From Hymenobacter sp. DG25B (GTDB lineage: Bacteria; Bacteroidota; Bacteroidia; Cytophagales; Hymenobacteraceae): a stretch of DNA of 64,000 bases. Below, piece by piece: positions 1 through 64,000 of the stretch; position 1 is the stretch's first letter; the number at the start of each line of letters is the position of its first letter. The translations under genes were made by a program, and so were the position numbers. The stretch covers positions 1,178,001 to 1,242,000 of the forward strand of contig NZ_CP010054.1 in NCBI RefSeq assembly GCF_000801315.1, in the 5' to 3' direction. The notes under the pieces were generated by a model that was given only the letters and a program-made list of their open reading frames with translations, made no database searches and was not told the origin of the DNA.

Positions 1-70
1 AGACCATGGCACCCGCTACCTCGGAAAAATCTACAACGACGACTGGATGCGCGAGCAAGGCTGGTTGTAG
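1..70 (+). CDS. C-terminal end of a PLP-dependent cysteine synthase / cystathionine beta-synthase-like enzyme (partial)
   Basis: An open frame enters from the left edge and ends at TAG 68-70, giving 22 visible residues that end in NDDWMREQGWL. The pattern DHGTRYLGKIYNDDWM resembles the C-terminus of bacterial cystathionine beta-synthase/cysteine synthase-type PLP enzymes, which often end in RY-K-YNDxWM. No catalytic residue is visible, so the assignment rests only on this short tail and is tentative. Confidence 0.5.
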   Translation, partial: DHGTRYLGKIYNDDWMREQGWL

Positions 71-129
71 AGTTTCACTTCCCCTGTTTTTGCGGATGGC
101 AGGGCCCACGCGTACCAATGCCCATAGCC

Positions 130-555
130 ATGCCTAAGAAACTGCGCAATGTTGTGCTGGTGGATGACAATGAAACCACCAGCTTTCTGAATAACCGTTT
201 GCTTAGCCGTTTGGACGTAGCTGAAAGCGTGCAGTCCTTTTCCCGCGCCGAAGAAGCCTATGCTTTTCTGTGGGGCGATGGTTCTGCCGGTACCGGCACC
301 AGCTCGGAAAAAGCAGCCAGCCTGATTTTTCTGGATCTGAAAATGCCCGGTATGGATGGCTTCGAGTTCCTGAAGCTATATGATGCTCTACCCGAGCAGG
401 CCAAGGAAAATACGGTCATGACCGTACTCACCACCTCTATGCATTCCGCCGACACCGCTCGGGTGGCGCAGTACAAGGATGTGGAGTACCTGGCCAAGCC
501 GCTCACGGAAGAGAAAATGAATAAGCTCATGGCAAAGCGGTTTCAGGACAAGTAA
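130..555 (+). CDS. Single-domain response regulator (CheY-like receiver)
   Basis: This is a stand-alone receiver domain of about 141 residues with no output domain, so it probably acts through a partner protein or in a phosphorelay. The acidic pocket is VDDN (D12-D13), the phospho-acceptor is D69 in FLDLKMPGMDG, the switch Thr/Ser lies near TTSM (101-104), and the conserved Lys is K123 in AKPL. A glycine/serine insertion lies between beta-2 and beta-3. Two in-frame ATGs (118 and 130) are possible; 130 gives the usual short N-terminus before NVVLVDDNE. No histidine kinase gene is adjacent. A TGTTTTTG box at 85-92 could be the -7 element. A strong hairpin terminator follows. Confidence 0.85.
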   Translation: MPKKLRNVVLVDDNETTSFLNNRLLSRLDVAESVQSFSRAEEAYAFLWGDGSAGTGTSSEKAASLIFLDLKMPGMDGFEFLKLYDALPEQAKENTVMTVLTTSMHSADTARVAQYKDVEYLAKPLTEEKMNKLMAKRFQDK

Positions 556-576
556 GACGTTGCTATTTGAGTTAAA

Positions 577-616
577 CAAAAAAAGCCTTCTGCTGATCAG
601 CAGAAGGCTTTTTTGT
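577..616. terminator. Bidirectional intrinsic terminator
   Basis: Positions 585-608 form a perfect 24-bp palindrome centred on TGATCA, flanked by an A-run on the left and a T-run on the right. It sits between the convergent response-regulator and adenine-deaminase genes, so it can terminate both. Confidence 0.85.
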
Positions 617-637
617 TTTTGATAGTGCCCGGCCTTG

Positions 638-2290
638 CTACACTACGGCGTCTACAAACCGGAAGGCTTCGCCATCAAACAGGCCTTTGTCGCTGAGCTT
701 AAGGCTGGGAATCACCAGCAAAGCCATAAAAGACAGCGTCATGAACGGAGCCTGCAGCGGGGAGCCCAGCTGCTTGGCCAGGGCATCTACGGCGGCATAG
801 GCCTCCGCCACGTGGTAGCCGTCTTTATCCGACATCAGCCCGGCTACGGGCAGGGGCAGGAGCATCTCCTGCCCATCGGGCCCTACAGCCGCCAGGCCGC
901 CTTTGGCTTCCATCACCAGGTTTACGGCGCGGGCCAGGCTCTCATTGTCGCAGCCTACGGCCGTGATGTTGTGCGAGTCGTGGCCTACGCTGCTGGCCAG
1001 TGCCCCCTGTTTCAGGCCGAAACCCTGGATGAAGGATACCGCGGGCGGGGCGGCGTGGTAGCGGTTTACCACGGTGAGCTTGAGAACATCCTGCGGCACA
1101 TCAGCTACCACATAGCCATCCTGCACGGTGGCGGCCATATCATGGCGGGCGGTAATAAGCTGCCCGTCGAAGCACTCCATCACGCGCACGGTGGCCACGT
1201 CGCCGGGGGTAGGCACCGCAAAATCAGCCGCCGTGAGGTGTTGGGAATAAAACTGATTGACTACGGGGCAGGGCGCCGGCGCAATGCGTGTCTGGCCGTT
1301 TTCGGCCACCAGCACCCCATCCAGGTACGTTTGCTGCACCCGGAAGTCCTGCAGGTTTTGCACCACAATAAAATCGGCGGCATCCCCCACTCGCAGCAGG
1401 CCCACTGGTAGGTTATAATGCTCCACCGGGTTGCGGCAGGCCACGCGCAGTACCTGCCGCACGTCCTGGCCGCGGGCCACGGCCCGCTGCACCAGCTGGT
1501 TAATATGGCCCAGCACCAGCGTATCGGGGTGCTTGTCGTCGGAGCAGAACATCATGTGCTCATGGTGTTCCGGCAGCAAATCAATGAGCGCCTCAAAGTT
1601 GCGGGCCGCCGAGCCTTCCCGCACCAGAATTTTCATGCCCACGGCCAGCTTGTCCAGGGCTTCTTCGGCCGTAAAGCATTCATGGTCGGTGCTGATGCCG
1701 GCGGCCGCATATTGGCGGGCGTCCTCGCCGCGCAGCCCGGGGGCGTGCCCGTCTACGGGGCGGCCATAAGCCTGCGCCAGCCGGATCTTCTCCATTACCT
1801 CCGCGTCGCGGTGCAGCACGCCCGGCCAATTCATCATTTCCGCCAGGTACCCGATTTTAGGGTTCTGAAACAGCTGCTCAATATCCTGGGGGGTAATGGT
1901 GGCGCCGGCGGTTTCAAACACGGTGGCCGGCACGCAGGAGGGAGCCCCAAAGCAGAACTTAAAGGGCACGTGCCCCGCGCTGGCCAGCATATAGTCCACG
2001 CCCGCCACGCCCAGCACGTTGCCTATTTCGTGCGGATCGGAGACGGTAGCTACGGTGCCGTGCACCACGGCCAGGCGGGCAAACTCGGCGGGCACCAGCA
2101 GGGAGCTTTCCACGTGCACGTGCGCATCTACAAAGCCGGGCAGGGCATAAGGTAGGGTGGCATCGGGTGCAGTAGCACCGGTGGGCGTGATGGACTGAAT
2201 GCGCCCATCCACCACAGAAATGGTGCCGGGCAGAATGGTGTTAGCGAAAAGGTCGACGACGTTGGCCGTCAGCTGGAATTCGGAGGGCAT
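638..2290 (-). CDS. ade: Adenine deaminase
   Basis: This enzyme hydrolyses adenine to hypoxanthine and ammonia in purine salvage. It is an amidohydrolase-superfamily protein of about 550 residues, the normal length for Ade. Near the N-terminus GFVDAHVHVESS carries the metal-binding HxH (about H57 and H59). The middle has the DHE segment (STDHECFTAEEA), and the C-terminal domain carries the family-typical HDSHN followed by VGCDNESL. A GTG 12 nt upstream (2302) could extend the protein by four residues; I prefer the ATG at 2290. The gene is monocistronic, convergent with the response regulator and divergent from a small lipoprotein ORF. Confidence 0.93.
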   Translation of the reverse strand: MPSEFQLTANVVDLFANTILPGTISVVDGRIQSITPTGATAPDATLPYALPGFVDAHVHVESSLLVPAEFARLAVVHGTVATVSDPHEIGNVLGVAGVDYMLASAGHVPFKFCFGAPSCVPATVFETAGATITPQDIEQLFQNPKIGYLAEMMNWPGVLHRDAEVMEKIRLAQAYGRPVDGHAPGLRGEDARQYAAAGISTDHECFTAEEALDKLAVGMKILVREGSAARNFEALIDLLPEHHEHMMFCSDDKHPDTLVLGHINQLVQRAVARGQDVRQVLRVACRNPVEHYNLPVGLLRVGDAADFIVVQNLQDFRVQQTYLDGVLVAENGQTRIAPAPCPVVNQFYSQHLTAADFAVPTPGDVATVRVMECFDGQLITARHDMAATVQDGYVVADVPQDVLKLTVVNRYHAAPPAVSFIQGFGLKQGALASSVGHDSHNITAVGCDNESLARAVNLVMEAKGGLAAVGPDGQEMLLPLPVAGLMSDKDGYHVAEAYAAVDALAKQLGSPLQAPFMTLSFMALLVIPSLKLSDKGLFDGEAFRFVDAVV

Positions 2291-2372
2291 AAGCGGATAC
2301 ACTAAGGGCCGACGTGCGGCGTTGCGCTGTAAAGAACCTTAACTTTACCTGAAAATCAGTATCTCCGTTACC

Positions 2373-2534
2373 GTGAGAAAGAGCATCACCACGTTTTTGG
2401 CCTTCTGGGTGCTGGCCACGGCCGGCGGCCTCACTACTTCCTGTGCTACCCGCACCCCGCAGCAGAAGAAAACGGCTTCCTTTAAACGGAAAGCCAAAGG
2501 CGGCCACGTGCCCTGCCCCTGCGACAGTCATTAA
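2373..2534 (+). CDS. Small predicted lipoprotein (53 aa)
   Basis: A GTG-initiated 53-codon frame not recognised as a named family. It has a basic start (VRKS), a hydrophobic stretch (TTFLAFWVLATAGG), then TTSC as a possible lipobox cysteine, followed by a Lys/Arg-rich tail ending PCPCDSH. Length, hydrophobicity and tail resemble the small lipoproteins common in Bacteroidota. A TTAACTTTA box at 2339-2347 could be its promoter, giving a short leader. There is no ATG in frame, so the start is uncertain and the gene is plausible rather than proven. Confidence 0.45.
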   Translation: MRKSITTFLAFWVLATAGGLTTSCATRTPQQKKTASFKRKAKGGHVPCPCDSH

Positions 2535-2554
2535 TAAGCAATAAGAGAACTAGC

Positions 2555-2748
2555 ATGCTGAGCGTAGCAGAACATGATGCTGCGCATGTGGTGCAGCAAG
2601 CCAGGGACCTGAAATAGCTTTCCCGCTTTTTCTGAACGTCCTGTCGAGCATGTGGCGCATCAAGCCAGGGACCGAGACAACTCGCTCGTGTGGTAAACCC
2701 AACGAAGTGGTAAAGATGCTTTAACAAGCTCCGCATGACAGTTTTCGC
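2555..2748. repeat. Composite intergenic repeat array
   Basis: Between the small lipoprotein and the first paralog lies about 190 bp of non-coding sequence built from repeated words: GTGGTGCAGCAAGCCAGGGA at 2589-2608 and a second version with GTGGCGCATCAAGCCAGGGA about 60 bp later, ending in AGATGCTTTAACAAGCTCC and GCATGACAG. These words recur at 46503-46594 and 56060-56115. It looks like several degenerate hairpin elements placed next to each other. Confidence 0.55.
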
Positions 2749-2803
2749 TTTAATGCCGTATTGAATTGATTTGCCGTAAAGGCTTACAACCAGCCCCAAC
2801 TCT

Positions 2804-3202
2804 ATGTCCACCACCGAAAACAACCCCCTCGCCGCCCTGCACCAGGCCGCCGAAGCCGTCCGCCAGCAGCTGCAGGTAAATGCCTTCGATGCCGCCGCCG
2901 TGCAGCACCTGGCCGACTTTATTGAGGCCCAGCGCCCCACCCTGAAGCCGGATGACCGGCAGGGCGTTATTACGGCCCTGGGCTGCTTCCTGGGCGAGTG
3001 TATGGTGCAGACGTTTGGCGGCCAATGGGCCGCTGGCCCCGATGGCAGCACGGGGGTAGGAATAGGAGGGCAGCACTTCTTTAATCCCTTCTATCGTATT
3101 GATCAACAGCTCACTCACGGTTTGCAGGAGTCGGTAGCGGCCTTCTTTGCCAGCGTGCCCAACCGGATGGAAGAGAAAGTACAGCGCAAAAGCTGGATTT
3201 AA
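2804..3202 (+). CDS. Conserved hypothetical protein, first of two tandem paralogs
   Basis: A soluble 132-residue protein of unknown function with no signal peptide or membrane segment. It has an Ala-rich helical N-terminal half, then ALGCFLGECMVQTFGG and a GxGIGGQHFFNPFYRI segment, ending in a helix. The next gene has the same architecture and many of the same residues (LADFIE/LAKFIE, GCFLGEC, FGG-W, NPF), so the two arose by tandem duplication. ATG 2804 is the first start after a TGATTTGC promoter-like box (2766-2774). I do not recognise a named domain; the GECM/FGG pattern hints at a small helical fold. Confidence 0.75.
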   Translation: MSTTENNPLAALHQAAEAVRQQLQVNAFDAAAVQHLADFIEAQRPTLKPDDRQGVITALGCFLGECMVQTFGGQWAAGPDGSTGVGIGGQHFFNPFYRIDQQLTHGLQESVAAFFASVPNRMEEKVQRKSWI

Positions 3203-3324
3203 TATCAATTTTCAAATAAAAATTTCATTATTCCGCGCCAGTTCGATATACTTACTGTACGACCTGGCAACACACCTATTGTCCATTAACCAGCCCAGAA
3301 GCCAGGACTGGTCCTTTACGTGCT

Positions 3325-3732
3325 GTGGAAGAACTGAGAACGGCCGCCGAAGCTGTGCGGCAGAATTTGAATTTTTCGTCGTTCGACGAACCGGCTGTGC
3401 GTGAGCTGGCCAAATTTATTGAGGAGCAGCGCTCTACCATGCCCGAAGCCGAGCAACCCGGCGTGATCAATGCCCTGGGCTGCTTCCTGGGGGAGTGCAT
3501 TATTCGGAGCTTTGGCGGCTACTGGCACCGGGAAATGAACGGCTTGGTGGGCGTGCGGCTGCAGGGCCGGGACCTCATTAATCCGTTTGTTTCGATAGAG
3601 CGCCACCTGCTGCACGGGGTAGTGGATGCCGTGGTATCCGTATTTCGGGAAGCGGCAGTAGTGCCGGATTCAGCGCGGCGGAGAACGTGGATACCACTAC
3701 CTTTGCCCCCGCGTCGAACCCTCTCCACATGA
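3325..3732 (+). CDS. Conserved hypothetical protein, second tandem paralog, coupled to cmk
   Basis: A 135-residue paralog of the preceding gene. It shares AAEAVRQ, DEPAVRELAKFIE, INALGCFLGECII, SFGGYW and INPFVSIE with it. The start is GTG 3325; there is no ATG in frame before the conserved region. Its C-terminal 30 residues (from VPDSARRRTW to PPRRTLST) are basic and Pro-rich and have no counterpart in the first copy. The stop overlaps the cmk start as ATGA (3729-3732), which predicts translational coupling with cytidylate kinase. Function unknown. Confidence 0.72.
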   Translation: MEELRTAAEAVRQNLNFSSFDEPAVRELAKFIEEQRSTMPEAEQPGVINALGCFLGECIIRSFGGYWHREMNGLVGVRLQGRDLINPFVSIERHLLHGVVDAVVSVFREAAVVPDSARRRTWIPLPLPPRRTLST

Positions 3733-4457
3733 AACTACTCGTCATTGCCATCGATGGCTACTCCTCGTGCGGCAAAAGCACCACGGCTAAGGCCGTAGCC
3801 GCCGAATTAGGCTATGCCTACATCGATACGGGAGCCATGTACCGGGCAGTGACGTTGTACTTACTGGAACATAATATCAGTCTGGAAGACCTGCCCCGTA
3901 TTGAGCAGGCCTTGCATGAAATGCACATCACCTTCAAGCGTAACCGCCGCACGGGGCGCAACGAGGTGTGCATTGATGGCGAAATCAGGGAAGACGAAAT
4001 CCGCCAGATGCGCATTTCCAACTCCGTGAGCGAGGTATCTGTGATTCCGGCCGTGCGCCACGCCATGGTGCGCCAGCAGCAGCGCATGGGCCGCAAGCGC
4101 GGCGTGGTAATGGACGGGCGCGATATTGGCACTACCGTGTTTCCGGACGCGGAAGTGAAAATATTTATGACGGCCGATACCCGCACCCGCGCCGTGCGCC
4201 GCCAGGATGAACTTCTGGCCAAGGGGGAAGAGGTGGCGCTGGAAAGCATCATTGATAACCTGGTGAAGCGCGACCATATAGACTCTACCCGCACGGAAAG
4301 CCCCCTGCGCCGCGCCGCCGATGCCGTGCTGCTCGATACCTCGCACATCACCATTGATGAGCAGGTGGATTTCGTCCTCGAGCGGGTTTCTGCCGTATTA
4401 TTAGCGCAGGCGGCTGCCGCTCATAATGAGCGAAATGGCAGTGAGGCCGTGGTATAA
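3729..4457 (+). CDS. cmk: Cytidylate kinase
   Basis: Phosphorylates CMP and dCMP with ATP in the cytosol. The P-loop is GYSSCGKST (G10-T18 counting from ATG 3729), followed by YIDTGAMYRAVTL, the family signature for nucleotide binding. GRDIGTTVFPDAEVKIFMTA and the RRQDEL and RDHIDSTR segments match the CMP-binding and lid regions. The length (242 aa) is slightly above usual because of a short Ala-rich C-terminal tail. An in-frame start 42 nt upstream would lie inside the preceding gene; the ATG at 3729, which overlaps the upstream stop, gives the normal Cmk N-terminus. Confidence 0.95.
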   Translation: MKLLVIAIDGYSSCGKSTTAKAVAAELGYAYIDTGAMYRAVTLYLLEHNISLEDLPRIEQALHEMHITFKRNRRTGRNEVCIDGEIREDEIRQMRISNSVSEVSVIPAVRHAMVRQQQRMGRKRGVVMDGRDIGTTVFPDAEVKIFMTADTRTRAVRRQDELLAKGEEVALESIIDNLVKRDHIDSTRTESPLRRAADAVLLDTSHITIDEQVDFVLERVSAVLLAQAAAAHNERNGSEAVV

Positions 4458-4463
4458 ACAGGT

Positions 4464-4488
4464 AGGCCCGAAAGTTGCTTTCGGGCCT
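4464..4488 (+). terminator. Hairpin terminator after cmk
   Basis: A perfect 11-bp stem (AGGCCCGAAAG paired with CTTTCGGGCCT) with a TTG loop lies 6 bp after the cmk stop. The T-run that follows is weak (TCTGCTATTTGTTCT), so termination may be partial. Confidence 0.6.
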
Positions 4489-4491
4489 TCT

Positions 4492-4499
4492 GCTATTTG
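4492..4499 (+). promoter_or_regulatory. Candidate -7 promoter element of ispH
   Basis: GCTATTTG matches the Bacteroidota sigma -7 consensus TAnnTTTG at most positions and lies 12 bp before the ispH ATG, directly after the cmk terminator hairpin. No clear -33 TTTG was assigned. Confidence 0.35.
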
Positions 4500-4511
4500 T
4501 TCTCAGAACCC

Positions 4512-5390
4512 ATGAATGTTACGATAGATAAGAATTCCGGGTATTGCTTTGGGGTTGAATTCGCCATTCAGATGGCTGAAGACGAGCTGGCACATGAACC
4601 CACGCTTTATTGCCTCGGCGACATTGTGCACAACCGCATGGAAGTGGAGCGCCTGCATGCCCTGGGCCTGCGCATCATTGACCGGGAGCAACTGGGTACC
4701 CTGCACGACTGCAAAGTGCTGATCCGGGCCCACGGCGAGCCACCGGAAACCTATCAACTGGCTCTGCAGAACAATCTGGAGCTGATTGATGCCTCCTGCC
4801 CCGTGGTGCTGAAGCTGCAGAACCGCGTGAAGCACGCCTTCGATGCCACTACCCGGCAGGATGGTCAGATTGTCATCTACGGGCAGCCCGGCCACGCCGA
4901 AGTGACGGGCCTGAATGGCCAGACCGGCAACCGGGCCCTGATTGTGATGCATGAGGCCGACCTGGACCAGATAGATTTCAGCCGCCCCGTTACCCTGTTC
5001 AGCCAGACTACCAAAAGCACCGCCGGCTTCTACCACATGAAGGAGCTGATGGAGCAGCGCATTCAGGCCGCGGGCGGCTCCCTGCAGTCCTTTGATGCCA
5101 ACGACAGCATCTGCCGGCAGGTAAGCAACCGGGAGCCCGCCCTGCGCCGCTTTGCCGTGGAGCACGACGTGGTCATCTTTGTGAGTGGCCGCAAAAGCTC
5201 CAATGGCAAGGCCCTGTTCTCGGTGGTGAACCAAACCAACCCGCGCAGCTATTTCGTGGAAAACGAGCAGGAAATAGACGACGCCTGGTTTCAGGGGGCA
5301 CAGTCGGTAGGTATTTGTGGGGCCACCAGCACGCCCATGTGGCTGATGAGCCGCGTGGCCGAGCGCATTGAGCCGGTGGCTGCTGCCTAG
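4512..5390 (+). CDS. ispH: 4-hydroxy-3-methylbut-2-enyl diphosphate reductase
   Basis: Last step of the MEP isoprenoid pathway: HMBPP is reduced to IPP and DMAPP by a cytosolic [4Fe-4S] enzyme. The three cluster cysteines are C12 (SGYCFGV), C96 (DASCPVV) and C201 (DSICRQVSNRE). Conserved substrate motifs are also present: RAHGEPPE, GQPGHAEV, FSQTTKST and the C-terminal SSNGKALFSV and GATSTPMWL. An upstream in-frame start (4497) would lie on the promoter-like box, so ATG 4512 is chosen. The length of 292 aa is normal. The gene appears to be transcribed alone. Confidence 0.95.
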   Translation: MNVTIDKNSGYCFGVEFAIQMAEDELAHEPTLYCLGDIVHNRMEVERLHALGLRIIDREQLGTLHDCKVLIRAHGEPPETYQLALQNNLELIDASCPVVLKLQNRVKHAFDATTRQDGQIVIYGQPGHAEVTGLNGQTGNRALIVMHEADLDQIDFSRPVTLFSQTTKSTAGFYHMKELMEQRIQAAGGSLQSFDANDSICRQVSNREPALRRFAVEHDVVIFVSGRKSSNGKALFSVVNQTNPRSYFVENEQEIDDAWFQGAQSVGICGATSTPMWLMSRVAERIEPVAAA

Positions 5391-5427
5391 GCTCCCGGTC
5401 ATCCTGCAGTTGATTTTCTGATTTTTG

Positions 5428-5453
5428 AAGCCCGGTCGTCAGCGGCCGGGCTT
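5428..5453 (+). terminator. Hairpin terminator after ispH
   Basis: AAGCCCGG pairs with CCGGGCTT around a 10-nt loop, 38 bp after the ispH stop, followed by TCCTGTG. It is T-poor, so moderate confidence. Confidence 0.55.
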
Positions 5454-5476
5454 TCCTGTGTAGTTTTCCGCCCTTC

Positions 5477-6022
5477 ATGAGCAAACTCGGTACTTACTTT
5501 CTGAATGGGCTGCTGATTTTAGCCCCCATCACCATCACAATTTATATTCTGGTGGGCATTTTTATGTGGCTGGATGGCCTGTTCAATCTGAACGGCTACC
5601 CTGGTCTGGGGCTGCTTACTATGCTGGTGCTCATTACGCTGGTTGGGTTTATAGCCCGCTCGTTTGCCGTGCGTCCGTTTCTGGTGCTCACCGAGCGGGT
5701 GCTGCACCGTACACCGCTGGTCAGCATTATTTATTCCAGCCTGAAAGACCTGTTTGATGCCTTTGTGGGCGACAATCAGAAATTCAACCGGCCCGTGCTG
5801 GTGTGCGTGAACGAGGAAACCAAGTCCTACCGCATGGGCTTTGCCACCCAGGACGACCTCAGCGTGATGCACCGCCCCGATCTGCTGGCCGTGTACTATC
5901 CGCACTCCTACAACTTCTCCGGTGAGTTGCAGCTGGTGCCCAAAGAATCCGTGACGTACCTGGATTTGCCCAGCAGCGAGGTAATGAAGTTTATTGTTTC
6001 CGGGGGCGTGTCTAAGTTATAA
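5477..6022 (+). CDS. DUF502 family inner-membrane protein
   Basis: A 181-residue integral membrane protein of unknown function. Two hydrophobic helices occupy residues of about 8-35 (LLILAPITITIYILV, then MWLDGLF) and 42-65 (LGLLTMLVLITLVGFIA). The cytoplasmic part has the family pattern TPLVSIIYSSLKDLFDAF and a C-terminal beta-rich segment ending PSSEVMKFIVSGGV. This arrangement and length match the DUF502 family. A TAGTTTTC box (5461-5468) precedes the ATG by 8 bp. No adjacent partner suggests a function. Confidence 0.82.
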   Translation: MSKLGTYFLNGLLILAPITITIYILVGIFMWLDGLFNLNGYPGLGLLTMLVLITLVGFIARSFAVRPFLVLTERVLHRTPLVSIIYSSLKDLFDAFVGDNQKFNRPVLVCVNEETKSYRMGFATQDDLSVMHRPDLLAVYYPHSYNFSGELQLVPKESVTYLDLPSSEVMKFIVSGGVSKL

Positions 6023-6069
6023 ATGGTGAGATAGTGAAATGGTGAGGTGGTGGAGGGGTAAGATAACAG

Positions 6070-6173
6070 CTGTCACCCTGAGCCCTATGAAGAACCTTGT
6101 CACGCTGGAACGACCATCGTAACCACGACTCGTACACATGTGATAAGGTCCTTCGCAGGGCTCAGGATGACAG
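6070..6173 (-). repeat. 104-bp palindromic repeat, copy 1 (inverted orientation)
   Basis: The ends CTGTCACCCTGAGCCC and GGGCTCAGGATGACAG are near-perfect reverse complements, so the RNA would fold into a long hairpin. It is exactly the same length as the copies at 36349-36452 and 55932-56035. Its centre (GAACGACCATCGTAAC) matches the reverse complement of the other copies, so this one is inverted. Confidence 0.85.
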
Positions 6174-6195
6174 CCTTTTCCCGCACCAGCTTCCT

Positions 6196-6990
6196 TTGAA
6201 AACGCAACTGCACTACCAGCGCTATGGCACCGGGCCCCGGGTTATTCTGGCCTTTCATGGCTATGGGCAGGGCCAGGGGCACTGGCGCAACCTGATTGCC
6301 GCGCTGGGCCCCGGCGTAACGGTGTATGCCTTCGACCTGTTTTACCACGGGCGCAGCCACCTGGCCCGCCCCGATGCCCCGCTCACTAAAAAGCGGCTGG
6401 GAGAGGTGCTGGATGATTTTTTGCGCGAGCGTGGGCTAACCCGCTATGGGCTGCTGGCCTTCAGCATGGGTGCCAAATTTGCCCTCACGCTATTAGAAGA
6501 CCACCCGGAGCAGGTAGAGAAAATCTGGCTGATTGCGCCTGATGGCCTGCAGCGGCAGTTCTGGTATAAGCTGGCCACCTCGCCGGCCGTGATGCGCGGT
6601 ATGCTGGGCCGCGCCGTGCTGCGGCCCCAGCGCCTGCTGGGTTGGCTGGATACGCTGGCGCAACGCCGGCTGGTCAGCACGGGGCTGGTACGCTTTGCGC
6701 AGTGGCAGTTGGATAGCCGCGAAAAGCGCCTGCGCGTGTACCGTAGCTGGACGGGCTTCCGAAACCTGACCTTTGACTTGACCCAGCTGCGGCGCCTGCT
6801 CAATGAACACCAGATACCCATCACCTTTTTCCTGGGCCAGCACGACCAGGTAATTCCCTACGCCGGTCTGCAGCCCTTTATAAACGGCCTGCCGCACGCG
6901 CACACGGTGGTACTGAATGCCGGGCATGCCGGCTTGCTGTATGACGTGACGAGCTGGCTGCGGCGGCACCCGGCGGAAGCCACTTGGTAG
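6196..6990 (+). CDS. Alpha/beta hydrolase
   Basis: Predicted cytosolic serine hydrolase of about 265 residues, substrate unknown. The oxyanion region is AFHGYGQGQGHW, the nucleophile elbow is AFSMG (Ser90), the acid is probably the Asp of GQHDQVIPY, and the catalytic His is in NAGHAGLLYD. The open frame extends upstream to 6097, but that part lies inside the 104-bp repeat and reads as junk. I therefore place the start at TTG 6196, right after the repeat, giving LKTQLHYQRYG, the normal first strand of the fold. A repeat insertion may have replaced the original 5' region. Confidence 0.8.
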   Translation: MKTQLHYQRYGTGPRVILAFHGYGQGQGHWRNLIAALGPGVTVYAFDLFYHGRSHLARPDAPLTKKRLGEVLDDFLRERGLTRYGLLAFSMGAKFALTLLEDHPEQVEKIWLIAPDGLQRQFWYKLATSPAVMRGMLGRAVLRPQRLLGWLDTLAQRRLVSTGLVRFAQWQLDSREKRLRVYRSWTGFRNLTFDLTQLRRLLNEHQIPITFFLGQHDQVIPYAGLQPFINGLPHAHTVVLNAGHAGLLYDVTSWLRRHPAEATW

Positions 6991-6997
6991 CCGGCCG

Positions 6998-7570
6998 CTA
7001 CTTCAGCAGCTCCTGCTCGTAAAGCCAGCGGTTATCTTCATTAAAGGCCACGAAAACCACGGTTTGCGGAAACTCATGCTGTGCCAGGTACTTGCGTACT
7101 TCCCGCACAGCCAGCTCGGCGGCTTCTTCTTTGGGGTAGCTATAAATACCCGTGCTGATACCCGGAAAAGCAATGGAGCTCAGCTGATGTTCGGTGGCCA
7201 GCTGCAGCGCGTTGCGGTAGCAGCTGGCCAGCAGCTCCGGCTCGCGCTTGTGGCCGCCCTGCCACACTGGCCCCACGGTATGAATTACAAACGAGGCCGG
7301 TAGCTGGCCGCCGGTGGTAATTACAGCCTCGCCAGTGGGCATTCCATCGGGATATTGGGTGGCGCGCACCTGCCGGCAGGCTTCCAGAATGGCCGGCCCG
7401 CCAGCCCGGTGAATGGCGCCATCTACGCCGCCCCCGCCCAGTAGCGAGGAGTTGGCGGCATTCACAATGGCATCGGTGTCAAGCTCCGTAATGTCGCCCA
7501 GGTAAAGCAGAATGCGCCCAAAGGACTGGGCGGCGCGCCAGGGAGAGGCAGTAGGGTCGGAAGAGGCCAT
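6998..7570 (-). CDS. Macrodomain protein (O-acetyl-ADP-ribose deacetylase-like)
   Basis: A single macrodomain of 190 residues, likely hydrolysing O-acetyl-ADP-ribose or mono-ADP-ribosyl groups. The signature is complete: GDITELDTDAIVNAANSSL, GGGGVDGAIHRAGG (the ADP-ribose phosphate loop), GEAVITTGGQLPASFVIHTVGPVW, and FPGISTGIYSYPKEEAA. This matches the YmdB/MacroD-type branch. The N-terminal 20 residues (ASSDPTASPWRAAQ) are not conserved in the family as far as I can judge. It is convergent with the alpha/beta hydrolase, with only 7 bp between their stops. Confidence 0.9.
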   Translation of the reverse strand: MASSDPTASPWRAAQSFGRILLYLGDITELDTDAIVNAANSSLLGGGGVDGAIHRAGGPAILEACRQVRATQYPDGMPTGEAVITTGGQLPASFVIHTVGPVWQGGHKREPELLASCYRNALQLATEHQLSSIAFPGISTGIYSYPKEEAAELAVREVRKYLAQHEFPQTVVFVAFNEDNRWLYEQELLK

Positions 7571-7748
7571 AGGAGTAGTTGATTCGGATGAGGCGCATAC
7601 GTAGGCCGCACGCCCCGGGCTTGGCTTTCGTCGCTCTTTTTCTACAGGTCAGCGGCTGAATAGCTCACTTAAGTAAATTACGAATTGTGTATATTATTTG
7701 AAATGAATAGGTTTCGTCTATCAATCTCACCTAATCCCCTCTTTTGCC

Positions 7749-8030
7749 ATGGAACCTGTAGACCGTGACCCCCAACTTTGGCGCATGGCCCAGGGCCGTG
7801 CCCGTTTTAAGGCCCATTTGTTTACGTATGCCTGGGTAAACGTGCTGTTGTGGACTATCTGGTTTCTGACGGACCGCCACTCGCATGGTATTCCGTGGCC
7901 GGTGTGGGCCACTGTATTCTGGGGCTTATCCCTGGTTTTTCAGGGCTTTGCCACGTATGGCGGCTATGGGAAAAATCAGCGGTCGGAGCGGGAGTATGAG
8001 CGGCTGGTGCGCCAGCGCGAACAGCGCTGA
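7749..8030 (+). CDS. 2TM domain-containing protein
   Basis: A 93-residue membrane protein with two hydrophobic helices (about 24-41, FTYAWVNVLLWTIWFL, and 49-67, WPVWATVFWGLSLVFQGF) joined by a short loop with a conserved-looking DRHSHGIPWP. The N-terminal segment AQGRARFKAHLFTY and the charged C-terminus (RSEREYERLVRQREQR) match the Bacteroidota 2TM family, which is sometimes fused to LytTR or histidine kinase domains. It stands alone here. The AT-rich 70 bp upstream includes ATATTATTTG (7691-7700), a plausible promoter -7 box. Confidence 0.82.
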   Translation: MEPVDRDPQLWRMAQGRARFKAHLFTYAWVNVLLWTIWFLTDRHSHGIPWPVWATVFWGLSLVFQGFATYGGYGKNQRSEREYERLVRQREQR

Positions 8031-8091
8031 TACGTACTGCGAATTGCCTTGCCAGTGAAACCCTGGGGCACCGGTAGCAGTTTGCCAAGGC

Positions 8092-9214
<1,123 letters not shown>

Positions 9215-9225
<11 letters not shown>

Positions 9226-9382
9226 AGCTAAAAGCCAGTTCCTCTCCTCAGATGAGGAGGGGCTAGGGGTGGTTGACCGTCGTTGAACGATAGGCTAGGT
9301 TTAGTTTTAGCTCTAGTTTTTCAACCACCCCTAACCCCTCCTCATCTGAGGAGGGGAACTGGCTTTTAGCTCTATTTCTTAA
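9215..9382. repeat. Large inverted-repeat element, copy 1
   Basis: The two arms are near-identical reverse complements of about 60 bp (9215-9276 and 9321-9382) with only a couple of mismatches, around a 45-bp loop. The arm contains the inner palindrome CCTCAGATGAGG, then GGTGGTTGA facing TCAACCACC across the loop. The TAG stop of the upstream dehydrogenase is the first triplet of the shared outer word TAGAGCTAAAA. The core is 9223-9374; in this copy the symmetry runs another 8 bp into the gene. Confidence 0.9.
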
Positions 9383-9451
9383 TTTCTTAACTCCTGGCTC
9401 TTCGTCTACCAACTCCTGTCTCCCTATCCTCATCTCCTAACTCCTGCTTGC

Positions 9452-9459
9452 TATCTTGC
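9452..9459 (+). promoter_or_regulatory. Candidate -7 promoter element
   Basis: TATCTTGC, 5 bp before ATG 9465, resembles TAnnTTTG and would give a very short or absent leader. Confidence 0.25.
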
Positions 9460-9464
9460 CGACC

Positions 9465-9941
9465 ATGAAAAAACCGCGGGTACCAAAGCAGGTTGTGGGG
9501 CGGCGTGAGCTGGTAGATTTTCCGGCGTTTCAGCTCTGGGGAGTAGAAGCCAAAGTGGACACTGGCGCCTATACCAGCGCCATCCATTGTTCCGATATTC
9601 ACGTAGAGCGGCTCCCGGATGGGCGCGAGCGGCTGCGCGTGCTGCTGCTGGACCCCTCGCACCCCAACTTCGACGGCACGCCCATGGAATTTTCGGATTT
9701 TTCTCTGCGCGATATTCGCAGCTCTAATGGCGAGGTGCAGGAGCGCTACGTCATCCGGGCTTCGCTGCGGCTGTTCGGACAAGATTTTGTCACGGAGTTC
9801 TCATTATCTGACCGTTCCGATATGAAGTATCCGGTGCTGATAGGCCGTTTATTGCTTCGTCAGGCCCGTTTTGTGGTCGATGTCAGCCGGCTGAACGTGT
9901 CGTACAAAGCCCGGCAAGCGGCGGAACGCCGCGCCGGCTAA
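9465..9941 (+). CDS. Retropepsin-like aspartic endopeptidase (COG4067, RimB/'ATP-dependent zinc protease' family)
   Basis: A 158-residue cytosolic protein of the family historically annotated as ATP-dependent zinc protease. Its fold is that of a single-domain retropepsin: the catalytic-type motif is VDTGAYTSAIH (D32-T33-G34), followed by the RSDMKYPVLIGR flap/psi-loop segment. Members often lie beside rimK and are thought to trim glutamate tails. Here it is directly followed by rimK and a desuccinylase-like carboxypeptidase, which supports that role. ATG 9465 is preferred to a start three codons upstream because that one would lie on a TATCTTGC promoter-like box. Confidence 0.85.
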   Translation: MKKPRVPKQVVGRRELVDFPAFQLWGVEAKVDTGAYTSAIHCSDIHVERLPDGRERLRVLLLDPSHPNFDGTPMEFSDFSLRDIRSSNGEVQERYVIRASLRLFGQDFVTEFSLSDRSDMKYPVLIGRLLLRQARFVVDVSRLNVSYKARQAAERRAG

Positions 9942-9948
9942 CGGCGTT
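9925..9948 (+). terminator. Weak hairpin at the protease stop codon
   Basis: AACGCCG pairs with CGGCGTT around a 10-nt loop that contains the stop codon region, followed by TTCG. It may partially separate the protease and rimK transcripts. Confidence 0.35.
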
Positions 9949-9953
9949 TTCGT

Positions 9954-9961
9954 CATCTTTG
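9954..9961 (+). promoter_or_regulatory. Candidate -7 promoter element of rimK
   Basis: CATCTTTG followed by TGCCCCC is a typical Bacteroidota start-region box (consensus TAnnTTTG), 49 bp before the rimK ATG. Confidence 0.4.
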
Positions 9962-10010
9962 TGCCCCCATTCGGCCTCCTCTTTCCCTTTCTTTTCAAGC
10001 ACCTTCTCTG

Positions 10011-10964
10011 ATGAAACTGGCGATTCTGTCGCGTGAGCCGAAACTCTATTCCACCGCCCGCCTGGTAGAGGCCGCCCAACTGCGGGGCCACCAAGTGGAG
10101 GTAATAGACCATCTGCACTGCAACCTGGTACTTGAAAAAGGCATGCCCGGTATTATTTACCAAGGCCGTCGTTTAGAAGATTTCGATGCCATTATTCCCC
10201 GTATTGGGGCTTCCGTTACGTTTTATGGCTGCGCCGTGGTGCGTCAGTTTGAGATGATGAAGGTGCGTACGGCTGTAGAAAGTCAAGCCATTGTGCGCAG
10301 CCGCGACAAGCTGCGCTCCATGCAGATTCTGTCCCGCGCCGGTGTAGGTATGCCCAAAACTGCCTTCACCAACTATTCTGACGAAGTGCCGAAGATGATT
10401 GAGCAGGTAGGCGGTGCCCCCGTTATCATTAAGCTGCTGGAGGGCACCCAGGGCCTGGGCGTGGTACTGGCCGAATCGGCCAAAGCCGCGCAGTCCGTTA
10501 TTGAAGCTTTTCACAACCTGAAGGCCCGCATTATTGTGCAGGAGTTCATTGCCGAAAGCAAAGGTGCCGACTTGCGCGCCTTTGTGGTAAACGGCGAGGT
10601 AGTAGGGGCCATGAAGCGCCAGGGCGCGGCCGGCGAGTTTCGCAGCAACCTGCACCGGGGCGGCAGCGGCAAGCTGGTAAAGCTGACCCGGGCCGAAAAA
10701 GCCGCCGCGCTGCTGGCCGCCAAGTCGCTTGGTTTGGGCATTGCCGGAGTAGATATGCTGCAAAGCAAACGGGGCCCGCTGGTGCTGGAGGTGAATTCGT
10801 CGCCGGGCCTGGAAGGCATTGAAAAAGCCACCGGCCTGGATATTGCCGGCAAAATCATTGAGTATACTGAGGAGCTGAGCCGGAAGCACAAAAGCAAGGG
10901 CACCAAGCGCAAGTCTACAGCGGCTTCCGCCCCCGATAGCCAATCGGACGAGCCGCAGCAGTAG
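10011..10964 (+). CDS. rimK: ATP-grasp ligase RimK (ribosomal protein S6-L-glutamate ligase type)
   Basis: An ATP-grasp amino acid ligase that adds glutamate residues to the C-terminus of ribosomal protein S6 in characterised members. The order is a preATP-grasp domain ([15 protein letters not shown], then [16 protein letters not shown]), the ATP-grasp core ([42 protein letters not shown]), and the metal/ATP site ([27 protein letters not shown]). The length is 317 aa; the last 28 residues are a Lys/Ser/Gln-rich tail ([11 protein letters not shown] onward) absent from the E. coli enzyme. It lies between a retropepsin-like protease and a desuccinylase-type carboxypeptidase gene, suggesting a write-and-erase glutamylation module. 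Confidence 0.93.
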
Positions 10965-11189
10965 CGCAGCAAAGCCGATAAGTGCAGGAGAATTAAGCGC
11001 CTGGAGCAGCGTATTTTGTTCGCTGCAAAAGCGCGAGTATTGGCCCCATTTTATATCTTTCTGTACTATTGTCTGTAGTGCCGCAGGTTTTTCGGAACTC
11101 CGGCGCCGGGGTTCCGGACATCTGTCGTCAGGTTTAGCGCCTGCTGCTTAGATCGGCTGCTTGCATTTCTTACTCTAGTCTATCTGCCT

Positions 11190-12266
11190 TTGCCCAGTCA
11201 CTCCGGTACCGCGCCCCAGGATTTTTGCCTCAACGGCCTTACCATCCGGCCGGGCGAGCGGGTAACCACGCGCCTGGTTATTTCCCGGCTGCCTTCCGGA
11301 ACGGTGATTGATGTGCCGGTGAATGTGTTCCGCTCCACCGTGCCTGGCCCCACGGTGCTGTTGATGGCGGGCATGCACGGCGACGAGGTAAACGGCATTG
11401 AAACCATTCGGCGGCTGATTCGGCGCAACATGCTGCAGCCGCTGCGGGGCAGCATTATTGCCATTCCGCTGCTCAACATCTACGGGTTTCTGAACTTCTC
11501 TCGGGAGGTGCCCGATGGCAAAGACGTGAACCGGAGCTTTCCGGGGCACCCGCGCGGCTCTTTGGCCAGCCGTGTGGCCCACCGCTTCATGCGCGAAATC
11601 ATGCCCCTGGTAGACTACGGTATTGATTTCCATACCGGTGGCGCGGCCCGCAGCAATAGCCCCCAAGTGCGCTGCCTGCTGGGCGAAGACGACGAAACGG
11701 ATGCCCTGGCGGCTGCCTTTGGCGCCCCATTTACCATTCACTCGGGTCTGCGTGCCGGCTCCCTGCGGGAGGCTGCTATGCAGCAGGGGCGGCGCATTAT
11801 TGTGTACGAAACGGGGGAGTCTTTGCGCTTTGATGAGCCCGGTATTGATATTGGCATTGCGGGCACCTTCCGGGTGCTGCACCACCTGGGCATGGCGCCG
11901 GAGGTGCCGCCGCCCGCCCAGCCCGGTATCATCTGCCCCCGGCATACCTGGCTGCGGGCCAAGTATGCCGGGTTGTTTCGCAGCAACATGCAGCTGGGCG
12001 ACTACCTGGAAAAAGGGCAGGTATACGGCACCGTTACCGACCCCTACGGCGAAATGGCTGTGCGGCTGGAGTCGTTGGTAAATGGCTACGTGGTGGGAAT
12101 CAACAATATGCCCGTGGTAAACCAGGGTGATGCCCTGCTGCACATTGGCCGCACCGATACGGCCCCGAGCCGTGCCGACCTGATGGCACCTTTCGAGGAA
12201 AAGCCCGGTCGGGGCCCGGACGAAACCGACCCGGAGGAGGACGAAACCACCACGGTTCTGGAATAG
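11190..12266 (+). CDS. Succinylglutamate desuccinylase / aspartoacylase family protein
   Basis: A zinc carboxypeptidase-like hydrolase (M14 superfamily) of about 358 residues. Zinc ligands are in GMHGDEVNG (H63, E66) and DFHTGG (H148); the catalytic Glu is probably in YETGES. The C-terminal beta domain (MQLGDYLEKGQVYG... VVGINNMPVVNQGDALLHIG) is typical. It follows rimK and the retropepsin gene, so it may remove amino acids from RimK products rather than act in arginine catabolism. There is no ATG in the N-terminal region: TTG 11190 gives a sensible N-terminus but overlaps a TGCCTTTG promoter-like box, so the start is uncertain. The C-terminus is acidic (DETDPEEDE). Confidence 0.82.
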   Translation: MPSHSGTAPQDFCLNGLTIRPGERVTTRLVISRLPSGTVIDVPVNVFRSTVPGPTVLLMAGMHGDEVNGIETIRRLIRRNMLQPLRGSIIAIPLLNIYGFLNFSREVPDGKDVNRSFPGHPRGSLASRVAHRFMREIMPLVDYGIDFHTGGAARSNSPQVRCLLGEDDETDALAAAFGAPFTIHSGLRAGSLREAAMQQGRRIIVYETGESLRFDEPGIDIGIAGTFRVLHHLGMAPEVPPPAQPGIICPRHTWLRAKYAGLFRSNMQLGDYLEKGQVYGTVTDPYGEMAVRLESLVNGYVVGINNMPVVNQGDALLHIGRTDTAPSRADLMAPFEEKPGRGPDETDPEEDETTTVLE

Positions 12267-12334
12267 CCCGGGGCAGGTAAAGTTTCCTTGTTTATTCTCG
12301 GGGCAGGAATGCGGGTGGCTTGCCGCATTTTATG

Positions 12335-12342
12335 TTTCTTTG
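12335..12342 (+). promoter_or_regulatory. Candidate -7 promoter element
   Basis: TTTCTTTG followed by CCCGG, 44 bp before the ATG of the OmpH-like gene. Confidence 0.3.
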
Positions 12343-12386
12343 CCCGGCCATTGTTCGGCCTCCCTCTTTTTTTCTATTTCTTACTG

Positions 12387-13022
12387 ATGAACAACCCTCT
12401 GCGCTTAATTATTGACGCGGTCCTGGTTATTGCCGTGGCTGTGCTGTTTTACCTCCACTTTGCCAACAAGCCCGCCGCCGCGCCGGCCCGCGTGCGCACC
12501 GTAGTGCGCACGGACTCTACCGGCACCGCCACCCCCGAGCTGGAGGCCGTAGCCGACACCGATAAAATTGCTTTCGTGGTTTCTGAGCAGCTGCTGAACG
12601 ACTACCAGGCCATGAAAGATGCCCGCAAGAGCTTTGAGGGCAAAGTAAAAGGCTGGAGCAACCAGAACGATGCCATTGGCCGCCAGTTCCAAAGTGCCAT
12701 TCAGAAATACCAGCAGCAGGCCGCTTCCCTCACGCCGGAGCAGCGCGCCGCTACTGAGCAGCAGCTGGAAGCGCAACGCCAGAAAGGCGGGCAGCTGCAG
12801 CAGCAACTGCAGCAGAAAGCTGCCGAAGAAGAAGCCCGTATGACCAAGCAGGTGCTGGACCGCGTAGACAAGCAGGTGGAGCGCTACGGCAAGGAAAACG
12901 GCTACCGCCTCATCCTCATTTCAGCGCCCAGCGGCACTATTGCCTACGGCCGCAAGGATCTGGACATCACCAAAGAAGTAACAGCCTACCTGAACAAGGA
13001 ATACACGGCTAAAAAGAAGTAA
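12387..13022 (+). CDS. OmpH/Skp-family periplasmic protein, membrane-anchored
   Basis: A 211-residue protein with an uncleaved-looking N-terminal helix (about 6-25, RLIIDAVLVIAVAVLFYLHF), a linker, then the Skp-like pattern: a short strand TDKIAFVVSEQLLNDYQAMKDA, a long coiled coil rich in Gln/Glu/Ala (about 85-165), and a final strand-helix GYRLILISAPSGTIAYGRKDLDITKEV. Skp/OmpH proteins chaperone outer-membrane proteins in the periplasm. ATG 12387 is preferred to 12288 because the latter precedes the promoter-like box and adds an implausible second hydrophobic stretch. It is followed by a strong terminator. Confidence 0.85.
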   Translation: MNNPLRLIIDAVLVIAVAVLFYLHFANKPAAAPARVRTVVRTDSTGTATPELEAVADTDKIAFVVSEQLLNDYQAMKDARKSFEGKVKGWSNQNDAIGRQFQSAIQKYQQQAASLTPEQRAATEQQLEAQRQKGGQLQQQLQQKAAEEEARMTKQVLDRVDKQVERYGKENGYRLILISAPSGTIAYGRKDLDITKEVTAYLNKEYTAKKK

Positions 13023-13045
13023 GTATGGCGGCCCGGGCCGCTTAG

Positions 13046-13085
13046 AAAAACGCCTGCCTTTCTCCTGGAAAAGCAGGCGTTTTTT
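13046..13085 (+). terminator. Intrinsic terminator
   Basis: AAAAACGCCTGC pairs with GCAGGCGTTTTT around a 15-nt loop, 24 bp after the OmpH-like gene stop. Confidence 0.85.
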
Positions 13086-13158
13086 ATGCCCTGCTGGCAA
13101 CCAATCCGGCTTTACGATGCTCTTGCAGTCAGCCCGAAAAGCTTTCTTAGCCTACTTT

Positions 13159-15537
13159 ATGCAAATACCTCTACTCCGGCACCTAGCCCTGCTGTTCTGC
13201 CTGCTGCTGCCGCTGGTTGCGGCGCAGGCCCAGCAGCCCGCCAAAATCACCATCAGCGGCTACGTGCGCGACGCGGCTACCGGCGAAAACCTCATCGGCG
13301 TGGCCGTGGTGCATCCGGCCGGCGGTCAGGGCACGGCTACCAATACCTACGGCTTTTATTCCCTGACTTTGCCGGCGGCGGCTGATTCCGTGCGGCTCAT
13401 CGTTTCTTATCTGGGTTACGAAAAAGCCCGTTGGACGGTGCCGGCCGGTCGCAGCCATACCCACGATTTCCGCCTGAAACCGCTGACTGCCGAGCTGACG
13501 GGGGTAGAGGTAGTGGGCAGCCGCGAGGAAAAAATTGCGCAGAGCACGCGCATGGGCACCATCAACGTGCCCATCACCCAGATAAAAATGCTGCCCGCCC
13601 TGCTGGGCGAAACCGACGTGCTGAAGGTGCTACAGCTGCTGCCCGGCGTGCAGAGCGGGGGCGAGGGCACCAGCGGCCTGTACGTGCGCGGCGGCTCCCC
13701 GGATCAGAACCTGATTCTGCTGGATGGCACGCCCGTGTACAACGCCTCGCACCTGTTCGGCTTCTTTTCCGTGTTTAATGCCGATGCGCTGAACAACGTG
13801 GAGCTGATAAAAGGCGGTTTTCCGGCGCGGTACGGCGGGCGGCTGTCGTCGGTGCTGGATATTTCGATGAAGGAAGGCAACATGGAGAAGTTTCACGGCG
13901 AGGGCGCGGTGGGCATTATTGCCTCCAAGCTCACGCTGGAAGGCCCCATCAAGAAGGATACGGCCTCGTTTATCTTCTCGGCGCGCCGCACTTACCTGGA
14001 TGTGCTGGCCCAACCGCTCATCAAAGCCAGCCTGGCCAGCGAGAACAGCAGCGGCTCTGTGGGCTATTTCTTTCACGATTTCAACGGCAAGCTGAACTGG
14101 AAAATCAGCCCCCGCGACCGGGTGTACCTGAGCGCCTACACCGGCTACGACAAGTTCTACGCCCGCATTCGGGATAAGTACGAGGACGAGGATTACAGCA
14201 GCACTAAATCGGCACTGGGCTGGGGCAACCTCACGGCGGCCCTGCGCTGGAACCGGGTGCTCAACAACCAGCTGTTCCTGAATACGCACCTCACCTACAG
14301 CAAATACCAGTTCAACATCGGGGCCGAGGAAGAAAGCCGCTACAACGGCCAGACCGACAAGTTTAACCTGCGCTACTTCTCCAACATCCGCGACCTGAGC
14401 CTGAAATCGGACCTGGACTACCTGCCCTCGCCCGACCACTACATCCGGGCCGGCGGGCAGTACATTCTGCACTCGTTTAAGCCGGGCGCGTTGCAGGCCA
14501 AAGGCTCGCAGGAACTGAGCGAGCTGAACTCCGTATCTAAAGTTGGGGCGCACGAGGCCTCGCTTTACGCTGAGGACGACTACCGCGTGAGCGAGCGGCT
14601 GAAGGTGAACGGCGGCCTGCGCCTGAATGCCTTTGCCGTGAAAAGCAAGCTGTATCCTTCGCTGGAGCCGCGCCTGGCCGCCCGCTTTCTGCTCACGCCG
14701 GAATGGGCCCTGAAAGCCTCCTACGCCCGCACCACGCAGTTTATTCATCTGCTCACCAACAGCGGCATTGGCCTGCCCACCGATTTGTGGGTGCCCGCCA
14801 CCAAAACCATCCGGCCCCAGCGCGCCCAGCAAATCAGCGTGGGCGCGGCCCGCACCCTGCGCTACCACGACGAAGATTACGAGCTGAGCCTGGAAGGCTA
14901 CTACAAGCCCATGCGCAACCTCATTGAGTACCGCGAGGGCGCCAGCTTCTTGGGCACCACCGACAATAACTGGGAAAGCAAAGTAACCAGCGGCCGGGGC
15001 TGGGCCTACGGCGGCGAGGTATTTCTGCAGAAGAAAAGCGGCCGCACCACCGGCTGGATTGGCTACACATTGGCCTGGAGCGAGCGGAAATTTCCGGAGC
15101 TGAACCAGGGCCGCCTGTTTCCCTTTAAGTACGACCGGCGCCACGATGCCTCGCTGGTTATCATTCATAAGCTGAAGGAAAACCTGATGCTGTCCGGCAC
15201 CTGGGTGTATGGCACCGGCAACGGCGTAACCCTCTCGGAAGGCCGCTACCGCCTGGGCGTGTATGACCAGTACGACGACTATGGCCCGCGCAACGCCTAC
15301 CGCATGCGCGCCTACCACCGCCTGGATCTGGATTTGAGTCAGACCAGGAAAAAGCGCTGGGGCGAGGTAGTGAACAGTTTCTCGCTCTACAACGCCTACA
15401 GCCGCAAAAACCCCTATTACCTCTACCTGCGCCAGGGCCGCACCGATGAGAATGGCAACGAAGTGGAAAAGTCTTCCTACCGGCAGATTTCCCTGTTCCC
15501 CATCATCCCGTCCTTCAGCAAAAGCTTCCGTTTTTAA
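13159..15537 (+). CDS. TonB-dependent receptor with carboxypeptidase-regulatory-like N-terminal domain
   Basis: An outer-membrane receptor of about 792 residues. A signal peptide (from MQIPLLRHLALLF to VAAQAQQ) precedes a CarboxypepD_reg-like domain (about 30-115, ITISGYVRDAATGENLIGV), then the plug (LPALLGETDVLKVLQLLPGV, VRGGSPDQNLILLDGTPVYN, FPARYGGRLSSVLDI) and a 22-strand-type barrel ending in SFSKSFRF, the usual aromatic terminal strand. An ATG at 13117 would add 14 residues; the start at 13159 gives a clean signal peptide. Together with the downstream DUF4249 lipoprotein it forms a receptor/lipoprotein pair of the non-SusCD kind. Substrate unknown. Confidence 0.9.
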   Translation: MQIPLLRHLALLFCLLLPLVAAQAQQPAKITISGYVRDAATGENLIGVAVVHPAGGQGTATNTYGFYSLTLPAAADSVRLIVSYLGYEKARWTVPAGRSHTHDFRLKPLTAELTGVEVVGSREEKIAQSTRMGTINVPITQIKMLPALLGETDVLKVLQLLPGVQSGGEGTSGLYVRGGSPDQNLILLDGTPVYNASHLFGFFSVFNADALNNVELIKGGFPARYGGRLSSVLDISMKEGNMEKFHGEGAVGIIASKLTLEGPIKKDTASFIFSARRTYLDVLAQPLIKASLASENSSGSVGYFFHDFNGKLNWKISPRDRVYLSAYTGYDKFYARIRDKYEDEDYSSTKSALGWGNLTAALRWNRVLNNQLFLNTHLTYSKYQFNIGAEEESRYNGQTDKFNLRYFSNIRDLSLKSDLDYLPSPDHYIRAGGQYILHSFKPGALQAKGSQELSELNSVSKVGAHEASLYAEDDYRVSERLKVNGGLRLNAFAVKSKLYPSLEPRLAARFLLTPEWALKASYARTTQFIHLLTNSGIGLPTDLWVPATKTIRPQRAQQISVGAARTLRYHDEDYELSLEGYYKPMRNLIEYREGASFLGTTDNNWESKVTSGRGWAYGGEVFLQKKSGRTTGWIGYTLAWSERKFPELNQGRLFPFKYDRRHDASLVIIHKLKENLMLSGTWVYGTGNGVTLSEGRYRLGVYDQYDDYGPRNAYRMRAYHRLDLDLSQTRKKRWGEVVNSFSLYNAYSRKNPYYLYLRQGRTDENGNEVEKSSYRQISLFPIIPSFSKSFRF

Positions 15538-15550
15538 GGTGTATTCTAAT

Positions 15551-16549
15551 ATGAAAGCCCTATTCCCGATCCTGGCTTCTTGCCTGCTTCTGGGCCTGAG
15601 CAGCTGCGAAACCGTGGTGGATGTGCCGGCCCCCAAGCACACGCCCCGCCTGGCCCTGAACTACGTGCTCAGCAACCAGGCGCCCGACTCGCTGTACTGG
15701 CAGAGCTACCCGCACCGCCTGCTGACAGTGAGCGTGAGCCAGAGCGTGTTCAATAATGCGGAGGTGCGCCAGCCCATTAATGCCACCGTAGAGCTGCTGG
15801 ACGCCAGCGGGCAGGTGGTGGAGCGCTTCCGGGGGCGCTACCGCTACTACAACCCTTACACGCAGGATAGCACCGGTGCCTTCTATGAGCCCCAGTATGG
15901 GTTTGCGGGGCAGCCGGGCCAGCGCTATACCCTGCGGGCCGCGCTGCCCGGCCTGGAAACGGCCGAAAGTACCCTGGAGCTGCCGGCGCCGGCTACCATA
16001 GGCACGGCTACTTTTATACGGCGGCAAAGCAACCCCAATGAAAGCCAGTACTTTGTGGCCGGACGCCTCTCCTTGAGCGTGCCCGATGCCGTGGCCTCTA
16101 CCGATTACTACGTGGCTACGGCCCGGGTGCTGGACACCCAGGGCCGCTTCTGGGGAATGATGACGAACGACTTTCAGAACGAGGACCCCGGCAGCGACGT
16201 GTCCGTAGACCGGTTCCGGCTCTCCGACGGGTACAGCCCCCGCCCCCAGGTGTATGCCGACCTGAACGCCAACGGGCGCACGCTCACGCTGGCGCAAAAC
16301 GTGCAGGCTTATTTCTCCAGCAATTACAACCCCGGCGACCCGCAAAACTACCGGGAGCCCGCCTTCATTGAGGTGACCATCAGTACGCTTACGCGCGAGG
16401 CGTACGACTTCTACCAGTCGGTGCAGCGCTACCAGGATAGCCAGGGCAACCCCTTTGCCGAGCCCGCGCCGCTGGCCGGCAACATCCGCAACGGCTACGG
16501 CCTGTTTGGGGGTGCTACGGATACCAGAGTGATTATTCCCATTCAATAA
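15551..16549 (+). CDS. DUF4249 family outer-membrane-associated lipoprotein
   Basis: A 332-residue lipoprotein: signal peptide MKALFPILASCLLLGLSSC with the lipobox cysteine at position 19, then ETVVDVP, the common start of DUF4249 proteins, followed by a beta-sandwich (ATVELLDASGQVVERF; GQRYTLRAALPGLETAEST) and a C-terminal region with TLTREAYDFYQSVQRYQDSQGNPFAEPAPLAGNIRNGYGLFGG, a strong family hallmark. It lies 13 bp after the TonB-dependent receptor gene and is almost certainly co-transcribed; such pairs are widespread in Bacteroidota. A longer in-frame extension upstream overlaps the receptor gene and is not real. Confidence 0.9.
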   Translation: MKALFPILASCLLLGLSSCETVVDVPAPKHTPRLALNYVLSNQAPDSLYWQSYPHRLLTVSVSQSVFNNAEVRQPINATVELLDASGQVVERFRGRYRYYNPYTQDSTGAFYEPQYGFAGQPGQRYTLRAALPGLETAESTLELPAPATIGTATFIRRQSNPNESQYFVAGRLSLSVPDAVASTDYYVATARVLDTQGRFWGMMTNDFQNEDPGSDVSVDRFRLSDGYSPRPQVYADLNANGRTLTLAQNVQAYFSSNYNPGDPQNYREPAFIEVTISTLTREAYDFYQSVQRYQDSQGNPFAEPAPLAGNIRNGYGLFGGATDTRVIIPIQ

Positions 16550-16568
16550 CCCGCCTGCGCCCGGTTAA

Positions 16569-17926
16569 TTAGCGGTGTAGCAGGTGGCGCATTACGGTGC
16601 CTTCGCTGGTGCGCAGCCGGATGAAATATACGCCCCCGGCTAAGCTCTGCAGGTTCAGCGTGGCGCGAATGGTGCCTTGCCGGGGCTGCAGCGGCTGCGT
16701 GCGCACCACTTGCCCCAGGCTGTTGACGATTTCAGCCTGCAGGGGCGTGGTTTCCCGCAGGCCGCTCAGCTCCAGCGTGGCCGCATCGGCGGCGGGGTTG
16801 GGGTAGAGGCTACCCTGGTTTGCGCGCAAAGCCAGGCGGTTAGCCGTTACGGAGAAAGCCTGGAAGTTGCTGTTATTCGTGCGGCTGACGTTTACGAAAG
16901 TAGTGGTGCCCGGCGTCAGCTCCTGTTCCACGGTGCGCAGTACCCGGTTATTGTCGCCATATTTGATGAGGTACTTAGTCTCAGAGGTGATGACCCAGGC
17001 TGCGCCCTGCCAGGTTTCTTCCCGGTCGTTGGTAAGGCTTCGCTGAGCATCATATAGCTGGGAAGAGCGGGTAGCATTTACCCAAGCGGTGCCCGACCAA
17101 TTCTCCATTACGGCCACGCTGCTGCCATTGCCGGGGTAAGTAAAGCTATAGCGGGACGTATTCTGCCAGGCGTTGTTCACCCAGGTCTGCATGACATAGG
17201 AGGTGTACTGTTGCGCATTGAAATCGGCCCACTCAATATTTATTTCCCGGGTAGTATTCACCCACGCGTTGTTCTGCCAGATTTGATTGACGATTTCCGT
17301 GTGGCGGTTATTAACAATGGTATACTGCTGCCGGCTGGTATTTATGTAGCTGCCATTGGGCTGCAGGGTTTCCGTAATCATTTCCTGCCACACCCCCGCC
17401 CCATTGCGGGTAATGGTGAAGCGGTTGCCGGAAGCCAGCACCCACGCATTATTCATCCACATATACATGAGGATGGAGGTCAGGTCGTTCTGCGCATCGT
17501 AGGTAAGCCGGAGCTGCAAAGCATTTACCCAGGCCGTGCCCGACCAGGTTTCCCCCTGTATCTGGGTGGGGCGGCCCTGCGCATCATAGGTAAAGGTGGC
17601 GCGTTCCTTCGGCACCTGCGTTACCGAATCAGAAGATACCACCTGAAGGGGCATACCCTGTGCGTTGTAGGTATACACGTTGGTAACCGCATCAGCCCAT
17701 TTGGCACCATCCCAGTCATAGTCCACTGATTGGCCGGGCAGATAAATGGTTTCCTGGGGCGGGCTTTTTGCAGCCCCATTAATTTGGGTGAGCTGTTGCC
17801 TTTTACCAGCTGTTGAAACTCTACTGGCAGCCGCTGCCATATACCCGTTGCCGATGATTGCGCCTGTCCGGCTAAGCTACCAAGACTGAAGGCAATCAGA
17901 AAAATGAAGCGTAGAATCGTTTTCAT
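16569..17926 (-). CDS. Secreted repeat protein with T9SS type A sorting domain, apparent N-terminal frameshift
   Basis: The long frame (16569-17840) lacks a signal peptide, but a perfect one (MKTILRFIFLIAFSLGSLAGQAQ) starts at 17926 in another frame and overlaps it. One extra or missing base at about 17835-17860 would join them into a protein of about 450 residues. The body has at least six degenerate units of about 40-45 residues with the pattern W-x-(N/G/T)-x-A-W-(V/Q)-(N/L)-(A/T)-(T/S), e.g. ENWSGTAWVNATRSS, QIWQNNAWVNTTRE and TWVNNAWQNTSRYS. The C-terminus (LYPNPAADAATLELSGL to VYFIRLRTSEGTVMRHLLHR) is a type A sorting domain. Function unknown; a surface protein is likely. Confidence 0.8.
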
Positions 17927-18075
17927 AGCGGGGTTGGTTAGGAAATGGGCTGGTAGGAGCGGGCACCTTCACGGAAAGCAGTAAAGGATGTGCTAATTAT
18001 TATTAAATTAAATATAAAATTTATGCAATATAATTGCAATGATTAGTCTCATCCTTTCAGCCCGGGGCATAAAAA

Positions 18076-18104
18076 AACCGGCTGCGGAAACTCCGCAGCC
18101 GGTT
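18076..18104 (-). terminator. Intrinsic terminator of the leftward gene at 18139-18702
   Basis: AACCGGCTGCGG pairs with CCGCAGCCGGTT around a 5-nt loop; the A-run at 71-77 of this line (18071-18077) becomes the U-tract for leftward transcription. Confidence 0.85.
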
Positions 18105-18138
18105 AAGAAATAATGGGCCCGAAGCCCGTTAGTGCTGG

Positions 18139-18702
18139 TTAGAACGCAAAGCGCAGGCTCACGGCCGCATCGTTGTACAAGCCAGCGTAGCCATCGAACA
18201 CCTCAAAGAAAGGCTTGTAGTCAACGCCCAGCACGAAGGGCAGGTCTTCCATCTTGTACTCCAGGCCCAGAATCAGGTCAGCACCGGGCGTGATGTACAT
18301 ATGGTCATCGTAATAGTAAGCCCGATATACCTCGTACTTGCGTCCTTTATAGTACCGAACGTCGTCGAAGTAGTAGCGGCCGCGATAGAAGCCCAGGTGG
18401 GCGCCCGCGCCGTAGTAAAACTGCAGGCCCTTTACTTCCTTAATAGGGTGATGCTTTTCCAGCAGCAGGGTAACCCGCGCCCCACGCGCCCGGTATTCCG
18501 TGGTTACCAAACCCTCGAAAGCCACATTATTCTTGCCGCTGAGGAAGTGTTTAACCGTAACGCCGGAGGAGTAGCCGCCCGCCCGCAAACCGGCGGCCGT
18601 CTGGTAGCCGGCTCCGCCGCTACCGCTGCTTTTTTTCTGGGCAAAGGAAAGCGTGCTGCCCAGCATCAGGAGAATAAAAGTGAAAAATGCAGTTTGTTTC
18701 AT
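18139..18702 (-). CDS. Predicted secreted outer-membrane beta-barrel-like protein
   Basis: A 187-residue protein with a clear signal peptide (MKQTAFFTFILLMLGSTLSFAQ). The mature part alternates short amphipathic strands with charged turns (AGLRAGGYSSGVTVKHFL, FEGLVTTEYRARGARVTLLLEKH, FYYGAGAHLGFYRG, ADLILGLEYKM, FVLGVDYKPFFEVFDG) and ends in LRFAF with a terminal Phe, as expected for a small outer-membrane barrel of about eight strands. It is very Tyr-rich in the middle (VRYYKGRKYEVYRAYYYDDH). No specific family is recognised beyond the porin-like fold. It is monocistronic, with its own terminator. Confidence 0.8.
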   Translation of the reverse strand: MKQTAFFTFILLMLGSTLSFAQKKSSGSGGAGYQTAAGLRAGGYSSGVTVKHFLSGKNNVAFEGLVTTEYRARGARVTLLLEKHHPIKEVKGLQFYYGAGAHLGFYRGRYYFDDVRYYKGRKYEVYRAYYYDDHMYITPGADLILGLEYKMEDLPFVLGVDYKPFFEVFDGYAGLYNDAAVSLRFAF

Positions 18703-18814
18703 AACAAAAAGTAGAAAAAAGAAAACTTGACCAGCAAATATAAGGAGCTGGTTTTAGAGGTTTTCTTCATTCTAAAGGCGAAAGGCAAACAACTAATAAG
18801 TTGTTGAAAAAGTC

Positions 18815-19489
18815 CTAACCATCGGCGCGCACGCCCCGGGCAATTTCATCGGATAAGTGCACCCGAATGCCGCCGCCATCCTGCCCGGCGGCCCCCAGCA
18901 TGGCCTGCGCTACCGCCTCCGCCGCCACCGGCCGGTACTTGCGCAGCGGCCCCACCAGCAGGGGTGAAACCAGCCGCATGAGCACGGCCCCAATCTGCTC
19001 GCCCAGGCGCTTTTCCTGCCGCTGACCTAGCAGCAAAGAGGGCCGGAAAATATGAATGGCGCGGAAAGGCGTCTGCCGCACGGCGGCTTCCATCTCGCCC
19101 TTCACGTGGTTGTAGTAAATGGCCGAGCCGGCATCGGCGCCCATGGCCGAAACCACCATAAACTGCGCCGCGAAGTTGCCAGCCGCCAGGGCCGCCAGCT
19201 TTACTACGTACAGGTAATCTACTTTATAAAAGGCCTCCTTAGAGCCAGCCTGCTTCATAGTAGTGCCCAGGCAGCAGTACACGTCATCGGCTATCAGGGC
19301 CAGGCGCTGGTCTTCCAGGTGCTGGAAGTCTACCACGCGCTGCTCCAGCTTGGGGTGCACCAGCGGCAGCACCCGGCGACCAATGGAAATAACTTTGGCG
19401 TACCGGTCGCTGGCCAGGAGCAGGGGCAGCAGGTGCTGGCCCACCAGACCACTGGCACCGGCAATAAGGGCGGTTTTCTGAAGTTTCAT
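18815..19489 (-). CDS. NAD(P)-binding Rossmann-fold protein (HTATIP2-like epimerase)
   Basis: A 224-residue atypical short-chain dehydrogenase-type protein. The Rossmann motif is GASGLVGQHLL near the N-terminus, followed by ISIGRR after beta-2, DDVYCCLGTTMKQAGSKEAFYKVD and the VVSAMGADAGSAIYYNHVKGEME segment, where S..Y..K occupy the usual catalytic spacing. IHIFRPSLLLGQR completes the family pattern. The enzymatic activity is not known; relatives are annotated as NAD-dependent epimerases or oxidoreductases. It is leftward, about 100 bp from the CvfB-like gene, with which it may be co-transcribed. Confidence 0.82.
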   Translation of the reverse strand: MKLQKTALIAGASGLVGQHLLPLLLASDRYAKVISIGRRVLPLVHPKLEQRVVDFQHLEDQRLALIADDVYCCLGTTMKQAGSKEAFYKVDYLYVVKLAALAAGNFAAQFMVVSAMGADAGSAIYYNHVKGEMEAAVRQTPFRAIHIFRPSLLLGQRQEKRLGEQIGAVLMRLVSPLLVGPLRKYRPVAAEAVAQAMLGAAGQDGGGIRVHLSDEIARGVRADG

Positions 19490-19588
19490 GCGGCAGAACG
19501 GCGAGGGCGGAAGCAGGTGCGAAAGCGCTTCGGGCGTCCTTACGCAAAAAAGCCCGACATGGTACGGCCCACGCCGGAAACTGCCCTA

Positions 19589-20422
19589 CTACGACTCCGG
19601 AATGAGCCGCGTGTGGTCGGGCGCCAGCTGCACCTGCCCGTTTTTATACAGGTAGCCCAGGGCTTTTTTAAACACTTTCTTGCTGATGCCCAGGCGGCGG
19701 TAAATATCATCCGGTTCGCTCTTATCCGAGAGGGGCAGCGTGCCGCCGGCCGCGTGCAGGGCCTTCAGGACCGTTTCCACGGCATCCCGCGCTTCGTCGT
19801 AGCCAATCTTCTGCAGGCTGATGTCCAGCTTGCCATCGGGCCGCACCAGGCGCACGTAGCCGGTAGGCGTATCGCCCAGGCGCAGGGGGCGGAAAACTTC
19901 GTTGTGGTAGAGCAGGCCCTGATACTGGCCATTCACCAGCACTTTATAGCCCAGGTCAGTTTCTTCGGCTACCATCAGCTGCACGGCGTCGCCGGGCTGG
20001 CCAGGGAAGGGCTCGTGGCTTAGGAAACCCTCCCAGCGCGCGGAGGCCACAATTCGGTCCGAGGTTTCATCCAGAAACACATACACGGTGGCCCGCTCGC
20101 CGGGGCGCAGGTTGCGGCGCTGGTTGCGGTAAGGCAGAAACAGGTCTTTTTCCAGGCCCCAGTCCAGAAACGCGCCCAGCGGGGTTACGTCGCGCACGCT
20201 GAGGGCAGCAAACTGCCCCACGCGCACCAGTGGGTCCAGGGTGGTGGCAATGAGGCGGTCTTCGGAGTCGCGGTACACGAATACGCGCAGCACGTCGCCT
20301 ACCTGCGTGCCGGCCGGTACGTATTTGCCGGGCATCAGCAGGTCGCCATCATCAGAAGACAGGTACACGCCAAAATCTACTTCGCGCGCTACTTCCAGGT
20401 CGTTATAATCACCGAGCTGCAT
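19589..20422 (-). CDS. CvfB-like RNA-binding protein (S1 domains plus winged helix)
   Basis: A 277-residue protein with tandem S1-type OB-fold domains and a C-terminal winged helix, as in CvfB/YitL, which binds RNA in Gram-positive bacteria. The N-terminal S1 domain has LEVAREVDFGVYLSSDDGDLLMPGKYVP. The next has VGQFAALSVRDVTPLGAFLDWGLEKDLFLPY. The third has VLVNGQYQGLLYHNEVFRPLRLG. The winged-helix end reads PDDIYRRLGISKKVFKKALGYLYKNGQV. The role in Bacteroidota is not established. It appears to be expressed from its own promoter upstream of 20422. Confidence 0.88.
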   Translation of the reverse strand: MQLGDYNDLEVAREVDFGVYLSSDDGDLLMPGKYVPAGTQVGDVLRVFVYRDSEDRLIATTLDPLVRVGQFAALSVRDVTPLGAFLDWGLEKDLFLPYRNQRRNLRPGERATVYVFLDETSDRIVASARWEGFLSHEPFPGQPGDAVQLMVAEETDLGYKVLVNGQYQGLLYHNEVFRPLRLGDTPTGYVRLVRPDGKLDISLQKIGYDEARDAVETVLKALHAAGGTLPLSDKSEPDDIYRRLGISKKVFKKALGYLYKNGQVQLAPDHTRLIPES

Positions 20423-20572
20423 GGGGTATTCAGTTAGTAAGAAAGCAGGAGTAAGTAAGCAGCAGCAAAAACCGCTGTCGGCTTATTTCATCTGCTATAA
20501 AATCAGAAATGGTACGAAAGCCAGCGGCAAAGGTCCGAAGAAGCGGCGGGATTACTGCCGCCTGCCAGATAC

Positions 20573-22579
20573 TTACTCGTAGCGCACCAGGCTGGGCTGG
20601 CCAAAGCTGAAGTCGCTGAAATCATAGAACGGGCGGGCATTTTCGAATACCCGGATGCCATTGCGGTCAAACTGCCCGCGGGGATAAAAGCCAAACAGAA
20701 TCTGGAAAGTGCGGATAGCGGTGTACTCATTGCGAAAGCGCAGGCCCAGCCCAAACCCGGTGAAAGGGGTTTCCTTGAAAGGCAGGGTTTGCAGCTTGGT
20801 GGTGTTCAGCCAGGCCGCATCGGCAAAGCCCACGGCGGCCATGCGAAAGCCGAGAAAGGAAACCGGCGTGTACACGGTGGCCTCGTAATTGACCACAAAG
20901 CGGCTGGTACCGCGCAGGTTGCCATCGGTGCGGAAGCCCCGCAGGCCCCGGTCGCCATCAATACTGAGCACCCGCTCGGTGGGCAGGCGGTTTAAGCCAA
21001 TGGCGGTGCGGTTCCAGAAAAAGTGCCGCCACTGGTAGTTGCCCGTGTGGTAAAGGCGCGTAAAAAACAGGATTTCGCCGCCGGCCACGCCCTGCTGCCA
21101 GTCGTTGCTGCGCCCCCGCACAAAGGAGCCAAAGTCGCCGCTCACATATAAATAGCCCCGGCGCGGATTATAGGAAGCAGCCGCGGCGTGCACGCCAAAG
21201 TAGCGGCGGTTGGTGGCCTCATTGAACTCATACCCGCTGGTAAGGCTGATGAGCGTGCCGGTTGGAATATCCTCGGTACGGCCAAAGCCGAACAGGTAGG
21301 TGTCTTTATAATAGTAGCGCACGCTGTAGCCCACCGTGCCCAGCACCAGCCCCGCGTTTTGAAACTCCGTTTTATCGGGGCGGCGGAAATAGTTGGTGCG
21401 GATAAAGCGGCCCGACACGATAATGCGGCCCGGGTTTTCGTAGCCCAGGTCGTAGCTGTGCAGGCGCAGGGAGCGGCCAAACCATACATCCTGGGTGTTA
21501 AACCGCAGGGGTACCAGGCTGTCGGGGCTGCCATCCCGGTGATTCAGGATAATGGGCCGGTCAAACACATTCAGGGCCACGGCGCCGGCGTAGCGGGTAT
21601 TGATGGAGTAGAAACCGCGCGAGGCCACCACGTTCATTTCCTTGTTTTCGTAGCGGTTGAGGTAGTGCACCTGCCCGGTTATGAAGTTGCGGAACGGCAC
21701 CTGGTAGCTACCCTCGTAGCTCCAGGTTTGGGGCTTGATGCGCCCATACTCGTAGCGGTTACGGAACTGGTGGCCCTGGCCCAGGAAGTTTACATCGCGC
21801 AGCCCAATAACGCCCGCGCCCACATCCCGCACCTGCACCGAGCCGCTGATGCTGAACACGTCCCGCGTGATGACTTCAATATCCACGCTGTCCTGGGAGG
21901 TGGTTTGCTCATTTACGAACACGCGGGCATCGGCAATTTCCGCGGTCTGGCGCAGCAAACGCTCTGACTCGGCCAGATCCTGCGGCTCCAGCTCTTCGCC
22001 CACCCGAAACTGCAGCACCTGCCGCACCCGCGCCCGGGAGGTTTTGATATGGAGCGTATTGGCTGATTTCTCCAGAATGTTGCGTGGCTTGCGGTTGGGG
22101 TCGTTCAGGCGGTAGCCAAAGGCATCCAGTGTGCTGATGTTGATGCGCCGCACCACTTTGTAGCTGTGCCGGTCATACTGCCGATCCAGCAGCTCGGCGT
22201 CCAGGCCGGCACGCTCCTCGCGGCGCCCGGTAAAGTTGAACAGGGCGGCCGCAGCTTTTCCGGCAATGGTTTTGCGCTTGGTATAGGCTTTCAGGCTATT
22301 CAGAATGCGTTCCTGGTCCAGGCGGCGGCGCAGGGAGTCGGGGCGGGTTGCGCCAATAGAGTCGGGGGGCGTTATGGGGCGCTCGGGCTGCTGGGCCCAG
22401 GCCGGCAGGCACAGCAGCAACAGCCCGGCCAGCAGCAGCCAGCAGGCCGCACCGGGCCGGCGTAAGGTAGATAGCGGAGAAAGCACCCGAAAGCGAGCCG
22501 TCGGGTTGGGCGACGAGCTCAGGCAAGATACGGGTTCCGGAGGAGGTGCCGGAATAACCAGGGGAAAGAAGCGCCTCAT
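20573..22579 (-). CDS. Omp85/BamA-like outer-membrane protein
   Basis: A large outer-membrane protein (668 codons in the longest frame). A hydrophobic signal-like stretch (CWLLLAGLLLLCLPAWAQQ) begins only at about residue 45, so the true start is probably a non-ATG codon such as GTG at 22486. The periplasmic part includes a POTRA-like segment (FRVGEELEPQDLAESERLLR... VEVITRDVFSISG). The barrel has RDVNFLGQGHQFRNRYEYG, LTSGYEFNEATNRRYFG, GDRGLRGF (the lid-lock VRGF/LRGF motif) and a terminal ..RNEYTAIRTFQILFGFYPRG strand. This matches Omp85/surface-antigen proteins used in outer-membrane assembly or secretion. Specific role unknown. Confidence 0.78.
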   Translation of the reverse strand: MRRFFPLVIPAPPPEPVSCLSSSPNPTARFRVLSPLSTLRRPGAACWLLLAGLLLLCLPAWAQQPERPITPPDSIGATRPDSLRRRLDQERILNSLKAYTKRKTIAGKAAAALFNFTGRREERAGLDAELLDRQYDRHSYKVVRRINISTLDAFGYRLNDPNRKPRNILEKSANTLHIKTSRARVRQVLQFRVGEELEPQDLAESERLLRQTAEIADARVFVNEQTTSQDSVDIEVITRDVFSISGSVQVRDVGAGVIGLRDVNFLGQGHQFRNRYEYGRIKPQTWSYEGSYQVPFRNFITGQVHYLNRYENKEMNVVASRGFYSINTRYAGAVALNVFDRPIILNHRDGSPDSLVPLRFNTQDVWFGRSLRLHSYDLGYENPGRIIVSGRFIRTNYFRRPDKTEFQNAGLVLGTVGYSVRYYYKDTYLFGFGRTEDIPTGTLISLTSGYEFNEATNRRYFGVHAAAASYNPRRGYLYVSGDFGSFVRGRSNDWQQGVAGGEILFFTRLYHTGNYQWRHFFWNRTAIGLNRLPTERVLSIDGDRGLRGFRTDGNLRGTSRFVVNYEATVYTPVSFLGFRMAAVGFADAAWLNTTKLQTLPFKETPFTGFGLGLRFRNEYTAIRTFQILFGFYPRGQFDRNGIRVFENARPFYDFSDFSFGQPSLVRYE

Positions 22580-22619
22580 GCCGAAAAATACTGCCCGCTA
22601 AAGCCCAGACCCAAAAGGT

Positions 22620-22648
22620 AAGCAGGCTGTAAACGAAGCCTGCTTTTT
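22620..22648 (+). terminator. Terminator-like hairpin in a divergent promoter region
   Basis: AAGCAGGCT pairs with AGCCTGCTT around an 8-nt loop and is followed by TTT, oriented rightward. No rightward gene ends here, so it may attenuate the radical SAM gene from a promoter further left, or be a remnant. Confidence 0.5.
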
Positions 22649-22748
22649 CAGAGTTGGCCGGCGAACTATTTCTAAAAAAATTAGCTTAGTAGTATAGTGT
22701 AGTATTGAGTGGAATAGAATAGTTTTAACCCCGGAAACAGCCTATTTG

Positions 22749-24014
22749 ATGAACGAGCGAATTCAGGAAAAGCTAAGTATTTTGGCAGATGCCGCCAAGT
22801 ACGATGTGTCCTGCTCCAGCAGCGGCGGCAAGCGAAAAAATGAGAACCGTGGCCTGGGCAATGCCGAGGGCATGGGCATCTGCCACAGCTATACTGAGGA
22901 TGGCCGCTGCGTGAGTTTGCTGAAAATTTTGCTCACCAACCACTGCATTTTCGACTGCGCCTACTGCGTATCGCGCCGCAGCAATGACGTGAAGCGCGCC
23001 GCCTTTACCGTAGATGAAGTAGTGGACCTGACCATGAACTTCTACCGCCGCAACTACATCGAAGGTCTGTTTTTAAGCAGCGGCATTTTTTCCTCCCCCG
23101 ACTATACCATGGAGCGGCTGGTGCGCATCATCAAAAAGCTGCGCACCGAGCACAAGTTCAACGGCTACATTCACGTGAAAGCCATTCCGGGCGCTTCCGA
23201 GGAGCTGATCCAGGAAGCCGGCCTGTACGCCGACCGCCTGAGCGTGAATATTGAGCTGCCCTCGGAAATGAGCCTGACCAAGCTGGCACCCGAGAAGAAC
23301 TACCAGGAAATTCTGACGCCCATGGCGCAAATCCGGGACGGCATCATTCTGAATAAAGAAGAAAAGTCGCTGTTCAAGAAAGTGCCGCAGTTTGCCACGG
23401 CCGGCCAAAGCACCCAGCTGATTGTGGGCGCCTCCGCTGAAAACGACCATCAGATTATTCAGCTTACCGACTCGCTCTACAAAGGCTACGGGCTGAAGCG
23501 CGTGTACTACTCCGGCTACATTCCCGTGACCGACGACGCCCGCCTGCCGCAGGTAACGCAGCCCCCACTCATCCGGGAGCACCGCCTGTACCAGACGGAT
23601 TGGCTGATGCGCTTCTACGGCTTTCAGGTCGATGAAATCCTGGACCCCGCCCACCCTTTCCTGGACCTGGAAATCGACCCCAAGCTGGCCTGGGCCCTGC
23701 GCAACCGCCACGTTTTCCCGGTAGATGTGAATACTGCTGATTTTGAAATGATTCTGCGCATTCCCGGTGTGGGCGCGCGCTCCGCGAAGCGCATTGTGGC
23801 GGCCCGGCGGTTTGCGCCCATCACCCTGGACCACCTGCACAAGTTTGGGGTGGTGCTGAAGCGCGCCAAGTTCTTTCTTACCTGCCGCGGCCAGGCCCTG
23901 GAAAAGCGGGAGTTTGATGAGCAGACCATCCGCCGCCAGATTCTATTCGGCGCGGGCTCGGTCCGTTCCGCCCTCGTCACCCAGCAGCTCGATTTGTTTG
24001 CCCAGGCTTCCTAA
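22749..24014 (+). CDS. Putative DNA modification/repair radical SAM protein (TIGR03916 type)
   Basis: A 421-residue radical SAM protein. The [4Fe-4S] motif is NHCIFDCAYC (CxxxCxxC, C66, C70, C73), preceded by the family-typical VSCSSSGGKRKNENRGLG and GMGICHSYTEDGRCVSLLK. The C-terminal third has a helix-hairpin-helix DNA-binding region: VNTADFEMILRIPGVGARSAKRIVAARR. The family is defined computationally as linked to a TIGR03915 protein and to uracil-DNA-glycosylase-like domains. The TIGR03915-type gene lies 1.2 kb downstream, with an epoxide-hydrolase-like gene between. ATG 22749 is used; TTG 22746 just before it is an alternative. The substrate is unknown. Confidence 0.88.
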   Translation: MNERIQEKLSILADAAKYDVSCSSSGGKRKNENRGLGNAEGMGICHSYTEDGRCVSLLKILLTNHCIFDCAYCVSRRSNDVKRAAFTVDEVVDLTMNFYRRNYIEGLFLSSGIFSSPDYTMERLVRIIKKLRTEHKFNGYIHVKAIPGASEELIQEAGLYADRLSVNIELPSEMSLTKLAPEKNYQEILTPMAQIRDGIILNKEEKSLFKKVPQFATAGQSTQLIVGASAENDHQIIQLTDSLYKGYGLKRVYYSGYIPVTDDARLPQVTQPPLIREHRLYQTDWLMRFYGFQVDEILDPAHPFLDLEIDPKLAWALRNRHVFPVDVNTADFEMILRIPGVGARSAKRIVAARRFAPITLDHLHKFGVVLKRAKFFLTCRGQALEKREFDEQTIRRQILFGAGSVRSALVTQQLDLFAQAS

Positions 24015-24087
24015 GCCCGGTTTTCTTCCTCTGATTTTCTAAAGTGCCCTTTCTCCCTTACCAGAAACCTTCTCTCAACTTACAGCC

Positions 24088-24267
24088 ATGACTGTTTCTC
24101 ATCGCGCCGCCGACGCGTCGGCCGCCACCTCCGCCAAAACCGATAAAGTTGCCCGTATGGCCTGCTGCTGCAAGCTAGCCGACCTGCTGCCGCTGGTGCG
24201 CCAAATGCACCAGGAAGCCGCCCGCAGTAACGCGGCACAAACGGCCGGGCGCTCCGAAGCGGCATAA
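24088..24267 (+). CDS. Small hypothetical protein (59 aa)
   Basis: An ATG-initiated 60-codon frame between the radical SAM gene and the hydrolase, on the same strand. It is Ala-rich with a central MACCCKLADLLPLVRQMHQEAA segment: three consecutive cysteines followed by an amphipathic helix. It could be a small adaptor or metal-binding protein of the same operon, or fortuitous. It is not similar to anything I recognise; the coding call rests on position, start and strand. Confidence 0.4.
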   Translation: MTVSHRAADASAATSAKTDKVARMACCCKLADLLPLVRQMHQEAARSNAAQTAGRSEAA

Positions 24268-24316
24268 TCCGGTTGCAGCGCAGCAACTTTCGGCCTAGCT
24301 AAAGGGTAGGAGGCCT

Positions 24317-25204
24317 ATGGCTTTCGACCTGGAACATCACCAAGTGCCCACCAACGGCATCATGCTGCACGTAGTGCAGTGCGGCCTTCCGGCCGGGCCG
24401 CTGGTGGTACTGCTGCACGGCTTTCCGGAGTTCTGGTACGGCTGGCGCCATCAGATACCGGCGCTGGCTGCGGCTGGTTTCCGGGTGTGGGCCCCCGACC
24501 AGCGCGGCTACAACCTCAGCAGCAAGCCCCCACGCGTAGCCGATTATACCATTGACACCTTGGGAGCTGATATTCTGGGGTTACTGGAGGCTGCCGGCCG
24601 TGAGAAAGCCACGGTCATTGGTCACGACTGGGGGGCGGCCGTGGCGTGGTGGCTGGCCGCGCATCATCCGGAGCGGTTGCGGCGGGTAGCCATTCTGAAT
24701 GTACCGCACCCGGCGGTGCTTAGACAGGCGCTGCGCCAGATGCCGCGACAGCTGCTTAAAAGCTGGTATATCTTCTTCTTTCAGCTGCCCTGGCTGCCCG
24801 AGAAACTGTTTCGGCGGCGTCAGTTCCGGTTTGGCCGGGGCGCTTTGCGCGGCACCAGCCGCCCCGGAACTTTTACTTCCGAGGATTTGCACCGCTACAC
24901 GGAGGCCTGGGCCCAGCCGGGTACCCTCACCGGCATGCTGAACTGGTACCGGGCCGCGTTTCGAAGGCATAGACTAGGAAAACAGGCTATGAAAAATATA
25001 TCTATCCCAGTGCGCATTCTCTGGGGAAAGCAGGATGCTTTTCTGGAGCCGGAGTTAGCGCAGCTGAGTTTGCCGCTCTGTGAGCAGGGCGAGCTACTCT
25101 ATTTCGGGGATGCTACCCACTGGCTGCATCAGGAGGAGCCAGCAGCGGTAAATATGCTGCTGTTGGAATTTATGCAGGCCGATAAACCGGCTTCTGCTGT
25201 CTGA
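24317..25204 (+). CDS. Alpha/beta hydrolase, epoxide hydrolase type
   Basis: A 295-residue hydrolase of the epoxide-hydrolase/haloalkane-dehalogenase branch. The oxyanion motif is HGFP (34-37) followed by EFWYGWRHQIP, and the predicted nucleophile is D104 in GHDWGAA. The acid is in GKQDAFLEPEL and the catalytic His in GDATHWLHQEEP. A lid region lies between about 135 and 205. The ATG has an unusually good Shine-Dalgarno-like GTAGGAGG 7 bp upstream, rare in this window. It lies within the radical SAM/TIGR03915 gene set, 10 bp before the TIGR03915-type gene, so co-transcription is likely. The substrate is unknown. Confidence 0.85.
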   Translation: MAFDLEHHQVPTNGIMLHVVQCGLPAGPLVVLLHGFPEFWYGWRHQIPALAAAGFRVWAPDQRGYNLSSKPPRVADYTIDTLGADILGLLEAAGREKATVIGHDWGAAVAWWLAAHHPERLRRVAILNVPHPAVLRQALRQMPRQLLKSWYIFFFQLPWLPEKLFRRRQFRFGRGALRGTSRPGTFTSEDLHRYTEAWAQPGTLTGMLNWYRAAFRRHRLGKQAMKNISIPVRILWGKQDAFLEPELAQLSLPLCEQGELLYFGDATHWLHQEEPAAVNMLLLEFMQADKPASAV

Positions 25205-25214
25205 TAATATACCC

Positions 25215-26129
25215 ATGAGCCGTTCCCTGACGCCCCTGCACCCGCGCAAACCAGCGAAGCCAACCAACCCGGCCAGCGGGGTGAAGCAGCAGCGGTCGGC
25301 GCCGCTGCTCACCAACCCACCACTCGACTATTCCTACGACGGCTCTTTTGAAGGGCTGCTGACGGTGCTATTCACGATTTACGGGCAAAAGGCGGCGCCC
25401 AACAGCATACAGCCAGAAGGGGCTATGCAGGGCGGGCTTTTTGCGCAGCCCATAGCTATTGTTACTGATGAAGTGCAGGCGGCCCGCGTGTGGGAAGGCT
25501 TGTTGCGGTATATGGACGCCGAGGCGCGCACCCGGCTCTTTCATACGTTTCTGAGCGAACAGCCCGACCGGGAGCTGCTGCTATTCCGCTACGCCGACAC
25601 CGCCATGCGCGCCGGCCGCGACATCTCCGACAACTACGCCGATGATACCGTGCGCCGCATAGCCGGCATTGCCCAGCAGATGTACCGCGAAAAACACCGC
25701 ATGGAAGCCTTCGTACGCTTCGAGAAAACCAGCGACGAACTGTTTCACGCCACCATCGACCCCGATTTTGACGTGCTGCCGCTCATAGCCCCGCACTTTA
25801 CCAAACGCTACGCCGACCAGCGCTGGCTCATCTTTGATAAGCGCCGCCGCTACGGCCTGTATTACGATTTGCACCGCACCGATGTCGTGGAGTTTGAGGC
25901 CCCCAACCCACAGCGGCGTACCGATATTTCGGCCACGGTGCTGGACGAGCGGGAGCCCCTGTTCAAGCTGCTCTGGCAGTCCTACTTCGACCACGTGAAC
26001 ATCCCGGAGCGTAAAAATATGAAGCTGCACCGCCGGCACATGCCCCTGCGCTACTGGCGCTATCTGAGCGAAAAACAACCCCGGGAACAGCGTTTCGAGC
26101 CCATTAAGAATAAGCGGCCCATCGGCTAA
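25215..26129 (+). CDS. TIGR03915-type putative DNA metabolism protein (radical SAM partner)
   Basis: A 304-residue protein of the family found beside the TIGR03916 radical SAM protein. The diagnostic start YSYDGSFEGLLTVLFTIY is at about residues 36-53, followed by VTDEVQAARVWEGLL, LLFRYADTAMRAGRDISDNYAD, AQQMYREKHRMEAFVRFEKTSDELFHATIDPDFDVLPLIAPHF and RRRYGLYYDLHRTDVVEF. The C-terminus (YFDHVNIPERKNMKLHRRHMPLRYWRYLSE) also matches. No uracil-DNA glycosylase domain is fused, unlike in some members. The N-terminal 35 residues are basic and Pro-rich. Its biochemical role is unknown. Confidence 0.88.
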   Translation: MSRSLTPLHPRKPAKPTNPASGVKQQRSAPLLTNPPLDYSYDGSFEGLLTVLFTIYGQKAAPNSIQPEGAMQGGLFAQPIAIVTDEVQAARVWEGLLRYMDAEARTRLFHTFLSEQPDRELLLFRYADTAMRAGRDISDNYADDTVRRIAGIAQQMYREKHRMEAFVRFEKTSDELFHATIDPDFDVLPLIAPHFTKRYADQRWLIFDKRRRYGLYYDLHRTDVVEFEAPNPQRRTDISATVLDEREPLFKLLWQSYFDHVNIPERKNMKLHRRHMPLRYWRYLSEKQPREQRFEPIKNKRPIG

Positions 26130-26155
26130 AACTACTGGTGCTGGGCTGAAAAGCG

Positions 26156-26163
26156 CTAATTTG
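26156..26163 (+). promoter_or_regulatory. Candidate -7 promoter element of rfbD
   Basis: CTAATTTG (close to TAnnTTTG), 21 bp before ATG 26185. Confidence 0.35.
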
Positions 26164-26184
26164 CAGCGCAAACCAGCATCGTTT

Positions 26185-27042
26185 ATGAGCAATATCCTCG
26201 TTTTTGGGGCCGCCGGCCAGTTAGGGCAATGCCTGCAGCACGTAGCAAAAGAAAGAAACCTGAGCAACCTGGTTTTCCTGGCCGAAGCCGAAGCGAATAT
26301 TCTGGATGAAGCGACGCTGGCAGCCGTTTTTGCCAAATATCAACCCACTTACTGCATCAATTGCGCTGCCTACACGGCCGTGGATAAAGCCGAAGACGAG
26401 GTAGAACTGGCCCGCAAAGTCAATAAAGATGGCGCCGTTAATCTGGCCCGGCTGTGCGAGCAGTCTGGCGCCACGCTTATTCACATTTCTACTGATTTTG
26501 TGTTTGCGGGTACCGGTAATCAGCCCTTGGTAGAAACGGATAAAGCAGAGCCCATCAGCATTTACGGCCTTACTAAGCTGGAAGGCGAGCAGGGGGTAGC
26601 TGCTGAAACCGGCCGTTACTTTATTCTGCGCACCAGCTGGCTGTACTCAGAGTATGCCGGCAACTTCGTGAAAACCATGCTGAAGCTGGGCCGTGAGCGG
26701 GAAGAGCTAAAGGTTATCTGGGACCAGGTAGGCACGCCTACTTATGCCATTGACCTGGCCGGCTGCATCCTCACTATCATCGAAACCCATAACCAGCAAT
26801 ACGGCATCTACCACTACAGCAACGAGGGCCTGACCTCGTGGTATGATTTTGCGAAAGCCATTTTCGAGCTCAGCAACACGCCGGTGCGCACACTGCCCAT
26901 CCGCACCGCCGAGTACCCCACTAAAGCCACGCGCCCGGCTTACTCCGTCATGGATAAGACCAAAGCCAAAACCCAGCTGCAGGTAGCCATCCCGCACTGG
27001 CGCGACAGCCTGAAAGTGTGTTTAAGCCGCTTAGAGGCATAA
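26185..27042 (+). CDS. rfbD: dTDP-4-dehydrorhamnose reductase family protein
   Basis: An extended SDR of 285 residues, predicted to reduce dTDP-4-dehydro-L-rhamnose to dTDP-L-rhamnose. The N-terminal NAD(P) motif is GAAGQLGQCL, followed by INCAAYTAVDKAEDE, the STDFVFAG loop, SIYGLTKLEGEQ (YxxxK catalytic pair) and RTSWLYSEYAGNFVKTML. GTPTYAIDLA and HYSNEGLTSWYDFAKAIF are also typical. A start 24 nt upstream overlaps a CTAATTTG promoter-like box (26156-26163), so ATG 26185 is preferred. No other rhamnose-pathway gene is adjacent, so the exact substrate is inferred from the family. Confidence 0.88.
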   Translation: MSNILVFGAAGQLGQCLQHVAKERNLSNLVFLAEAEANILDEATLAAVFAKYQPTYCINCAAYTAVDKAEDEVELARKVNKDGAVNLARLCEQSGATLIHISTDFVFAGTGNQPLVETDKAEPISIYGLTKLEGEQGVAAETGRYFILRTSWLYSEYAGNFVKTMLKLGREREELKVIWDQVGTPTYAIDLAGCILTIIETHNQQYGIYHYSNEGLTSWYDFAKAIFELSNTPVRTLPIRTAEYPTKATRPAYSVMDKTKAKTQLQVAIPHWRDSLKVCLSRLEA

Positions 27043-27063
27043 CCGGACTCAGAAATACATCAT

Positions 27064-27109
27064 TACCATAAAGGCCGTGCTTCTTTTAAGAGGCACGGCC
27101 TTTATGGTA
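27064..27109. terminator. Long perfect hairpin after rfbD
   Basis: The 17-bp arms TACCATAAAGGCCGTGC and GCACGGCCTTTATGGTA form a stem that extends a few more pairs into the loop. It is 22 bp after the rfbD stop and probably terminates its transcript, though no long T-run follows. Confidence 0.65.
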
Positions 27110-27157
27110 TGGTAAATGCCGCAGTGTTATCCTGGTTATCCTAAGCCTGGCAATGCG

Positions 27158-27197
27158 CCTCCGGCTATTAGCGCAACGAGGCACTAATAGCCGGAGG
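27158..27197. terminator. Second hairpin, possible terminator
   Basis: CCTCCGGCTATTAG pairs with CTAATAGCCGGAGG (14 bp) and is followed by TCTTTT rightward. It lies between the convergent rfbD and Pro/Ala-rich genes. Confidence 0.5.
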
Positions 27198-27224
27198 TCT
27201 TTTCACTGCCCGTGCGGAGGCTCA

Positions 27225-27902
27225 CTACGCTTCCTTCTCCAGACTTCTTAACTCGTCAGGATTCTCCTTGGCTTCGTTGCGGCCGGCGGCATATTGGAAA
27301 CCAATTACGCTTTTTTCCGCACTCGGATTTTCGGGGTTATTGCTGGTAGGGGTGGGGGGCGGGGTGCTGTTGGTAGGCTGTGCTGCAGCGTTGGTTGGTT
27401 GGAGGGGCGTGCTGACGGATATTTCTATCGGGATGGAAAGCGTCAGCTTGGGTGAGCTCTCCGGCGTGGCGGGCGCGCCTGCGTTGGTTACCGCAGCATT
27501 GGCAGGCTGAGCGGCCTCAGCCGCCAGGGCTTGGCTGACAGTAGCTACCGGAATGCTAATAACGGCGGCGGGGGCCGGAGCTGCCGCAGCAGCCGGGGCC
27601 GGGCTGACGGCGGCAGCTGGAGCCGGGTTGGCCGCCGCAACAGGAGCAGCGGCAGCCGTTGGGTTTGGAGTGGTTTCAGCAGTGGGCGCATGATTAGCCG
27701 CTGCGGTTGGGGCCGGGTTGGCCTGCGCTATGGGAGCGGGGTTGACTTCAGCGGCAGGAGTAGATTGGGCAGCAGCGGTTGGGGCAGGATTGGCCTCAGC
27801 AGTTGGAGCAAGAAGGGGAGCAGTGGCAGGCTCTTGGCTTGGGCCTTGGTTTTGGGCAGCCTGGTTGGTAGGCAGCGGCGTAGGATGATCTTGCGTATCC
27901 AT
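27225..27902 (-). CDS. Low-complexity Pro/Ala/Asn/Thr-rich hypothetical protein
   Basis: Roughly 225 residues dominated by tandem degenerate repeats of the type (A/N)PAPTAAA(N/Q) and a run of Ala/Pro through about residue 120. After that comes a less repetitive part (SIPVATVSQALAAEA, PKLTLSIPIEISVSTPLQPT), and the protein ends in a charged stretch (GRNEAKENPDELRSLEKEA). No signal peptide, membrane helix or known domain is seen. ATG 27902 (MDTQDHPTP) is preferred; the frame extends to 27974 but that region reads as non-coding. It is likely intrinsically disordered. Function unknown. Confidence 0.6.
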   Translation of the reverse strand: MDTQDHPTPLPTNQAAQNQGPSQEPATAPLLAPTAEANPAPTAAAQSTPAAEVNPAPIAQANPAPTAAANHAPTAETTPNPTAAAAPVAAANPAPAAAVSPAPAAAAAPAPAAVISIPVATVSQALAAEAAQPANAAVTNAGAPATPESSPKLTLSIPIEISVSTPLQPTNAAAQPTNSTPPPTPTSNNPENPSAEKSVIGFQYAAGRNEAKENPDELRSLEKEA

Positions 27903-28715
27903 TTTGAAGAGGAAAAAAGATGAAAAAAGCAACTGGGCTAAGTTCGAATTTCCTGCCCTAAGTGCATCATACACAATACGTAAACTGAACGATGCTGTTC
28001 AGTATTTTTATCGGGTTTGCGGGTGTTTTCAGCTCCTCATTTACTTCTGAAAATAGAGCTGTTCGAAAGATCCTTCCAGCACGCAGAAAGAGACTTTTCT
28101 CCCACAAGCAAACGGCACAGCACAGTAGCCGCAGACCCTTCTAAGTCACCTTCTGTTTTCTTTAAACTCCCAGGATAAGGCTTGGTACATTGAGGGCGGG
28201 AGCGAAAGACATCGGCGCAAATTGTCTGCTGGAGCCTCTGGTTGTTTTCCCTGATGCAACGAGCCCACGCCACCTGACTATCTACAGATAACACGCGCCG
28301 TAAAGCGGCCGCTGGCCGCCGATTCTTTTCGGTTTTGACGCTAGACAATAGCTGGCTTTAGATTGGCCTTCCGGGTGATTTTCAGTATACTAGAGGATGG
28401 GTTTGGCTTAGAAAAGTTATAAAATAAACTTTTCTATACGCTTGATACACACGTTGCCTGATAAGGGTAAAGGCTTGTCAGGCTGTTCAAAAGCGAATTG
28501 TTGTCAATTGATAAGTCGGGTAGGTACAAAATGGCAACGCTATACGCACAAGTCAAATACAAAATTAACCTGCCAATAAAAGGCGGCCGACGGGCTTCTA
28601 TTAGCCGTCGAGCTTAAAAAAAATCGACAACCCCAAATAAGGGCCGCTTCCCTTTCGAAAGAATCTGCCGCTACCCGTGTCTTTCCATTCTTAGTCTTTC
28701 TAGTTCCCACCACGC
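27903..28715. other. Long intergenic region, no confident gene
   Basis: About 810 bp, more AT-rich than its surroundings, between the Pro/Ala-rich gene and the GH16 gene. A 103-codon leftward frame (28037-28348) has no recognisable features and I do not support it as a gene. Visible structures are an AGAAAAGTT/AACTTTTCT stem at 28409-28434 and a CGACGG-type stem at 28588-28610 (CGACGGGC with GCCGTCG). The right part presumably holds the GH16 promoter; no clear operator was found. Confidence 0.5.
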
Positions 28716-31700
28716 ATGAAGAAAACCTTTACTCATTCCCTATCAGGCTGGTCACAAGCCAGTCGGCGGCGGCTGGCCGCGGCGGCCCTGCTGCTTTCCG
28801 CTACGTTCACTACCCAGGCCCAAACCCTGGTCTGGGAAGATAATTTCGACGGCACGGCCATCAATCCCGACTCCTGGACCTACGATTTTGGGGATGGGTG
28901 CGAACGGGGCGTCTGCGGCTGGGGCAACCAGGAACTGCAGTACTATACCAGCCGGACAGAAAATGCCCGCATCGAGGATGGTAGCCTGGTAATTGAAGCC
29001 CGTAAGGAAAAATTTCAGACCCGGGAATTCACCTCCGCCCGCCTGAAAACGTTTGGTCGGGTGCAGTTCAAATACGGTACGCTGGAGGCCCGCATTAAAG
29101 TGCCGAATCTGAAAAATGGCCTGTGGCCGGCTTTCTGGCTGCTGGGCACTACGGGCAACTGGCCCGCCAGTGGCGAAACCGATATTCTGGAGATGGGAGC
29201 TAAGGCCTCTTACCCTGGCAACGTGAATAACTGGGTAAGTGCGGCCCTGCACTGGAGCTATAAAGGCAGCCAGGCCGACTATAGCGAAACCTACAAAAGC
29301 GCCACGCCTTTAACCGACGACTACCACGTCTATAAAATGGTGTGGGATGCCCAGTTCATCAAAGTATTTATTGATGGCACCCAGTACTTCTCCGTGGATA
29401 TCACCAATACCCCGGAGAAGGATATGGAGGAGTTCCATAAGTCGCAGTACATTCTGCTGAATATGGCCGTGGGCGGCAATTATACCGGCCTGCCTGCGGT
29501 AAATGATATAACCGCTACGCTGCCCGCCAAAATGCTGGTAGACTACATCCGGCTGTATCAGAGCCCCGGTGATGAGCTGTACCTGGGGAAAGACCATGCC
29601 TTCGGCGGCAACTTCGGCATCTATACTGAGCAGACATCTATTACCAATAAGCTGGTATTTGGCGAAGGAGCCGAGCTGTATTACTGGAATAACCTGACCA
29701 ATATTACCCCAACGCCCGCGGCCTACGAGGGCACGCAGGTGCTGGCGGTGCGGGCCGGCAGCGGCGACTGGTTTGGCATGGGCGTAGATCATGCCCCAAT
29801 CAACCTGCTTAATTTCGCGCAGGATGGCGCCCTCAGGTTTCAGTTCAAAACCTCCTACACCGGCCAGTTTAAGATTGGGGTGAAAAGCGGCCATGGCGAA
29901 AGCTGGATTAATTTCCCGGCGGGCGGGGCTGCGCAGTATGGCCTGGTGCGGGATGGCAGCTGGCACGAGGTAACCATTCCGCTGAGTGCCTTTAACCAGC
30001 CTAACGTAGGCATGCACATTGATCTGGGCTCGATGACCAGCCTGTTCATGTTTGCCGGCGACGCTGCTTCCAGCACGGCTGATTTCTTCTTTGATGATAT
30101 GTACCTGAGCGGCGGGATAATCGCCAACCCGGCGCCCACCGTTACGCTCACCGCTCCAGCGAACAATGCCGTAGTAACCACGCCGGCCAGCATTACGCTC
30201 AAGGCCACGGCCGCCGACGAAAACGGCAGTGTAGCCAAGGTAGATTTCTACCAGGGCACCACGCTGCTGGGCACCGATACCAGCAGCCCCTACAGCTTTG
30301 CCTGGACCGGAGCCGCCGCCGGCGTGTACACCCTCACCGCCAAAGCCACCGACAATGAGGGCTCCGTGGCTACCTCGGTTCCGGTGACGCTGTTTGTCTC
30401 GGCTCCCAACAACAGTGCGCCCACCGTTAGCCTGACGGCCCCGGCAGCCAATGCCAGCTACTTTACCCCGGCCAGCATTACCCTCACGGCCAACGCCGCT
30501 GATACGGATGGCTCTATCTATAAGGTGGAGTTCTATCAGGGTACTATGCTGCTGGCAACGGACATGGCCAGCCCCTACACCTATACTTGGACCAGCGCGG
30601 TGGCGGGCACCTATGCCCTCACGGCCAAAGCCACCGATAATGGCGGCGCCGTTACCACCTCAACGGCCGTTACAATTACAGTGGCTGATCCGGTAAAGCC
30701 CACCGTAACCCTGACCAGCCCCTTGGCTACCGACAAGTTTACGGCCCCGGCTACCCTCACGCTTACGGCTACCGCGGCAGATGCCAACGGCACCATCAGC
30801 ATGGTGGAATTCTACAACGGTGATACAAAGCTGGGCACCGCCACTACCGCACCCTACTCCTTTGAATGGAAGAACGTGGCCGCCGGCGCTTACTCCCTGA
30901 CGGCCCGCGCCACCGATAATGATGGCAATACTACCACCTCCGCGGCAGTGGCGGTAGAGGTGAAAACCCTGGCCTGTACCGGCCTGGCCGCCAACGGCGA
31001 CTACAGCTACGAAGTGTTCAGCCAGGATGGCAATGTGACTTACACGTTCCATCCGCTGGGTGCTACGGCCGGGGGCAACCTGGGCCTGATTTACATTCAG
31101 GAAGGCGGCGTAGGCGCTTACCCTGGCTACCCCATGACCAAGAATGCGGCGGGAGATTTCACCTTCTCTAAGCCTATTGCCACGGGTATAGCCACCAGCT
31201 TCTACTTCACCTATCAGGTAGGCGCGGGCGGTCCGGAGCGCAACTCCGCTGACAAGCCCCATTCCTACACCGTGGGACAGAGCTGCGATACGAGCGGCCC
31301 CGATAATGCCGCTCCTACGGTTAGCCTCACGGCCCCGCTGGCCACCGGCCAGTATGTGGCGCCCGCCACCATCACGCTCACGGCCACGGCCGCTGATACG
31401 GATGGGACCATAGCGAAAGTGGAGTTCTTCCAGGGAAATACCAAGCTGGGGGAAGATGCTACGGCCCCCTACTCCTATGAGTGGGTGAAGGTGTCCGCCG
31501 GCTCTTATGCGCTGACCGCCAAGGCCACGGACAATGCCGGCAAAAGCACCACCTCAGCGGCGGTAACCATAACCGTGGCCGGTACTGATGGCTACTGCGC
31601 TACTACCGACGATTATAGTTTTAAGGCCATAACCATGGGCGAAAATGTAACCTACACGTTGCATCCCCTGGGCGCCACGGCCGGCGGCAACCTGGCTATT

Positions 31701-32195
31701 ATCTACATTCGGGAAGGCAGTGAAGGCGCTTATCCGGGCTACACCATGGAGAAGAATGCCGCCGGGGACTTCACCTTCACCAAAACAATTGCTACAGGTG
31801 TAGTAACCAGTGTATACTTCACCTACCAGGTAGGCGCGGGTGGGCCGGAGCGCAACTCTGCCGAGAAACCACATTTGTATGTGGTGGGCGCCAGCTGCGC
31901 CGCTACGCCTACGCCTAACAAGCCAGCTTCCATGGTGGAGGGTTTCTCGGTGTATCCCAACCCCGGACAGAGCCGCACGGCGGTATCATTCTCTATGCTG
32001 GTCTCGGGTCAGTACAGCCTGGCTGTGTATGACTTAAAAGGCAGCCGCGTGCAGGTAGTAGCCGCCGGTTCTGCGGCGGCCAACCAGAAAATAGCCAAGG
32101 AGCTGTTGCTTTCCTCGTACGCCAACGGGGTGTATCTGCTGAAGCTGGTAACCGACCACGGTGTGGCTACCAAGCGTTTGGTGGTGAGCCACTAG
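28716..32195 (+). CDS. Secreted modular GH16 beta-glucanase with Ig-like and duplicated putative carbohydrate-binding modules, T9SS-sorted
   Basis: A 1159-residue secreted enzyme, probably an endo-beta-1,3(4)-glucanase (laminarinase-like). The order is: signal peptide (about 1-36, ending FTTQAQ); GH16 domain (about 38-288) with catalytic GETDILEMG (E154 nucleophile, D156, E159 acid/base); a beta-sandwich carbohydrate-binding-like module (about 290-468); three Ig-like repeats (about 473-562, 568-655, 661-750; each with KATDN and FYQG/FYNG); a YTFHPLGATAGGNLGLIYI-type module (about 754-858); a fourth Ig-like repeat (about 864-955); a second copy of the same module (about 962-1061); and a T9SS type A sorting domain (GFSVYPNPGQS... 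GVYLLKLVTDHG). The two late modules are near-duplicates. Confidence 0.93.
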   Translation: MKKTFTHSLSGWSQASRRRLAAAALLLSATFTTQAQTLVWEDNFDGTAINPDSWTYDFGDGCERGVCGWGNQELQYYTSRTENARIEDGSLVIEARKEKFQTREFTSARLKTFGRVQFKYGTLEARIKVPNLKNGLWPAFWLLGTTGNWPASGETDILEMGAKASYPGNVNNWVSAALHWSYKGSQADYSETYKSATPLTDDYHVYKMVWDAQFIKVFIDGTQYFSVDITNTPEKDMEEFHKSQYILLNMAVGGNYTGLPAVNDITATLPAKMLVDYIRLYQSPGDELYLGKDHAFGGNFGIYTEQTSITNKLVFGEGAELYYWNNLTNITPTPAAYEGTQVLAVRAGSGDWFGMGVDHAPINLLNFAQDGALRFQFKTSYTGQFKIGVKSGHGESWINFPAGGAAQYGLVRDGSWHEVTIPLSAFNQPNVGMHIDLGSMTSLFMFAGDAASSTADFFFDDMYLSGGIIANPAPTVTLTAPANNAVVTTPASITLKATAADENGSVAKVDFYQGTTLLGTDTSSPYSFAWTGAAAGVYTLTAKATDNEGSVATSVPVTLFVSAPNNSAPTVSLTAPAANASYFTPASITLTANAADTDGSIYKVEFYQGTMLLATDMASPYTYTWTSAVAGTYALTAKATDNGGAVTTSTAVTITVADPVKPTVTLTSPLATDKFTAPATLTLTATAADANGTISMVEFYNGDTKLGTATTAPYSFEWKNVAAGAYSLTARATDNDGNTTTSAAVAVEVKTLACTGLAANGDYSYEVFSQDGNVTYTFHPLGATAGGNLGLIYIQEGGVGAYPGYPMTKNAAGDFTFSKPIATGIATSFYFTYQVGAGGPERNSADKPHSYTVGQSCDTSGPDNAAPTVSLTAPLATGQYVAPATITLTATAADTDGTIAKVEFFQGNTKLGEDATAPYSYEWVKVSAGSYALTAKATDNAGKSTTSAAVTITVAGTDGYCATTDDYSFKAITMGENVTYTLHPLGATAGGNLAIIYIREGSEGAYPGYTMEKNAAGDFTFTKTIATGVVTSVYFTYQVGAGGPERNSAEKPHLYVVGASCAATPTPNKPASMVEGFSVYPNPGQSRTAVSFSMLVSGQYSLAVYDLKGSRVQVVAAGSAAANQKIAKELLLSSYANGVYLLKLVTDHGVATKRLVVSH

Positions 32196-32214
32196 TATTT
32201 GAACGCACCATAAG

Positions 32215-32246
32215 AAAGCCCCGGCTGTATGGTCGGGGCTTTTTTA
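32215..32246 (+). terminator. Intrinsic terminator of the GH16 gene
   Basis: AAAGCCCC pairs with GGGGCTTT around a 12-nt loop, followed by TTT, 20 bp after the stop. It also faces the convergent MFS gene. Confidence 0.8.
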
Positions 32247-32264
32247 TGCTTTATGGGTATGGGG

Positions 32265-33527
32265 CTACTCTTCTGACAGCGCAGTAGCCACACCAGCACC
32301 GGGCCGCCCATAAAAGCGGTTAACCAGGTAGCCCGCCACGCCAAACGCCAGCCCCACGGCGCATACGCCCGGCCAGTGGAAATGCGCCCAGGCCTGCCCG
32401 CCCAGCCAGGAGCCCAGGGAGGCACCAATGAAAGCAGCCGTCATATACACCGTATTCAGGCGGCTGCGGGCTTCGGGCAGCAGGGAAAAAATGCGTGATT
32501 GGTTGGAAATGTGGGTCATCTGCTGGCCTACATCCAGAATAACAACGGCCAGAATCAGCCCTACCAGATAGTACCCACCAAACAGCAAGAGCACAAAAGA
32601 CCCTACACACAGCAGAATGCCAATGTTGAGGGCAAAGTCGGCGCCTTTGCGGTCGGCGGAGCGGCCGGCAAGGGGCGAGGCCAGGGCCCCGCTGGCGCCA
32701 ATAAGGCCGAACAGGCCGGCTACATCACTATGGTAGTTGTAGGTGCTGCTTTCCAGGAAAAACACCAGCGTAGTCCAGAAAGCGCTGAAGCCGGCAAACA
32801 TGCACAAGCCCACCAGCGCCGAGCGGCGCAGCGTAGGGAGGTCGCGGGTGAGGGTGCCCAGCGAGCGAAGCAGGCTGGCGTAGCTGCCGGTAAACGTGGG
32901 CTGATTGCGCGGCAGCATGCGGGCCAGAATGCCGGTGAGCACCACCATCACGCCGGCGCCCACCCAGAACATGGTGCGCCAGCCAAAATGCGCGCCCACG
33001 TATCCGCTGATGGTACGGGATACGAGAATGCCGATAAGCAAACCGCTCATAACTTTACCTACCACACGGCCGCGCTCCTCATTGCTGGCCAGGGAAGCCG
33101 CCATGGGAATCAGCAGCTGCGGCACCGAAGAGAAAATGCCAATCAGCAGGCTGGCAGCTACCAGCAACGCAAAGGAAGGCGCAAAGGCCGCCCCTGCCAG
33201 ACACACCGCCGCGCACAGCAGCAAAGCCAGAATCAGGCTTTTTCGCTCCCGCTTATCACCCAGGGGCACCACAAACAGCAGCCCCAGCGTGTAGCCTACC
33301 TGCGTAATGGTGGCTACCAGACTCACCCGGCTATCGGAAAGACCAAAGGTTTTGCCTATTTCAGCCAGCAGCGGCTGGTTGTAGTAGATATTAGCCACCA
33401 CCAACCCGCAGGTAATGGCCATCAGCCATACCAAAGCAGGAGCAACAGGCGGGTGGGACGGAATAGGACGAGCGTCCTCTATCACGGGCTGGGGTGCAGC
33501 CACTACGGCATCTTTCATAGGAGGCAA
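32265..33527 (-). CDS. MFS transporter (drug/metabolite exporter type)
   Basis: A 12-helix major facilitator of 420 residues in the inner membrane. Visible features are the first helix (VWLMAITCGLVVANIYYNQPLLAEI), the loop 2-3 motif region PLGDKRERKSLILAL, helix 4 (LIGIFSSVPQLLIPMAASL) and GRVVGKVMSGLLIGILVSRTISG (motif C-like). The second half reads PLAGRSADRKGADFAL. YNQPLLAEI and GDK-R match the YnfM/NepI-like subfamily, but the substrate cannot be told. The N-terminal 20 residues are soluble and Pro-rich. Divergent neighbours suggest no shared operon. Confidence 0.88.
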   Translation of the reverse strand: MPPMKDAVVAAPQPVIEDARPIPSHPPVAPALVWLMAITCGLVVANIYYNQPLLAEIGKTFGLSDSRVSLVATITQVGYTLGLLFVVPLGDKRERKSLILALLLCAAVCLAGAAFAPSFALLVAASLLIGIFSSVPQLLIPMAASLASNEERGRVVGKVMSGLLIGILVSRTISGYVGAHFGWRTMFWVGAGVMVVLTGILARMLPRNQPTFTGSYASLLRSLGTLTRDLPTLRRSALVGLCMFAGFSAFWTTLVFFLESSTYNYHSDVAGLFGLIGASGALASPLAGRSADRKGADFALNIGILLCVGSFVLLLFGGYYLVGLILAVVILDVGQQMTHISNQSRIFSLLPEARSRLNTVYMTAAFIGASLGSWLGGQAWAHFHWPGVCAVGLAFGVAGYLVNRFYGRPGAGVATALSEE

Positions 33528-33599
33528 AATTACGGCGGCTATTATTGCCGCCGCTTTACTGGCCTCACACCAACCCCAAGTCAGCCGAAAAGGTTGTGC

Positions 33600-34529
33600 C
33601 TATCCGGCTGCATACTGCTTTTTGTACAGCCCCGGCGTTACGCCTTCATATTGCTTAAACAGCTTCTGGAAGTACGCCGTGTTATTGAAGCCCGTCCGGA
33701 AGCACACGTCCGTAACGGTGGTAAGCGGGTTGCGCAACAGGCGCTTGGCTTCGGCCAGGCGCTCCTGAATCACATATTCTACGGGCGTGAGGCCCAGCTC
33801 GCGCTTAAACACCCGGAAAAAGGTGGCCTTGCTCATGCAGGCCAGCTCACTCAGCTTCTCAATGGTAATCTGCTCCGTGAGGTGCTGCTTGATGTACTGC
33901 ACCACGTGGGCAAAGCGGTGGGAGGTGACGTGCTCCTTATAGTTATGAAAGAGCAGCTGCCGGGCCTGGGTCTGCATCAGGCGCACCAGCATTTCCTGAA
34001 TGGTGAAGTTGGCCAGCACATCCTTCACGCGGCCCGTATCCTGCGAAAGCAGCACCAGGCGCTCCAGGGTGCTGGTAAGCTCGGGCGTGTTCTGAAAATG
34101 GGCGTGCTCGGCGGTGTCCAGCTGCCAGGGTAGGTGCTCTTCGGCGCGGGGCGAGTGCTCGTTGAGCAGGTCTACGGTTTGCCGGATGGTATCGGTGGGA
34201 ATAGCTACGGCCAGGCATTGCGTGGGCTGGGCCTCATTGGCTTCCGGGAAATCAATAACCATGGTTTCATCCTTGCCTACCACTACCGACTCCCCCGGCA
34301 GGTAATCGAAAGCCGGGCGGCCAGCCAGGTGCATCACTTTCTTGCCTCGCAACATAGTGGTAAGCACCACGTGGCCCATGCTGAGCGGTACCTGGTGGGC
34401 CGTGCGGTGGGTTTCAAACACGTTCAGCTCAAAGGCTTCCAGCGTGTACACGGTGCGGTTTTCCACCAGCGTGGTCAGCTGCTCTGGCTGGCGCAGGGAA
34501 ATGGGAGCGGGCAGGTGATGGGTAGGCAT
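33600..34529 (-). CDS. AraC-family transcriptional regulator
   Basis: A 309-residue regulator. The N-terminal sensory part (AraC_N-like cupin; PLSMGHVVLTTMLRGKKVMHLAGRPAFDYLPGESVVVGKDE) precedes two C-terminal HTH motifs (ITIEKLSELACMSKATFFRVFKRELGLTP and TTVTDVCFRTGFNNTAYFQKLFKQYEGVTPGLYKK). ATG 34529 is chosen; an upstream start at 34571 is possible. It is divergent from the aldehyde dehydrogenase across 243 bp, the classic arrangement for an aldehyde-responsive activator of that gene. The MFS gene lies downstream on the same strand. Confidence 0.88.
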   Translation of the reverse strand: MPTHHLPAPISLRQPEQLTTLVENRTVYTLEAFELNVFETHRTAHQVPLSMGHVVLTTMLRGKKVMHLAGRPAFDYLPGESVVVGKDETMVIDFPEANEAQPTQCLAVAIPTDTIRQTVDLLNEHSPRAEEHLPWQLDTAEHAHFQNTPELTSTLERLVLLSQDTGRVKDVLANFTIQEMLVRLMQTQARQLLFHNYKEHVTSHRFAHVVQYIKQHLTEQITIEKLSELACMSKATFFRVFKRELGLTPVEYVIQERLAEAKRLLRNPLTTVTDVCFRTGFNNTAYFQKLFKQYEGVTPGLYKKQYAAG

Positions 34530-34772
34530 GGGTGGGGAGTCCGATGGAAAGCCTGAACGCGGGAAAAGCACTGCTACTCTATATACAATAGCCGCCGGGC
34601 GCTAATTGTTCATTTCCAAGGCCCACTGCCGAAGCGTAATGGCCTATAGCAGAGTGACAAGCCCAACGGCAACTTGCGACAATAGGCGGCATTTCTGAGA
34701 GTATAATACAACTATTTCGGCAGGATAAGAAGCTAGCTTGGGATATCCGAAACCCACACAAAATCCCCATCC

Positions 34773-36299
<1,527 letters not shown>

Positions 36300-36348
36300 C
36301 AAGTGAAGTGATGGAAGGTGAAGTTTTGTTTCTAGTATCCTAAATCAC

Positions 36349-36452
36349 CTGTCATCCTGAGCTTGGCGAAGGACCTTATCACGCAAGTAAGAGTCGTTGT
36401 TTCCGTGGTTGTTCAACTGGCATAAGGTCCTTCGCCAAGCTCTGGATGACAG
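36349..36452 (+). repeat. 104-bp palindromic repeat, copy 2
   Basis: Ends CTGTCATCCTGAGCTTGGCGA and TCGCCAAGCTCTGGATGACAG pair almost fully, with AAGGACCTTATCACG facing GGCATAAGGTCC inside. Same length as the copies at 6070 and 55932, in the same orientation as 55932. A partial copy of another repeat word (GAGATGCTTCGCCTGCGCTC) follows immediately. Confidence 0.85.
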
Positions 36453-36580
36453 ATTCTTTGGCAACATCAGCCCGCGAGATGCTTCGCCTGCGCTCAGTAT
36501 GGCGTTGTGGTTTCTAGCCGCAGCTAAGCATCTTTTCGGTAGCTTGTTGGGTACTATGTTAACAACCAAGGTATCTGTCT

Positions 36581-36937
36581 ATGAAATTTCTGTTGCTGCC
36601 CGCTGCTCTACTGTTCGGACTTTCTGCCCACGCGCAATTATTGCCGGTACCCGGCACCTCAAACCCGGATTGGACGATAAAAAAAGCAGTGCCACTTGCT
36701 ACGTATCCGTGGCCGGTGCAGCGCATGGGTACCGACCGGATGCCTAACGCCGCGCAAAAAAGCATTGCCAGCAGTGGCAACCAGCATTACCATTGGGATG
36801 CTAAAAAGCAGCTGGTGTACACCTGGCTCAGCCGCCCGGGCAGCCAAACCATTGCTCCGGATAAGGAAGTAACCGTGCGCGACGACCGCACGGATACCCT
36901 TTATATATTCCGGCGCGCCCAGCCCAAAAGGCGCTAG
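36581..36937 (+). CDS. Small secreted hypothetical protein
   Basis: A 118-residue protein with a signal peptide (MKFLLLPAALLFGLSAHAQ). The mature part has WPVQRMGTDRMPNAAQ, HYHWDAKKQLVYTWLSRPG and a C-terminal VRDDRTDTLYIFRRAQPKRR. No domain is recognised; the tail is very basic. It sits between the aldehyde dehydrogenase and DUF779 genes, 31 bp before the latter, in the same direction. It may be a periplasmic or surface protein co-expressed with them. Confidence 0.65.
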   Translation: MKFLLLPAALLFGLSAHAQLLPVPGTSNPDWTIKKAVPLATYPWPVQRMGTDRMPNAAQKSIASSGNQHYHWDAKKQLVYTWLSRPGSQTIAPDKEVTVRDDRTDTLYIFRRAQPKRR

Positions 36938-36967
36938 CTGGCGTCACTCACCTAACTATTCCTGCGC

Positions 36968-37366
36968 ATGCCCACGCCCCGCGTCCTCGTAACCCAAGCC
37001 GCCGAAGCCACCATTGATGTGCTGCGCGATGAGCACGGCCCTTTAATGTTCCACCAGAGCGGTGGCTGCTGCGACGGCTCCTCGCCCATGTGCTTTGCCA
37101 AAGGTGAGTTCCGCATTGGCGGCAATGACGTATGGCTGGGCCAGATTCACGGCTGCGACTTCTTCATGAGCACCAGTCAGTTTGAGTACTGGCAGCATAC
37201 CCAGCTCACCGTAGACGTAACCAAAGGCCGGGGTGCCAGCTTCTCACTGGAAATACCACTGGGCGTGCGCTTCCTGATTCGGTCCCGGCTGTTCACAGAG
37301 GAAGAGTCCCGGGATATGGCGCCGGTGCTGGAAGGGGAAGAATACCTGGCTAATCAGGCGTCCTAA
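36968..37366 (+). CDS. DUF779 domain-containing protein
   Basis: A 132-residue soluble protein of the DUF779 family. Conserved parts are HGPLMFHQSGGCCDGSSPMCF (two adjacent cysteines and a third, possibly metal-binding), DVWLGQIHGCDFFMS and TVDVTKGRGASFSLEIPLGVRFLIRSRLF. DUF779 genes commonly neighbour aldehyde dehydrogenase genes, as here with one small gene between, so a role in aldehyde metabolism or dehydrogenase maturation is inferred. The molecular function is unknown. A strong terminator follows. Confidence 0.88.
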   Translation: MPTPRVLVTQAAEATIDVLRDEHGPLMFHQSGGCCDGSSPMCFAKGEFRIGGNDVWLGQIHGCDFFMSTSQFEYWQHTQLTVDVTKGRGASFSLEIPLGVRFLIRSRLFTEEESRDMAPVLEGEEYLANQAS

Positions 37367-37397
37367 CCTACCTGGAATGATCCGAAATACAAAAAAA

Positions 37398-37425
37398 ACA
37401 CCCCGTCAGATAACTGACGGGGTGT
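37398..37425. terminator. Bidirectional intrinsic terminator
   Basis: ACACCCCGTCAG pairs with CTGACGGGGTGT, with an A-run to the left and a T-run to the right, between the convergent DUF779 and SnoaL-like genes. Confidence 0.88.
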
Positions 37426-37457
37426 TTTTTTGTACTGCAAGGCAGCGGAGCCGCTGC

Positions 37458-37925
37458 TTACTTGGCTTTAACGGGCAGGCCTTCCAGCTGCGCATAGCTT
37501 AGCTTCCAAAGGCCTTTGGCATTCTTTTTCCAGATCAGAACAAAGTTGCCTTCGCCTTCGCCCATGGGCTGACCGGGGGCGGCGGGCAGTACATCTACCG
37601 AGAAAGTACCGGCCTCATACGCCATTTGGGTGTCCGAGCCGGAGCTTACCGGGTTAAGGCGCAGGTCGGAAATGGTGTTGATGGTTTCCCGCACCCAGCG
37701 GTTAGAAACCTCCGACTTGCCCTGGTAGTGGGCTTCGCCCTGCAGGTAATGCACATCATCCGCCATCATCGTATCCAGCTGCATGGCATTCTTGCTGTTC
37801 CAGGCACCAACAAACTGCTGGTCCAGCGTTTGAACATTCGCGGCATCCGTCTTTTCTTCTGTTTTGGTACAGGAGGAGGAAGCAAGGGCTGCCGTAGCGA
37901 GCATTAGCAACAGATAGGGCTTCAT
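37458..37925 (-). CDS. SnoaL/DUF4440-like lipoprotein
   Basis: A 155-residue predicted lipoprotein: signal peptide MKPYLLLMLATAALASSSC with lipobox cysteine at position 19, then the cone-shaped NTF2-like fold: LDQQFVGAWNSKNAMQLDTMMADDVHYL, YQGKSEVSNRWVRETI and FVLIWKKNAKGLWKLSYAQ. This resembles DUF4440/SnoaL-like domains, usually small-molecule-binding or enzymatic. Active residues cannot be fixed. It ends just before a bidirectional terminator and is preceded by its own upstream region. Confidence 0.78.
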   Translation of the reverse strand: MKPYLLLMLATAALASSSCTKTEEKTDAANVQTLDQQFVGAWNSKNAMQLDTMMADDVHYLQGEAHYQGKSEVSNRWVRETINTISDLRLNPVSSGSDTQMAYEAGTFSVDVLPAAPGQPMGEGEGNFVLIWKKNAKGLWKLSYAQLEGLPVKAK

Positions 37926-37960
37926 AGAGCCAAGGGGGTTTGGTGAAGAATAAAAAGAAA

Positions 37961-37995
37961 TTCGCCGACTCCGGCACTAAGCTGGAGTCGGCGAA
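37961..37995 (-). terminator. Intrinsic terminator of the leftward glycine-zipper gene
   Basis: TTCGCCGACTCC pairs with GGAGTCGGCGAA; leftward it is followed by TTTCTTTTTA. It lies 20 bp after the stop of 38015-38587. Confidence 0.85.
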
Positions 37996-38014
37996 ACTAA
38001 CGGAGAATCCGGAC

Positions 38015-38587
38015 TTACCAGCTCTTTCTACGATATTCCGAGGTAGGATATTCCGTAGAACGTTCCCCATACGAGGCATTCGGCAAATAAGCTGCGTTCA
38101 TGGGCATTGGCGTGCCATTGCTGGCGTACATCATGGCCGGGATAGAAGCGGCGGCAAAGCCGGAAGCCATGCCAGGGTATTGCTGCTGCTGACCTACGGC
38201 CAGTCCATTGTTCTTTTCGGAAGCGTTCTGCTGACGACGAGCCAGGGCATTACGCTCAGCACGGGCGGCAGCGGCCTGACGCTCGGCGGCGGCAGCGCGG
38301 TTATTAGCGGCTACGCGGGCTGCCTCAGCGGCACGGGCTTTGCGCTTGTTGTCGATGCTCTTACCAATTACATAACCGGTACCAGCACCGGCGGCTGCGC
38401 CTACTGCGCCACCAACTACCCGGTTACGCTTATGAATGAGGGCACCGGCGGCCGCGCCACCCACGCCACCAATAATGGCGCCTTTAGCTTGTGGGCTCCA
38501 GGGCTTCTTAGTTTGCGCCTGAGAAAAATTGGTAAAGGCTATATTGAGCAGAAATACGAGGCTCAAAATCAGACTGACCTTTTTCAT
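38015..38587 (-). CDS. Glycine-zipper (YMGG-like) secreted protein
   Basis: A 190-residue protein with signal peptide (MKKVSLILSLVFLLNIAFTNFSQAQ), followed by two glycine-zipper segments: KGAIIGGVGGAAAGALIHKRN and VVGGAVGAAAGAGTGYVIGK. Then comes an Ala/Arg-rich helix (residues about 85-125, ARAAEAARVAANNRAAAAERQ) and a Gln/Ala/Met-rich tail. Glycine zippers form membrane-associated helices in small outer-membrane or envelope proteins. Function unknown. Monocistronic. Confidence 0.8.
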   Translation of the reverse strand: MKKVSLILSLVFLLNIAFTNFSQAQTKKPWSPQAKGAIIGGVGGAAAGALIHKRNRVVGGAVGAAAGAGTGYVIGKSIDNKRKARAAEAARVAANNRAAAAERQAAAARAERNALARRQQNASEKNNGLAVGQQQQYPGMASGFAAASIPAMMYASNGTPMPMNAAYLPNASYGERSTEYPTSEYRRKSW

Positions 38588-38796
38588 AATACTAGACTTT
38601 AGGTTTCAGAAGATTGTTACGCTTGTGATAAGCACTTTTGCAAGCACCGTGCCATAACGGGAAACCACCTGTTGGGGTTCCATCTGCAAAAGCACAAATA
38701 TGGGCTGCAGCGTAATAGAAATGGCCTTTTTAGCTAGCCGCAGCCACATATAACGCCGAATAAACAGCTCGGTTTTGCCTCCCGTTTTCGGGCATA

Positions 38797-41241
38797 TCAG
38801 AGTTGCGTAACCGTTACCAGTACATCGGTATTGCGGCCGTGGTCGTCGGCGCAGGATATTTTTACCGGGCCGGTTGGGGGCCGGAAAAACACCCGCTCAT
38901 TAGCGCCGGCCGCCCGTAGAAACTGGTCGTTCACGTACCAATACACCTGGCGCACCTCGTTGTCGGTGGTGCAGCTGAGTAGAAGCTGCTGCTTTTCGTG
39001 GCTATTCAGTACATACTCAGTATTAGGGGTGGGCGAGGTAATGCTGGGTGCCCGTTCCGGACCGGCCTGTACCAGCTGGCATTGGGGGTTGTGCTCCGGC
39101 AGCCGGCGGTAAGGAATGCCTTGTGCTTCTTTGTAAGCGGCTATTTCCGGCAGCAGATTGGGGTATAGCTCCCGCCGGAAGCCGGCTGCCGGCGCGCAGG
39201 CCCGGCAATACGTAAAATGACCATCGGCAGAAAGCAGTACTTCCCGTTGGTGCTGGCACCGCTGCCCCGAGGAAACCCCTGGCAGAAAGTAATCAATCAG
39301 CTGGTTGGGGCAATTTTCCCCCGGCACCAGGCCGGTTTCGGCGCACACCAGCCGGAAATCCAGCGCGGCGGGCGGCACAAACCAATCGTTAGGCGAGTTG
39401 TAGGCTACGGCATTAAACAAATCAAAGAGCAGGGGTGTGGCTACATCGGCGCCGGTGAGGGCCGGGCTGCCCTGGCCGTTGAAATTGCCCACCCACACGC
39501 CAATGGTGTATTGCTTGTTGTAGCCAATGCTCCAGGCGTCGCGGCGGCCGTAGCTGGTGCCGGTTTTCCAGGCTACTTTGGGCAGGCGCAGGCTGCTGGC
39601 GGCTCCCAGCGGCAAATCGGGGCGGGTAAGCTGGGCCAGAATATCGGTCGTTAGAAAAGCAGATGCCTCGGAAAATAGCCTGTTGGAAGAGGTTTTGGGC
39701 GATGCCGTGAGCCTCAGATGAGAGTAGCGGCCGCCGTTAGCCAGCGTAACATATAGGTTGGTGAGCTCTTCCAGACTGGCCCCACAGCCGCCCAGAATAC
39801 TGCTTAGGCCCAGGCGCGGGGCATTGCGCGTTATATTCCGGAAGCCCGCCTGCCGCAGTTTATCCGTGAAAGAGGGCACGCCCAACTCCTGCAGCACGCG
39901 CACGGCCGGAATGTTGAGGGAGTAAGCCAGGGCCCGCTCCAGCGTCACTTCGCCATTGCAATGCTTGTCGTAGTTCTCAGGGCGGTAGCCCTGAAAGTTG
40001 GTGGGCACATCGGGCAGCATGCGTTTGGGCGTTACCAGGCCACGGTCCATAGCCAGGGCATACAGAAACGGCTTCAGCGTGCTGCCCGGCGAGCGAACCG
40101 CCTGCACGCCATCATTCTGGCCCTGGTGGGCAAAGTCCCGAAAATCGGCGGAGCCCACGTAGGCCTCTACCTGCCGCGTGCGGTTATTGATGACGAGCAC
40201 CGCGGCTTGGGTAATGCCCCGCTCATAGAGGCGGCGCACGTAGTTGCGCGTGAGGTCTTCGACCTTGCTTTGCTTGTTTCTACTAAGCGCCGACCTGATA
40301 ATGGCCTGCTGGGGAAACTGCCGCACCAACCGCCGCGAAAAGTGCGGGGCCAGCGCCGGGGCCGCATGGCGCCGTACCTGCAAAGGCTCCAGCAGGGCAT
40401 CTTCTATATCCTGTTGGGGAAATAACCCTGCCTGGGCAAAGCGCCGCAGCCAGCGGTTGCGCTCCTGCAGCACTGCCGCGTTGTTTTTACCTAAAATCAG
40501 GCCCCGGGGCCGGTTGGGAATAATGGCCAGCGTTACCGTCTGAGCCAGCGACAGGTAATCCGGGGGCTGCTGGAAGTAGAGCAGGGCTGCCGATTTTACG
40601 CCTTCTACGTTGCCGCCGTAGGGCACCAAATTCAGGTAGAGTTGCAGAATCTCTGCCTTACTATAATGCAGCTCCAGCTGCGTGGCGCGCAGCATTTCCA
40701 GCAGCTTGTTTCCGAAGGAGCGCTCCTTGGGTTCCAATAGCCGGGCCACCTGCATGGTAATGGTACTGGCTCCGGTGGTGCGGCCTGTGCCAAATATATT
40801 GCGCGCGGCGGCCTGTACCAGGGCCACGGGGTTCACGCCCAAATGCCAGTAAAACCATCGGTCTTCCTTTTCCACTATGGCCTTGCGCAGGGCGGGTGTA
40901 ATTTCGCGCAGCTCGGTTTTCATCCGCCACTTTTGGGTGGGGTTGAGGTAAGCATGCAGTACCGAGCCATCGGCGGCCAGCACAATAGGGGAGTACTGCG
41001 GCGGTGGTGGAATTGGGAAAAACCAGTTCAAAAGAAAGCCGCCGCCCACTACCAGCAATAGTAGGAGCGCATACCGCCGCCACCGCCCAGGCGGAGTAGA
41101 AAGGAATGCAAAAAATGCCCGGGGCTTCACCCTCGCAAGATATAGAACAGCCAGTAAGAGCGGATACTTAATCAGGGGAGCGTTGCTCTGAACCACAGCC
41201 GGCTGCGGAGGAAATACCGCCTGGTTTTCCTCCTCAAACAA
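38797..41241 (-). CDS. pbpC: Penicillin-binding protein 1C
   Basis: A bifunctional class A PBP of the 1C type, 814 residues, anchored by a helix (about 57-74). The GT51 transglycosylase region has EKEDRWFYWHLGVNPVAL (catalytic E126 in the EDxxFxxHxG motif) and RTTGASTITMQVARLL. The transpeptidase has SPGSTLK (S387-xx-K390, acylation site), an SxN-like SLNIPAVRVLQ and KTGT in WKTGTSYGRRDAW. The C-terminal 150 residues (CPNQLIDYFLPG... CQHQREVLLS... CRACAPAAGF and a beta domain with TPNTEYVLNSHEKQQLLLSCTTDN) are the PBP1C-specific extension. PBP1C proteins act with alpha-2-macroglobulin-like lipoproteins; one is encoded at 56640-62186. Confidence 0.93.
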   Translation of the reverse strand: MFEEENQAVFPPQPAVVQSNAPLIKYPLLLAVLYLARVKPRAFFAFLSTPPGRWRRYALLLLLVVGGGFLLNWFFPIPPPPQYSPIVLAADGSVLHAYLNPTQKWRMKTELREITPALRKAIVEKEDRWFYWHLGVNPVALVQAAARNIFGTGRTTGASTITMQVARLLEPKERSFGNKLLEMLRATQLELHYSKAEILQLYLNLVPYGGNVEGVKSAALLYFQQPPDYLSLAQTVTLAIIPNRPRGLILGKNNAAVLQERNRWLRRFAQAGLFPQQDIEDALLEPLQVRRHAAPALAPHFSRRLVRQFPQQAIIRSALSRNKQSKVEDLTRNYVRRLYERGITQAAVLVINNRTRQVEAYVGSADFRDFAHQGQNDGVQAVRSPGSTLKPFLYALAMDRGLVTPKRMLPDVPTNFQGYRPENYDKHCNGEVTLERALAYSLNIPAVRVLQELGVPSFTDKLRQAGFRNITRNAPRLGLSSILGGCGASLEELTNLYVTLANGGRYSHLRLTASPKTSSNRLFSEASAFLTTDILAQLTRPDLPLGAASSLRLPKVAWKTGTSYGRRDAWSIGYNKQYTIGVWVGNFNGQGSPALTGADVATPLLFDLFNAVAYNSPNDWFVPPAALDFRLVCAETGLVPGENCPNQLIDYFLPGVSSGQRCQHQREVLLSADGHFTYCRACAPAAGFRRELYPNLLPEIAAYKEAQGIPYRRLPEHNPQCQLVQAGPERAPSITSPTPNTEYVLNSHEKQQLLLSCTTDNEVRQVYWYVNDQFLRAAGANERVFFRPPTGPVKISCADDHGRNTDVLVTVTQL

Positions 41242-41283
41242 AGCCTATAAATCGAACCGGAACGCCCATTGCCGCATATAAAA

Positions 41284-41312
41284 AGCCCGACCCCAGGAAC
41301 TGGAGTCGGGCT
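41284..41312 (-). terminator. Intrinsic terminator of the leftward Thr-rich gene
   Basis: AGCCCGACCCCAG pairs with CTGGAGTCGGGCT (one mismatch) around a short GAA loop; the left A-run is the U-tract leftward. Confidence 0.75.
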
Positions 41313-41338
41313 CTGAGAAGCGCTAAAGTAAAAGCAGG

Positions 41339-41662
41339 TTATTCCGCCTTCATCTTCGACTTCTTCTTCTTGTTTTTTACTTTTTTCACGTCAGCAGGCT
41401 GAGTAGTTGCCACTGCGTCAGCAGCAACGGCGGTACCCGTTTGCGTTTCTATGGTAGTTGTGGTAGCCGGAGCCGTCGTAGTAGGGGTGGTTACGGTCGT
41501 GTTTACGGTGCCCGCAGCAGCGGGAACGGCCGTGCCTACCTGAGTTTCCACGGTGGTGCCTTGCGTAGGCTGGGTAGTGGTGGTAGTGGTGGTGCTGGTT
41601 TGTGCGTTAGCAGCAGTAACACCGGTTACGAGGAGTGCGGCGAGGACAAATACCTTCTTCAT
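41339..41662 (-). CDS. Thr/Ala-rich secreted low-complexity protein
   Basis: About 107 residues: signal peptide (MKKVFVLAALLVTGVTAANAQ), then Thr-rich low complexity with an internal duplication (TTVETQVGTAVPAA and TTIETQTGTAVAAD), and a Lys-rich C-terminus (KKVKNKKKKSKMKAE). The longer frame to 41740 starts inside non-coding sequence. It could be a periplasmic or surface linker-like protein. Thr-Thr runs resemble O-glycosylated segments in Bacteroidota, but that is speculation. Function unknown. Confidence 0.65.
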   Translation of the reverse strand: MKKVFVLAALLVTGVTAANAQTSTTTTTTTQPTQGTTVETQVGTAVPAAAGTVNTTVTTPTTTAPATTTTIETQTGTAVAADAVATTQPADVKKVKNKKKKSKMKAE

Positions 41663-41767
41663 GGGTAAGGGATAAGGTGAACGTTCCGAAATGACTGCTT
41701 CGCCATTTCGACCTCGCCTTGAACGGGGCATTCTGTCCATTGTTATATCGTACCCGAATTATACACT

Positions 41768-42712
41768 TTACTTCAGCAGCTCATGTAGCACGGTTTGCAT
41801 GGAAAATACCCGGTTCCCGGCCTCCTGTATCACCAGGGAGTTAGGCGAATCCAGAATAGCATCCGATACTTCCACGTTGCGGCGCACGGGCAGGCAATGT
41901 AGAAATTTAGCGTGGTTGGTGCCGGCCATGTGCTCGGGCGTCAGCATCCACGCGGGGTCGTTGCTGATGACCTGGCCGTAGTTCTGGTAGCTGCTCCAGT
42001 TCTTAGCCTGCACGAAGTCGGCCCCTTCCAGCGCCTTTTTCTGGTCGTACTCAATGCGGGCGCCTTTCGTGAATCTGGGGTCCAGTTCGTAGCCCTCAGG
42101 GTGGGTGATGACGAAGTCCACCCAGTCTACTTCCGAGAACCAGTCGCAGAAGGAGTTGGGCACGCACTGGGGTAGGGCCCGCACGTGTGGGGCCCAAGTC
42201 AGCACCACTTTCACGCGCTCTTTCTGCTTGTGCTCGGCTACCGTAATCAGGTCGGCGAAGCTTTGCAGCGGGTGCAGCGTGGCGCTTTCCAGGCTTACCA
42301 CGGGCACGGTGGCGTACTTCAGAATCTTGTTGAAGACTTCCTCGCTGTAGTCGGCCTCGCGGTCCTTGAGCGTGGGGAAGGTGCGCACGCCCAGCACGTC
42401 GCAGTACTGGCTCATTACGGCAATGGCCTCCTTAATGTGCTCCTGGGTGCCGCCGTTCATCACCGCGCCATCGGCCATTTCCAGGGTCCAGGAATCGGCC
42501 CCGGCGTTGAGCACCCAGGCCTGCGCGCCCAGGTTGTAGGCCGCCTTCACCGAGCTAAGCCGGGTGCGCAGGCTGGGGTTGAAGAAAATCAGCCCCACAG
42601 TCTTATTCCTGCCGATGTGCTGGTAGCCAAACGGATTCGCCTTTATTTCCAGAGCTTGCTGCAACAGGGCTTTATAGTCGCCCGCATCGGCGAAAGAGGT
42701 GAAGTTTTTCAT
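41768..42712 (-). CDS. argF': N-acylornithine carbamoyltransferase (ArgF')
   Basis: Transfers carbamoyl from carbamoyl phosphate to N-acetyl- or N-succinylornithine, the fifth step of this arginine route. It is of the Xanthomonas/Bacteroides type, 314 aa. The carbamoyl-phosphate site is FFNPSLRTR (about 43-51). The C-terminal HCLPVRRNVEVSDAI and WSSYQNYG segments match the family. The residue that distinguishes acetyl (Glu92 in Xanthomonas) from succinyl (Pro90 in Bacteroides fragilis) aligns with Q90 here, within GGTQEHI. Which donor is used is therefore open. It is the last gene of the leftward arg/car run, supplied by carAB just upstream. Confidence 0.9.
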   Translation of the reverse strand: MKNFTSFADAGDYKALLQQALEIKANPFGYQHIGRNKTVGLIFFNPSLRTRLSSVKAAYNLGAQAWVLNAGADSWTLEMADGAVMNGGTQEHIKEAIAVMSQYCDVLGVRTFPTLKDREADYSEEVFNKILKYATVPVVSLESATLHPLQSFADLITVAEHKQKERVKVVLTWAPHVRALPQCVPNSFCDWFSEVDWVDFVITHPEGYELDPRFTKGARIEYDQKKALEGADFVQAKNWSSYQNYGQVISNDPAWMLTPEHMAGTNHAKFLHCLPVRRNVEVSDAILDSPNSLVIQEAGNRVFSMQTVLHELLK

Positions 42713-42757
42713 TTGGTATGGTGTAGCGCAAAGTGCAATTCTTATGCTCTTACGCTT

Positions 42758-43123
42758 TTAATTATCTGTAAAAATGGTGTCGCTACGAAAGATATTCCAG
42801 TCATTATTTGACTGCTTTCGCGCCACACCTTCAATTAATACTGCTGCCTTTTCACCTTTCAACTTGATTGAAAACTGCAGAGAATCACGCTCTAAGTTTT
42901 GCTTTTCGAAACTATATTCTTCAGAAAATATATCTCCTGTTCTACTCAATATGCGGCCTGATACCTTGGCATTATTGACAGCATTCTGAATAACATCAGG
43001 AGTCTGGGTGATTATGTACAGATGTGTAGCTTTTGAAAAAGCAAAGGCGAAAAGACAAAACCCTAAGAAAGACAGTAGAGCTTTTCCCCGGTTTTTCTTA
43101 AAAAAGCTGATTGCCTCTTTCAT
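42758..43123 (-). CDS. Small membrane protein inserted in the arg/car operon
   Basis: A 121-residue hypothetical protein between carB and argF', on the same strand. One hydrophobic helix is at about residues 14-38 (KALLSFLGFCLFAFAFSKATHLYIIT); the rest is a soluble domain with ILSRTGDIFSEEYSFEKQNLE and SLQFSIKLKGEKAAVLIEGVARKQ. Base composition is visibly more AT-rich than the flanking arg genes. No named domain; ATG 43123 is preferred to 43168. The insertion inside a conserved pathway cluster suggests recent acquisition. Confidence 0.65.
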   Translation of the reverse strand: MKEAISFFKKNRGKALLSFLGFCLFAFAFSKATHLYIITQTPDVIQNAVNNAKVSGRILSRTGDIFSEEYSFEKQNLERDSLQFSIKLKGEKAAVLIEGVARKQSNNDWNIFRSDTIFTDN

Positions 43124-43200
43124 AATATTGTCACTGCTATAATGTGATTTAAAGCTCAGAAAAGTCACGATGAGTATGACGTTCCTGAGCTTTAAAGTAA

Positions 43201-46200
43201 TTACATGGCTTTATACTCCTTCCAGCTCTTGATCTTCAGATCCTTCATCTCCAGCGTGCAGAAAGCCTGAATAAAGGCCTTGGCCAGCCGCGCATTGGTC
43301 AGCAGCGGAATGCCGAAGTCCACGGCCGTGCGGCGGATGCGGTAGTCGTTGTCCAGCTCACCCTTGCTCAGGTTCTTGGGGATGTTGAGCACCAGCTCGA
43401 TTTGCTTCTCCTTCAGATACGTCAGCACGTTGGGCTCCTGCCGCTCGTCGGGCCAGAAGACCAGCGTGCTGGGCACCTGGTGCTCGGCCAGGAAGCGGTG
43501 CGTGCCCGCTGTGGCGTAGAGCGCGAAGCCGTGCTGCACCAGCAGGCGGGCCGAGTCCAGCAGCGCCACCTTCGAGAGCAGCGGGCCGCTGGAGAGCAGC
43601 ACCGTTTTCTGCGGAATCTTATAGCCCACCGAGAGCATGGCCTTGAGCAGCGCTTCCTCGGCCGTGTCGCCCAGGCAGCCCACCTCGCCGGTGGAGGTCA
43701 TGTCCACGCGCAGCACCGGGTCGGCGCCGGGCAGGCGGGTGAAGGAGAACTGCGGGGCCTTTACCCCCACGAAGGGCAGATCGTAGACCAGCTCGCTGGC
43801 GTCGCGCGTCACTTTCTTCCCCAGCAGTACCTGGGTGGCCTTCTGGATCAGGTTGTGGCCCGAGACCTTGCTCACGAAGGGGAAGGAGCGGGAGGCGCGG
43901 ATGTTGCACTCAATCACCCGGATTTCGCGGTTTTTCTCCAGAAACTGGATGTTGAAGGGCCCGCTGATTTCAAAGCGCTTGGCAATCTTCTCGGCAATGA
44001 TCTTGAGCTTGCGCACCGTGCCCACGTACACGCGCTGGGGCGGGTAGTACATGGTCGCGTCGCCGGAGTGCACGCCGGCAAACTCCACGTGCTCGGAAAT
44101 GGCGTAGCTCACGATTTCGCCCCGGTCGGCCACGGCGTCCAGCTCAATTTCCTTGGCCTCCTGGATGAACTCGGAGACCACCACCGGGTATTCGGCACTG
44201 ACTTCCTTCGCAGCTTTGAGGAATTCTTCCAGCTCGAAGGCATTGGACACCACGTTCATGGCCGCCCCCGACAGCACGTAGCTGGGCCGGATCAGCACGG
44301 GGTAGCCCACCTCATTTACGAAGTCGAACATGGCTTCCAGCGAGGTGAGCTCCTGCCAGCGGGGCTGGGCAATGCCCAGCTCATCGAGGATAGAGGAGAA
44401 CTTGTGGCGGTTTTCCGCCTGGTCAATCATGGCCGCCGAGGTGCCCAGGATGGGCGCCTTGGCCTCGGCCAGGCGGGTGGCCAGGTTGTTGGGAATCTGC
44501 CCGCCCGTGGAGAGAATCACCCCGCCCGGCTGTTCAAAGTCCAGAATGTCCAGCACCCGCTCGAAGCTCAGCTCCTCGAAGTAGAGCCGGTCCGAGACGT
44601 CGTAGTCGGTGGAGACGGTTTCGGGGTTGTAGTTGATGATAATCGTCTTGTAACCCTCGGCCGCGGCCGTCTGCACGGCCTGCACGCCGCACCAGTCAAA
44701 CTCCACGGAGGAGCCGATGCGGTACACGCCCGAGCCCAGCACCATGACGGACTTATCAGTTTCCGGCGCTAAATCATGTTCCGTGCCGTGGTAGGTGGTG
44801 TAGAGGTAGTTGGTCTGGGCCGGGAACTCGGCCGCCAGCGTGTCAATCTGCTTGATGACGGGCAGCACGCCCAGGGCTTTGCGGCGGGCGCGTACCCGCA
44901 GCTCGTCGGCCTTCACGTCGCCTTCCCCCAGCAGCTGCACGGCAATCTGCTGGTCGGAAAAGCCAGCTTTTTTGACGTCGCGCAATAGCGCGGTGTCCAG
45001 CCCGTCGAGGCCGCCGTTGGTACGGCCTTCGGCAAGCTTTTGGCCTAACTGGAAAATGGTATATAAGCGCTGCAGAAACCACAAGTCGATTTTGGTCAGC
45101 TCATGGACCTGCTGGATGCTGTAGCCGGCCTCAAAGGCCAGATTGATAGCGAAGATGCGCTCCTCGTTGGGCTCGCGCAGCAGCTGGTCGATGGCGGCGT
45201 TATCCAGCTCGTCCTCGGCCCGGTTGGCCACAAAGCCGCGCTTGCCCGTGTCGAGCATGCGCAGGCCCTTCTGAATGGCTTCCTCAAAGCTTTTGCCGAT
45301 GGCCATCACCTCGCCCACGCTCTTCATGGCCGAGCCGATCTGCCGGTTCACGCCCGCGAACTTGCCCAGATCCCAGCGCGGCAGCTTGACCACCACGTAG
45401 TCCAGGGCCGGCTCAAAGAAGGCCGAGGTGGTCTGCGTCACGCTGTTTTTCAGCTCGGCCAGTGAGTAGCCCAGACTCAGCTTGGCGGCCACGAAGGCCA
45501 AGGGGTAGCCCGTGGCCTTGGAGGCCAGGGCCGAGGAGCGCGAGAGGCGCGCATTCACTTCAATGACGCGGTAGTCCTCGGATTTCGGGTCCAGCGCATA
45601 CTGAATGTTGCACTCGCCCACGATGCCCAGGTGGCGGATGGTCTGAATGCCGAGGCGGCGCAGCTTGTGGTACTCCCGGTTGCTCAGCGTCTGCGACGGC
45701 GCTACTACGATGCTCTCCCCGGTGTGGATGCCGATGGGGTCGAAGTTCTCCATGTTGCAGACCGTGATGCAGTTGTCGTAGGCATCGCGCACCACTTCGT
45801 ACTCCACTTCCTTCCAGCCCTTCAGCGACTCCTCCACCAGAATCTGGTCCGAGGTGGTGAAGGCCTTCTGGGCCAGGGCCCGCAGCTCGTCGAAGTTGTT
45901 GGCAAAGCCGCTGCCCAGCCCGCCCAGCGCAAAGGCGGCCCGCACGATGATGGGAAAGCCGATTTTTTCGGCGGCGGCCAGCGCGTCGTCCAGCGTGGTG
46001 ACGGCCACGCTGCGGGCCGAGAGCACACCAATCTGCCCGAGCTTCTCCTTGAAGATATCCCGGTCCTCCGTGTCGATGATGCTCTGCACGGGCGTGCCCA
46101 GCACCTGCACGTTATACTTGTCGAACACGCCGGCGCGGTACAGGGCCACGGCGCAGTTCAGGGCCGTCTGCCCGCCGAAGGCCACCAGAATGCCGTCGGG

Positions 46201-46437
46201 CTGCTCCTTTTTGATGACTTCCTCCACGAAGTAGGGCGTCACGGGCAGAAAGTACACGTCGTCGGCCAGGCCCTCGGAGGTCTGCACGGTGGCGATGTTG
46301 GGGTTGATCAGGAGGGTGCGGATGCCTTCCTCTTTCAGGGCCTTGAGCGCCTGCGAGCCGGAGTAGTCGAACTCGCCGGCCTCGCCGATTTTCAGCGCGC
46401 CGGAACCAAGGATCAGGACTTTCGTGGGTTTGTTCAT
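43201..46437 (-). CDS. carB: Carbamoyl-phosphate synthase large subunit
   Basis: Makes carbamoyl phosphate from bicarbonate, ammonia (from CarA) and two ATP for arginine and pyrimidine synthesis. 1078 residues, with the full duplicated architecture: the first ATP-grasp half starts VLILGSGALKIGEAGEFDYSG and has IVRAAFALGGLGSGF; the second starts VMVLGSGVYRIGSSVEFDW and has LIRPSYVLSGAAMNVV; the C-terminal allosteric domain has SVGYKIP, LLVQHGFALYATAGT, VLNIPKNLS and DYRIRRTAVDFGIPLLTN. The start is ATG 46437. It follows carA in the leftward cluster and precedes argF', so its product is made next to its consumer. Confidence 0.96.
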   Translation of the reverse strand: MNKPTKVLILGSGALKIGEAGEFDYSGSQALKALKEEGIRTLLINPNIATVQTSEGLADDVYFLPVTPYFVEEVIKKEQPDGILVAFGGQTALNCAVALYRAGVFDKYNVQVLGTPVQSIIDTEDRDIFKEKLGQIGVLSARSVAVTTLDDALAAAEKIGFPIIVRAAFALGGLGSGFANNFDELRALAQKAFTTSDQILVEESLKGWKEVEYEVVRDAYDNCITVCNMENFDPIGIHTGESIVVAPSQTLSNREYHKLRRLGIQTIRHLGIVGECNIQYALDPKSEDYRVIEVNARLSRSSALASKATGYPLAFVAAKLSLGYSLAELKNSVTQTTSAFFEPALDYVVVKLPRWDLGKFAGVNRQIGSAMKSVGEVMAIGKSFEEAIQKGLRMLDTGKRGFVANRAEDELDNAAIDQLLREPNEERIFAINLAFEAGYSIQQVHELTKIDLWFLQRLYTIFQLGQKLAEGRTNGGLDGLDTALLRDVKKAGFSDQQIAVQLLGEGDVKADELRVRARRKALGVLPVIKQIDTLAAEFPAQTNYLYTTYHGTEHDLAPETDKSVMVLGSGVYRIGSSVEFDWCGVQAVQTAAAEGYKTIIINYNPETVSTDYDVSDRLYFEELSFERVLDILDFEQPGGVILSTGGQIPNNLATRLAEAKAPILGTSAAMIDQAENRHKFSSILDELGIAQPRWQELTSLEAMFDFVNEVGYPVLIRPSYVLSGAAMNVVSNAFELEEFLKAAKEVSAEYPVVVSEFIQEAKEIELDAVADRGEIVSYAISEHVEFAGVHSGDATMYYPPQRVYVGTVRKLKIIAEKIAKRFEISGPFNIQFLEKNREIRVIECNIRASRSFPFVSKVSGHNLIQKATQVLLGKKVTRDASELVYDLPFVGVKAPQFSFTRLPGADPVLRVDMTSTGEVGCLGDTAEEALLKAMLSVGYKIPQKTVLLSSGPLLSKVALLDSARLLVQHGFALYATAGTHRFLAEHQVPSTLVFWPDERQEPNVLTYLKEKQIELVLNIPKNLSKGELDNDYRIRRTAVDFGIPLLTNARLAKAFIQAFCTLEMKDLKIKSWKEYKAM

Positions 46438-46502
46438 GCGAAGGGTTGGGTAACAGACCACCAGGGATGGTCGTGTTAGAAAGGCAGACGGGTTAACAGT
46501 GA

Positions 46503-46594
46503 GTTATGCCGAGCGCAGCGAAGCATCTTTACCTCGGGAGTAAGCAGATTGGCTCAACGCAGCGGGCAAGATGCTTCGACGAGCTCCGCATGAC
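46503..46594. repeat. Hairpin repeat between carA and carB
   Basis: GTTATGCCGAGCGCAGCGAAG-like left arm pairs with the right arm CTTCGACGAGCTCCGCATGAC through 27 nt with a few mismatches (total 92 bp). The shared words GAAGCATCTT/AAGATGCTTC recur at 2555-2748 and 36470. It separates the carA and carB genes. Confidence 0.65.
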
Positions 46595-46602
46595 GGGCTT
46601 AT

Positions 46603-47688
46603 TTACTTTGGCTGAGCAGCCTTATACTCTGCTACTGCCGTCAAAAAGTCATCGAACAGAAACTCCGTATCCTGGGGGCCGCCGGCGGCTTCAGGGTGGA
46701 ACTGGGTGGAGAAGAACGGTTTCGACACGTGCCGGATGCCTTCGCAGGTGCCGTCGTTCAGGTTCTCGAACAGCACGCGCCACTCGGCCGGCAGCGTTTT
46801 AGGGTCGACGGCGAAGCCGTGGTTCTGGCTGGTGATGTAGCAGCGCTGCGTGCCGGTCAGCCTGACGGGCTGGTTGTGGCTGCGGTGGCCGTACTTGAGC
46901 TTAAACGTGTCCCCGCCCGCGGCCAGGCCCATGAGCTGAGAGCCCAGGCAGATGCCGAAAATGGGCTTGTCCTGCTGCAGGGCTTGCTGCAGGTGGGCAA
47001 TGGTGGCCTGGCACATCTTCGGGTCGCCCGGGCCGTTGCTCAGGAACAGGCCATCGTATTCCAGGGTGGTGAAATCGTAGTCCCAGGGCACGCGGATGAG
47101 CGCCACGTCGCGCTCGAGAAAGCAGCGGATGATGTTGGTCTTGGTGCCGCAGTCCACCAGCACGATTTTGTGCTGGCCGTGGCCGTAGCGGGTGACCTCC
47201 GTGGGGCTGACCTGGGCCACCAGGTTGTCCAGGTTGGGGTCGTGGAAGGGCACATCTTCCTTGGCTACAATTTTGCCCAGCATGGCACCCTTCTCGCGCA
47301 GCTTCTTGGTGAGCATCCGGGTGTCCACACCGAAGATGCCGGGAATGTTATACTCCTGCAGCCAGTCACCCAGGCTTTTGGCCGCGTTCCAGTGGCTGTG
47401 CTCCTGGGAGTAGTAATTGACCACCAGGCCGGCAATGTGCACCTTGTCCGACTCGAAGATCCGGGAAATCGACTCGTAGAGCTCCTCGCCGGGCACACCG
47501 TAGTTGCCCACCATGGGGTAGGTGAGCACCAGGATCTGGCCGGCAAAGGAGGGGTCGGTCAGGTTTTCCGGGTAGCCCGTCATGGCCGTGCTGAACACGA
47601 CCTCGCCGGCGGCGGAGGTAAAGGCGCCGAACGATTGGCCCTCGAGTTCGGTGCCGTCTTCCAGAATGAGTTTTACTGTTTGGGTCAT
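46603..47688 (-). CDS. carA: Carbamoyl-phosphate synthase small subunit (glutamine amidotransferase)
   Basis: Supplies ammonia to CarB by hydrolysing glutamine. 361 residues. The N-terminal domain (LILEDGTELEGQSFGAFTSAAGEVVFSTAMTGYPENLTDPSFAGQIL) precedes a class I amidotransferase with catalytic Cys in FGICLGSQLMGLA, where Ser replaces the His usual after CLG, and His/Glu in FHPEAAGGPQD. TSQNHGFAVD is present. The start is ATG 47688. The carAB pair is separated by a 92-bp hairpin repeat, so the two may be unequally expressed. Confidence 0.94.
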   Translation of the reverse strand: MTQTVKLILEDGTELEGQSFGAFTSAAGEVVFSTAMTGYPENLTDPSFAGQILVLTYPMVGNYGVPGEELYESISRIFESDKVHIAGLVVNYYSQEHSHWNAAKSLGDWLQEYNIPGIFGVDTRMLTKKLREKGAMLGKIVAKEDVPFHDPNLDNLVAQVSPTEVTRYGHGQHKIVLVDCGTKTNIIRCFLERDVALIRVPWDYDFTTLEYDGLFLSNGPGDPKMCQATIAHLQQALQQDKPIFGICLGSQLMGLAAGGDTFKLKYGHRSHNQPVRLTGTQRCYITSQNHGFAVDPKTLPAEWRVLFENLNDGTCEGIRHVSKPFFSTQFHPEAAGGPQDTEFLFDDFLTAVAEYKAAQPK

Positions 47689-47736
47689 CAATAGATGGAA
47701 ATTCTTCGTGGTGGTAGCCGGTGTGAGGCTATTCAA

Positions 47737-47886
47737 TTCCCCTCCTCAGCTGAGGAGGGGTGCCCGAAGGGCGGGGTGGTTGACAATCGTTGAATAACTT
47801 TTAGCATTAGCTCTAAAAATCGTTCTGCCGTTTCAACCACCCCTAACCCCTCCTCAGCTGAGGAGGGGAACTAGTTTTTAGCTCTA
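47737..47886. repeat. Large inverted-repeat element, copy 2
   Basis: TTCCCCTCCTCAGCTGAGG and GGTGGTTGA on the left face CCTCAGCTGAGGAGGGGAA and TCAACCACC on the right. The right outer end is AGTTTTTAGCTCTA, i.e. TAGAGCTAAAAACT read leftward, and its first triplet is the TAG stop of argD. The left copy has an interrupted GGGTGCCCGAAGGG segment absent from the other copies. It lies between carA and argD. Confidence 0.88.
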
Positions 47887-49047
47887 ATCCAGTGCCGAAG
47901 CCTGCGAAATTGCTTCTACTGATTTCTCGGTCAGTGCATACAGCGCCTGCAGGAAACGGTCAACCTCAGCCTTGGTGATATTCAACGGCGGCAGCAAGCG
48001 CAGCACCGTAGGGTCGGAGGCGTTGCCTACGAAGATGTGGTAGTCCGAGAGCAACTTGTCGCGCACATCTTTGATGGGGAAATCGTACTTGATGCCCACC
48101 ATCAGGCCGCGGCCGCGGATTTCTTCAGCACCGGCATTGGCTTCCAGCTCCGTGCGGAGGTAGTGGCCCATTTCGGTGGCGTGAGCCAGTAGGTTTTCCT
48201 GCTCAATAACTTCCAGAACGGCCAGCGCAGCGGCGCAGGCCAAGTGGTTGCCGCCGAATGTGGTGCCCAGCAGGCCGTAGGAGGCTTTCAGCTCCGGCGC
48301 AATCAGGATGCCGCCGATGGGGAAGCCGTTGCCCATGCCTTTTGCTACCGAAATAACATCGGGCCGGATGCCGACGTACTGATGCGCGAAGAACTTGCCG
48401 CTACGGCCGTAGCCGCTCTGCACTTCATCAGCAATCAGCAGCGCGCCATATTGCTTACACAGTGCGGCCAGGCCCTGCAGGAACTCATCGGAAGGCATAA
48501 TAATGCCGCCCACACCCTGAATCGGCTCGATGATGGCCGCACAAACGTCGCCGCCCTGCAGCACCTGCTCTACTGCCGCCAGGTCATATTCCACGAAGGA
48601 AATGGCGTGGTCAGCGTTGAAAGGCGCTACAATTTTGGGGTTATCAGTAGCGGCCACTGCGCCAGACGTACGGCCGTGGAAAGCGCCTTTAAAGGCGACT
48701 ACACGCTTCTTGCCGGTGTGGAAGGACGCCAGTTTCAGGGCGTTTTCGTTGGCCTCAGCCCCGGAGTTGCACAGGAACAGCGAGTAGTCCTCATAGCCCG
48801 ATACCTTACCCAGCTTCTGGGCTAGCTCGCGCTGAATCGGAATCTGCACAGAGTTGGAGTAGAAGCCAATGTTCTGCAACTGCTCGGTGAGGCGCTGCAC
48901 GTAGTGCGGGTGGCTGTGGCCAATGGAAATCACGGCGTGGCCACCGTAGAAATCCAGGTATTCCTGGCCCTTATCGTCCCAGAGTTTCGCGCCCAGCGCC
49001 TTTACCGGCGTGATGTTGACGAGTGGATATACGTTGAAAAGCTCCAT
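47884..49047 (-). CDS. argD: Acetylornithine (N-acylornithine) aminotransferase
   Basis: PLP enzyme of class III that transfers the amino group from glutamate to N-acylglutamate semialdehyde. 387 residues. PLP-phosphate contact SGAEANENALKLA (96-108), cofactor-binding D207 in LLIADEVQSGYGRSG and Schiff-base K236 in SVAKGMGNGFPIGG. Its stop codon is in the outer end of an inverted-repeat element, so the last one or two residues could have been altered. It is downstream of argC in the leftward run, with a hairpin repeat between. The acyl group (acetyl or succinyl) cannot be read from this sequence. Confidence 0.94.
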   Translation of the reverse strand: MELFNVYPLVNITPVKALGAKLWDDKGQEYLDFYGGHAVISIGHSHPHYVQRLTEQLQNIGFYSNSVQIPIQRELAQKLGKVSGYEDYSLFLCNSGAEANENALKLASFHTGKKRVVAFKGAFHGRTSGAVAATDNPKIVAPFNADHAISFVEYDLAAVEQVLQGGDVCAAIIEPIQGVGGIIMPSDEFLQGLAALCKQYGALLIADEVQSGYGRSGKFFAHQYVGIRPDVISVAKGMGNGFPIGGILIAPELKASYGLLGTTFGGNHLACAAALAVLEVIEQENLLAHATEMGHYLRTELEANAGAEEIRGRGLMVGIKYDFPIKDVRDKLLSDYHIFVGNASDPTVLRLLPPLNITKAEVDRFLQALYALTEKSVEAISQASALD

Positions 49048-49116
49048 AGTATAGAAGTGAGAGCTGAGAGCTGAGAGGTTAGAACTTAGAGGCAGTCGTC
49101 AGAAATCAGAAAAAGA

Positions 49117-49216
49117 ACGTCATTCCGAGCGCAGCCGAGGAATCTCGCGTGCTGATGTTGCAGTAGTAATCCGGACGTCAGCACGCGAGATTCCTCGGCT
49201 GCGCTCGGAATGACGT
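49117..49216. repeat. 100-bp perfect hairpin repeat between argC and argD
   Basis: The left arm 49117-49155 (ACGTCATTCCGAGCGCAGCCG and on to CGTGCTGA) is an exact reverse complement of the right arm ending at 49216, about 39 bp with a 20-bp loop. It is transcribed in the leftward operon and would fold into a very stable hairpin. Confidence 0.88.
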
Positions 49217-49224
49217 ATAGTGGG

Positions 49225-50205
49225 TTAGAACAGTCCTGCTTTCAAATTCAAGCCCGTCGTTTCGGGCAGGCCGAAGAGCAGGTTCATATTCTGGATTGCC
49301 TGGCCGGAAGCGCCTTTCACCAGATTGTCAATAACCGAGGTGATAAGCAGCTGCTTGCCGAATTTCTGCACGTGCAGCAGGCACTTGTTGGTGTTGACCA
49401 CCTGCTTCAAATGAATTTCCTTGTCCGAAACCGTGGTGAACGGTGCATCGGCGTAGAACTTCTGGTACAGCGCCCGCGCCTCTTCCTGCGTCAGGTCCGA
49501 CGGTGTATAAACGCTGGCGAAAATGCCGCGTGAGAAGTTGCCGCGGTAGGGAATGAAGTGGATGTCCAGGTCCAGCGGCGTCTGCAGCTGCGCCAGGCTC
49601 TCCCCAATTTCGCTGAGGTGCTGGTGGGTGAAGGGCTTGTAGATGGACACATTATTCGTGCGCCACGAGAAGTGCACCGTCTCCGACAAGCTCTGCCCCG
49701 CACCCGTGGAGCCCGTAATAGCCGACACATGCACATCATCCGTCAGCTTACCGGCCTGCGCCAGCGGCAGCAAGGCCAGCTGAATGGCCGTAGCAAAGCA
49801 GCCGGGGTTGGCAATGCTCTGGGCCTGCTGTATGCGGCTTTTATTCAGCTCCGGCAGCCCGTACACAAACTCGCGGCCCGCAAACTCGGCGTCGGCTTCC
49901 AGGCGGAAGTCGTTGCTCAGGTCGATGATGTGGGTAGTTTCCGGCAGCTCGTGCTTTTCCAGCCACGCTTTGGAGTTACCGTGGCCCAGGCATAGAAATA
50001 CCACGTCCTCATCACCCACCAGCTCCGAGGCAAATACTAGGTCGGTTTCGCCCACCAGATCATCGTGCACCTGATACACGGGGTTACCGGCATTAGATGA
50101 ACTCACGATACCGCCCAGCTCCACAAATTCGTGGTGCAGCAGAATACGGATCAGCTCCCCGGCGGTATAGCCGGCGCCGCCCACGATGCCAACCTTAATT
50201 TTCAT
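49225..50205 (-). CDS. argC: N-acetyl(acyl)-gamma-glutamyl-phosphate reductase
   Basis: Reduces N-acylglutamyl-phosphate to the semialdehyde with NADPH. 326 residues. NADP site VGIVGGAGYTAGELIRILL (5-24), LCLGHGNSKAWL, catalytic C136 in IANPGCFATAIQL and the STGAGQSLSE, HFIPYRGNFSRGIFASVY regions. Its start overlaps the argG stop by 11 bp (50195-50205), predicting coupled translation. Confidence 0.95.
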   Translation of the reverse strand: MKIKVGIVGGAGYTAGELIRILLHHEFVELGGIVSSSNAGNPVYQVHDDLVGETDLVFASELVGDEDVVFLCLGHGNSKAWLEKHELPETTHIIDLSNDFRLEADAEFAGREFVYGLPELNKSRIQQAQSIANPGCFATAIQLALLPLAQAGKLTDDVHVSAITGSTGAGQSLSETVHFSWRTNNVSIYKPFTHQHLSEIGESLAQLQTPLDLDIHFIPYRGNFSRGIFASVYTPSDLTQEEARALYQKFYADAPFTTVSDKEIHLKQVVNTNKCLLHVQKFGKQLLITSVIDNLVKGASGQAIQNMNLLFGLPETTGLNLKAGLF

Positions 50206-51382
50206 CGTTGAAAGAGGAGTGAATCCGCAGCTGATTGCTGAAGATTTTGATGAAGCCTTTGGCGTCGCGGCCGTCCCAGGCGTCGTTTTCTTCGCCGTAG
50301 GTAGCCACTTTGGAGCGCATCATGTCGTACTTCGACTCGATGCCCTGCAGCTCGAACTGATACGGTTTCAGGGTCACGAACACCTTACCCGATACCCGCT
50401 CCTGCGACGAAGTGAGGAAGGCCTCGAAGTCGCGCATTACCGGGTCGAGGTACTGGGCCTCGTGCAGCAGCGTGCCGTACCAGTTGGCCACATAGTCCTT
50501 GTGCAGCAGCTGCCAGCGCGAGGAGGTGTGCTTTTCCAGCAGGTGGTGGGCTTTCAGCAGAATCAGCGGGGCCGGAGCTTCGAAGCCGACGCGGCCTTTG
50601 ATGCCCAGAATGGTGTCGCCCACGTGCGTGTCGCGGCCAATGGCGTAGGTGCCGGCCAGCTCATTCAGCGCCTGAATCAGCGCTACCGGGTCCATCAATT
50701 CACCGTTCAGGGCCACCGGCTCGCCTTTTTCAAAGGTGATTTCAATGCTGGCAGGCTCGGTTTCGCTGATCTGGGTGGGGTAGGCAGATTCGGGCAGGGC
50801 CTGGTTGGAGGTAAGTGTTTCTACGCCACCCACGCTGGTGCCCCAGATACCCTTGTTGATGGAGTATTTGGCCTTTTCCCAGCTCATCTCGAAGCCGTGT
50901 TGGTTCAGGAAGTCAATTTCCGCCTGGCGCGAGAGTTTCAGGTCGCGTATAGGGGTAATGATTTCCGTGTTGGGGGAAATCACGGAGAAAGCCACGTCGA
51001 AACGCACTTGGTCGTTGCCGGCGCCGGTGCTGCCGTGGGCAATGTAGTCGGCCTGGTGCTCCCGGGCGTACTCGGCCAGGGCCAGCGACTGGAACATGCG
51101 CTCCGCGCTGACACTCAGCGGATAGGTGTCGTTTTTCAGCACATTGCCGAAAATGAGGTAGCGCAGGCAGTCGTGGTAGAAACGCTGGGTCACGTCAATC
51201 ACCTCGTGCTTGGAGGAGCCCAGCTCGTAGGCCCGCTTCTCGATGGCGGCCAGCTCTTCCTCGGAAAAGCCGCCGGAGTTGACGATAACCGTGTGCACCT
51301 CCAGACCCAGCTCGCGGGTGAGGTACACAGCGCAGAAAGACGTATCCAAACCGCCGCTGTAGGCGAGAACTACCTTTTTCAT
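50195..51382 (-). CDS. argG: Argininosuccinate synthase
   Basis: Condenses citrulline (or its released form) and aspartate with ATP to argininosuccinate. 395 residues. The PP-loop is YSGGLDTSFCAVYL at the N-terminus, followed by DVTQRFYHDCLRYLIFGN, AHGSTGAGNDQVRF and the ITPIRDLKLSR segment. This is a normal-length ArgG. It starts at 51382, the same base where the GNAT gene stop begins (TAATG-type overlap), and its own stop overlaps argC, so GNAT-argG-argC form a tightly coupled set. Confidence 0.95.
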   Translation of the reverse strand: MKKVVLAYSGGLDTSFCAVYLTRELGLEVHTVIVNSGGFSEEELAAIEKRAYELGSSKHEVIDVTQRFYHDCLRYLIFGNVLKNDTYPLSVSAERMFQSLALAEYAREHQADYIAHGSTGAGNDQVRFDVAFSVISPNTEIITPIRDLKLSRQAEIDFLNQHGFEMSWEKAKYSINKGIWGTSVGGVETLTSNQALPESAYPTQISETEPASIEITFEKGEPVALNGELMDPVALIQALNELAGTYAIGRDTHVGDTILGIKGRVGFEAPAPLILLKAHHLLEKHTSSRWQLLHKDYVANWYGTLLHEAQYLDPVMRDFEAFLTSSQERVSGKVFVTLKPYQFELQGIESKYDMMRSKVATYGEENDAWDGRDAKGFIKIFSNQLRIHSSFNDEN

Positions 51383-51966
51383 TAGTGCTGTTGAGGTTCT
51401 TCGATGAAGTTGATGGTTTCCTGGGGCTGCTGGGCGTACTGGTCGTTGAGGTTATCGTAGACCATGCCCGTGCACAGGCACATTTTGCGGTTGTTGTCCT
51501 GCAGAATCTGGTAGTTTTTGCAGCTGGCGCAGCCTTTCCAGAAGTCGTCGCTCTGGGTCAGGTCCTGGAACGTAACGGGGCGGTAGCCCAGCTCGCTGTT
51601 GATTTTCATCACAGGCCCGCTGGTAGTGATACCGAAGATCTTGGCCTGCGGGTACTTGGTGCGCGAAAGCTCAAACACGCGGTGCTTGATGGCGCGGCCC
51701 AGGCCTTCCTTCCGCAGATCGGTGTTCACAATCAGACCCGAGTTGACGACAAATTTGTTGTCCTCAAAGGTCTCGATATAGCAGAAGCCGGCCAGCTGGT
51801 CGTCCAGAAAGGCAATGATGGCGTCGCCGCGTTCCATCTTCTTAATCAGATAGTTGGGGTCGCGCTTGGCGATGCCCACGCCCCGTTGCTTGGCCGACTG
51901 CTCGTACCATTGACAAAGCGTTTCCACATACTGCGCGTCGGCAGCATTCGCAACTCGTAGAATCAT
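51382..51966 (-). CDS. GNAT-family N-acyltransferase of the arginine operon (probable glutamate N-acyltransferase)
   Basis: A 194-residue GNAT enzyme at the head of the leftward arg run, in the place where the first pathway enzyme (N-acetyl/N-succinylglutamate synthase) is expected. Acetyl-CoA-binding motif LRKEGLGRAI (about 84-93), preceded by FVVNSGLIVNTD and followed by IFGITTSGPVMKINSELGYRPVTF. A C-terminal cysteine cluster CASCKNYQ...CLC (C146, C149, C163, C165) could bind a metal, unusual for a glutamate acetyltransferase. ATG 51966 is used; the frame extends upstream to 52071 but has no conserved sequence. It overlaps the argG start by one base. Confidence 0.85.
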   Translation of the reverse strand: MILRVANAADAQYVETLCQWYEQSAKQRGVGIAKRDPNYLIKKMERGDAIIAFLDDQLAGFCYIETFEDNKFVVNSGLIVNTDLRKEGLGRAIKHRVFELSRTKYPQAKIFGITTSGPVMKINSELGYRPVTFQDLTQSDDFWKGCASCKNYQILQDNNRKMCLCTGMVYDNLNDQYAQQPQETINFIEEPQQH

Positions 51967-52240
51967 GGGAAAAGTGACGATGGGGCCTATCCGGACAGGA
52001 AACGGCAGAAAGTCGGGGAGGGGAAGTAGCAGATGCACGGGGCAAACCGCCCGCAGACGGAGTTGCCGCAACCGCTTCTCGGGAGAAGCAGTATTCCGGG
52101 GAATGTGCCAGAAAAAAGGAGGATGGCAGAGCGGAGACGCGCGTTAGCGTCGCGCCAGGCGGGGACATACTTTCACCCGCAGTGGAAACATACTCTTAGG
52201 CCTACACTCGTGTCAGTCAGTTGTCGTGGATTTCTCTTTG
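51967..52240 (-). promoter_or_regulatory. Upstream region of the leftward arg run
   Basis: The left 270 bp of the 645-bp divergent spacer between the GNAT and argB genes. No clear ArgR-type palindrome was found. A GACGC/GCGTC stem lies at 52135-52150. TTTCACC- and CATACT-type words here may contain promoters, but I could not assign one. Confidence 0.4.
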
Positions 52241-52480
52241 GTTAGCCCCGCTTTACGTGCGCGGGCTTCGTCGGTTGGCAGTTCGCAGTGGAACGCAGAC
52301 GAGGTATTGCAAGCCAGCGGTTAAGCTGGCATTATTCGCACCAGTAAGGTGGTACGACGCGTAAGTGCAATAAAAGAGAGACGAATCATGACAAGTACCA
52401 GTACCGCAGCGCGGTGGATGGGTTTCTGCGGTCTAAAATGCGTTAGACCCTGAAATCGTTGCAAAACTAGACGTTTTTTT
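52241..52480 (+). ncRNA. Candidate structured leader RNA upstream of argB
   Basis: Sequential pairings, read rightward: GCCCCGC 52245-51 with GCGGGC 52261-66; TTCGTC 52267-72 with GACGAG 52298-303, enclosing GTTC 52281-84 with GAAC 52291-94; TATTGC 52305-10 with GCAATA 52367-72, enclosing GCCAGC 52313-18 with GCTGGC 52325-30 and CACC 52339-42 with GGTG 52348-51; CCGCAG 52404-09 with CTGCGG 52426-31; GTCTAA 52431-36 with TTAGAC 52443-48. A T-run follows (52473-52481). ATTCG 52334-38 and CGAAT 52382-86 could add a pseudoknot, GGTAC/GTACC an alternative fold. A 21-codon ORF (52388-52453, ATG after AGAGAG) overlaps the last stems and may be a leader peptide. No known riboswitch matched. Confidence 0.4.
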
Positions 52481-52611
52481 TCGGAAACTTTGCTGGATCA
52501 ATCCAAAAAAAATGCGCGGCCAGTAAAATATTATACTGACGTCGGTTCTCGTTTTAAATAGAAATTTGGGCGTTTTGGTGCCGTGTGTGCCCTTTTTCTT
52601 TCCCCTCAATA

Positions 52612-53394
52612 ATGAGTAACATCCTGAAAATATTCAAGATTGGTGGCGGTATCATCGATGATGAGCAACAGCTGCGCCTTTTCCTGGCCGAGCTGGCGCA
52701 GGTGCCCGAACAAAAGATTCTGGTGCACGGCGGCGGCAAAGGAGCCAGCCAGATGCTCACCGATCTGGGCATTGCGCCGAAGATGGTGCAGGGCCGCCGC
52801 ATTACCGATGCCGCCACGCTGGATATCGTTACCATGTTCTATGCCGGCAAAACCAACAAGCAGGTAGTGGCCCTGCTCCAAAGTTTTGGGGTAGATGCGC
52901 TGGGCTTGTCCGGGGCCGATGGCAACGCCATCCGGGCCACCAGGCGCCCGGTCAAGGAAATCGATTACGGATTTGTGGGGGATTTGCCCCTGGACAGCAT
53001 CAACACCGTGCTGGTAAATCAGTTGCTGCGCGCCGGCCTCATGCCCGTGTTCTGCGCCATTACCCACGACGGGCAGGGCCAATTGCTGAACACCAACGCC
53101 GATACCATTGCCAGCACTCTGGCCCGCGCCCTAGCCGATTTGTACGAAGTAGAGCTGCACTTCTGCTTCGAGAAAGACGGCGTGCTGGCCGATATCAACG
53201 ATGAGCAATCCGTCATTCCGCGCATCACAGCGGAGCAGTATCAGCAGCTGAAAGCCGAAGGCATTATTGCGGCCGGCATGGTGCCCAAGCTCGATAACGC
53301 CTTTGCCGCGCTGGAAGCTGGCGTGGAGCGCGTGGTCATTGAAAATGCGCTGAAGATCAACGAGCCTATAAAGACCATTCTATGCCAGCAGTAA
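52612..53394 (+). CDS. argB: Acetylglutamate kinase
   Basis: Phosphorylates N-acetyl(acyl)glutamate with ATP, the second pathway step. 260 residues, amino acid kinase fold: FKIGGGIIDDEQQL (N-terminal K and GGG), VHGGGKGASQMLTDLGI, TDAATLDIVTMFYAGKTNKQVVALL, LSGADGNAIRA, PVFCAITHDGQGQLLNTNADTIAST and GMVPKLDNAFAALEAGVERVVI. ATG 52612 is preferred to 52585. It begins the rightward run, overlapping the next gene, and is separated from the divergent GNAT gene by the candidate structured RNA region. Confidence 0.95.
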   Translation: MSNILKIFKIGGGIIDDEQQLRLFLAELAQVPEQKILVHGGGKGASQMLTDLGIAPKMVQGRRITDAATLDIVTMFYAGKTNKQVVALLQSFGVDALGLSGADGNAIRATRRPVKEIDYGFVGDLPLDSINTVLVNQLLRAGLMPVFCAITHDGQGQLLNTNADTIASTLARALADLYEVELHFCFEKDGVLADINDEQSVIPRITAEQYQQLKAEGIIAAGMVPKLDNAFAALEAGVERVVIENALKINEPIKTILCQQ

Positions 53395-54464
53395 GCGCAA
53401 CGTTGGCCGAAGAAGCTATTCAGCTGCTGATTGCGCTGATTCAGACACCTTCCTTCTCCCGGGAAGAAACCCAAACGGCCGATTTAATTTTCGAATTCCT
53501 GACGCGCCACGGTGCTCAGCCCCAGCGCAAAGGCCACAACGTGTGGGCCCGCAACCGCCATTTCGACACCACCAAGCCAACCATCCTGCTCAACTCCCAC
53601 CATGATACGGTGAAGCCCGGTGCCACCTGGACCTACGACCCGTTCGGCGCCGTGGTGGAAGAAGACCGGCTTACGGGCCTCGGTAGCAACGATGCCGGCG
53701 CCTCAGCGGTGAGCTTGCTGGCGACCTTCCTGCATTTCTATGCGCAGGAAAACCTGCCCTACAACCTGATTTGCGCCATTACCGCCGAGGAAGAAATTTC
53801 CGGAGCCGGGGGCATCCGCAGCGTGCTGCCAGAGCTGGGGGAAATTGCCCTGGGAATTGTAGGCGAGCCTACCCAAATGGACCTCGCCATTGCCGAAAAA
53901 GGCCTGGTGGTGCTGGACTGCGTGGCGCACGGCCGCACTGGCCACGCCGCCCGCGAGGAAGGTGAAAATGCCCTGTACAAAGCTGTGGCTGATATTCAGT
54001 GGCTGAAGGATTTTCGTTTCCCAAAGGTATCGGAGCTGCTGGGCCCGGTGAAAATGACCGTTACGCAAATTCAGGCCGGCTCCCAGCACAACGTGGTGCC
54101 CGACCGCTGCACGTTTGTAGTAGACGTGCGCACCAACGAGCTGTATTCCAACCCGGAAGTGGTGGAGCTGGTACGCCAATACATCAGCTCAGAAGTTACG
54201 CCGCGCTCCATGCACCTGAATTCCTCGCGTATTGCGCCGGAGCACCCGCTGGTGCAGCGCGGCCTGGACCTGGGCCGCCGCACGTTTGGCTCCGTTACGC
54301 TGTCGGATCAGTCGATGATGCCGTTTACCACCGTCAAAATCGGCCCCGGCGACTCCGCCCGCTCGCACACGCCGGATGAGTACATTCTGCTCAGCGAAAT
54401 CCGCCAGGGAATCCAAGGCTACGTAGACCTGCTAACGGGGCTGGAGCTAGAAAATAAAGACTAG
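53382..54464 (+). CDS. M20 family N-acylornithine/N-acylcitrulline deacylase (ArgE-like)
   Basis: A dinuclear zinc peptidase-like deacylase of 360 residues. Metal and catalytic motifs: LNSHHDTVKPG (H, D), TGLGSNDAGASAV (D bridging) and ITAEEEISGAGGI (catalytic Glu and ligand Glu), FSREETQ near the start and a C-terminal PGDSARSHTPDEYI (His). In this cluster it probably removes the acyl group from N-acylcitrulline or N-acylornithine. It overlaps the argB stop by 13 bp. Its own TAG stop is in the left edge of an inverted-repeat element (copy 3). Confidence 0.9.
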   Translation: MPAVSATLAEEAIQLLIALIQTPSFSREETQTADLIFEFLTRHGAQPQRKGHNVWARNRHFDTTKPTILLNSHHDTVKPGATWTYDPFGAVVEEDRLTGLGSNDAGASAVSLLATFLHFYAQENLPYNLICAITAEEEISGAGGIRSVLPELGEIALGIVGEPTQMDLAIAEKGLVVLDCVAHGRTGHAAREEGENALYKAVADIQWLKDFRFPKVSELLGPVKMTVTQIQAGSQHNVVPDRCTFVVDVRTNELYSNPEVVELVRQYISSEVTPRSMHLNSSRIAPEHPLVQRGLDLGRRTFGSVTLSDQSMMPFTTVKIGPGDSARSHTPDEYILLSEIRQGIQGYVDLLTGLELENKD

Positions 54465-54596
54465 TTCCCCGCCTCAGCTGAGGAGGGGCTAGGGGTGGTT
54501 GACCATAGTGTTGAACACCTCCGGAAACTAGCTCTAGCATTGCTCAGACGATTTCAACCACCCCTAGCCCCTCCTCAGCTGAGGCGGGGAACTAGC
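54461..54596. repeat. Large inverted-repeat element, copy 3
   Basis: CTAGTTCCCCGCCTCAGCTG to GGTGGTTGA on the left faces TCAACCACC and GAGGCGGGGAACTAGC on the right around a 45-bp loop. The upstream gene's TAG stop is bases 2-4 of the left end. Beyond the arms, GTATTTAGC/GGCTTTTAGT-like words are partly symmetric. Located between the deacylase gene and argH. Confidence 0.85.
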
Positions 54597-54622
54597 TTTT
54601 AGTATTTAGCATCACACCAAGC

Positions 54623-55924
54623 ATGAAAATCTGGGACAAAGGCATTGCCGTTGATAAGAAAATAGAGCAGTTCACCGTGGGCCGCGACCGGGAGCTGGAT
54701 ATGTACCTCGCGCGCTTCGACGTGCAGGCCTCCAAAGCCCAGGCGAATATGCTGGCCAAAGCCGGTTTGCTTTCCGAAGCCGAAAATCAGCAGCTGCAGC
54801 AAGGCCTTACGGAGCTGGCCGCGCAGCTGGAAAATGGCACGTTCACCATCGACGAGAGCTTCGAAGATGTCCATTCCAAAATTGAGTCGTACCTGACGGA
54901 GCATTACGGCGACGCGGGTAAGAAAATCCACACCGCCCGTTCCCGCAACGACCAGGTGCTGACGGCCATTCAGCTGTTCCTGAAAGACTACACTGAGCGC
55001 GCCGCCGCCCGCGCGCTGGAGCTGGTAGACGTGCTCCTCCACAAAGCCGAGCAGCACCGCACCGACCTGATGCCCGGCTACACGCACTTTCAGGCCGCCA
55101 TGCCCAGCTCCTTTGGCCTGTGGTTTTCGGCCTACGCTGAGCACCTGCTGCTGGATCTGGCCCTGTTCGAAGCCGCCCACACCGTAGCCGACCAGAACCC
55201 GCTAGGCTCCGGCGCCGGCTTTGGCAGCTCCTTCCCAATTGACCGGCTGCAGACCACCCAGGAGCTGGGCTTCGGTAACCTGGCCGTAAGCAGCGTGGGC
55301 GCGCAAATGCTGCGCGGCAAAACGGAAAAAACCGTGGCATTTGCCGTGGCCGGCATGGCCGCCACCCTCGCCAAAATGGCCTACGACCTGGTGCTGTACA
55401 ACTCCCAGGACCTGGCCTTCGTGGAACTGCCCAAGGAGTTTACCACCGGCTCCAGCATCATGCCTCACAAGAAAAACCCTGATGTATTTGAGCTGATTCG
55501 GGCCCGCTGCAATGCCCTGCAGGCGCTGCCCAATACGCTCATGCTGGCCACCAGCAATCTGCCCAGCGGCTACCACCGGGACTTCCAGATTCTGAAGGAA
55601 ATCCTCTTCGAGCCAATGACGCAGTTTCTGGATATTCTGGACATCGTGCTGTTCGCCCTGCCTCAACTCAAAATCAAGCCCAATCTGCTGAATCAACCGA
55701 AATACGACGCGGTGTTTTCTGTCGAAAACATCAACCAGCTTATTCAAACCGGCACTCCCTTCCGCACCGCGTATGTGCAGGTTGGGAAAGCAGTAGAAGA
55801 TGGCAGCTACGTGCCGCACCGTGAGTTTCACACCACGCACCTAGGCAGCGTGCATAACCTTGGGCTGGAAGAAATTCAGGCAAAGGTGGCGCGGTTTAGA
55901 CAGGGCAGTAAGCTGGTAGAATAA
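54623..55924 (+). CDS. argH: Argininosuccinate lyase
   Basis: Cleaves argininosuccinate to arginine and fumarate, the final step. 433 residues, slightly shorter than the E. coli enzyme. Superfamily motifs: ESFEDVHSKIESYLTEHYGDAGKKIHTARSRNDQVLTAIQLF (substrate contact), PGYTHFQAAMPSSFGLWF (catalytic His in THFQ), the TTQELGF segment, and the signature GSSIMPHKKNPDVFELIRARC with the catalytic Ser loop. It follows the deacylase gene across the repeat element, on the same strand. Confidence 0.95.
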   Translation: MKIWDKGIAVDKKIEQFTVGRDRELDMYLARFDVQASKAQANMLAKAGLLSEAENQQLQQGLTELAAQLENGTFTIDESFEDVHSKIESYLTEHYGDAGKKIHTARSRNDQVLTAIQLFLKDYTERAAARALELVDVLLHKAEQHRTDLMPGYTHFQAAMPSSFGLWFSAYAEHLLLDLALFEAAHTVADQNPLGSGAGFGSSFPIDRLQTTQELGFGNLAVSSVGAQMLRGKTEKTVAFAVAGMAATLAKMAYDLVLYNSQDLAFVELPKEFTTGSSIMPHKKNPDVFELIRARCNALQALPNTLMLATSNLPSGYHRDFQILKEILFEPMTQFLDILDIVLFALPQLKIKPNLLNQPKYDAVFSVENINQLIQTGTPFRTAYVQVGKAVEDGSYVPHREFHTTHLGSVHNLGLEEIQAKVARFRQGSKLVE

Positions 55925-55931
55925 GGTCTTT

Positions 55932-56035
55932 CTGTCATCCTGAGCCCAGCGAAGGACCTTCTCCCGTTAGAACGAGTCGGTGTTACGATTATCGTTCAGT
56001 TGTGATAAGGTCCTTCGCTGGGCTCAGGATGACAG
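55932..56035 (+). repeat. 104-bp palindromic repeat, copy 3
   Basis: CTGTCATCCTGAGCCCAGCG pairs with CGCTGGGCTCAGGATGACAG, perfectly, and the inner AAGGACCTT faces AAGGTCCTT. Central AACGAGTCGGTGTTACG is the reverse complement of part of copy 1. It is 8 bp after argH and may act as its terminator. It is followed at about 56060-56115 by words of the 2555-2748 array (GGCTTGATGCACCACATGCT). Confidence 0.88.
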
Positions 56036-56130
56036 ATAGGGTGGTATGCTATTGCAACGACCCCACGCGAGATGTCTTGATTCTGGCTTGATGCACCACA
56101 TGCTCGACATGACAATCGGCAGGCACACTC

Positions 56131-56610
56131 TTATTCCTGGCGCACCCGGTAGCGCACTACTGTTCCATTCTGAAACTCCAGGGCCAGAACATCACCGTCA
56201 ATAGAACCAAGTTTTGGCGTCAGGCCCAGAAAATATACCCAATGGGTTTCATCCTTGTAATCAGGCTGGCCAAGTAAGGCGGCGACTTGTGGCTGCGTAA
56301 AGCCAATGAGCGGGTGTCTGGTCTGCAAGTCCTTCACCATCTCATAGCGCTTTATAGTATTGCTCATCCAGGCGCTGGTGGTGAAGTCCCGTTGCGGATA
56401 ATACAAGTAGGTGCGAAGGACTAAGTATAAACCCACCGCGCAGAGTAAAGGCACCGCCAAAAAAGTGGTGAGAACAGCCAGACGGTTAGGATGCTTTTGT
56501 TGGGGCCAGTAGCGCTGAAATAAGCGGCGAATGATTAAAAAAGCAGCCAGGCTTATCAAGCAAAGCAGAAGCAGCGTGCCGGAATAGACAAAGGTGTTTA
56601 TCCAATGCAT
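56131..56610 (-). CDS. Membrane protein, hypothetical
   Basis: A 159-residue protein with two N-terminal transmembrane helices (about 6-28, INTFVYSGTLLLLCLISLAAFLII, and 45-68, LAVLTTFLAVPLLCAVGLYLVL), then a soluble C-terminal domain with IKRYEMVKDLQTRHPLIGFTQPQVAALLGQPDYKDE and WVYFLGLTPKLGSIDGDVLALEFQNGTVVRYRVRQE, resembling small BLIP/SmpA-like beta folds. No family assigned. ATG 56610 (MHWINTF) is preferred. It lies 29 bp after the end of the macroglobulin-like gene, in the same direction, so it may be expressed with it. Confidence 0.7.
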   Translation of the reverse strand: MHWINTFVYSGTLLLLCLISLAAFLIIRRLFQRYWPQQKHPNRLAVLTTFLAVPLLCAVGLYLVLRTYLYYPQRDFTTSAWMSNTIKRYEMVKDLQTRHPLIGFTQPQVAALLGQPDYKDETHWVYFLGLTPKLGSIDGDVLALEFQNGTVVRYRVRQE

Positions 56611-56639
56611 AAAGTCGGAAATACAGTACAAAACAGGCG

Positions 56640-59600
56640 CTACCGCACCCGAACCACGCCCGCACCGCTGTAGCTGTGGTACTCGGCGTTGTACATGGCA
56701 TCGGCACTCACGGGGCCCAGCTTGAAGGTGCCTTTGGATACAGCGCGGCAGAGGTAGTAGAACGATTTGGGCTGGGCGGTAGCGGTAGTGAACAGGTTAA
56801 TCCGGTCGTCGCGCACGTCTAGGTAGTCGGGTTGGGCGGCATCGGTGGCCCACGCCAGCTCGCGCACGGCGCCGATGCGTGGGTTTTCGATTTCCAGGCC
56901 CGCGGGCAGCAGGTCGGTGATGGCTACGTTCTTGATTTCGCCGGCCGCGCCGGGGGCCTGCAGCGTGATTTTGACCACCACCAAATCGTTCTGGCGGAAG
57001 GCGGGCGCACCTACGGGCTGACCGGTGCGGGTTAGGAAGGTGCGGCGTACCTGCAGGTAAGCATCTTCTTCGAGCACCTGCCCGCCGGGGCTGATGCCTT
57101 CGGTTTCCCAGAAGTAATACAGGCTGCCCTGGCCCTGGGTGCGGAGGGCCAGCTGCCGGTTGGCTACGTTGGTTACGGTTAGGTCTTTGCCGGAGAAATT
57201 GCCAATGGCTTTGCCGTCGGCCAGCAGGCTGGCGGTTACGGTGCTGCCGGCGTTTTTCCTGGCCAGCTTGCCCAGGGCCAGCAGGGAGAAGGCGCGTTCC
57301 TGGGTGTTGAGCCAGCTGGCCCGTTTTACCTGGCGGCTCAACTCGCGGGCCATGCCGGGGATTTGCGGGTTGCCGGGGTCGGCGGCCAGCAGGGCGTTGA
57401 GCACCAGGGCCTGGTCGCGGATGGGGGAGGAGAAGGAGTTGCCCAGCTCGCGGGAGGCAGCGGTGGGGGCGGCGTTGTAGCGGCTGGGCACCGTGCTTTG
57501 GTAGCCGCGCTGGTTGCCGCTGAGGGCAAACGCGGCGGCCAGCAGGTAGCGCGCATCGGAAGTGAGCAACTGGCGGTTGGCTTTGTAGTAGTTCAGGCCG
57601 GTGGCATCGGGTCGGCCGGCCAGGGCCAGCACGTAGAGCGAGTAGGCCGTTTCGCGCTTGGCCTGCGCCAGGGGCTGAATCTGGCCGCTGGTGAGGATGA
57701 CGTTGTAGGTCTCCATTTCCCGCTTGCGCACGCGGGCCTGCAGGTAGCGCAGCACCCGGTCCAGCACCGGCTCATTCACAGCAAAGCCGGCTTGCCTGGC
57801 CTCCAGCAGGAAGTGAGCGACGTAGGCCGTGGACCACCAGTTGTCGAAGTCGCCGCCGGGCCAGTAGCTGAGGCTGCCATTGTACATCTGCTGGGCTTCT
57901 ACCTTACGGATGGCTTCCTGCACATGATAGTTAGGGTTAAACATAACCGCCTTCGAAATACCGGTTTTCTGACCCAGCGTGGCTGCCAAATCACCGTAAT
58001 ACAGCTGCGGGAAGGCCGCCGATACGGTTTGCTCCAGGCAACCGTAGGGGTATTGCAGCAGGTAGCGCAAATCCCGGGCAAACTCCGTCATCGGGGAACG
58101 GCTCACCACCAGCTGGCTCCGCAAGGAAGAGGGAAGGAAATCAGTTTTCAGGTTCAACTGCTGACTAGCACCACCTGCTACCACACCCGCGCCGGTGCGT
58201 TTCTGCAGCGGTGAGGCAGGGCGGACGGGAATTTCTATGGTTTCGGTGAAGGTTTCTTTTGAATCAGTGGGCTTCACAGAAACTGTGACCGAACCTGCCC
58301 CTATGCCATTTGCCACAATATGAAATACTACTCGACCTTCAGAATTAGGCTTTAGCGTTTGAGGTATGTTATTTGGAATAGGAGTCCATTTGATAACTTC
58401 TCCACTTCTTTTATCAGCCACATATGTATTCTTTAATTCCTGAATTCTAAGCAGCGAATTGTATTTGAGTGTAGCAATGACATTCATTTCTTTTTCTGTC
58501 GTATTCGTCAGCGTGACGGGCACATCAATCGTATCGCCGGGGCTGAGGAAGCGGGGGAGGGCGGTGCTGATAACCACCGGGTCGGCCACGCGCATGGTGT
58601 GCTCGGCGGAGCCGAAGGCATCGTCTTTATAGGCCACGGCCATGACGCGGAGGGCACCGCTGAACTGTGGCACGCGCACTTTGTAGCGCACTTTGCCGCT
58701 GGCATCGGCGGTGAGTACGCCGCTCCATTTGGCCACCAGCTTCACGCGGCGGTTGGGCACGGGCGTGGTGCGGCGGGCCAGGTCACCTACGTCGCCGCCG
58801 GTGCTGCTGGTGCCCAACTCGGGCAGCAGGAAGGTGTATACATCGTAAGCCTGCACTTCCAGGGCGCGCTTCTGGTAAAAGTAGCCGTAGGGGTCGGGCG
58901 TGCGGTAGTCCTTCATCTGCAGAATGCCTTCGTCTACCACCGCCAGCGTCACTTTTGCTTTGGGCGCGGTGCTGACTTCAATGGTTTGCCAGGTTTGCGA
59001 ACGGCTTTGCGCGGGCGCTTTTATAGCGACTTTCAGCCTGGCCTCGGGCTTTTCCACCATCAGCGGCACAAAGCCCCGGGCCACGGTAAGCGGCAGGCGG
59101 TTGTCCTTGATTTCGCGGATGGCAGTGGCCGTTACGTACACATTGGGCACGTGGCCGGCGCGAATAGGAATGCTCACGCGGGCCGATTTCTCGTCGGTGT
59201 TCACGTAGAAATGGTCCAGCACCCTGTCTCGCTCCACGGTTACCAGCACGCGGCCGGGGAAGGGCGTTTTCAGCAGCAGATGGGCCGTTTCGCCGGGTTG
59301 GTATTTGGCTTTGTCGGCTTCAATGGTCACCTCGCCTTCATTGTTCACTTCGAAGGAATTGCTCTGCGTATCGCCGAAACCATAGGCGTACACGCGCCGG
59401 GCCACGTAGGTGCTGGCACCGGGCCGGGAAACCCGGATTTCGTACTCGCCGGAGTAGTTGGGGGCAAAGTTTAAACCAGCATCAGCGCCACCGCTGGGTA
59501 CCATAACAGTGCGGCTGAGCACCACCTGTTCACGCTTCTGCGAGTTGTAGATGTAGCGGCCGCCCTGGCGCTCAATTACAGTTTCCCAGAGCAGGCGCAC

Positions 59601-62186
59601 CACCTGCACGCGGGCCTGGGCCGTGGTAGGCGCGCCGGCCGGTGTAAGGGCTACCAGCCGCACCGGCAGCTGGGTACGCGTGGCTACCAGCTCGTCCAGG
59701 TTTTTCACGCCAAACATCACCGGCTGCGTCTGCACCTCAAATGTGGCGAGGCGGTTGACGGGCCGGCCGGTTTCATCGAACACGGTGGCAAAGGCCGCGC
59801 CTTCCAGCGTGCCGAGGTCGGTGTAATCAGGCACTTCGTAAGTGGCGGTGCCGCGGCCGTTGGCATCAGTGGTGCCTTCGCGCATGGTCTTCTCGAAGCG
59901 GGCGGAAATCGGGGTGGATTCCTGCTCGCCGTAGCTGCCGCGCTGCTTTTCGCCGCTGTTGATGGCGAAGGTGTAGTCGGGGTAATTTTTGGGGGCGAAG
60001 GACTTTTCCTTCAGCGAGAATTCTACTTCAAACTTGCGGTCGGCGGCGGGTGGGCCGAAGAGGTTCTGGGCGGTAATCAGGGCCGAAACGGTCTGGCCGG
60101 GCTTGGCTACGGCGCGGTCGGCTTTCACTGTCACCTTCATGCGGTCGGGGATAAACTCCTCCACGCTGATTTTGCGCGAGGTGAGCAGCACGTCGTTGCC
60201 GGTCAGTACTTCCAGGGTGTAAATGCCCGTCATCACGCTGGGCGGCATAATGAAGCTGGCCTCGAAGGTGCCTTCCGGGGTGAGCTGCTTGCGCAGGCTG
60301 GCGTACTCCTTGCCGGTGGGCAGCAGCAGCCGAATCTTGACGGGGAGCTTGGCGGGCGGGTTTTTCCAGCCTTCGGTGCGGATGATGGTGTTGGTGCGGA
60401 TAGTGTCGCCGGGACGATACAGGTCCCGGTCGCCGTAGAGGAAGGCCTGGTAGCGGGCGGCGTTGCTCTGCAGGCCGCCTACCTCAAAGCGGGAGGTTTC
60501 CACGCGGCTGCGCGTGAGGTCCAGAAACGTGAAATCAGCCTCCTTTTGGGCTACAATCATTCCCAGCCTGAACCGGCTGTTGGCAGCGGTGCTATCGAAC
60601 TTGGCCACGCCCTCCCGGTTGGTAATGCCCGTGCCGATGACCTGGTTATTGGTACTCACGTAGCGCACCTGAACGCCGGCCAGTGGCCGGGCATTGCGGA
60701 TGGAGTTGGCGAAAACCAGCGTGCTGCCAGCCTTGCCCTGCTTCACAATCAGCCCGATATCCGATACGGCCACCAGCTTGCTGACCTGCAGCCATTGCCG
60801 CTCAGTATCCTGCACTTTCACAATGTACAGGCCTTTCATGCCGCCCGAAAATTCCAGGTCTTTCAGACTCAGATTCAAGAGCCGCAAGCCTTGCTCTTTG
60901 GGCAGGCCATTCACCGTATAAGTGCGCTCGGTGAGGACGTTGCCCAGGTTTTCGACGTCGTAATACTGGAAGGAGCGGTCAACGTATTCACCTTCTTCCT
61001 GCTGGTTGGATTCGGTTTCGTCGTACTCCGGATAGCCGTACTGGGTGCCACCGCGCAACAGCTGCTGGATGTTGTTGGCGTAGACTTTGGCAATGGTCAC
61101 CTTTACTTTGGCCACCTCGTTGATGCGCACGCCGAGGTTGCGCGTGCCCAGGGCATCGAGGTACATGGCTTTGTCGGCGGCGGCAAACTGAATGCTGGGC
61201 CGCTCAGCGGAGAAGCTCACCGTTTGGGTGGTGGTTTCGGCCAGCTGCCCGCCCAGCGCCCCGCGAAGGCCGTGGCGCAGCGTTATCTGGTAGCTTTTAC
61301 CCACCTCAAACCCACCTTTCAGCGCCACGCCGCTTTCCAGCTCCTCTATCTGAAAAGGTGCCTGCGGCGTTACCGTGAGGCTGCTCTGCAGCTCCTGCTG
61401 GCTGACGGGCTGGTTGGTAAGAATGGTAATGGTGGCCTCGGCGGTTTCCATGTTGCCGGTGATGGAGCGCACCTCCAGGGCCTGCGGGTCGGGCACGGTT
61501 ACTTCGGCGGAGTAGTCGCGGGCGGTGGGCTGGTCGCTGCCCACAGCGTGCAGGCCGGGGGCCAGCGCCACCGTGAGCGGGCTGCCAGCGTGCACCTGCT
61601 GTGTGAGATGCACGCTGACGTTCTGGCCGGGCTCGGCGTTGGGTACATCAAACGCTACGGGTTGGCCGTCCTGCGTGAGGCGCAGCAGAGGCTTGACATC
61701 CGTGGGGCGCACGGGGTAGTTGAAGGGCAACTCCACGCGCATTTCGGCGGTGCCGGCGGCGCGGGCAGAGCGGCCCCAGAAGGCCTGCGGCGGGTCCAGC
61801 TGTAGATAGGGCGTGTGAAATTTCTCCCGGTTCTCCGGCAGCCTGATATTGCGCTTTTCGGTGGGCAGGGCTTCCGTTTGCAGTTTGGCGGTGAAGGCAG
61901 TGCTGGGGCGGAAAGGCGTGAGCGGGGAGAAAATCAGCTCCCGCTCACTGCTCCATTTGAATTTGCCGCGCACGGCGGGCTCAAACTGCACGTACTGAAT
62001 GGTGTCCCAGCGGTCCTGCTGCTCCTTGCCCACTACGTCCTCGTCAAACTGAAAAACGAGGTTCTGGTACGGGTCAATTTCCTCGCCGTTGGCATCAGAC
62101 CCAGCGTTGGAGCCGGTTTTGGAGCAGGCACCGAACAGGGCCAGTAACACCAGCAGAGACAGGCGAGAAAGAGTCTGACGCAACAT
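56640..62186 (-). CDS. Alpha-2-macroglobulin family lipoprotein
   Basis: A 1848-residue bacterial alpha-2-macroglobulin, probably outer- or inner-membrane-anchored, that may trap proteases attacking the envelope. Lipobox LFGAC at about residue 20. The order: MG domains with bait-region (ALLPTGKEYASLRKQLTPEG, KPGQTVSALITAQNLFGPPAADR), an ANK-like SVTVDEGILQMKDYRTPDP segment, and the thioester motif CLEQ (C1383-Q1386) in PYGCLEQTVSAAFPQ, and the thioester domain with WPGGDFDNWWSTAYVAHFLLEA. C-terminal receptor-like domain ends SGAGVVRVR. Related proteins (YfhM) work with PBP1C, whose gene is at 38797-41241. The start is ATG 62186. Confidence 0.93.
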   Translation of the reverse strand: MLRQTLSRLSLLVLLALFGACSKTGSNAGSDANGEEIDPYQNLVFQFDEDVVGKEQQDRWDTIQYVQFEPAVRGKFKWSSERELIFSPLTPFRPSTAFTAKLQTEALPTEKRNIRLPENREKFHTPYLQLDPPQAFWGRSARAAGTAEMRVELPFNYPVRPTDVKPLLRLTQDGQPVAFDVPNAEPGQNVSVHLTQQVHAGSPLTVALAPGLHAVGSDQPTARDYSAEVTVPDPQALEVRSITGNMETAEATITILTNQPVSQQELQSSLTVTPQAPFQIEELESGVALKGGFEVGKSYQITLRHGLRGALGGQLAETTTQTVSFSAERPSIQFAAADKAMYLDALGTRNLGVRINEVAKVKVTIAKVYANNIQQLLRGGTQYGYPEYDETESNQQEEGEYVDRSFQYYDVENLGNVLTERTYTVNGLPKEQGLRLLNLSLKDLEFSGGMKGLYIVKVQDTERQWLQVSKLVAVSDIGLIVKQGKAGSTLVFANSIRNARPLAGVQVRYVSTNNQVIGTGITNREGVAKFDSTAANSRFRLGMIVAQKEADFTFLDLTRSRVETSRFEVGGLQSNAARYQAFLYGDRDLYRPGDTIRTNTIIRTEGWKNPPAKLPVKIRLLLPTGKEYASLRKQLTPEGTFEASFIMPPSVMTGIYTLEVLTGNDVLLTSRKISVEEFIPDRMKVTVKADRAVAKPGQTVSALITAQNLFGPPAADRKFEVEFSLKEKSFAPKNYPDYTFAINSGEKQRGSYGEQESTPISARFEKTMREGTTDANGRGTATYEVPDYTDLGTLEGAAFATVFDETGRPVNRLATFEVQTQPVMFGVKNLDELVATRTQLPVRLVALTPAGAPTTAQARVQVVRLLWETVIERQGGRYIYNSQKREQVVLSRTVMVPSGGADAGLNFAPNYSGEYEIRVSRPGASTYVARRVYAYGFGDTQSNSFEVNNEGEVTIEADKAKYQPGETAHLLLKTPFPGRVLVTVERDRVLDHFYVNTDEKSARVSIPIRAGHVPNVYVTATAIREIKDNRLPLTVARGFVPLMVEKPEARLKVAIKAPAQSRSQTWQTIEVSTAPKAKVTLAVVDEGILQMKDYRTPDPYGYFYQKRALEVQAYDVYTFLLPELGTSSTGGDVGDLARRTTPVPNRRVKLVAKWSGVLTADASGKVRYKVRVPQFSGALRVMAVAYKDDAFGSAEHTMRVADPVVISTALPRFLSPGDTIDVPVTLTNTTEKEMNVIATLKYNSLLRIQELKNTYVADKRSGEVIKWTPIPNNIPQTLKPNSEGRVVFHIVANGIGAGSVTVSVKPTDSKETFTETIEIPVRPASPLQKRTGAGVVAGGASQQLNLKTDFLPSSLRSQLVVSRSPMTEFARDLRYLLQYPYGCLEQTVSAAFPQLYYGDLAATLGQKTGISKAVMFNPNYHVQEAIRKVEAQQMYNGSLSYWPGGDFDNWWSTAYVAHFLLEARQAGFAVNEPVLDRVLRYLQARVRKREMETYNVILTSGQIQPLAQAKRETAYSLYVLALAGRPDATGLNYYKANRQLLTSDARYLLAAAFALSGNQRGYQSTVPSRYNAAPTAASRELGNSFSSPIRDQALVLNALLAADPGNPQIPGMARELSRQVKRASWLNTQERAFSLLALGKLARKNAGSTVTASLLADGKAIGNFSGKDLTVTNVANRQLALRTQGQGSLYYFWETEGISPGGQVLEEDAYLQVRRTFLTRTGQPVGAPAFRQNDLVVVKITLQAPGAAGEIKNVAITDLLPAGLEIENPRIGAVRELAWATDAAQPDYLDVRDDRINLFTTATAQPKSFYYLCRAVSKGTFKLGPVSADAMYNAEYHSYSGAGVVRVR

Positions 62187-62405
62187 GGAATAGGGGATAG
62201 GGAGGATAGTGGCGGAAAGGTAGAAAAATTGGAGAATGGATATGGATTTAGAAGGATATAATGCAAAAGCCGGGCGTAGCCCCGCCATTGACTAACTTGG
62301 CCACTGATCCGGGTCTGCCCCGGCAAGGGCCTGCATAGCTACCGGATTTACAGGGACAAATCCTGCCAGAGTTTATCGTTCCTGATTAATTTTATCAGCT
62401 ACCGC

Positions 62406-64000
62406 TTGAGACAAAGTAATCTTCTCTATTCTGCTTTATTTCTTCTGTTGCTGGGCCTGGGTATTGGCATCCGGGTGATACAGTTCCCGGATATTCCGGC
62501 CGGGCTAAATCAGGACGAAGCCGGTAGTGCCTATGAGGCTTATTCCCTGGCCGAAACCGGCCAGGATAAATGGGGAAATACCTTGCCGGCTTATTTCCCT
62601 TCCTGGGGCAGTGGGCAGAACGTTTTGCTCGCCTATTTAACGGTGCCGGTGGTCAAGGTATTCGGCCTCTCTATTGCTACGGCCCGGGTGGTGCAGTTGC
62701 TGTTTGGTATCCTCACACTGCCCCTGTTCTTTTATTGTTTGCGGCCGCTGGGGCGGTTCCCGGCTTATGCCGGTTTACTGTTGCTGGCGGTGGTCCCCTG
62801 GCATTTTATGTTGTCGCGCTGGGGGCTGGAAAGTAATCTGCTGCCGTTTTTTATGCTGTTGGGCTGCACTGTGCTTTCCCGGGCGTTAATTCTGGGACGT
62901 AGGCGGTGGATTGTGCCCGCACTGCTGCCCTTTGCGCTGGCGCTGTATGCGTACGGCACAACTGTAATAGTGCTGCCCCTTTTTTTTGCGCTTGTTCTGC
63001 TGCTGTTCTTTCCCAGAATTCGCCGTAATGCCTGGAGCTGGCTATGGGCGCTGGGGCTGTTTGGGATAGTAGCTAGCCCCTTTTTTATCTATTTCCTGGA
63101 GAATTATTTATTGGGCCATAACGTAGCCTGGGCGGAGGATTTATTCTTTTCTACCCCGCTATTTCCTGGTAACCGGCTGGGGCAGGTAGCCGGTATAAAC
63201 CGGAAGTATATTCTGTGGACTAATTTTCAGTTTTTACGGTCTGGTTTTAACGATCATACCGTTTATAATTTATTGCCTGGCTTTCCGCTGCTGCTCACTT
63301 TTACCTGGCCAGTAGGCGTGGGGGCATTATTTATAGCCGCCGTGCAGACTGTACGCAAAAAAGGGACCCTTACCTCAGCAGATATAGTGGTGCGTGTGCT
63401 CGGTGCGTGGGCCATTTCTGCGCTGCCATTTCTTTTCCTGTTTGAGCTGAACGTTAACCGGTTTAATCACTTTTTTCTGCCCTGTATTGCACTCAGTATC
63501 TGGCTGATTAGTCTTGTTCTTATGCGTGTGCGCAGCTCCTGGGTAAGAGCAGCTATCAGCAGCCTGGTAGTAATTTGGATAGTAGTTGAGAGTAGTCTGG
63601 CTATCCGGTATTATTTCTCTGATTACAACCGTAGCGCCATTCGGGAAAATTTTAATGCCGGATTACAGGAGGCTTTTGCCGCAGTAGCCCGCCTTCCGGT
63701 AAGTCAGGTGCGCATTACGCAAGATATGCATCAGCCCTACGTATACACCTTGTTCTACCTGCAATATCCACCGGCCGCTTTTCAGAAAGAGGTGAAAATG
63801 ACGATTGAAAACGGGGAGTATAATGTGCATCAGTTTGGTAAATACAGGTTTTCTGATGACTACCTGGACCTGAACCGGGAATACGGCTATTTATCCCGCA
63901 AAAACGAATTCCCGGACACGGAAAAAAGCCGTCGGCAGGTGTATTATGCCAACGAGTTCTGGGAAGTAGGAATCATCAGGCCAGCGACAGAATCAATTCC
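62406..64000 (+). CDS. ArnT/PMT-like polytopic glycosyltransferase (GT39-like, partial)
   Basis: An open frame runs from the start to the right edge with no stop (531 codons visible). The first part is a hydrophobic helix (LLYSALFLLLLGLGIGIRV) and then IPAGLNQDEAGSAYEAYSLAETGQDKWGNTLPAYFPSWGSGQN, which carries the acidic DE luminal motif used by ArnT/PMT-type enzymes, followed by multiple hydrophobic helices. It probably transfers sugars from polyprenyl carriers in the membrane. There is no ATG: TTG 62406 is the likely start, behind TAATTTTA (62387-62394). It is divergent from the macroglobulin gene. The C-terminal soluble part (YYANEFWEVGIIRP) is partially visible. Confidence 0.8.
   Translation, partial: MRQSNLLYSALFLLLLGLGIGIRVIQFPDIPAGLNQDEAGSAYEAYSLAETGQDKWGNTLPAYFPSWGSGQNVLLAYLTVPVVKVFGLSIATARVVQLLFGILTLPLFFYCLRPLGRFPAYAGLLLLAVVPWHFMLSRWGLESNLLPFFMLLGCTVLSRALILGRRRWIVPALLPFALALYAYGTTVIVLPLFFALVLLLFFPRIRRNAWSWLWALGLFGIVASPFFIYFLENYLLGHNVAWAEDLFFSTPLFPGNRLGQVAGINRKYILWTNFQFLRSGFNDHTVYNLLPGFPLLLTFTWPVGVGALFIAAVQTVRKKGTLTSADIVVRVLGAWAISALPFLFLFELNVNRFNHFFLPCIALSIWLISLVLMRVRSSWVRAAISSLVVIWIVVESSLAIRYYFSDYNRSAIRENFNAGLQEAFAAVARLPVSQVRITQDMHQPYVYTLFYLQYPPAAFQKEVKMTIENGEYNVHQFGKYRFSDDYLDLNREYGYLSRKNEFPDTEKSRRQVYYANEFWEVGIIRPATESI

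Follow-up and report, generated by a model that had tools for sequence, protein, structure and literature searches.

An arginine-codon leader ORF conserved on the minus strand between divergent arginine gene clusters of Hymenobacter, with a proposed attenuation mechanism

Arginine biosynthesis in many well-studied bacteria is governed by the ArgR system. ArgR (Pfam PF01316) was found in none of 99 Cytophagales genomes, including that of Hymenobacter sp. DG25B, and the control search was positive in nine of 14 known genomes (eight of the nine over the cut-off, with a Bacteroides among the positives). How such a bacterium might adjust its arginine genes to arginine supply is the question raised by positions 52241-52480 of the window, by which the whole 64,000-nucleotide stretch of DG25B DNA analysed here is meant. 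An earlier note had placed at these positions a possible new structured RNA, by its suggestion a riboswitch, attenuator or leader-peptide device, heading the rightward arginine operon. A conserved element is present there, between two divergent arginine gene clusters. It is best read as an arginine leader, genuine and conserved, that runs on the other strand from the one suggested, and the last step of its mechanism is put forward here as a proposal.

The locus and its leader ORF

All 47 loci tested have both GNAT and argB on one stretch, and wherever positions were listed the two genes flank the element on its two sides, so that the region sits between divergent arginine clusters. The rightward side consists of argB, an argE-like gene and argH. 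The leftward cluster (Table 1) would form one operon, GNAT-argG-argC-argD-carA-carB-argF, in which two genes are what we take to be carB and an argF-like carbamoyltransferase, named from their sequence and not by a family search. The GNAT protein has weak similarity to known acetyltransferase families (Pfam PF00583 falls just below its cut-off), adjoins argG in many genomes of the order and is perhaps an unrecognised N-acetylglutamate synthase.

The element is narrowly distributed. A DNA search of 149 relatives returned 42 matches, the own genome among them, all from the same genus, and an exact pattern taken from the conserved block matches 26 genome records, all Hymenobacter. R1, a covariance model of the core built from 30 sequences, matched 59 of the 248 genomes searched strongly (E 3.1e-25 or better) and once each, comprising 57 genomes of the own genus (DG25B included) and two of the sister genus g50. 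These are referred to as type A. An order-level draw of 390 genomes held no strong R1 match outside the family (best E 7.4e-4), and the R1 hits beyond the family, at E 7e-4 or worse, look like AT-rich chance matches; one of them (L090) was inspected. One g50 genome, G190, has no ArgB match that could be found and is not among the leader-match genomes, unlike some of its g50 sisters.

Table 1. Features of the leader region and of the leftward cluster (window coordinates; A1 and A4 are alignments)
Feature	Position	Strand	Remark
argG, argC, argD, carA, carB, small ORF, argF-like carbamoyltransferase	41768..51382	minus	Rest of leftward cluster
GNAT acetyltransferase	51382..51966	minus	First gene of the leftward operon presumed to be controlled; argG next
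CGAGTGTA (TACACTCG on plus)	52203..52210	minus	Invariant in A1 and A4; downstream of P1 in minus transcript
Helix P1, 52223-52239 with 52373-52391	52223..52391	minus	Two A4 helices, 87 and 93% of cells paired
GC-rich hairpin P2, downstream of leader ORF	52245..52266	minus	
Helix P4, 52305-52310 with 52367-52372	52305..52372	minus	3 of 6 pairs changed on both sides
Hairpin P5 (GCCAGC/GCTGGC), leader stop TAA in loop	52313..52330	minus	
Leader peptide ORF, 22 codons + TAA, MIRLSFIALTRRTTLLVRIMPA	52389..52321	minus	Shared length, shared stop column, pN/pS
Arg codon 18 (CGA)	52336..52338	minus	Arg in 59/59
Tandem Arg codons 11-12, CGT CGT here, mostly CGA CGA in relatives	52354..52359	minus	
Hairpin P7, upstream of leader start	52403..52415	minus	
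Hairpin or palindrome P8, near predicted 5' end of minus transcript	52426..52450	minus	
Candidate -7 box TAGTTTTG (TAnnTTTG match)	52462..52469	minus	Box consensus from Flavobacterium psychrophilum
AT-rich spacer of nearly constant length (T-run) + GGAAACTTT	52470..52491	.	DNA-level element

The centre of the element is a minus-strand ORF upstream of the leftward GNAT-argG operon. All 59 homologs (49 distinct DNA sequences, 40 distinct peptides) are exactly 22 codons long and end in PA-stop. When 47 aligned rows were scanned for shared start and stop columns, this one minus-strand ORF was found in every row with a single stop column; its start falls in two neighbouring columns (35 and 12 rows), and the stretch leading to its stop is open over at least 34 codons in all 47. 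The best open stretch before any other stop common to at least 45 of the rows is seven codons on the plus strand and three on the minus strand. The leader frame also has the lowest pN/pS of the six (0.588, against 0.733-1.322 for the remaining five). The earlier note had missed this ORF and drawn attention to a 21-codon plus-strand ORF with an ATG behind AGAGAG, which does exist in the window and is not maintained among homologs: in 25 of 47 rows, the window's own row being among the 47, its ATG opens an ORF at least seven codons long that stops before the alignment ends, the stops fall in several columns, and the other rows have no ATG there or run off the alignment end.

The commonest form of the peptide is M[IT]xLSSIALLRRPxLVVR[IT]MPA. 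Every homolog has Arg12 and Arg18; 48 of the 59 have Arg11 and 26 have Arg3. The 11 that have no tandem RR carry Leu, Pro or Gln at codon 11. The leaders write arginine mostly as CGA (153 of 204 codons), whereas 13 genes of the window use it for 5 of their 383 arginines; base pairing in P6 could account for part of this bias. The window's own leader has CGT at codons 3, 11 and 12 and CGA at codon 18.

The promoter is placed by likeness to a relative. In F. psychrophilum a TAnnTTTG box is reported to lie at -12 to -5 of transcription start sites (PMC9723704). The match TAGTTTTG would put the start of the minus transcript near 52457; no canonical or good -33 box was seen with it in type A.

Arginine codons, sister clades and attenuation

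Sixteen genomes of the genus that have no R1 match share the same divergent gene pair. Fifteen of these genomes (L092-L106), with L111 added, supply the 16 loci called type B (L112, whose GNAT is not on its stretch, was left out), and R1 gave no convincing match in them. At the same site they carry a minus-strand ORF, chosen by a filter for RR, that ends in RRP-stop in 15 of the 16 (ERRL-stop in L098), with 33-34 residues in 13 and a longer form, through an upstream ATG, in two. By eye, the arrangement TTG-N20-TAnnTTTG stands on the minus strand in the same place as the type A box. Most type B loci also show GCAAAGGTA-8-TACTTTTGC, that is, two outward-facing TAnnTTTG boxes shortly before argB. 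The same RR filter picked a mini-ORF, MMRRRV-stop, in G026 (L091), the one genome of the first sixteen outside type B, which has no type A match though its ArgB is nearer to type A (73% identity), and ORFs of yet another sequence in four g50 genomes, where MLRRP lies inside a longer ORF in two and MLRRF and QPRRLL occur in one each. Four g50 genomes (L107-L110) also retain TACACTCG, followed by a different downstream sequence.

Twenty-seven loci from 26 genomes of other genera and families were scanned for arginine-rich, leader-like ORFs upstream of GNAT. Such ORFs end in P[VL]RA-stop in four of four g49 loci, in TRSRR- or TRPRR-stop in four of four of g51, in NIRR-stop behind a TTG start in both of g47, and in RxRP-stop in three of five of g48; G093 and G103 are single cases, with PVRRP-stop and RRRA-stop respectively. 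Several of the 27 loci have no leader candidate, and some of the arginine-rich hits are surely due to chance. The filter required arginines, so the evidence lies in recurrence within a genus and not in any single hit. The replacement of the leader in sister clades by ORFs of unrelated sequence with arginine-rich ends would make a good case for the study of attenuator evolution.

As in a ribosome-mediated attenuator, a conserved short ORF lies ahead of the operon's first gene, behind a predicted promoter, and carries codons for the operon's end product that are repeated or rare. The position of the leader, its arginine codons and the missing repressor together point to attenuation by arginine supply. 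It is likely, with good though not complete confidence, that the element serves the leftward arginine operon as its leader and works by ribosome-mediated arginine attenuation; the leader would then probably let this bacterium tune its main arginine operon. The idea of an arginine leader peptide or attenuator in the earlier note was a good one, although it had the strand, the ORF and the controlled operon wrong: the conserved ORF leads into GNAT-argG, not into argB-argE-argH.

We infer the stalling, the direction of the response and the role of Rho in the following scheme. A minus transcript starting near 52457 would carry the leader ORF within a three-way junction and run on through GNAT-argG-argC-argD-carA-carB-argF. 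Were charged tRNA-Arg scarce, the ribosome would stall within the second half of the ORF, on its arginine codons, and keep the downstream leader covered or refolded, and RNA polymerase would read through. With arginine plentiful, the ribosome would finish the ORF and expose the C-rich untranslated leader, and transcription would stop early, most likely by Rho. In type A an arginine codon stands at position 18 of 22, and type B leaders, like the ORFs that recur in other genera, have theirs close to the ORF end; stalled there, a ribosome would therefore shield the start of the stretch between leader stop and GNAT, which in turn predicts read-through at low arginine and termination at high arginine. 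In that stretch C outnumbers G at all 50 loci measured (20 of the 59 type A, 15 type B and 15 of the 27 others, with the wrong ORF used in L020 and L030), a composition that may suit Rho-dependent termination.

Other outputs were considered. A scan of the window found no minus-strand intrinsic terminator, and no terminator/antiterminator pair was found at the leader. Control of GNAT translation through the position of the ribosome was rejected, as folds constrained by a ribosome footprint had no effect on access to the GNAT start in 21 loci of 20 genomes (means 0.53-0.54 over four states: no ribosome, or one whose footprint lies on the leader start, on Arg12 or on the stop). Toggling of the hairpin after the type B leader was rejected in the same way. 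Its mean probability across states is 0.86, 0.85 and 0.84 (15 loci); L105 and L106 have values close to 0 throughout, with a single 0.27, and in L104 it falls from 0.95 to 0.70. Given that ArgR was found in none of the 99 Cytophagales genomes, a leader with arginine codons ahead of the main arginine operon offers a concrete and testable answer to how arginine is sensed.

The scheme above senses arginine through its tRNA. Alternatively, the nascent peptide and the ribosome might together bind free arginine or a relative of it, so that arrest at termination, as in TnaC or SpeFL and not codon starvation, would set expression, with peptide forms such as RRP-stop, RxRP-stop or LRRPxLVVR. We regard this as rather unlikely. 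It would account for a conservation that extends well beyond the arginine codons (LSSIALLRRPxLVVRxMPA in most homologs), for the RP-stop of the type B and g48 leaders, which resembles Arg23-Pro24-stop of TnaC (PMC8429421), and for the codon choice of the 15 leaders measured in other genera, where AGG, CGC and CGT are used more than CGA. Against it, type A ends in PA-stop and not RP-stop, and the Hymenobacter leaders strongly prefer the codon CGA itself, a preference that fits tRNA sensing. In its broadest form this alternative would make a fast-evolving family of arrest peptides, each in its own RNA junction, the main arginine sensor of the ArgR-less Cytophagales, which seems doubtful. Equally speculative is the corollary that RRP-stop, RxRP-stop, RSRR-stop, PVRA-stop and LRRPxLVVRxMPA are forms of it whose sequence has become unrecognisable between genera with sensing kept.

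Helices, strand and neighbouring DNA elements

The hairpins and the T-run that first drew attention to 52241-52480 are present in the sequence, and with homologs the fold is significant. The consensus fold of 26 of the 59 sequences, compared with 100 column-shuffled alignments, has an energy z of -11.7 on the plus strand and -10.3 on the minus strand. Among 58 distinct rows, in an alignment fitted to the structure, 12 of 32 pairs have both partners changed, and 500 shuffles never came as high on any of the five measures used. A sequence-based alignment of 47 rows that includes P1 has 17 of 49 pairs with both partners changed; none of 500 shuffles did as well on four of the measures, and 26 of the 500 did on the remaining one. 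The window sequence alone (plus strand, 52200-52500, 301 nt) gives a z of -0.67, with 21 of 100 shuffles equally good.

The helices are real and covarying, but they overlap and surround the leader ORF. The P1 strand at 52373-52391 contains the leader start codon and codons 2-6, and five P1 pairs have changes on both sides (A4). P4, P5 and P6 meet in a three-way junction that P4 closes and that encloses leader codons 6-22, and both P1 and P4 pair leader codons with downstream sequence. All six pairs of P5 are identical in the 58 distinct rows (A3). The DNA of P8 is itself palindromic (GCGGTTTAAATCGTTTAAACCGC in several species); P8 has many unpaired changes and could be the DNA operator of some regulator instead of an RNA hairpin.

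The strand was not assigned from wobble pairs, because the counts conflict between helices and P7 is misaligned in A4. Wobbles in P1 favour the plus strand (64 G-U against 8 A-C cells; 19 against 6 events), as do those in P8 by cells (48 against 12), and P4, P6 and P7 show no plus preference. Over all helices, in counts that include the misaligned P7, parsimony gives 31 G-U against 39 A-C events on the protein tree and 30 against 28 on a second tree. The consensus fold of the 26 sequences favours plus, whereas single-sequence folds of 28 of the 59 favour minus (mean z -4.1 against -3.3); the type B consensus fold also gives minus a slightly better value (z -4.4 against -3.6; 15 sequences, L098 left out).

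It is very improbable that the element is a plus-strand structured RNA, a riboswitch or attenuator in the argB leader. The lean of the P1 and P8 wobbles, the stronger consensus fold on plus and the upstream TACACTCG, which could be a promoter box, would fit such an RNA. The wobble events over all helices are about even, however, single-sequence folds favour the minus strand, neither the plus ORF nor the T-run is kept, and the conserved TTAA, together with such words as CTCTCTTC and CGACGACC, is accounted for by minus-strand coding. The CACC/GGTG hairpin proposed for the plus strand (52339-52342 with 52348-52351) turns into mismatches on the plus strand in the two nearest relatives; read from the minus strand, the changed letters would pair as G-U. 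The statement that no known riboswitch is recognisable holds good: the window has no Rfam match at the gathering score, and at E up to 10 the region 51960-52700 yields just three chance matches and no T-box. A metabolite-binding riboswitch, as had been suggested, is not needed for the data and nothing was found in its support, although the nascent peptide itself might sense a ligand. The choice of strand matters, in that a coding leader can resemble structured RNA on the opposite strand.

Nor does the T-run behave as a terminator. An A-rich stretch (AAAAATTT or AAAATTTT) replaces it in two species (G008 and G087), and an intrinsic terminator was rejected on this ground; a spacer in a DNA element is likelier. 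The block CGTTGCAAnnnTA-(AT-rich)-GGAAACTTT at 52453-52491 is strongly conserved even where the T-run is lost, with GGAAACTTT in 58 of 59 homologs and GAAACTTT in the remaining one (L051), and is possibly a bidirectional promoter or operator between both arginine operons.

That the element is a standalone small RNA, or a small protein with its own function, is scarcely credible: it is compact, has a structure of its own and gives one strong match per genome in 59 genomes, but GNAT and argB are on its stretch in the 47 loci tested, on either side of it where positions were listed, sister clades carry very different ORFs with arginine codons in its place, and G190, with no ArgB found, is not among the matches.

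Comparison with known systems

The reading preferred here, an arginine attenuator on the minus strand, can be set beside several known leaders. In the hisL, trpL and leuL attenuators a leader ORF precedes the biosynthetic operon and contains codons for the amino acid that the operon makes. The Hymenobacter leader has the same layout of end-product codons, but no terminator/antiterminator pair was found with it. A classic attenuator is not known for arginine biosynthesis. The likeness to a T-box is confined to the word TACGACGCG on the plus strand, already taken for a mere look-alike; it is the complement of Thr-Arg-Arg codons, sits within the minus-strand Thr-Arg-Arg-Thr codons ACG CGT CGT ACC, and differs from a T-box in having no Rfam match.

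In the open-licence literature, no arginine biosynthesis leader of this kind was found among the matches listed, nor any Hymenobacter riboswitch paper or any paper on leader attenuation of arginine biosynthesis in Bacteroidetes; the accessible portion of PMC4833913 does not mention arginine. The kind of control proposed is nevertheless already known in the phylum, since transcription start maps of F. psychrophilum are reported to give clues for leader-peptide attenuation before amino-acid operons (PMC9723704). Phylum and idea are shared; the order is another, and arginine is not named in the passage concerned.

Two leaders from other bacteria come closer in their peptides. TnaC, the leader of the E. 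coli tryptophanase operon, ends in Arg-Pro-stop beside a Rho site (PMC8429421), much as the type B leaders end in RRP-stop; it senses free tryptophan and induces a catabolic operon, whereas here a biosynthetic operon stands behind arginine codons. The speF leader of Salmonella and E. coli contains a short ORF (orf34/SpeFL) with two consecutive arginine codons in a long leader, and its control depends on arginine and involves Rho, with no intrinsic terminator found (PMC6386406). The window peptide has RRT in common with the SpeFL core HIRRT*HIM quoted in that paper. Eight leader peptides matched no Pfam family at E up to 10, the SpeFL family (PF10940, the accession quoted in PMC6386406) included, although peptides as short as these may escape the filters. 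The two leaders also differ in what follows them: the speF leader controls ornithine decarboxylase in gamma-proteobacteria, and the Hymenobacter leader precedes arginine biosynthesis.
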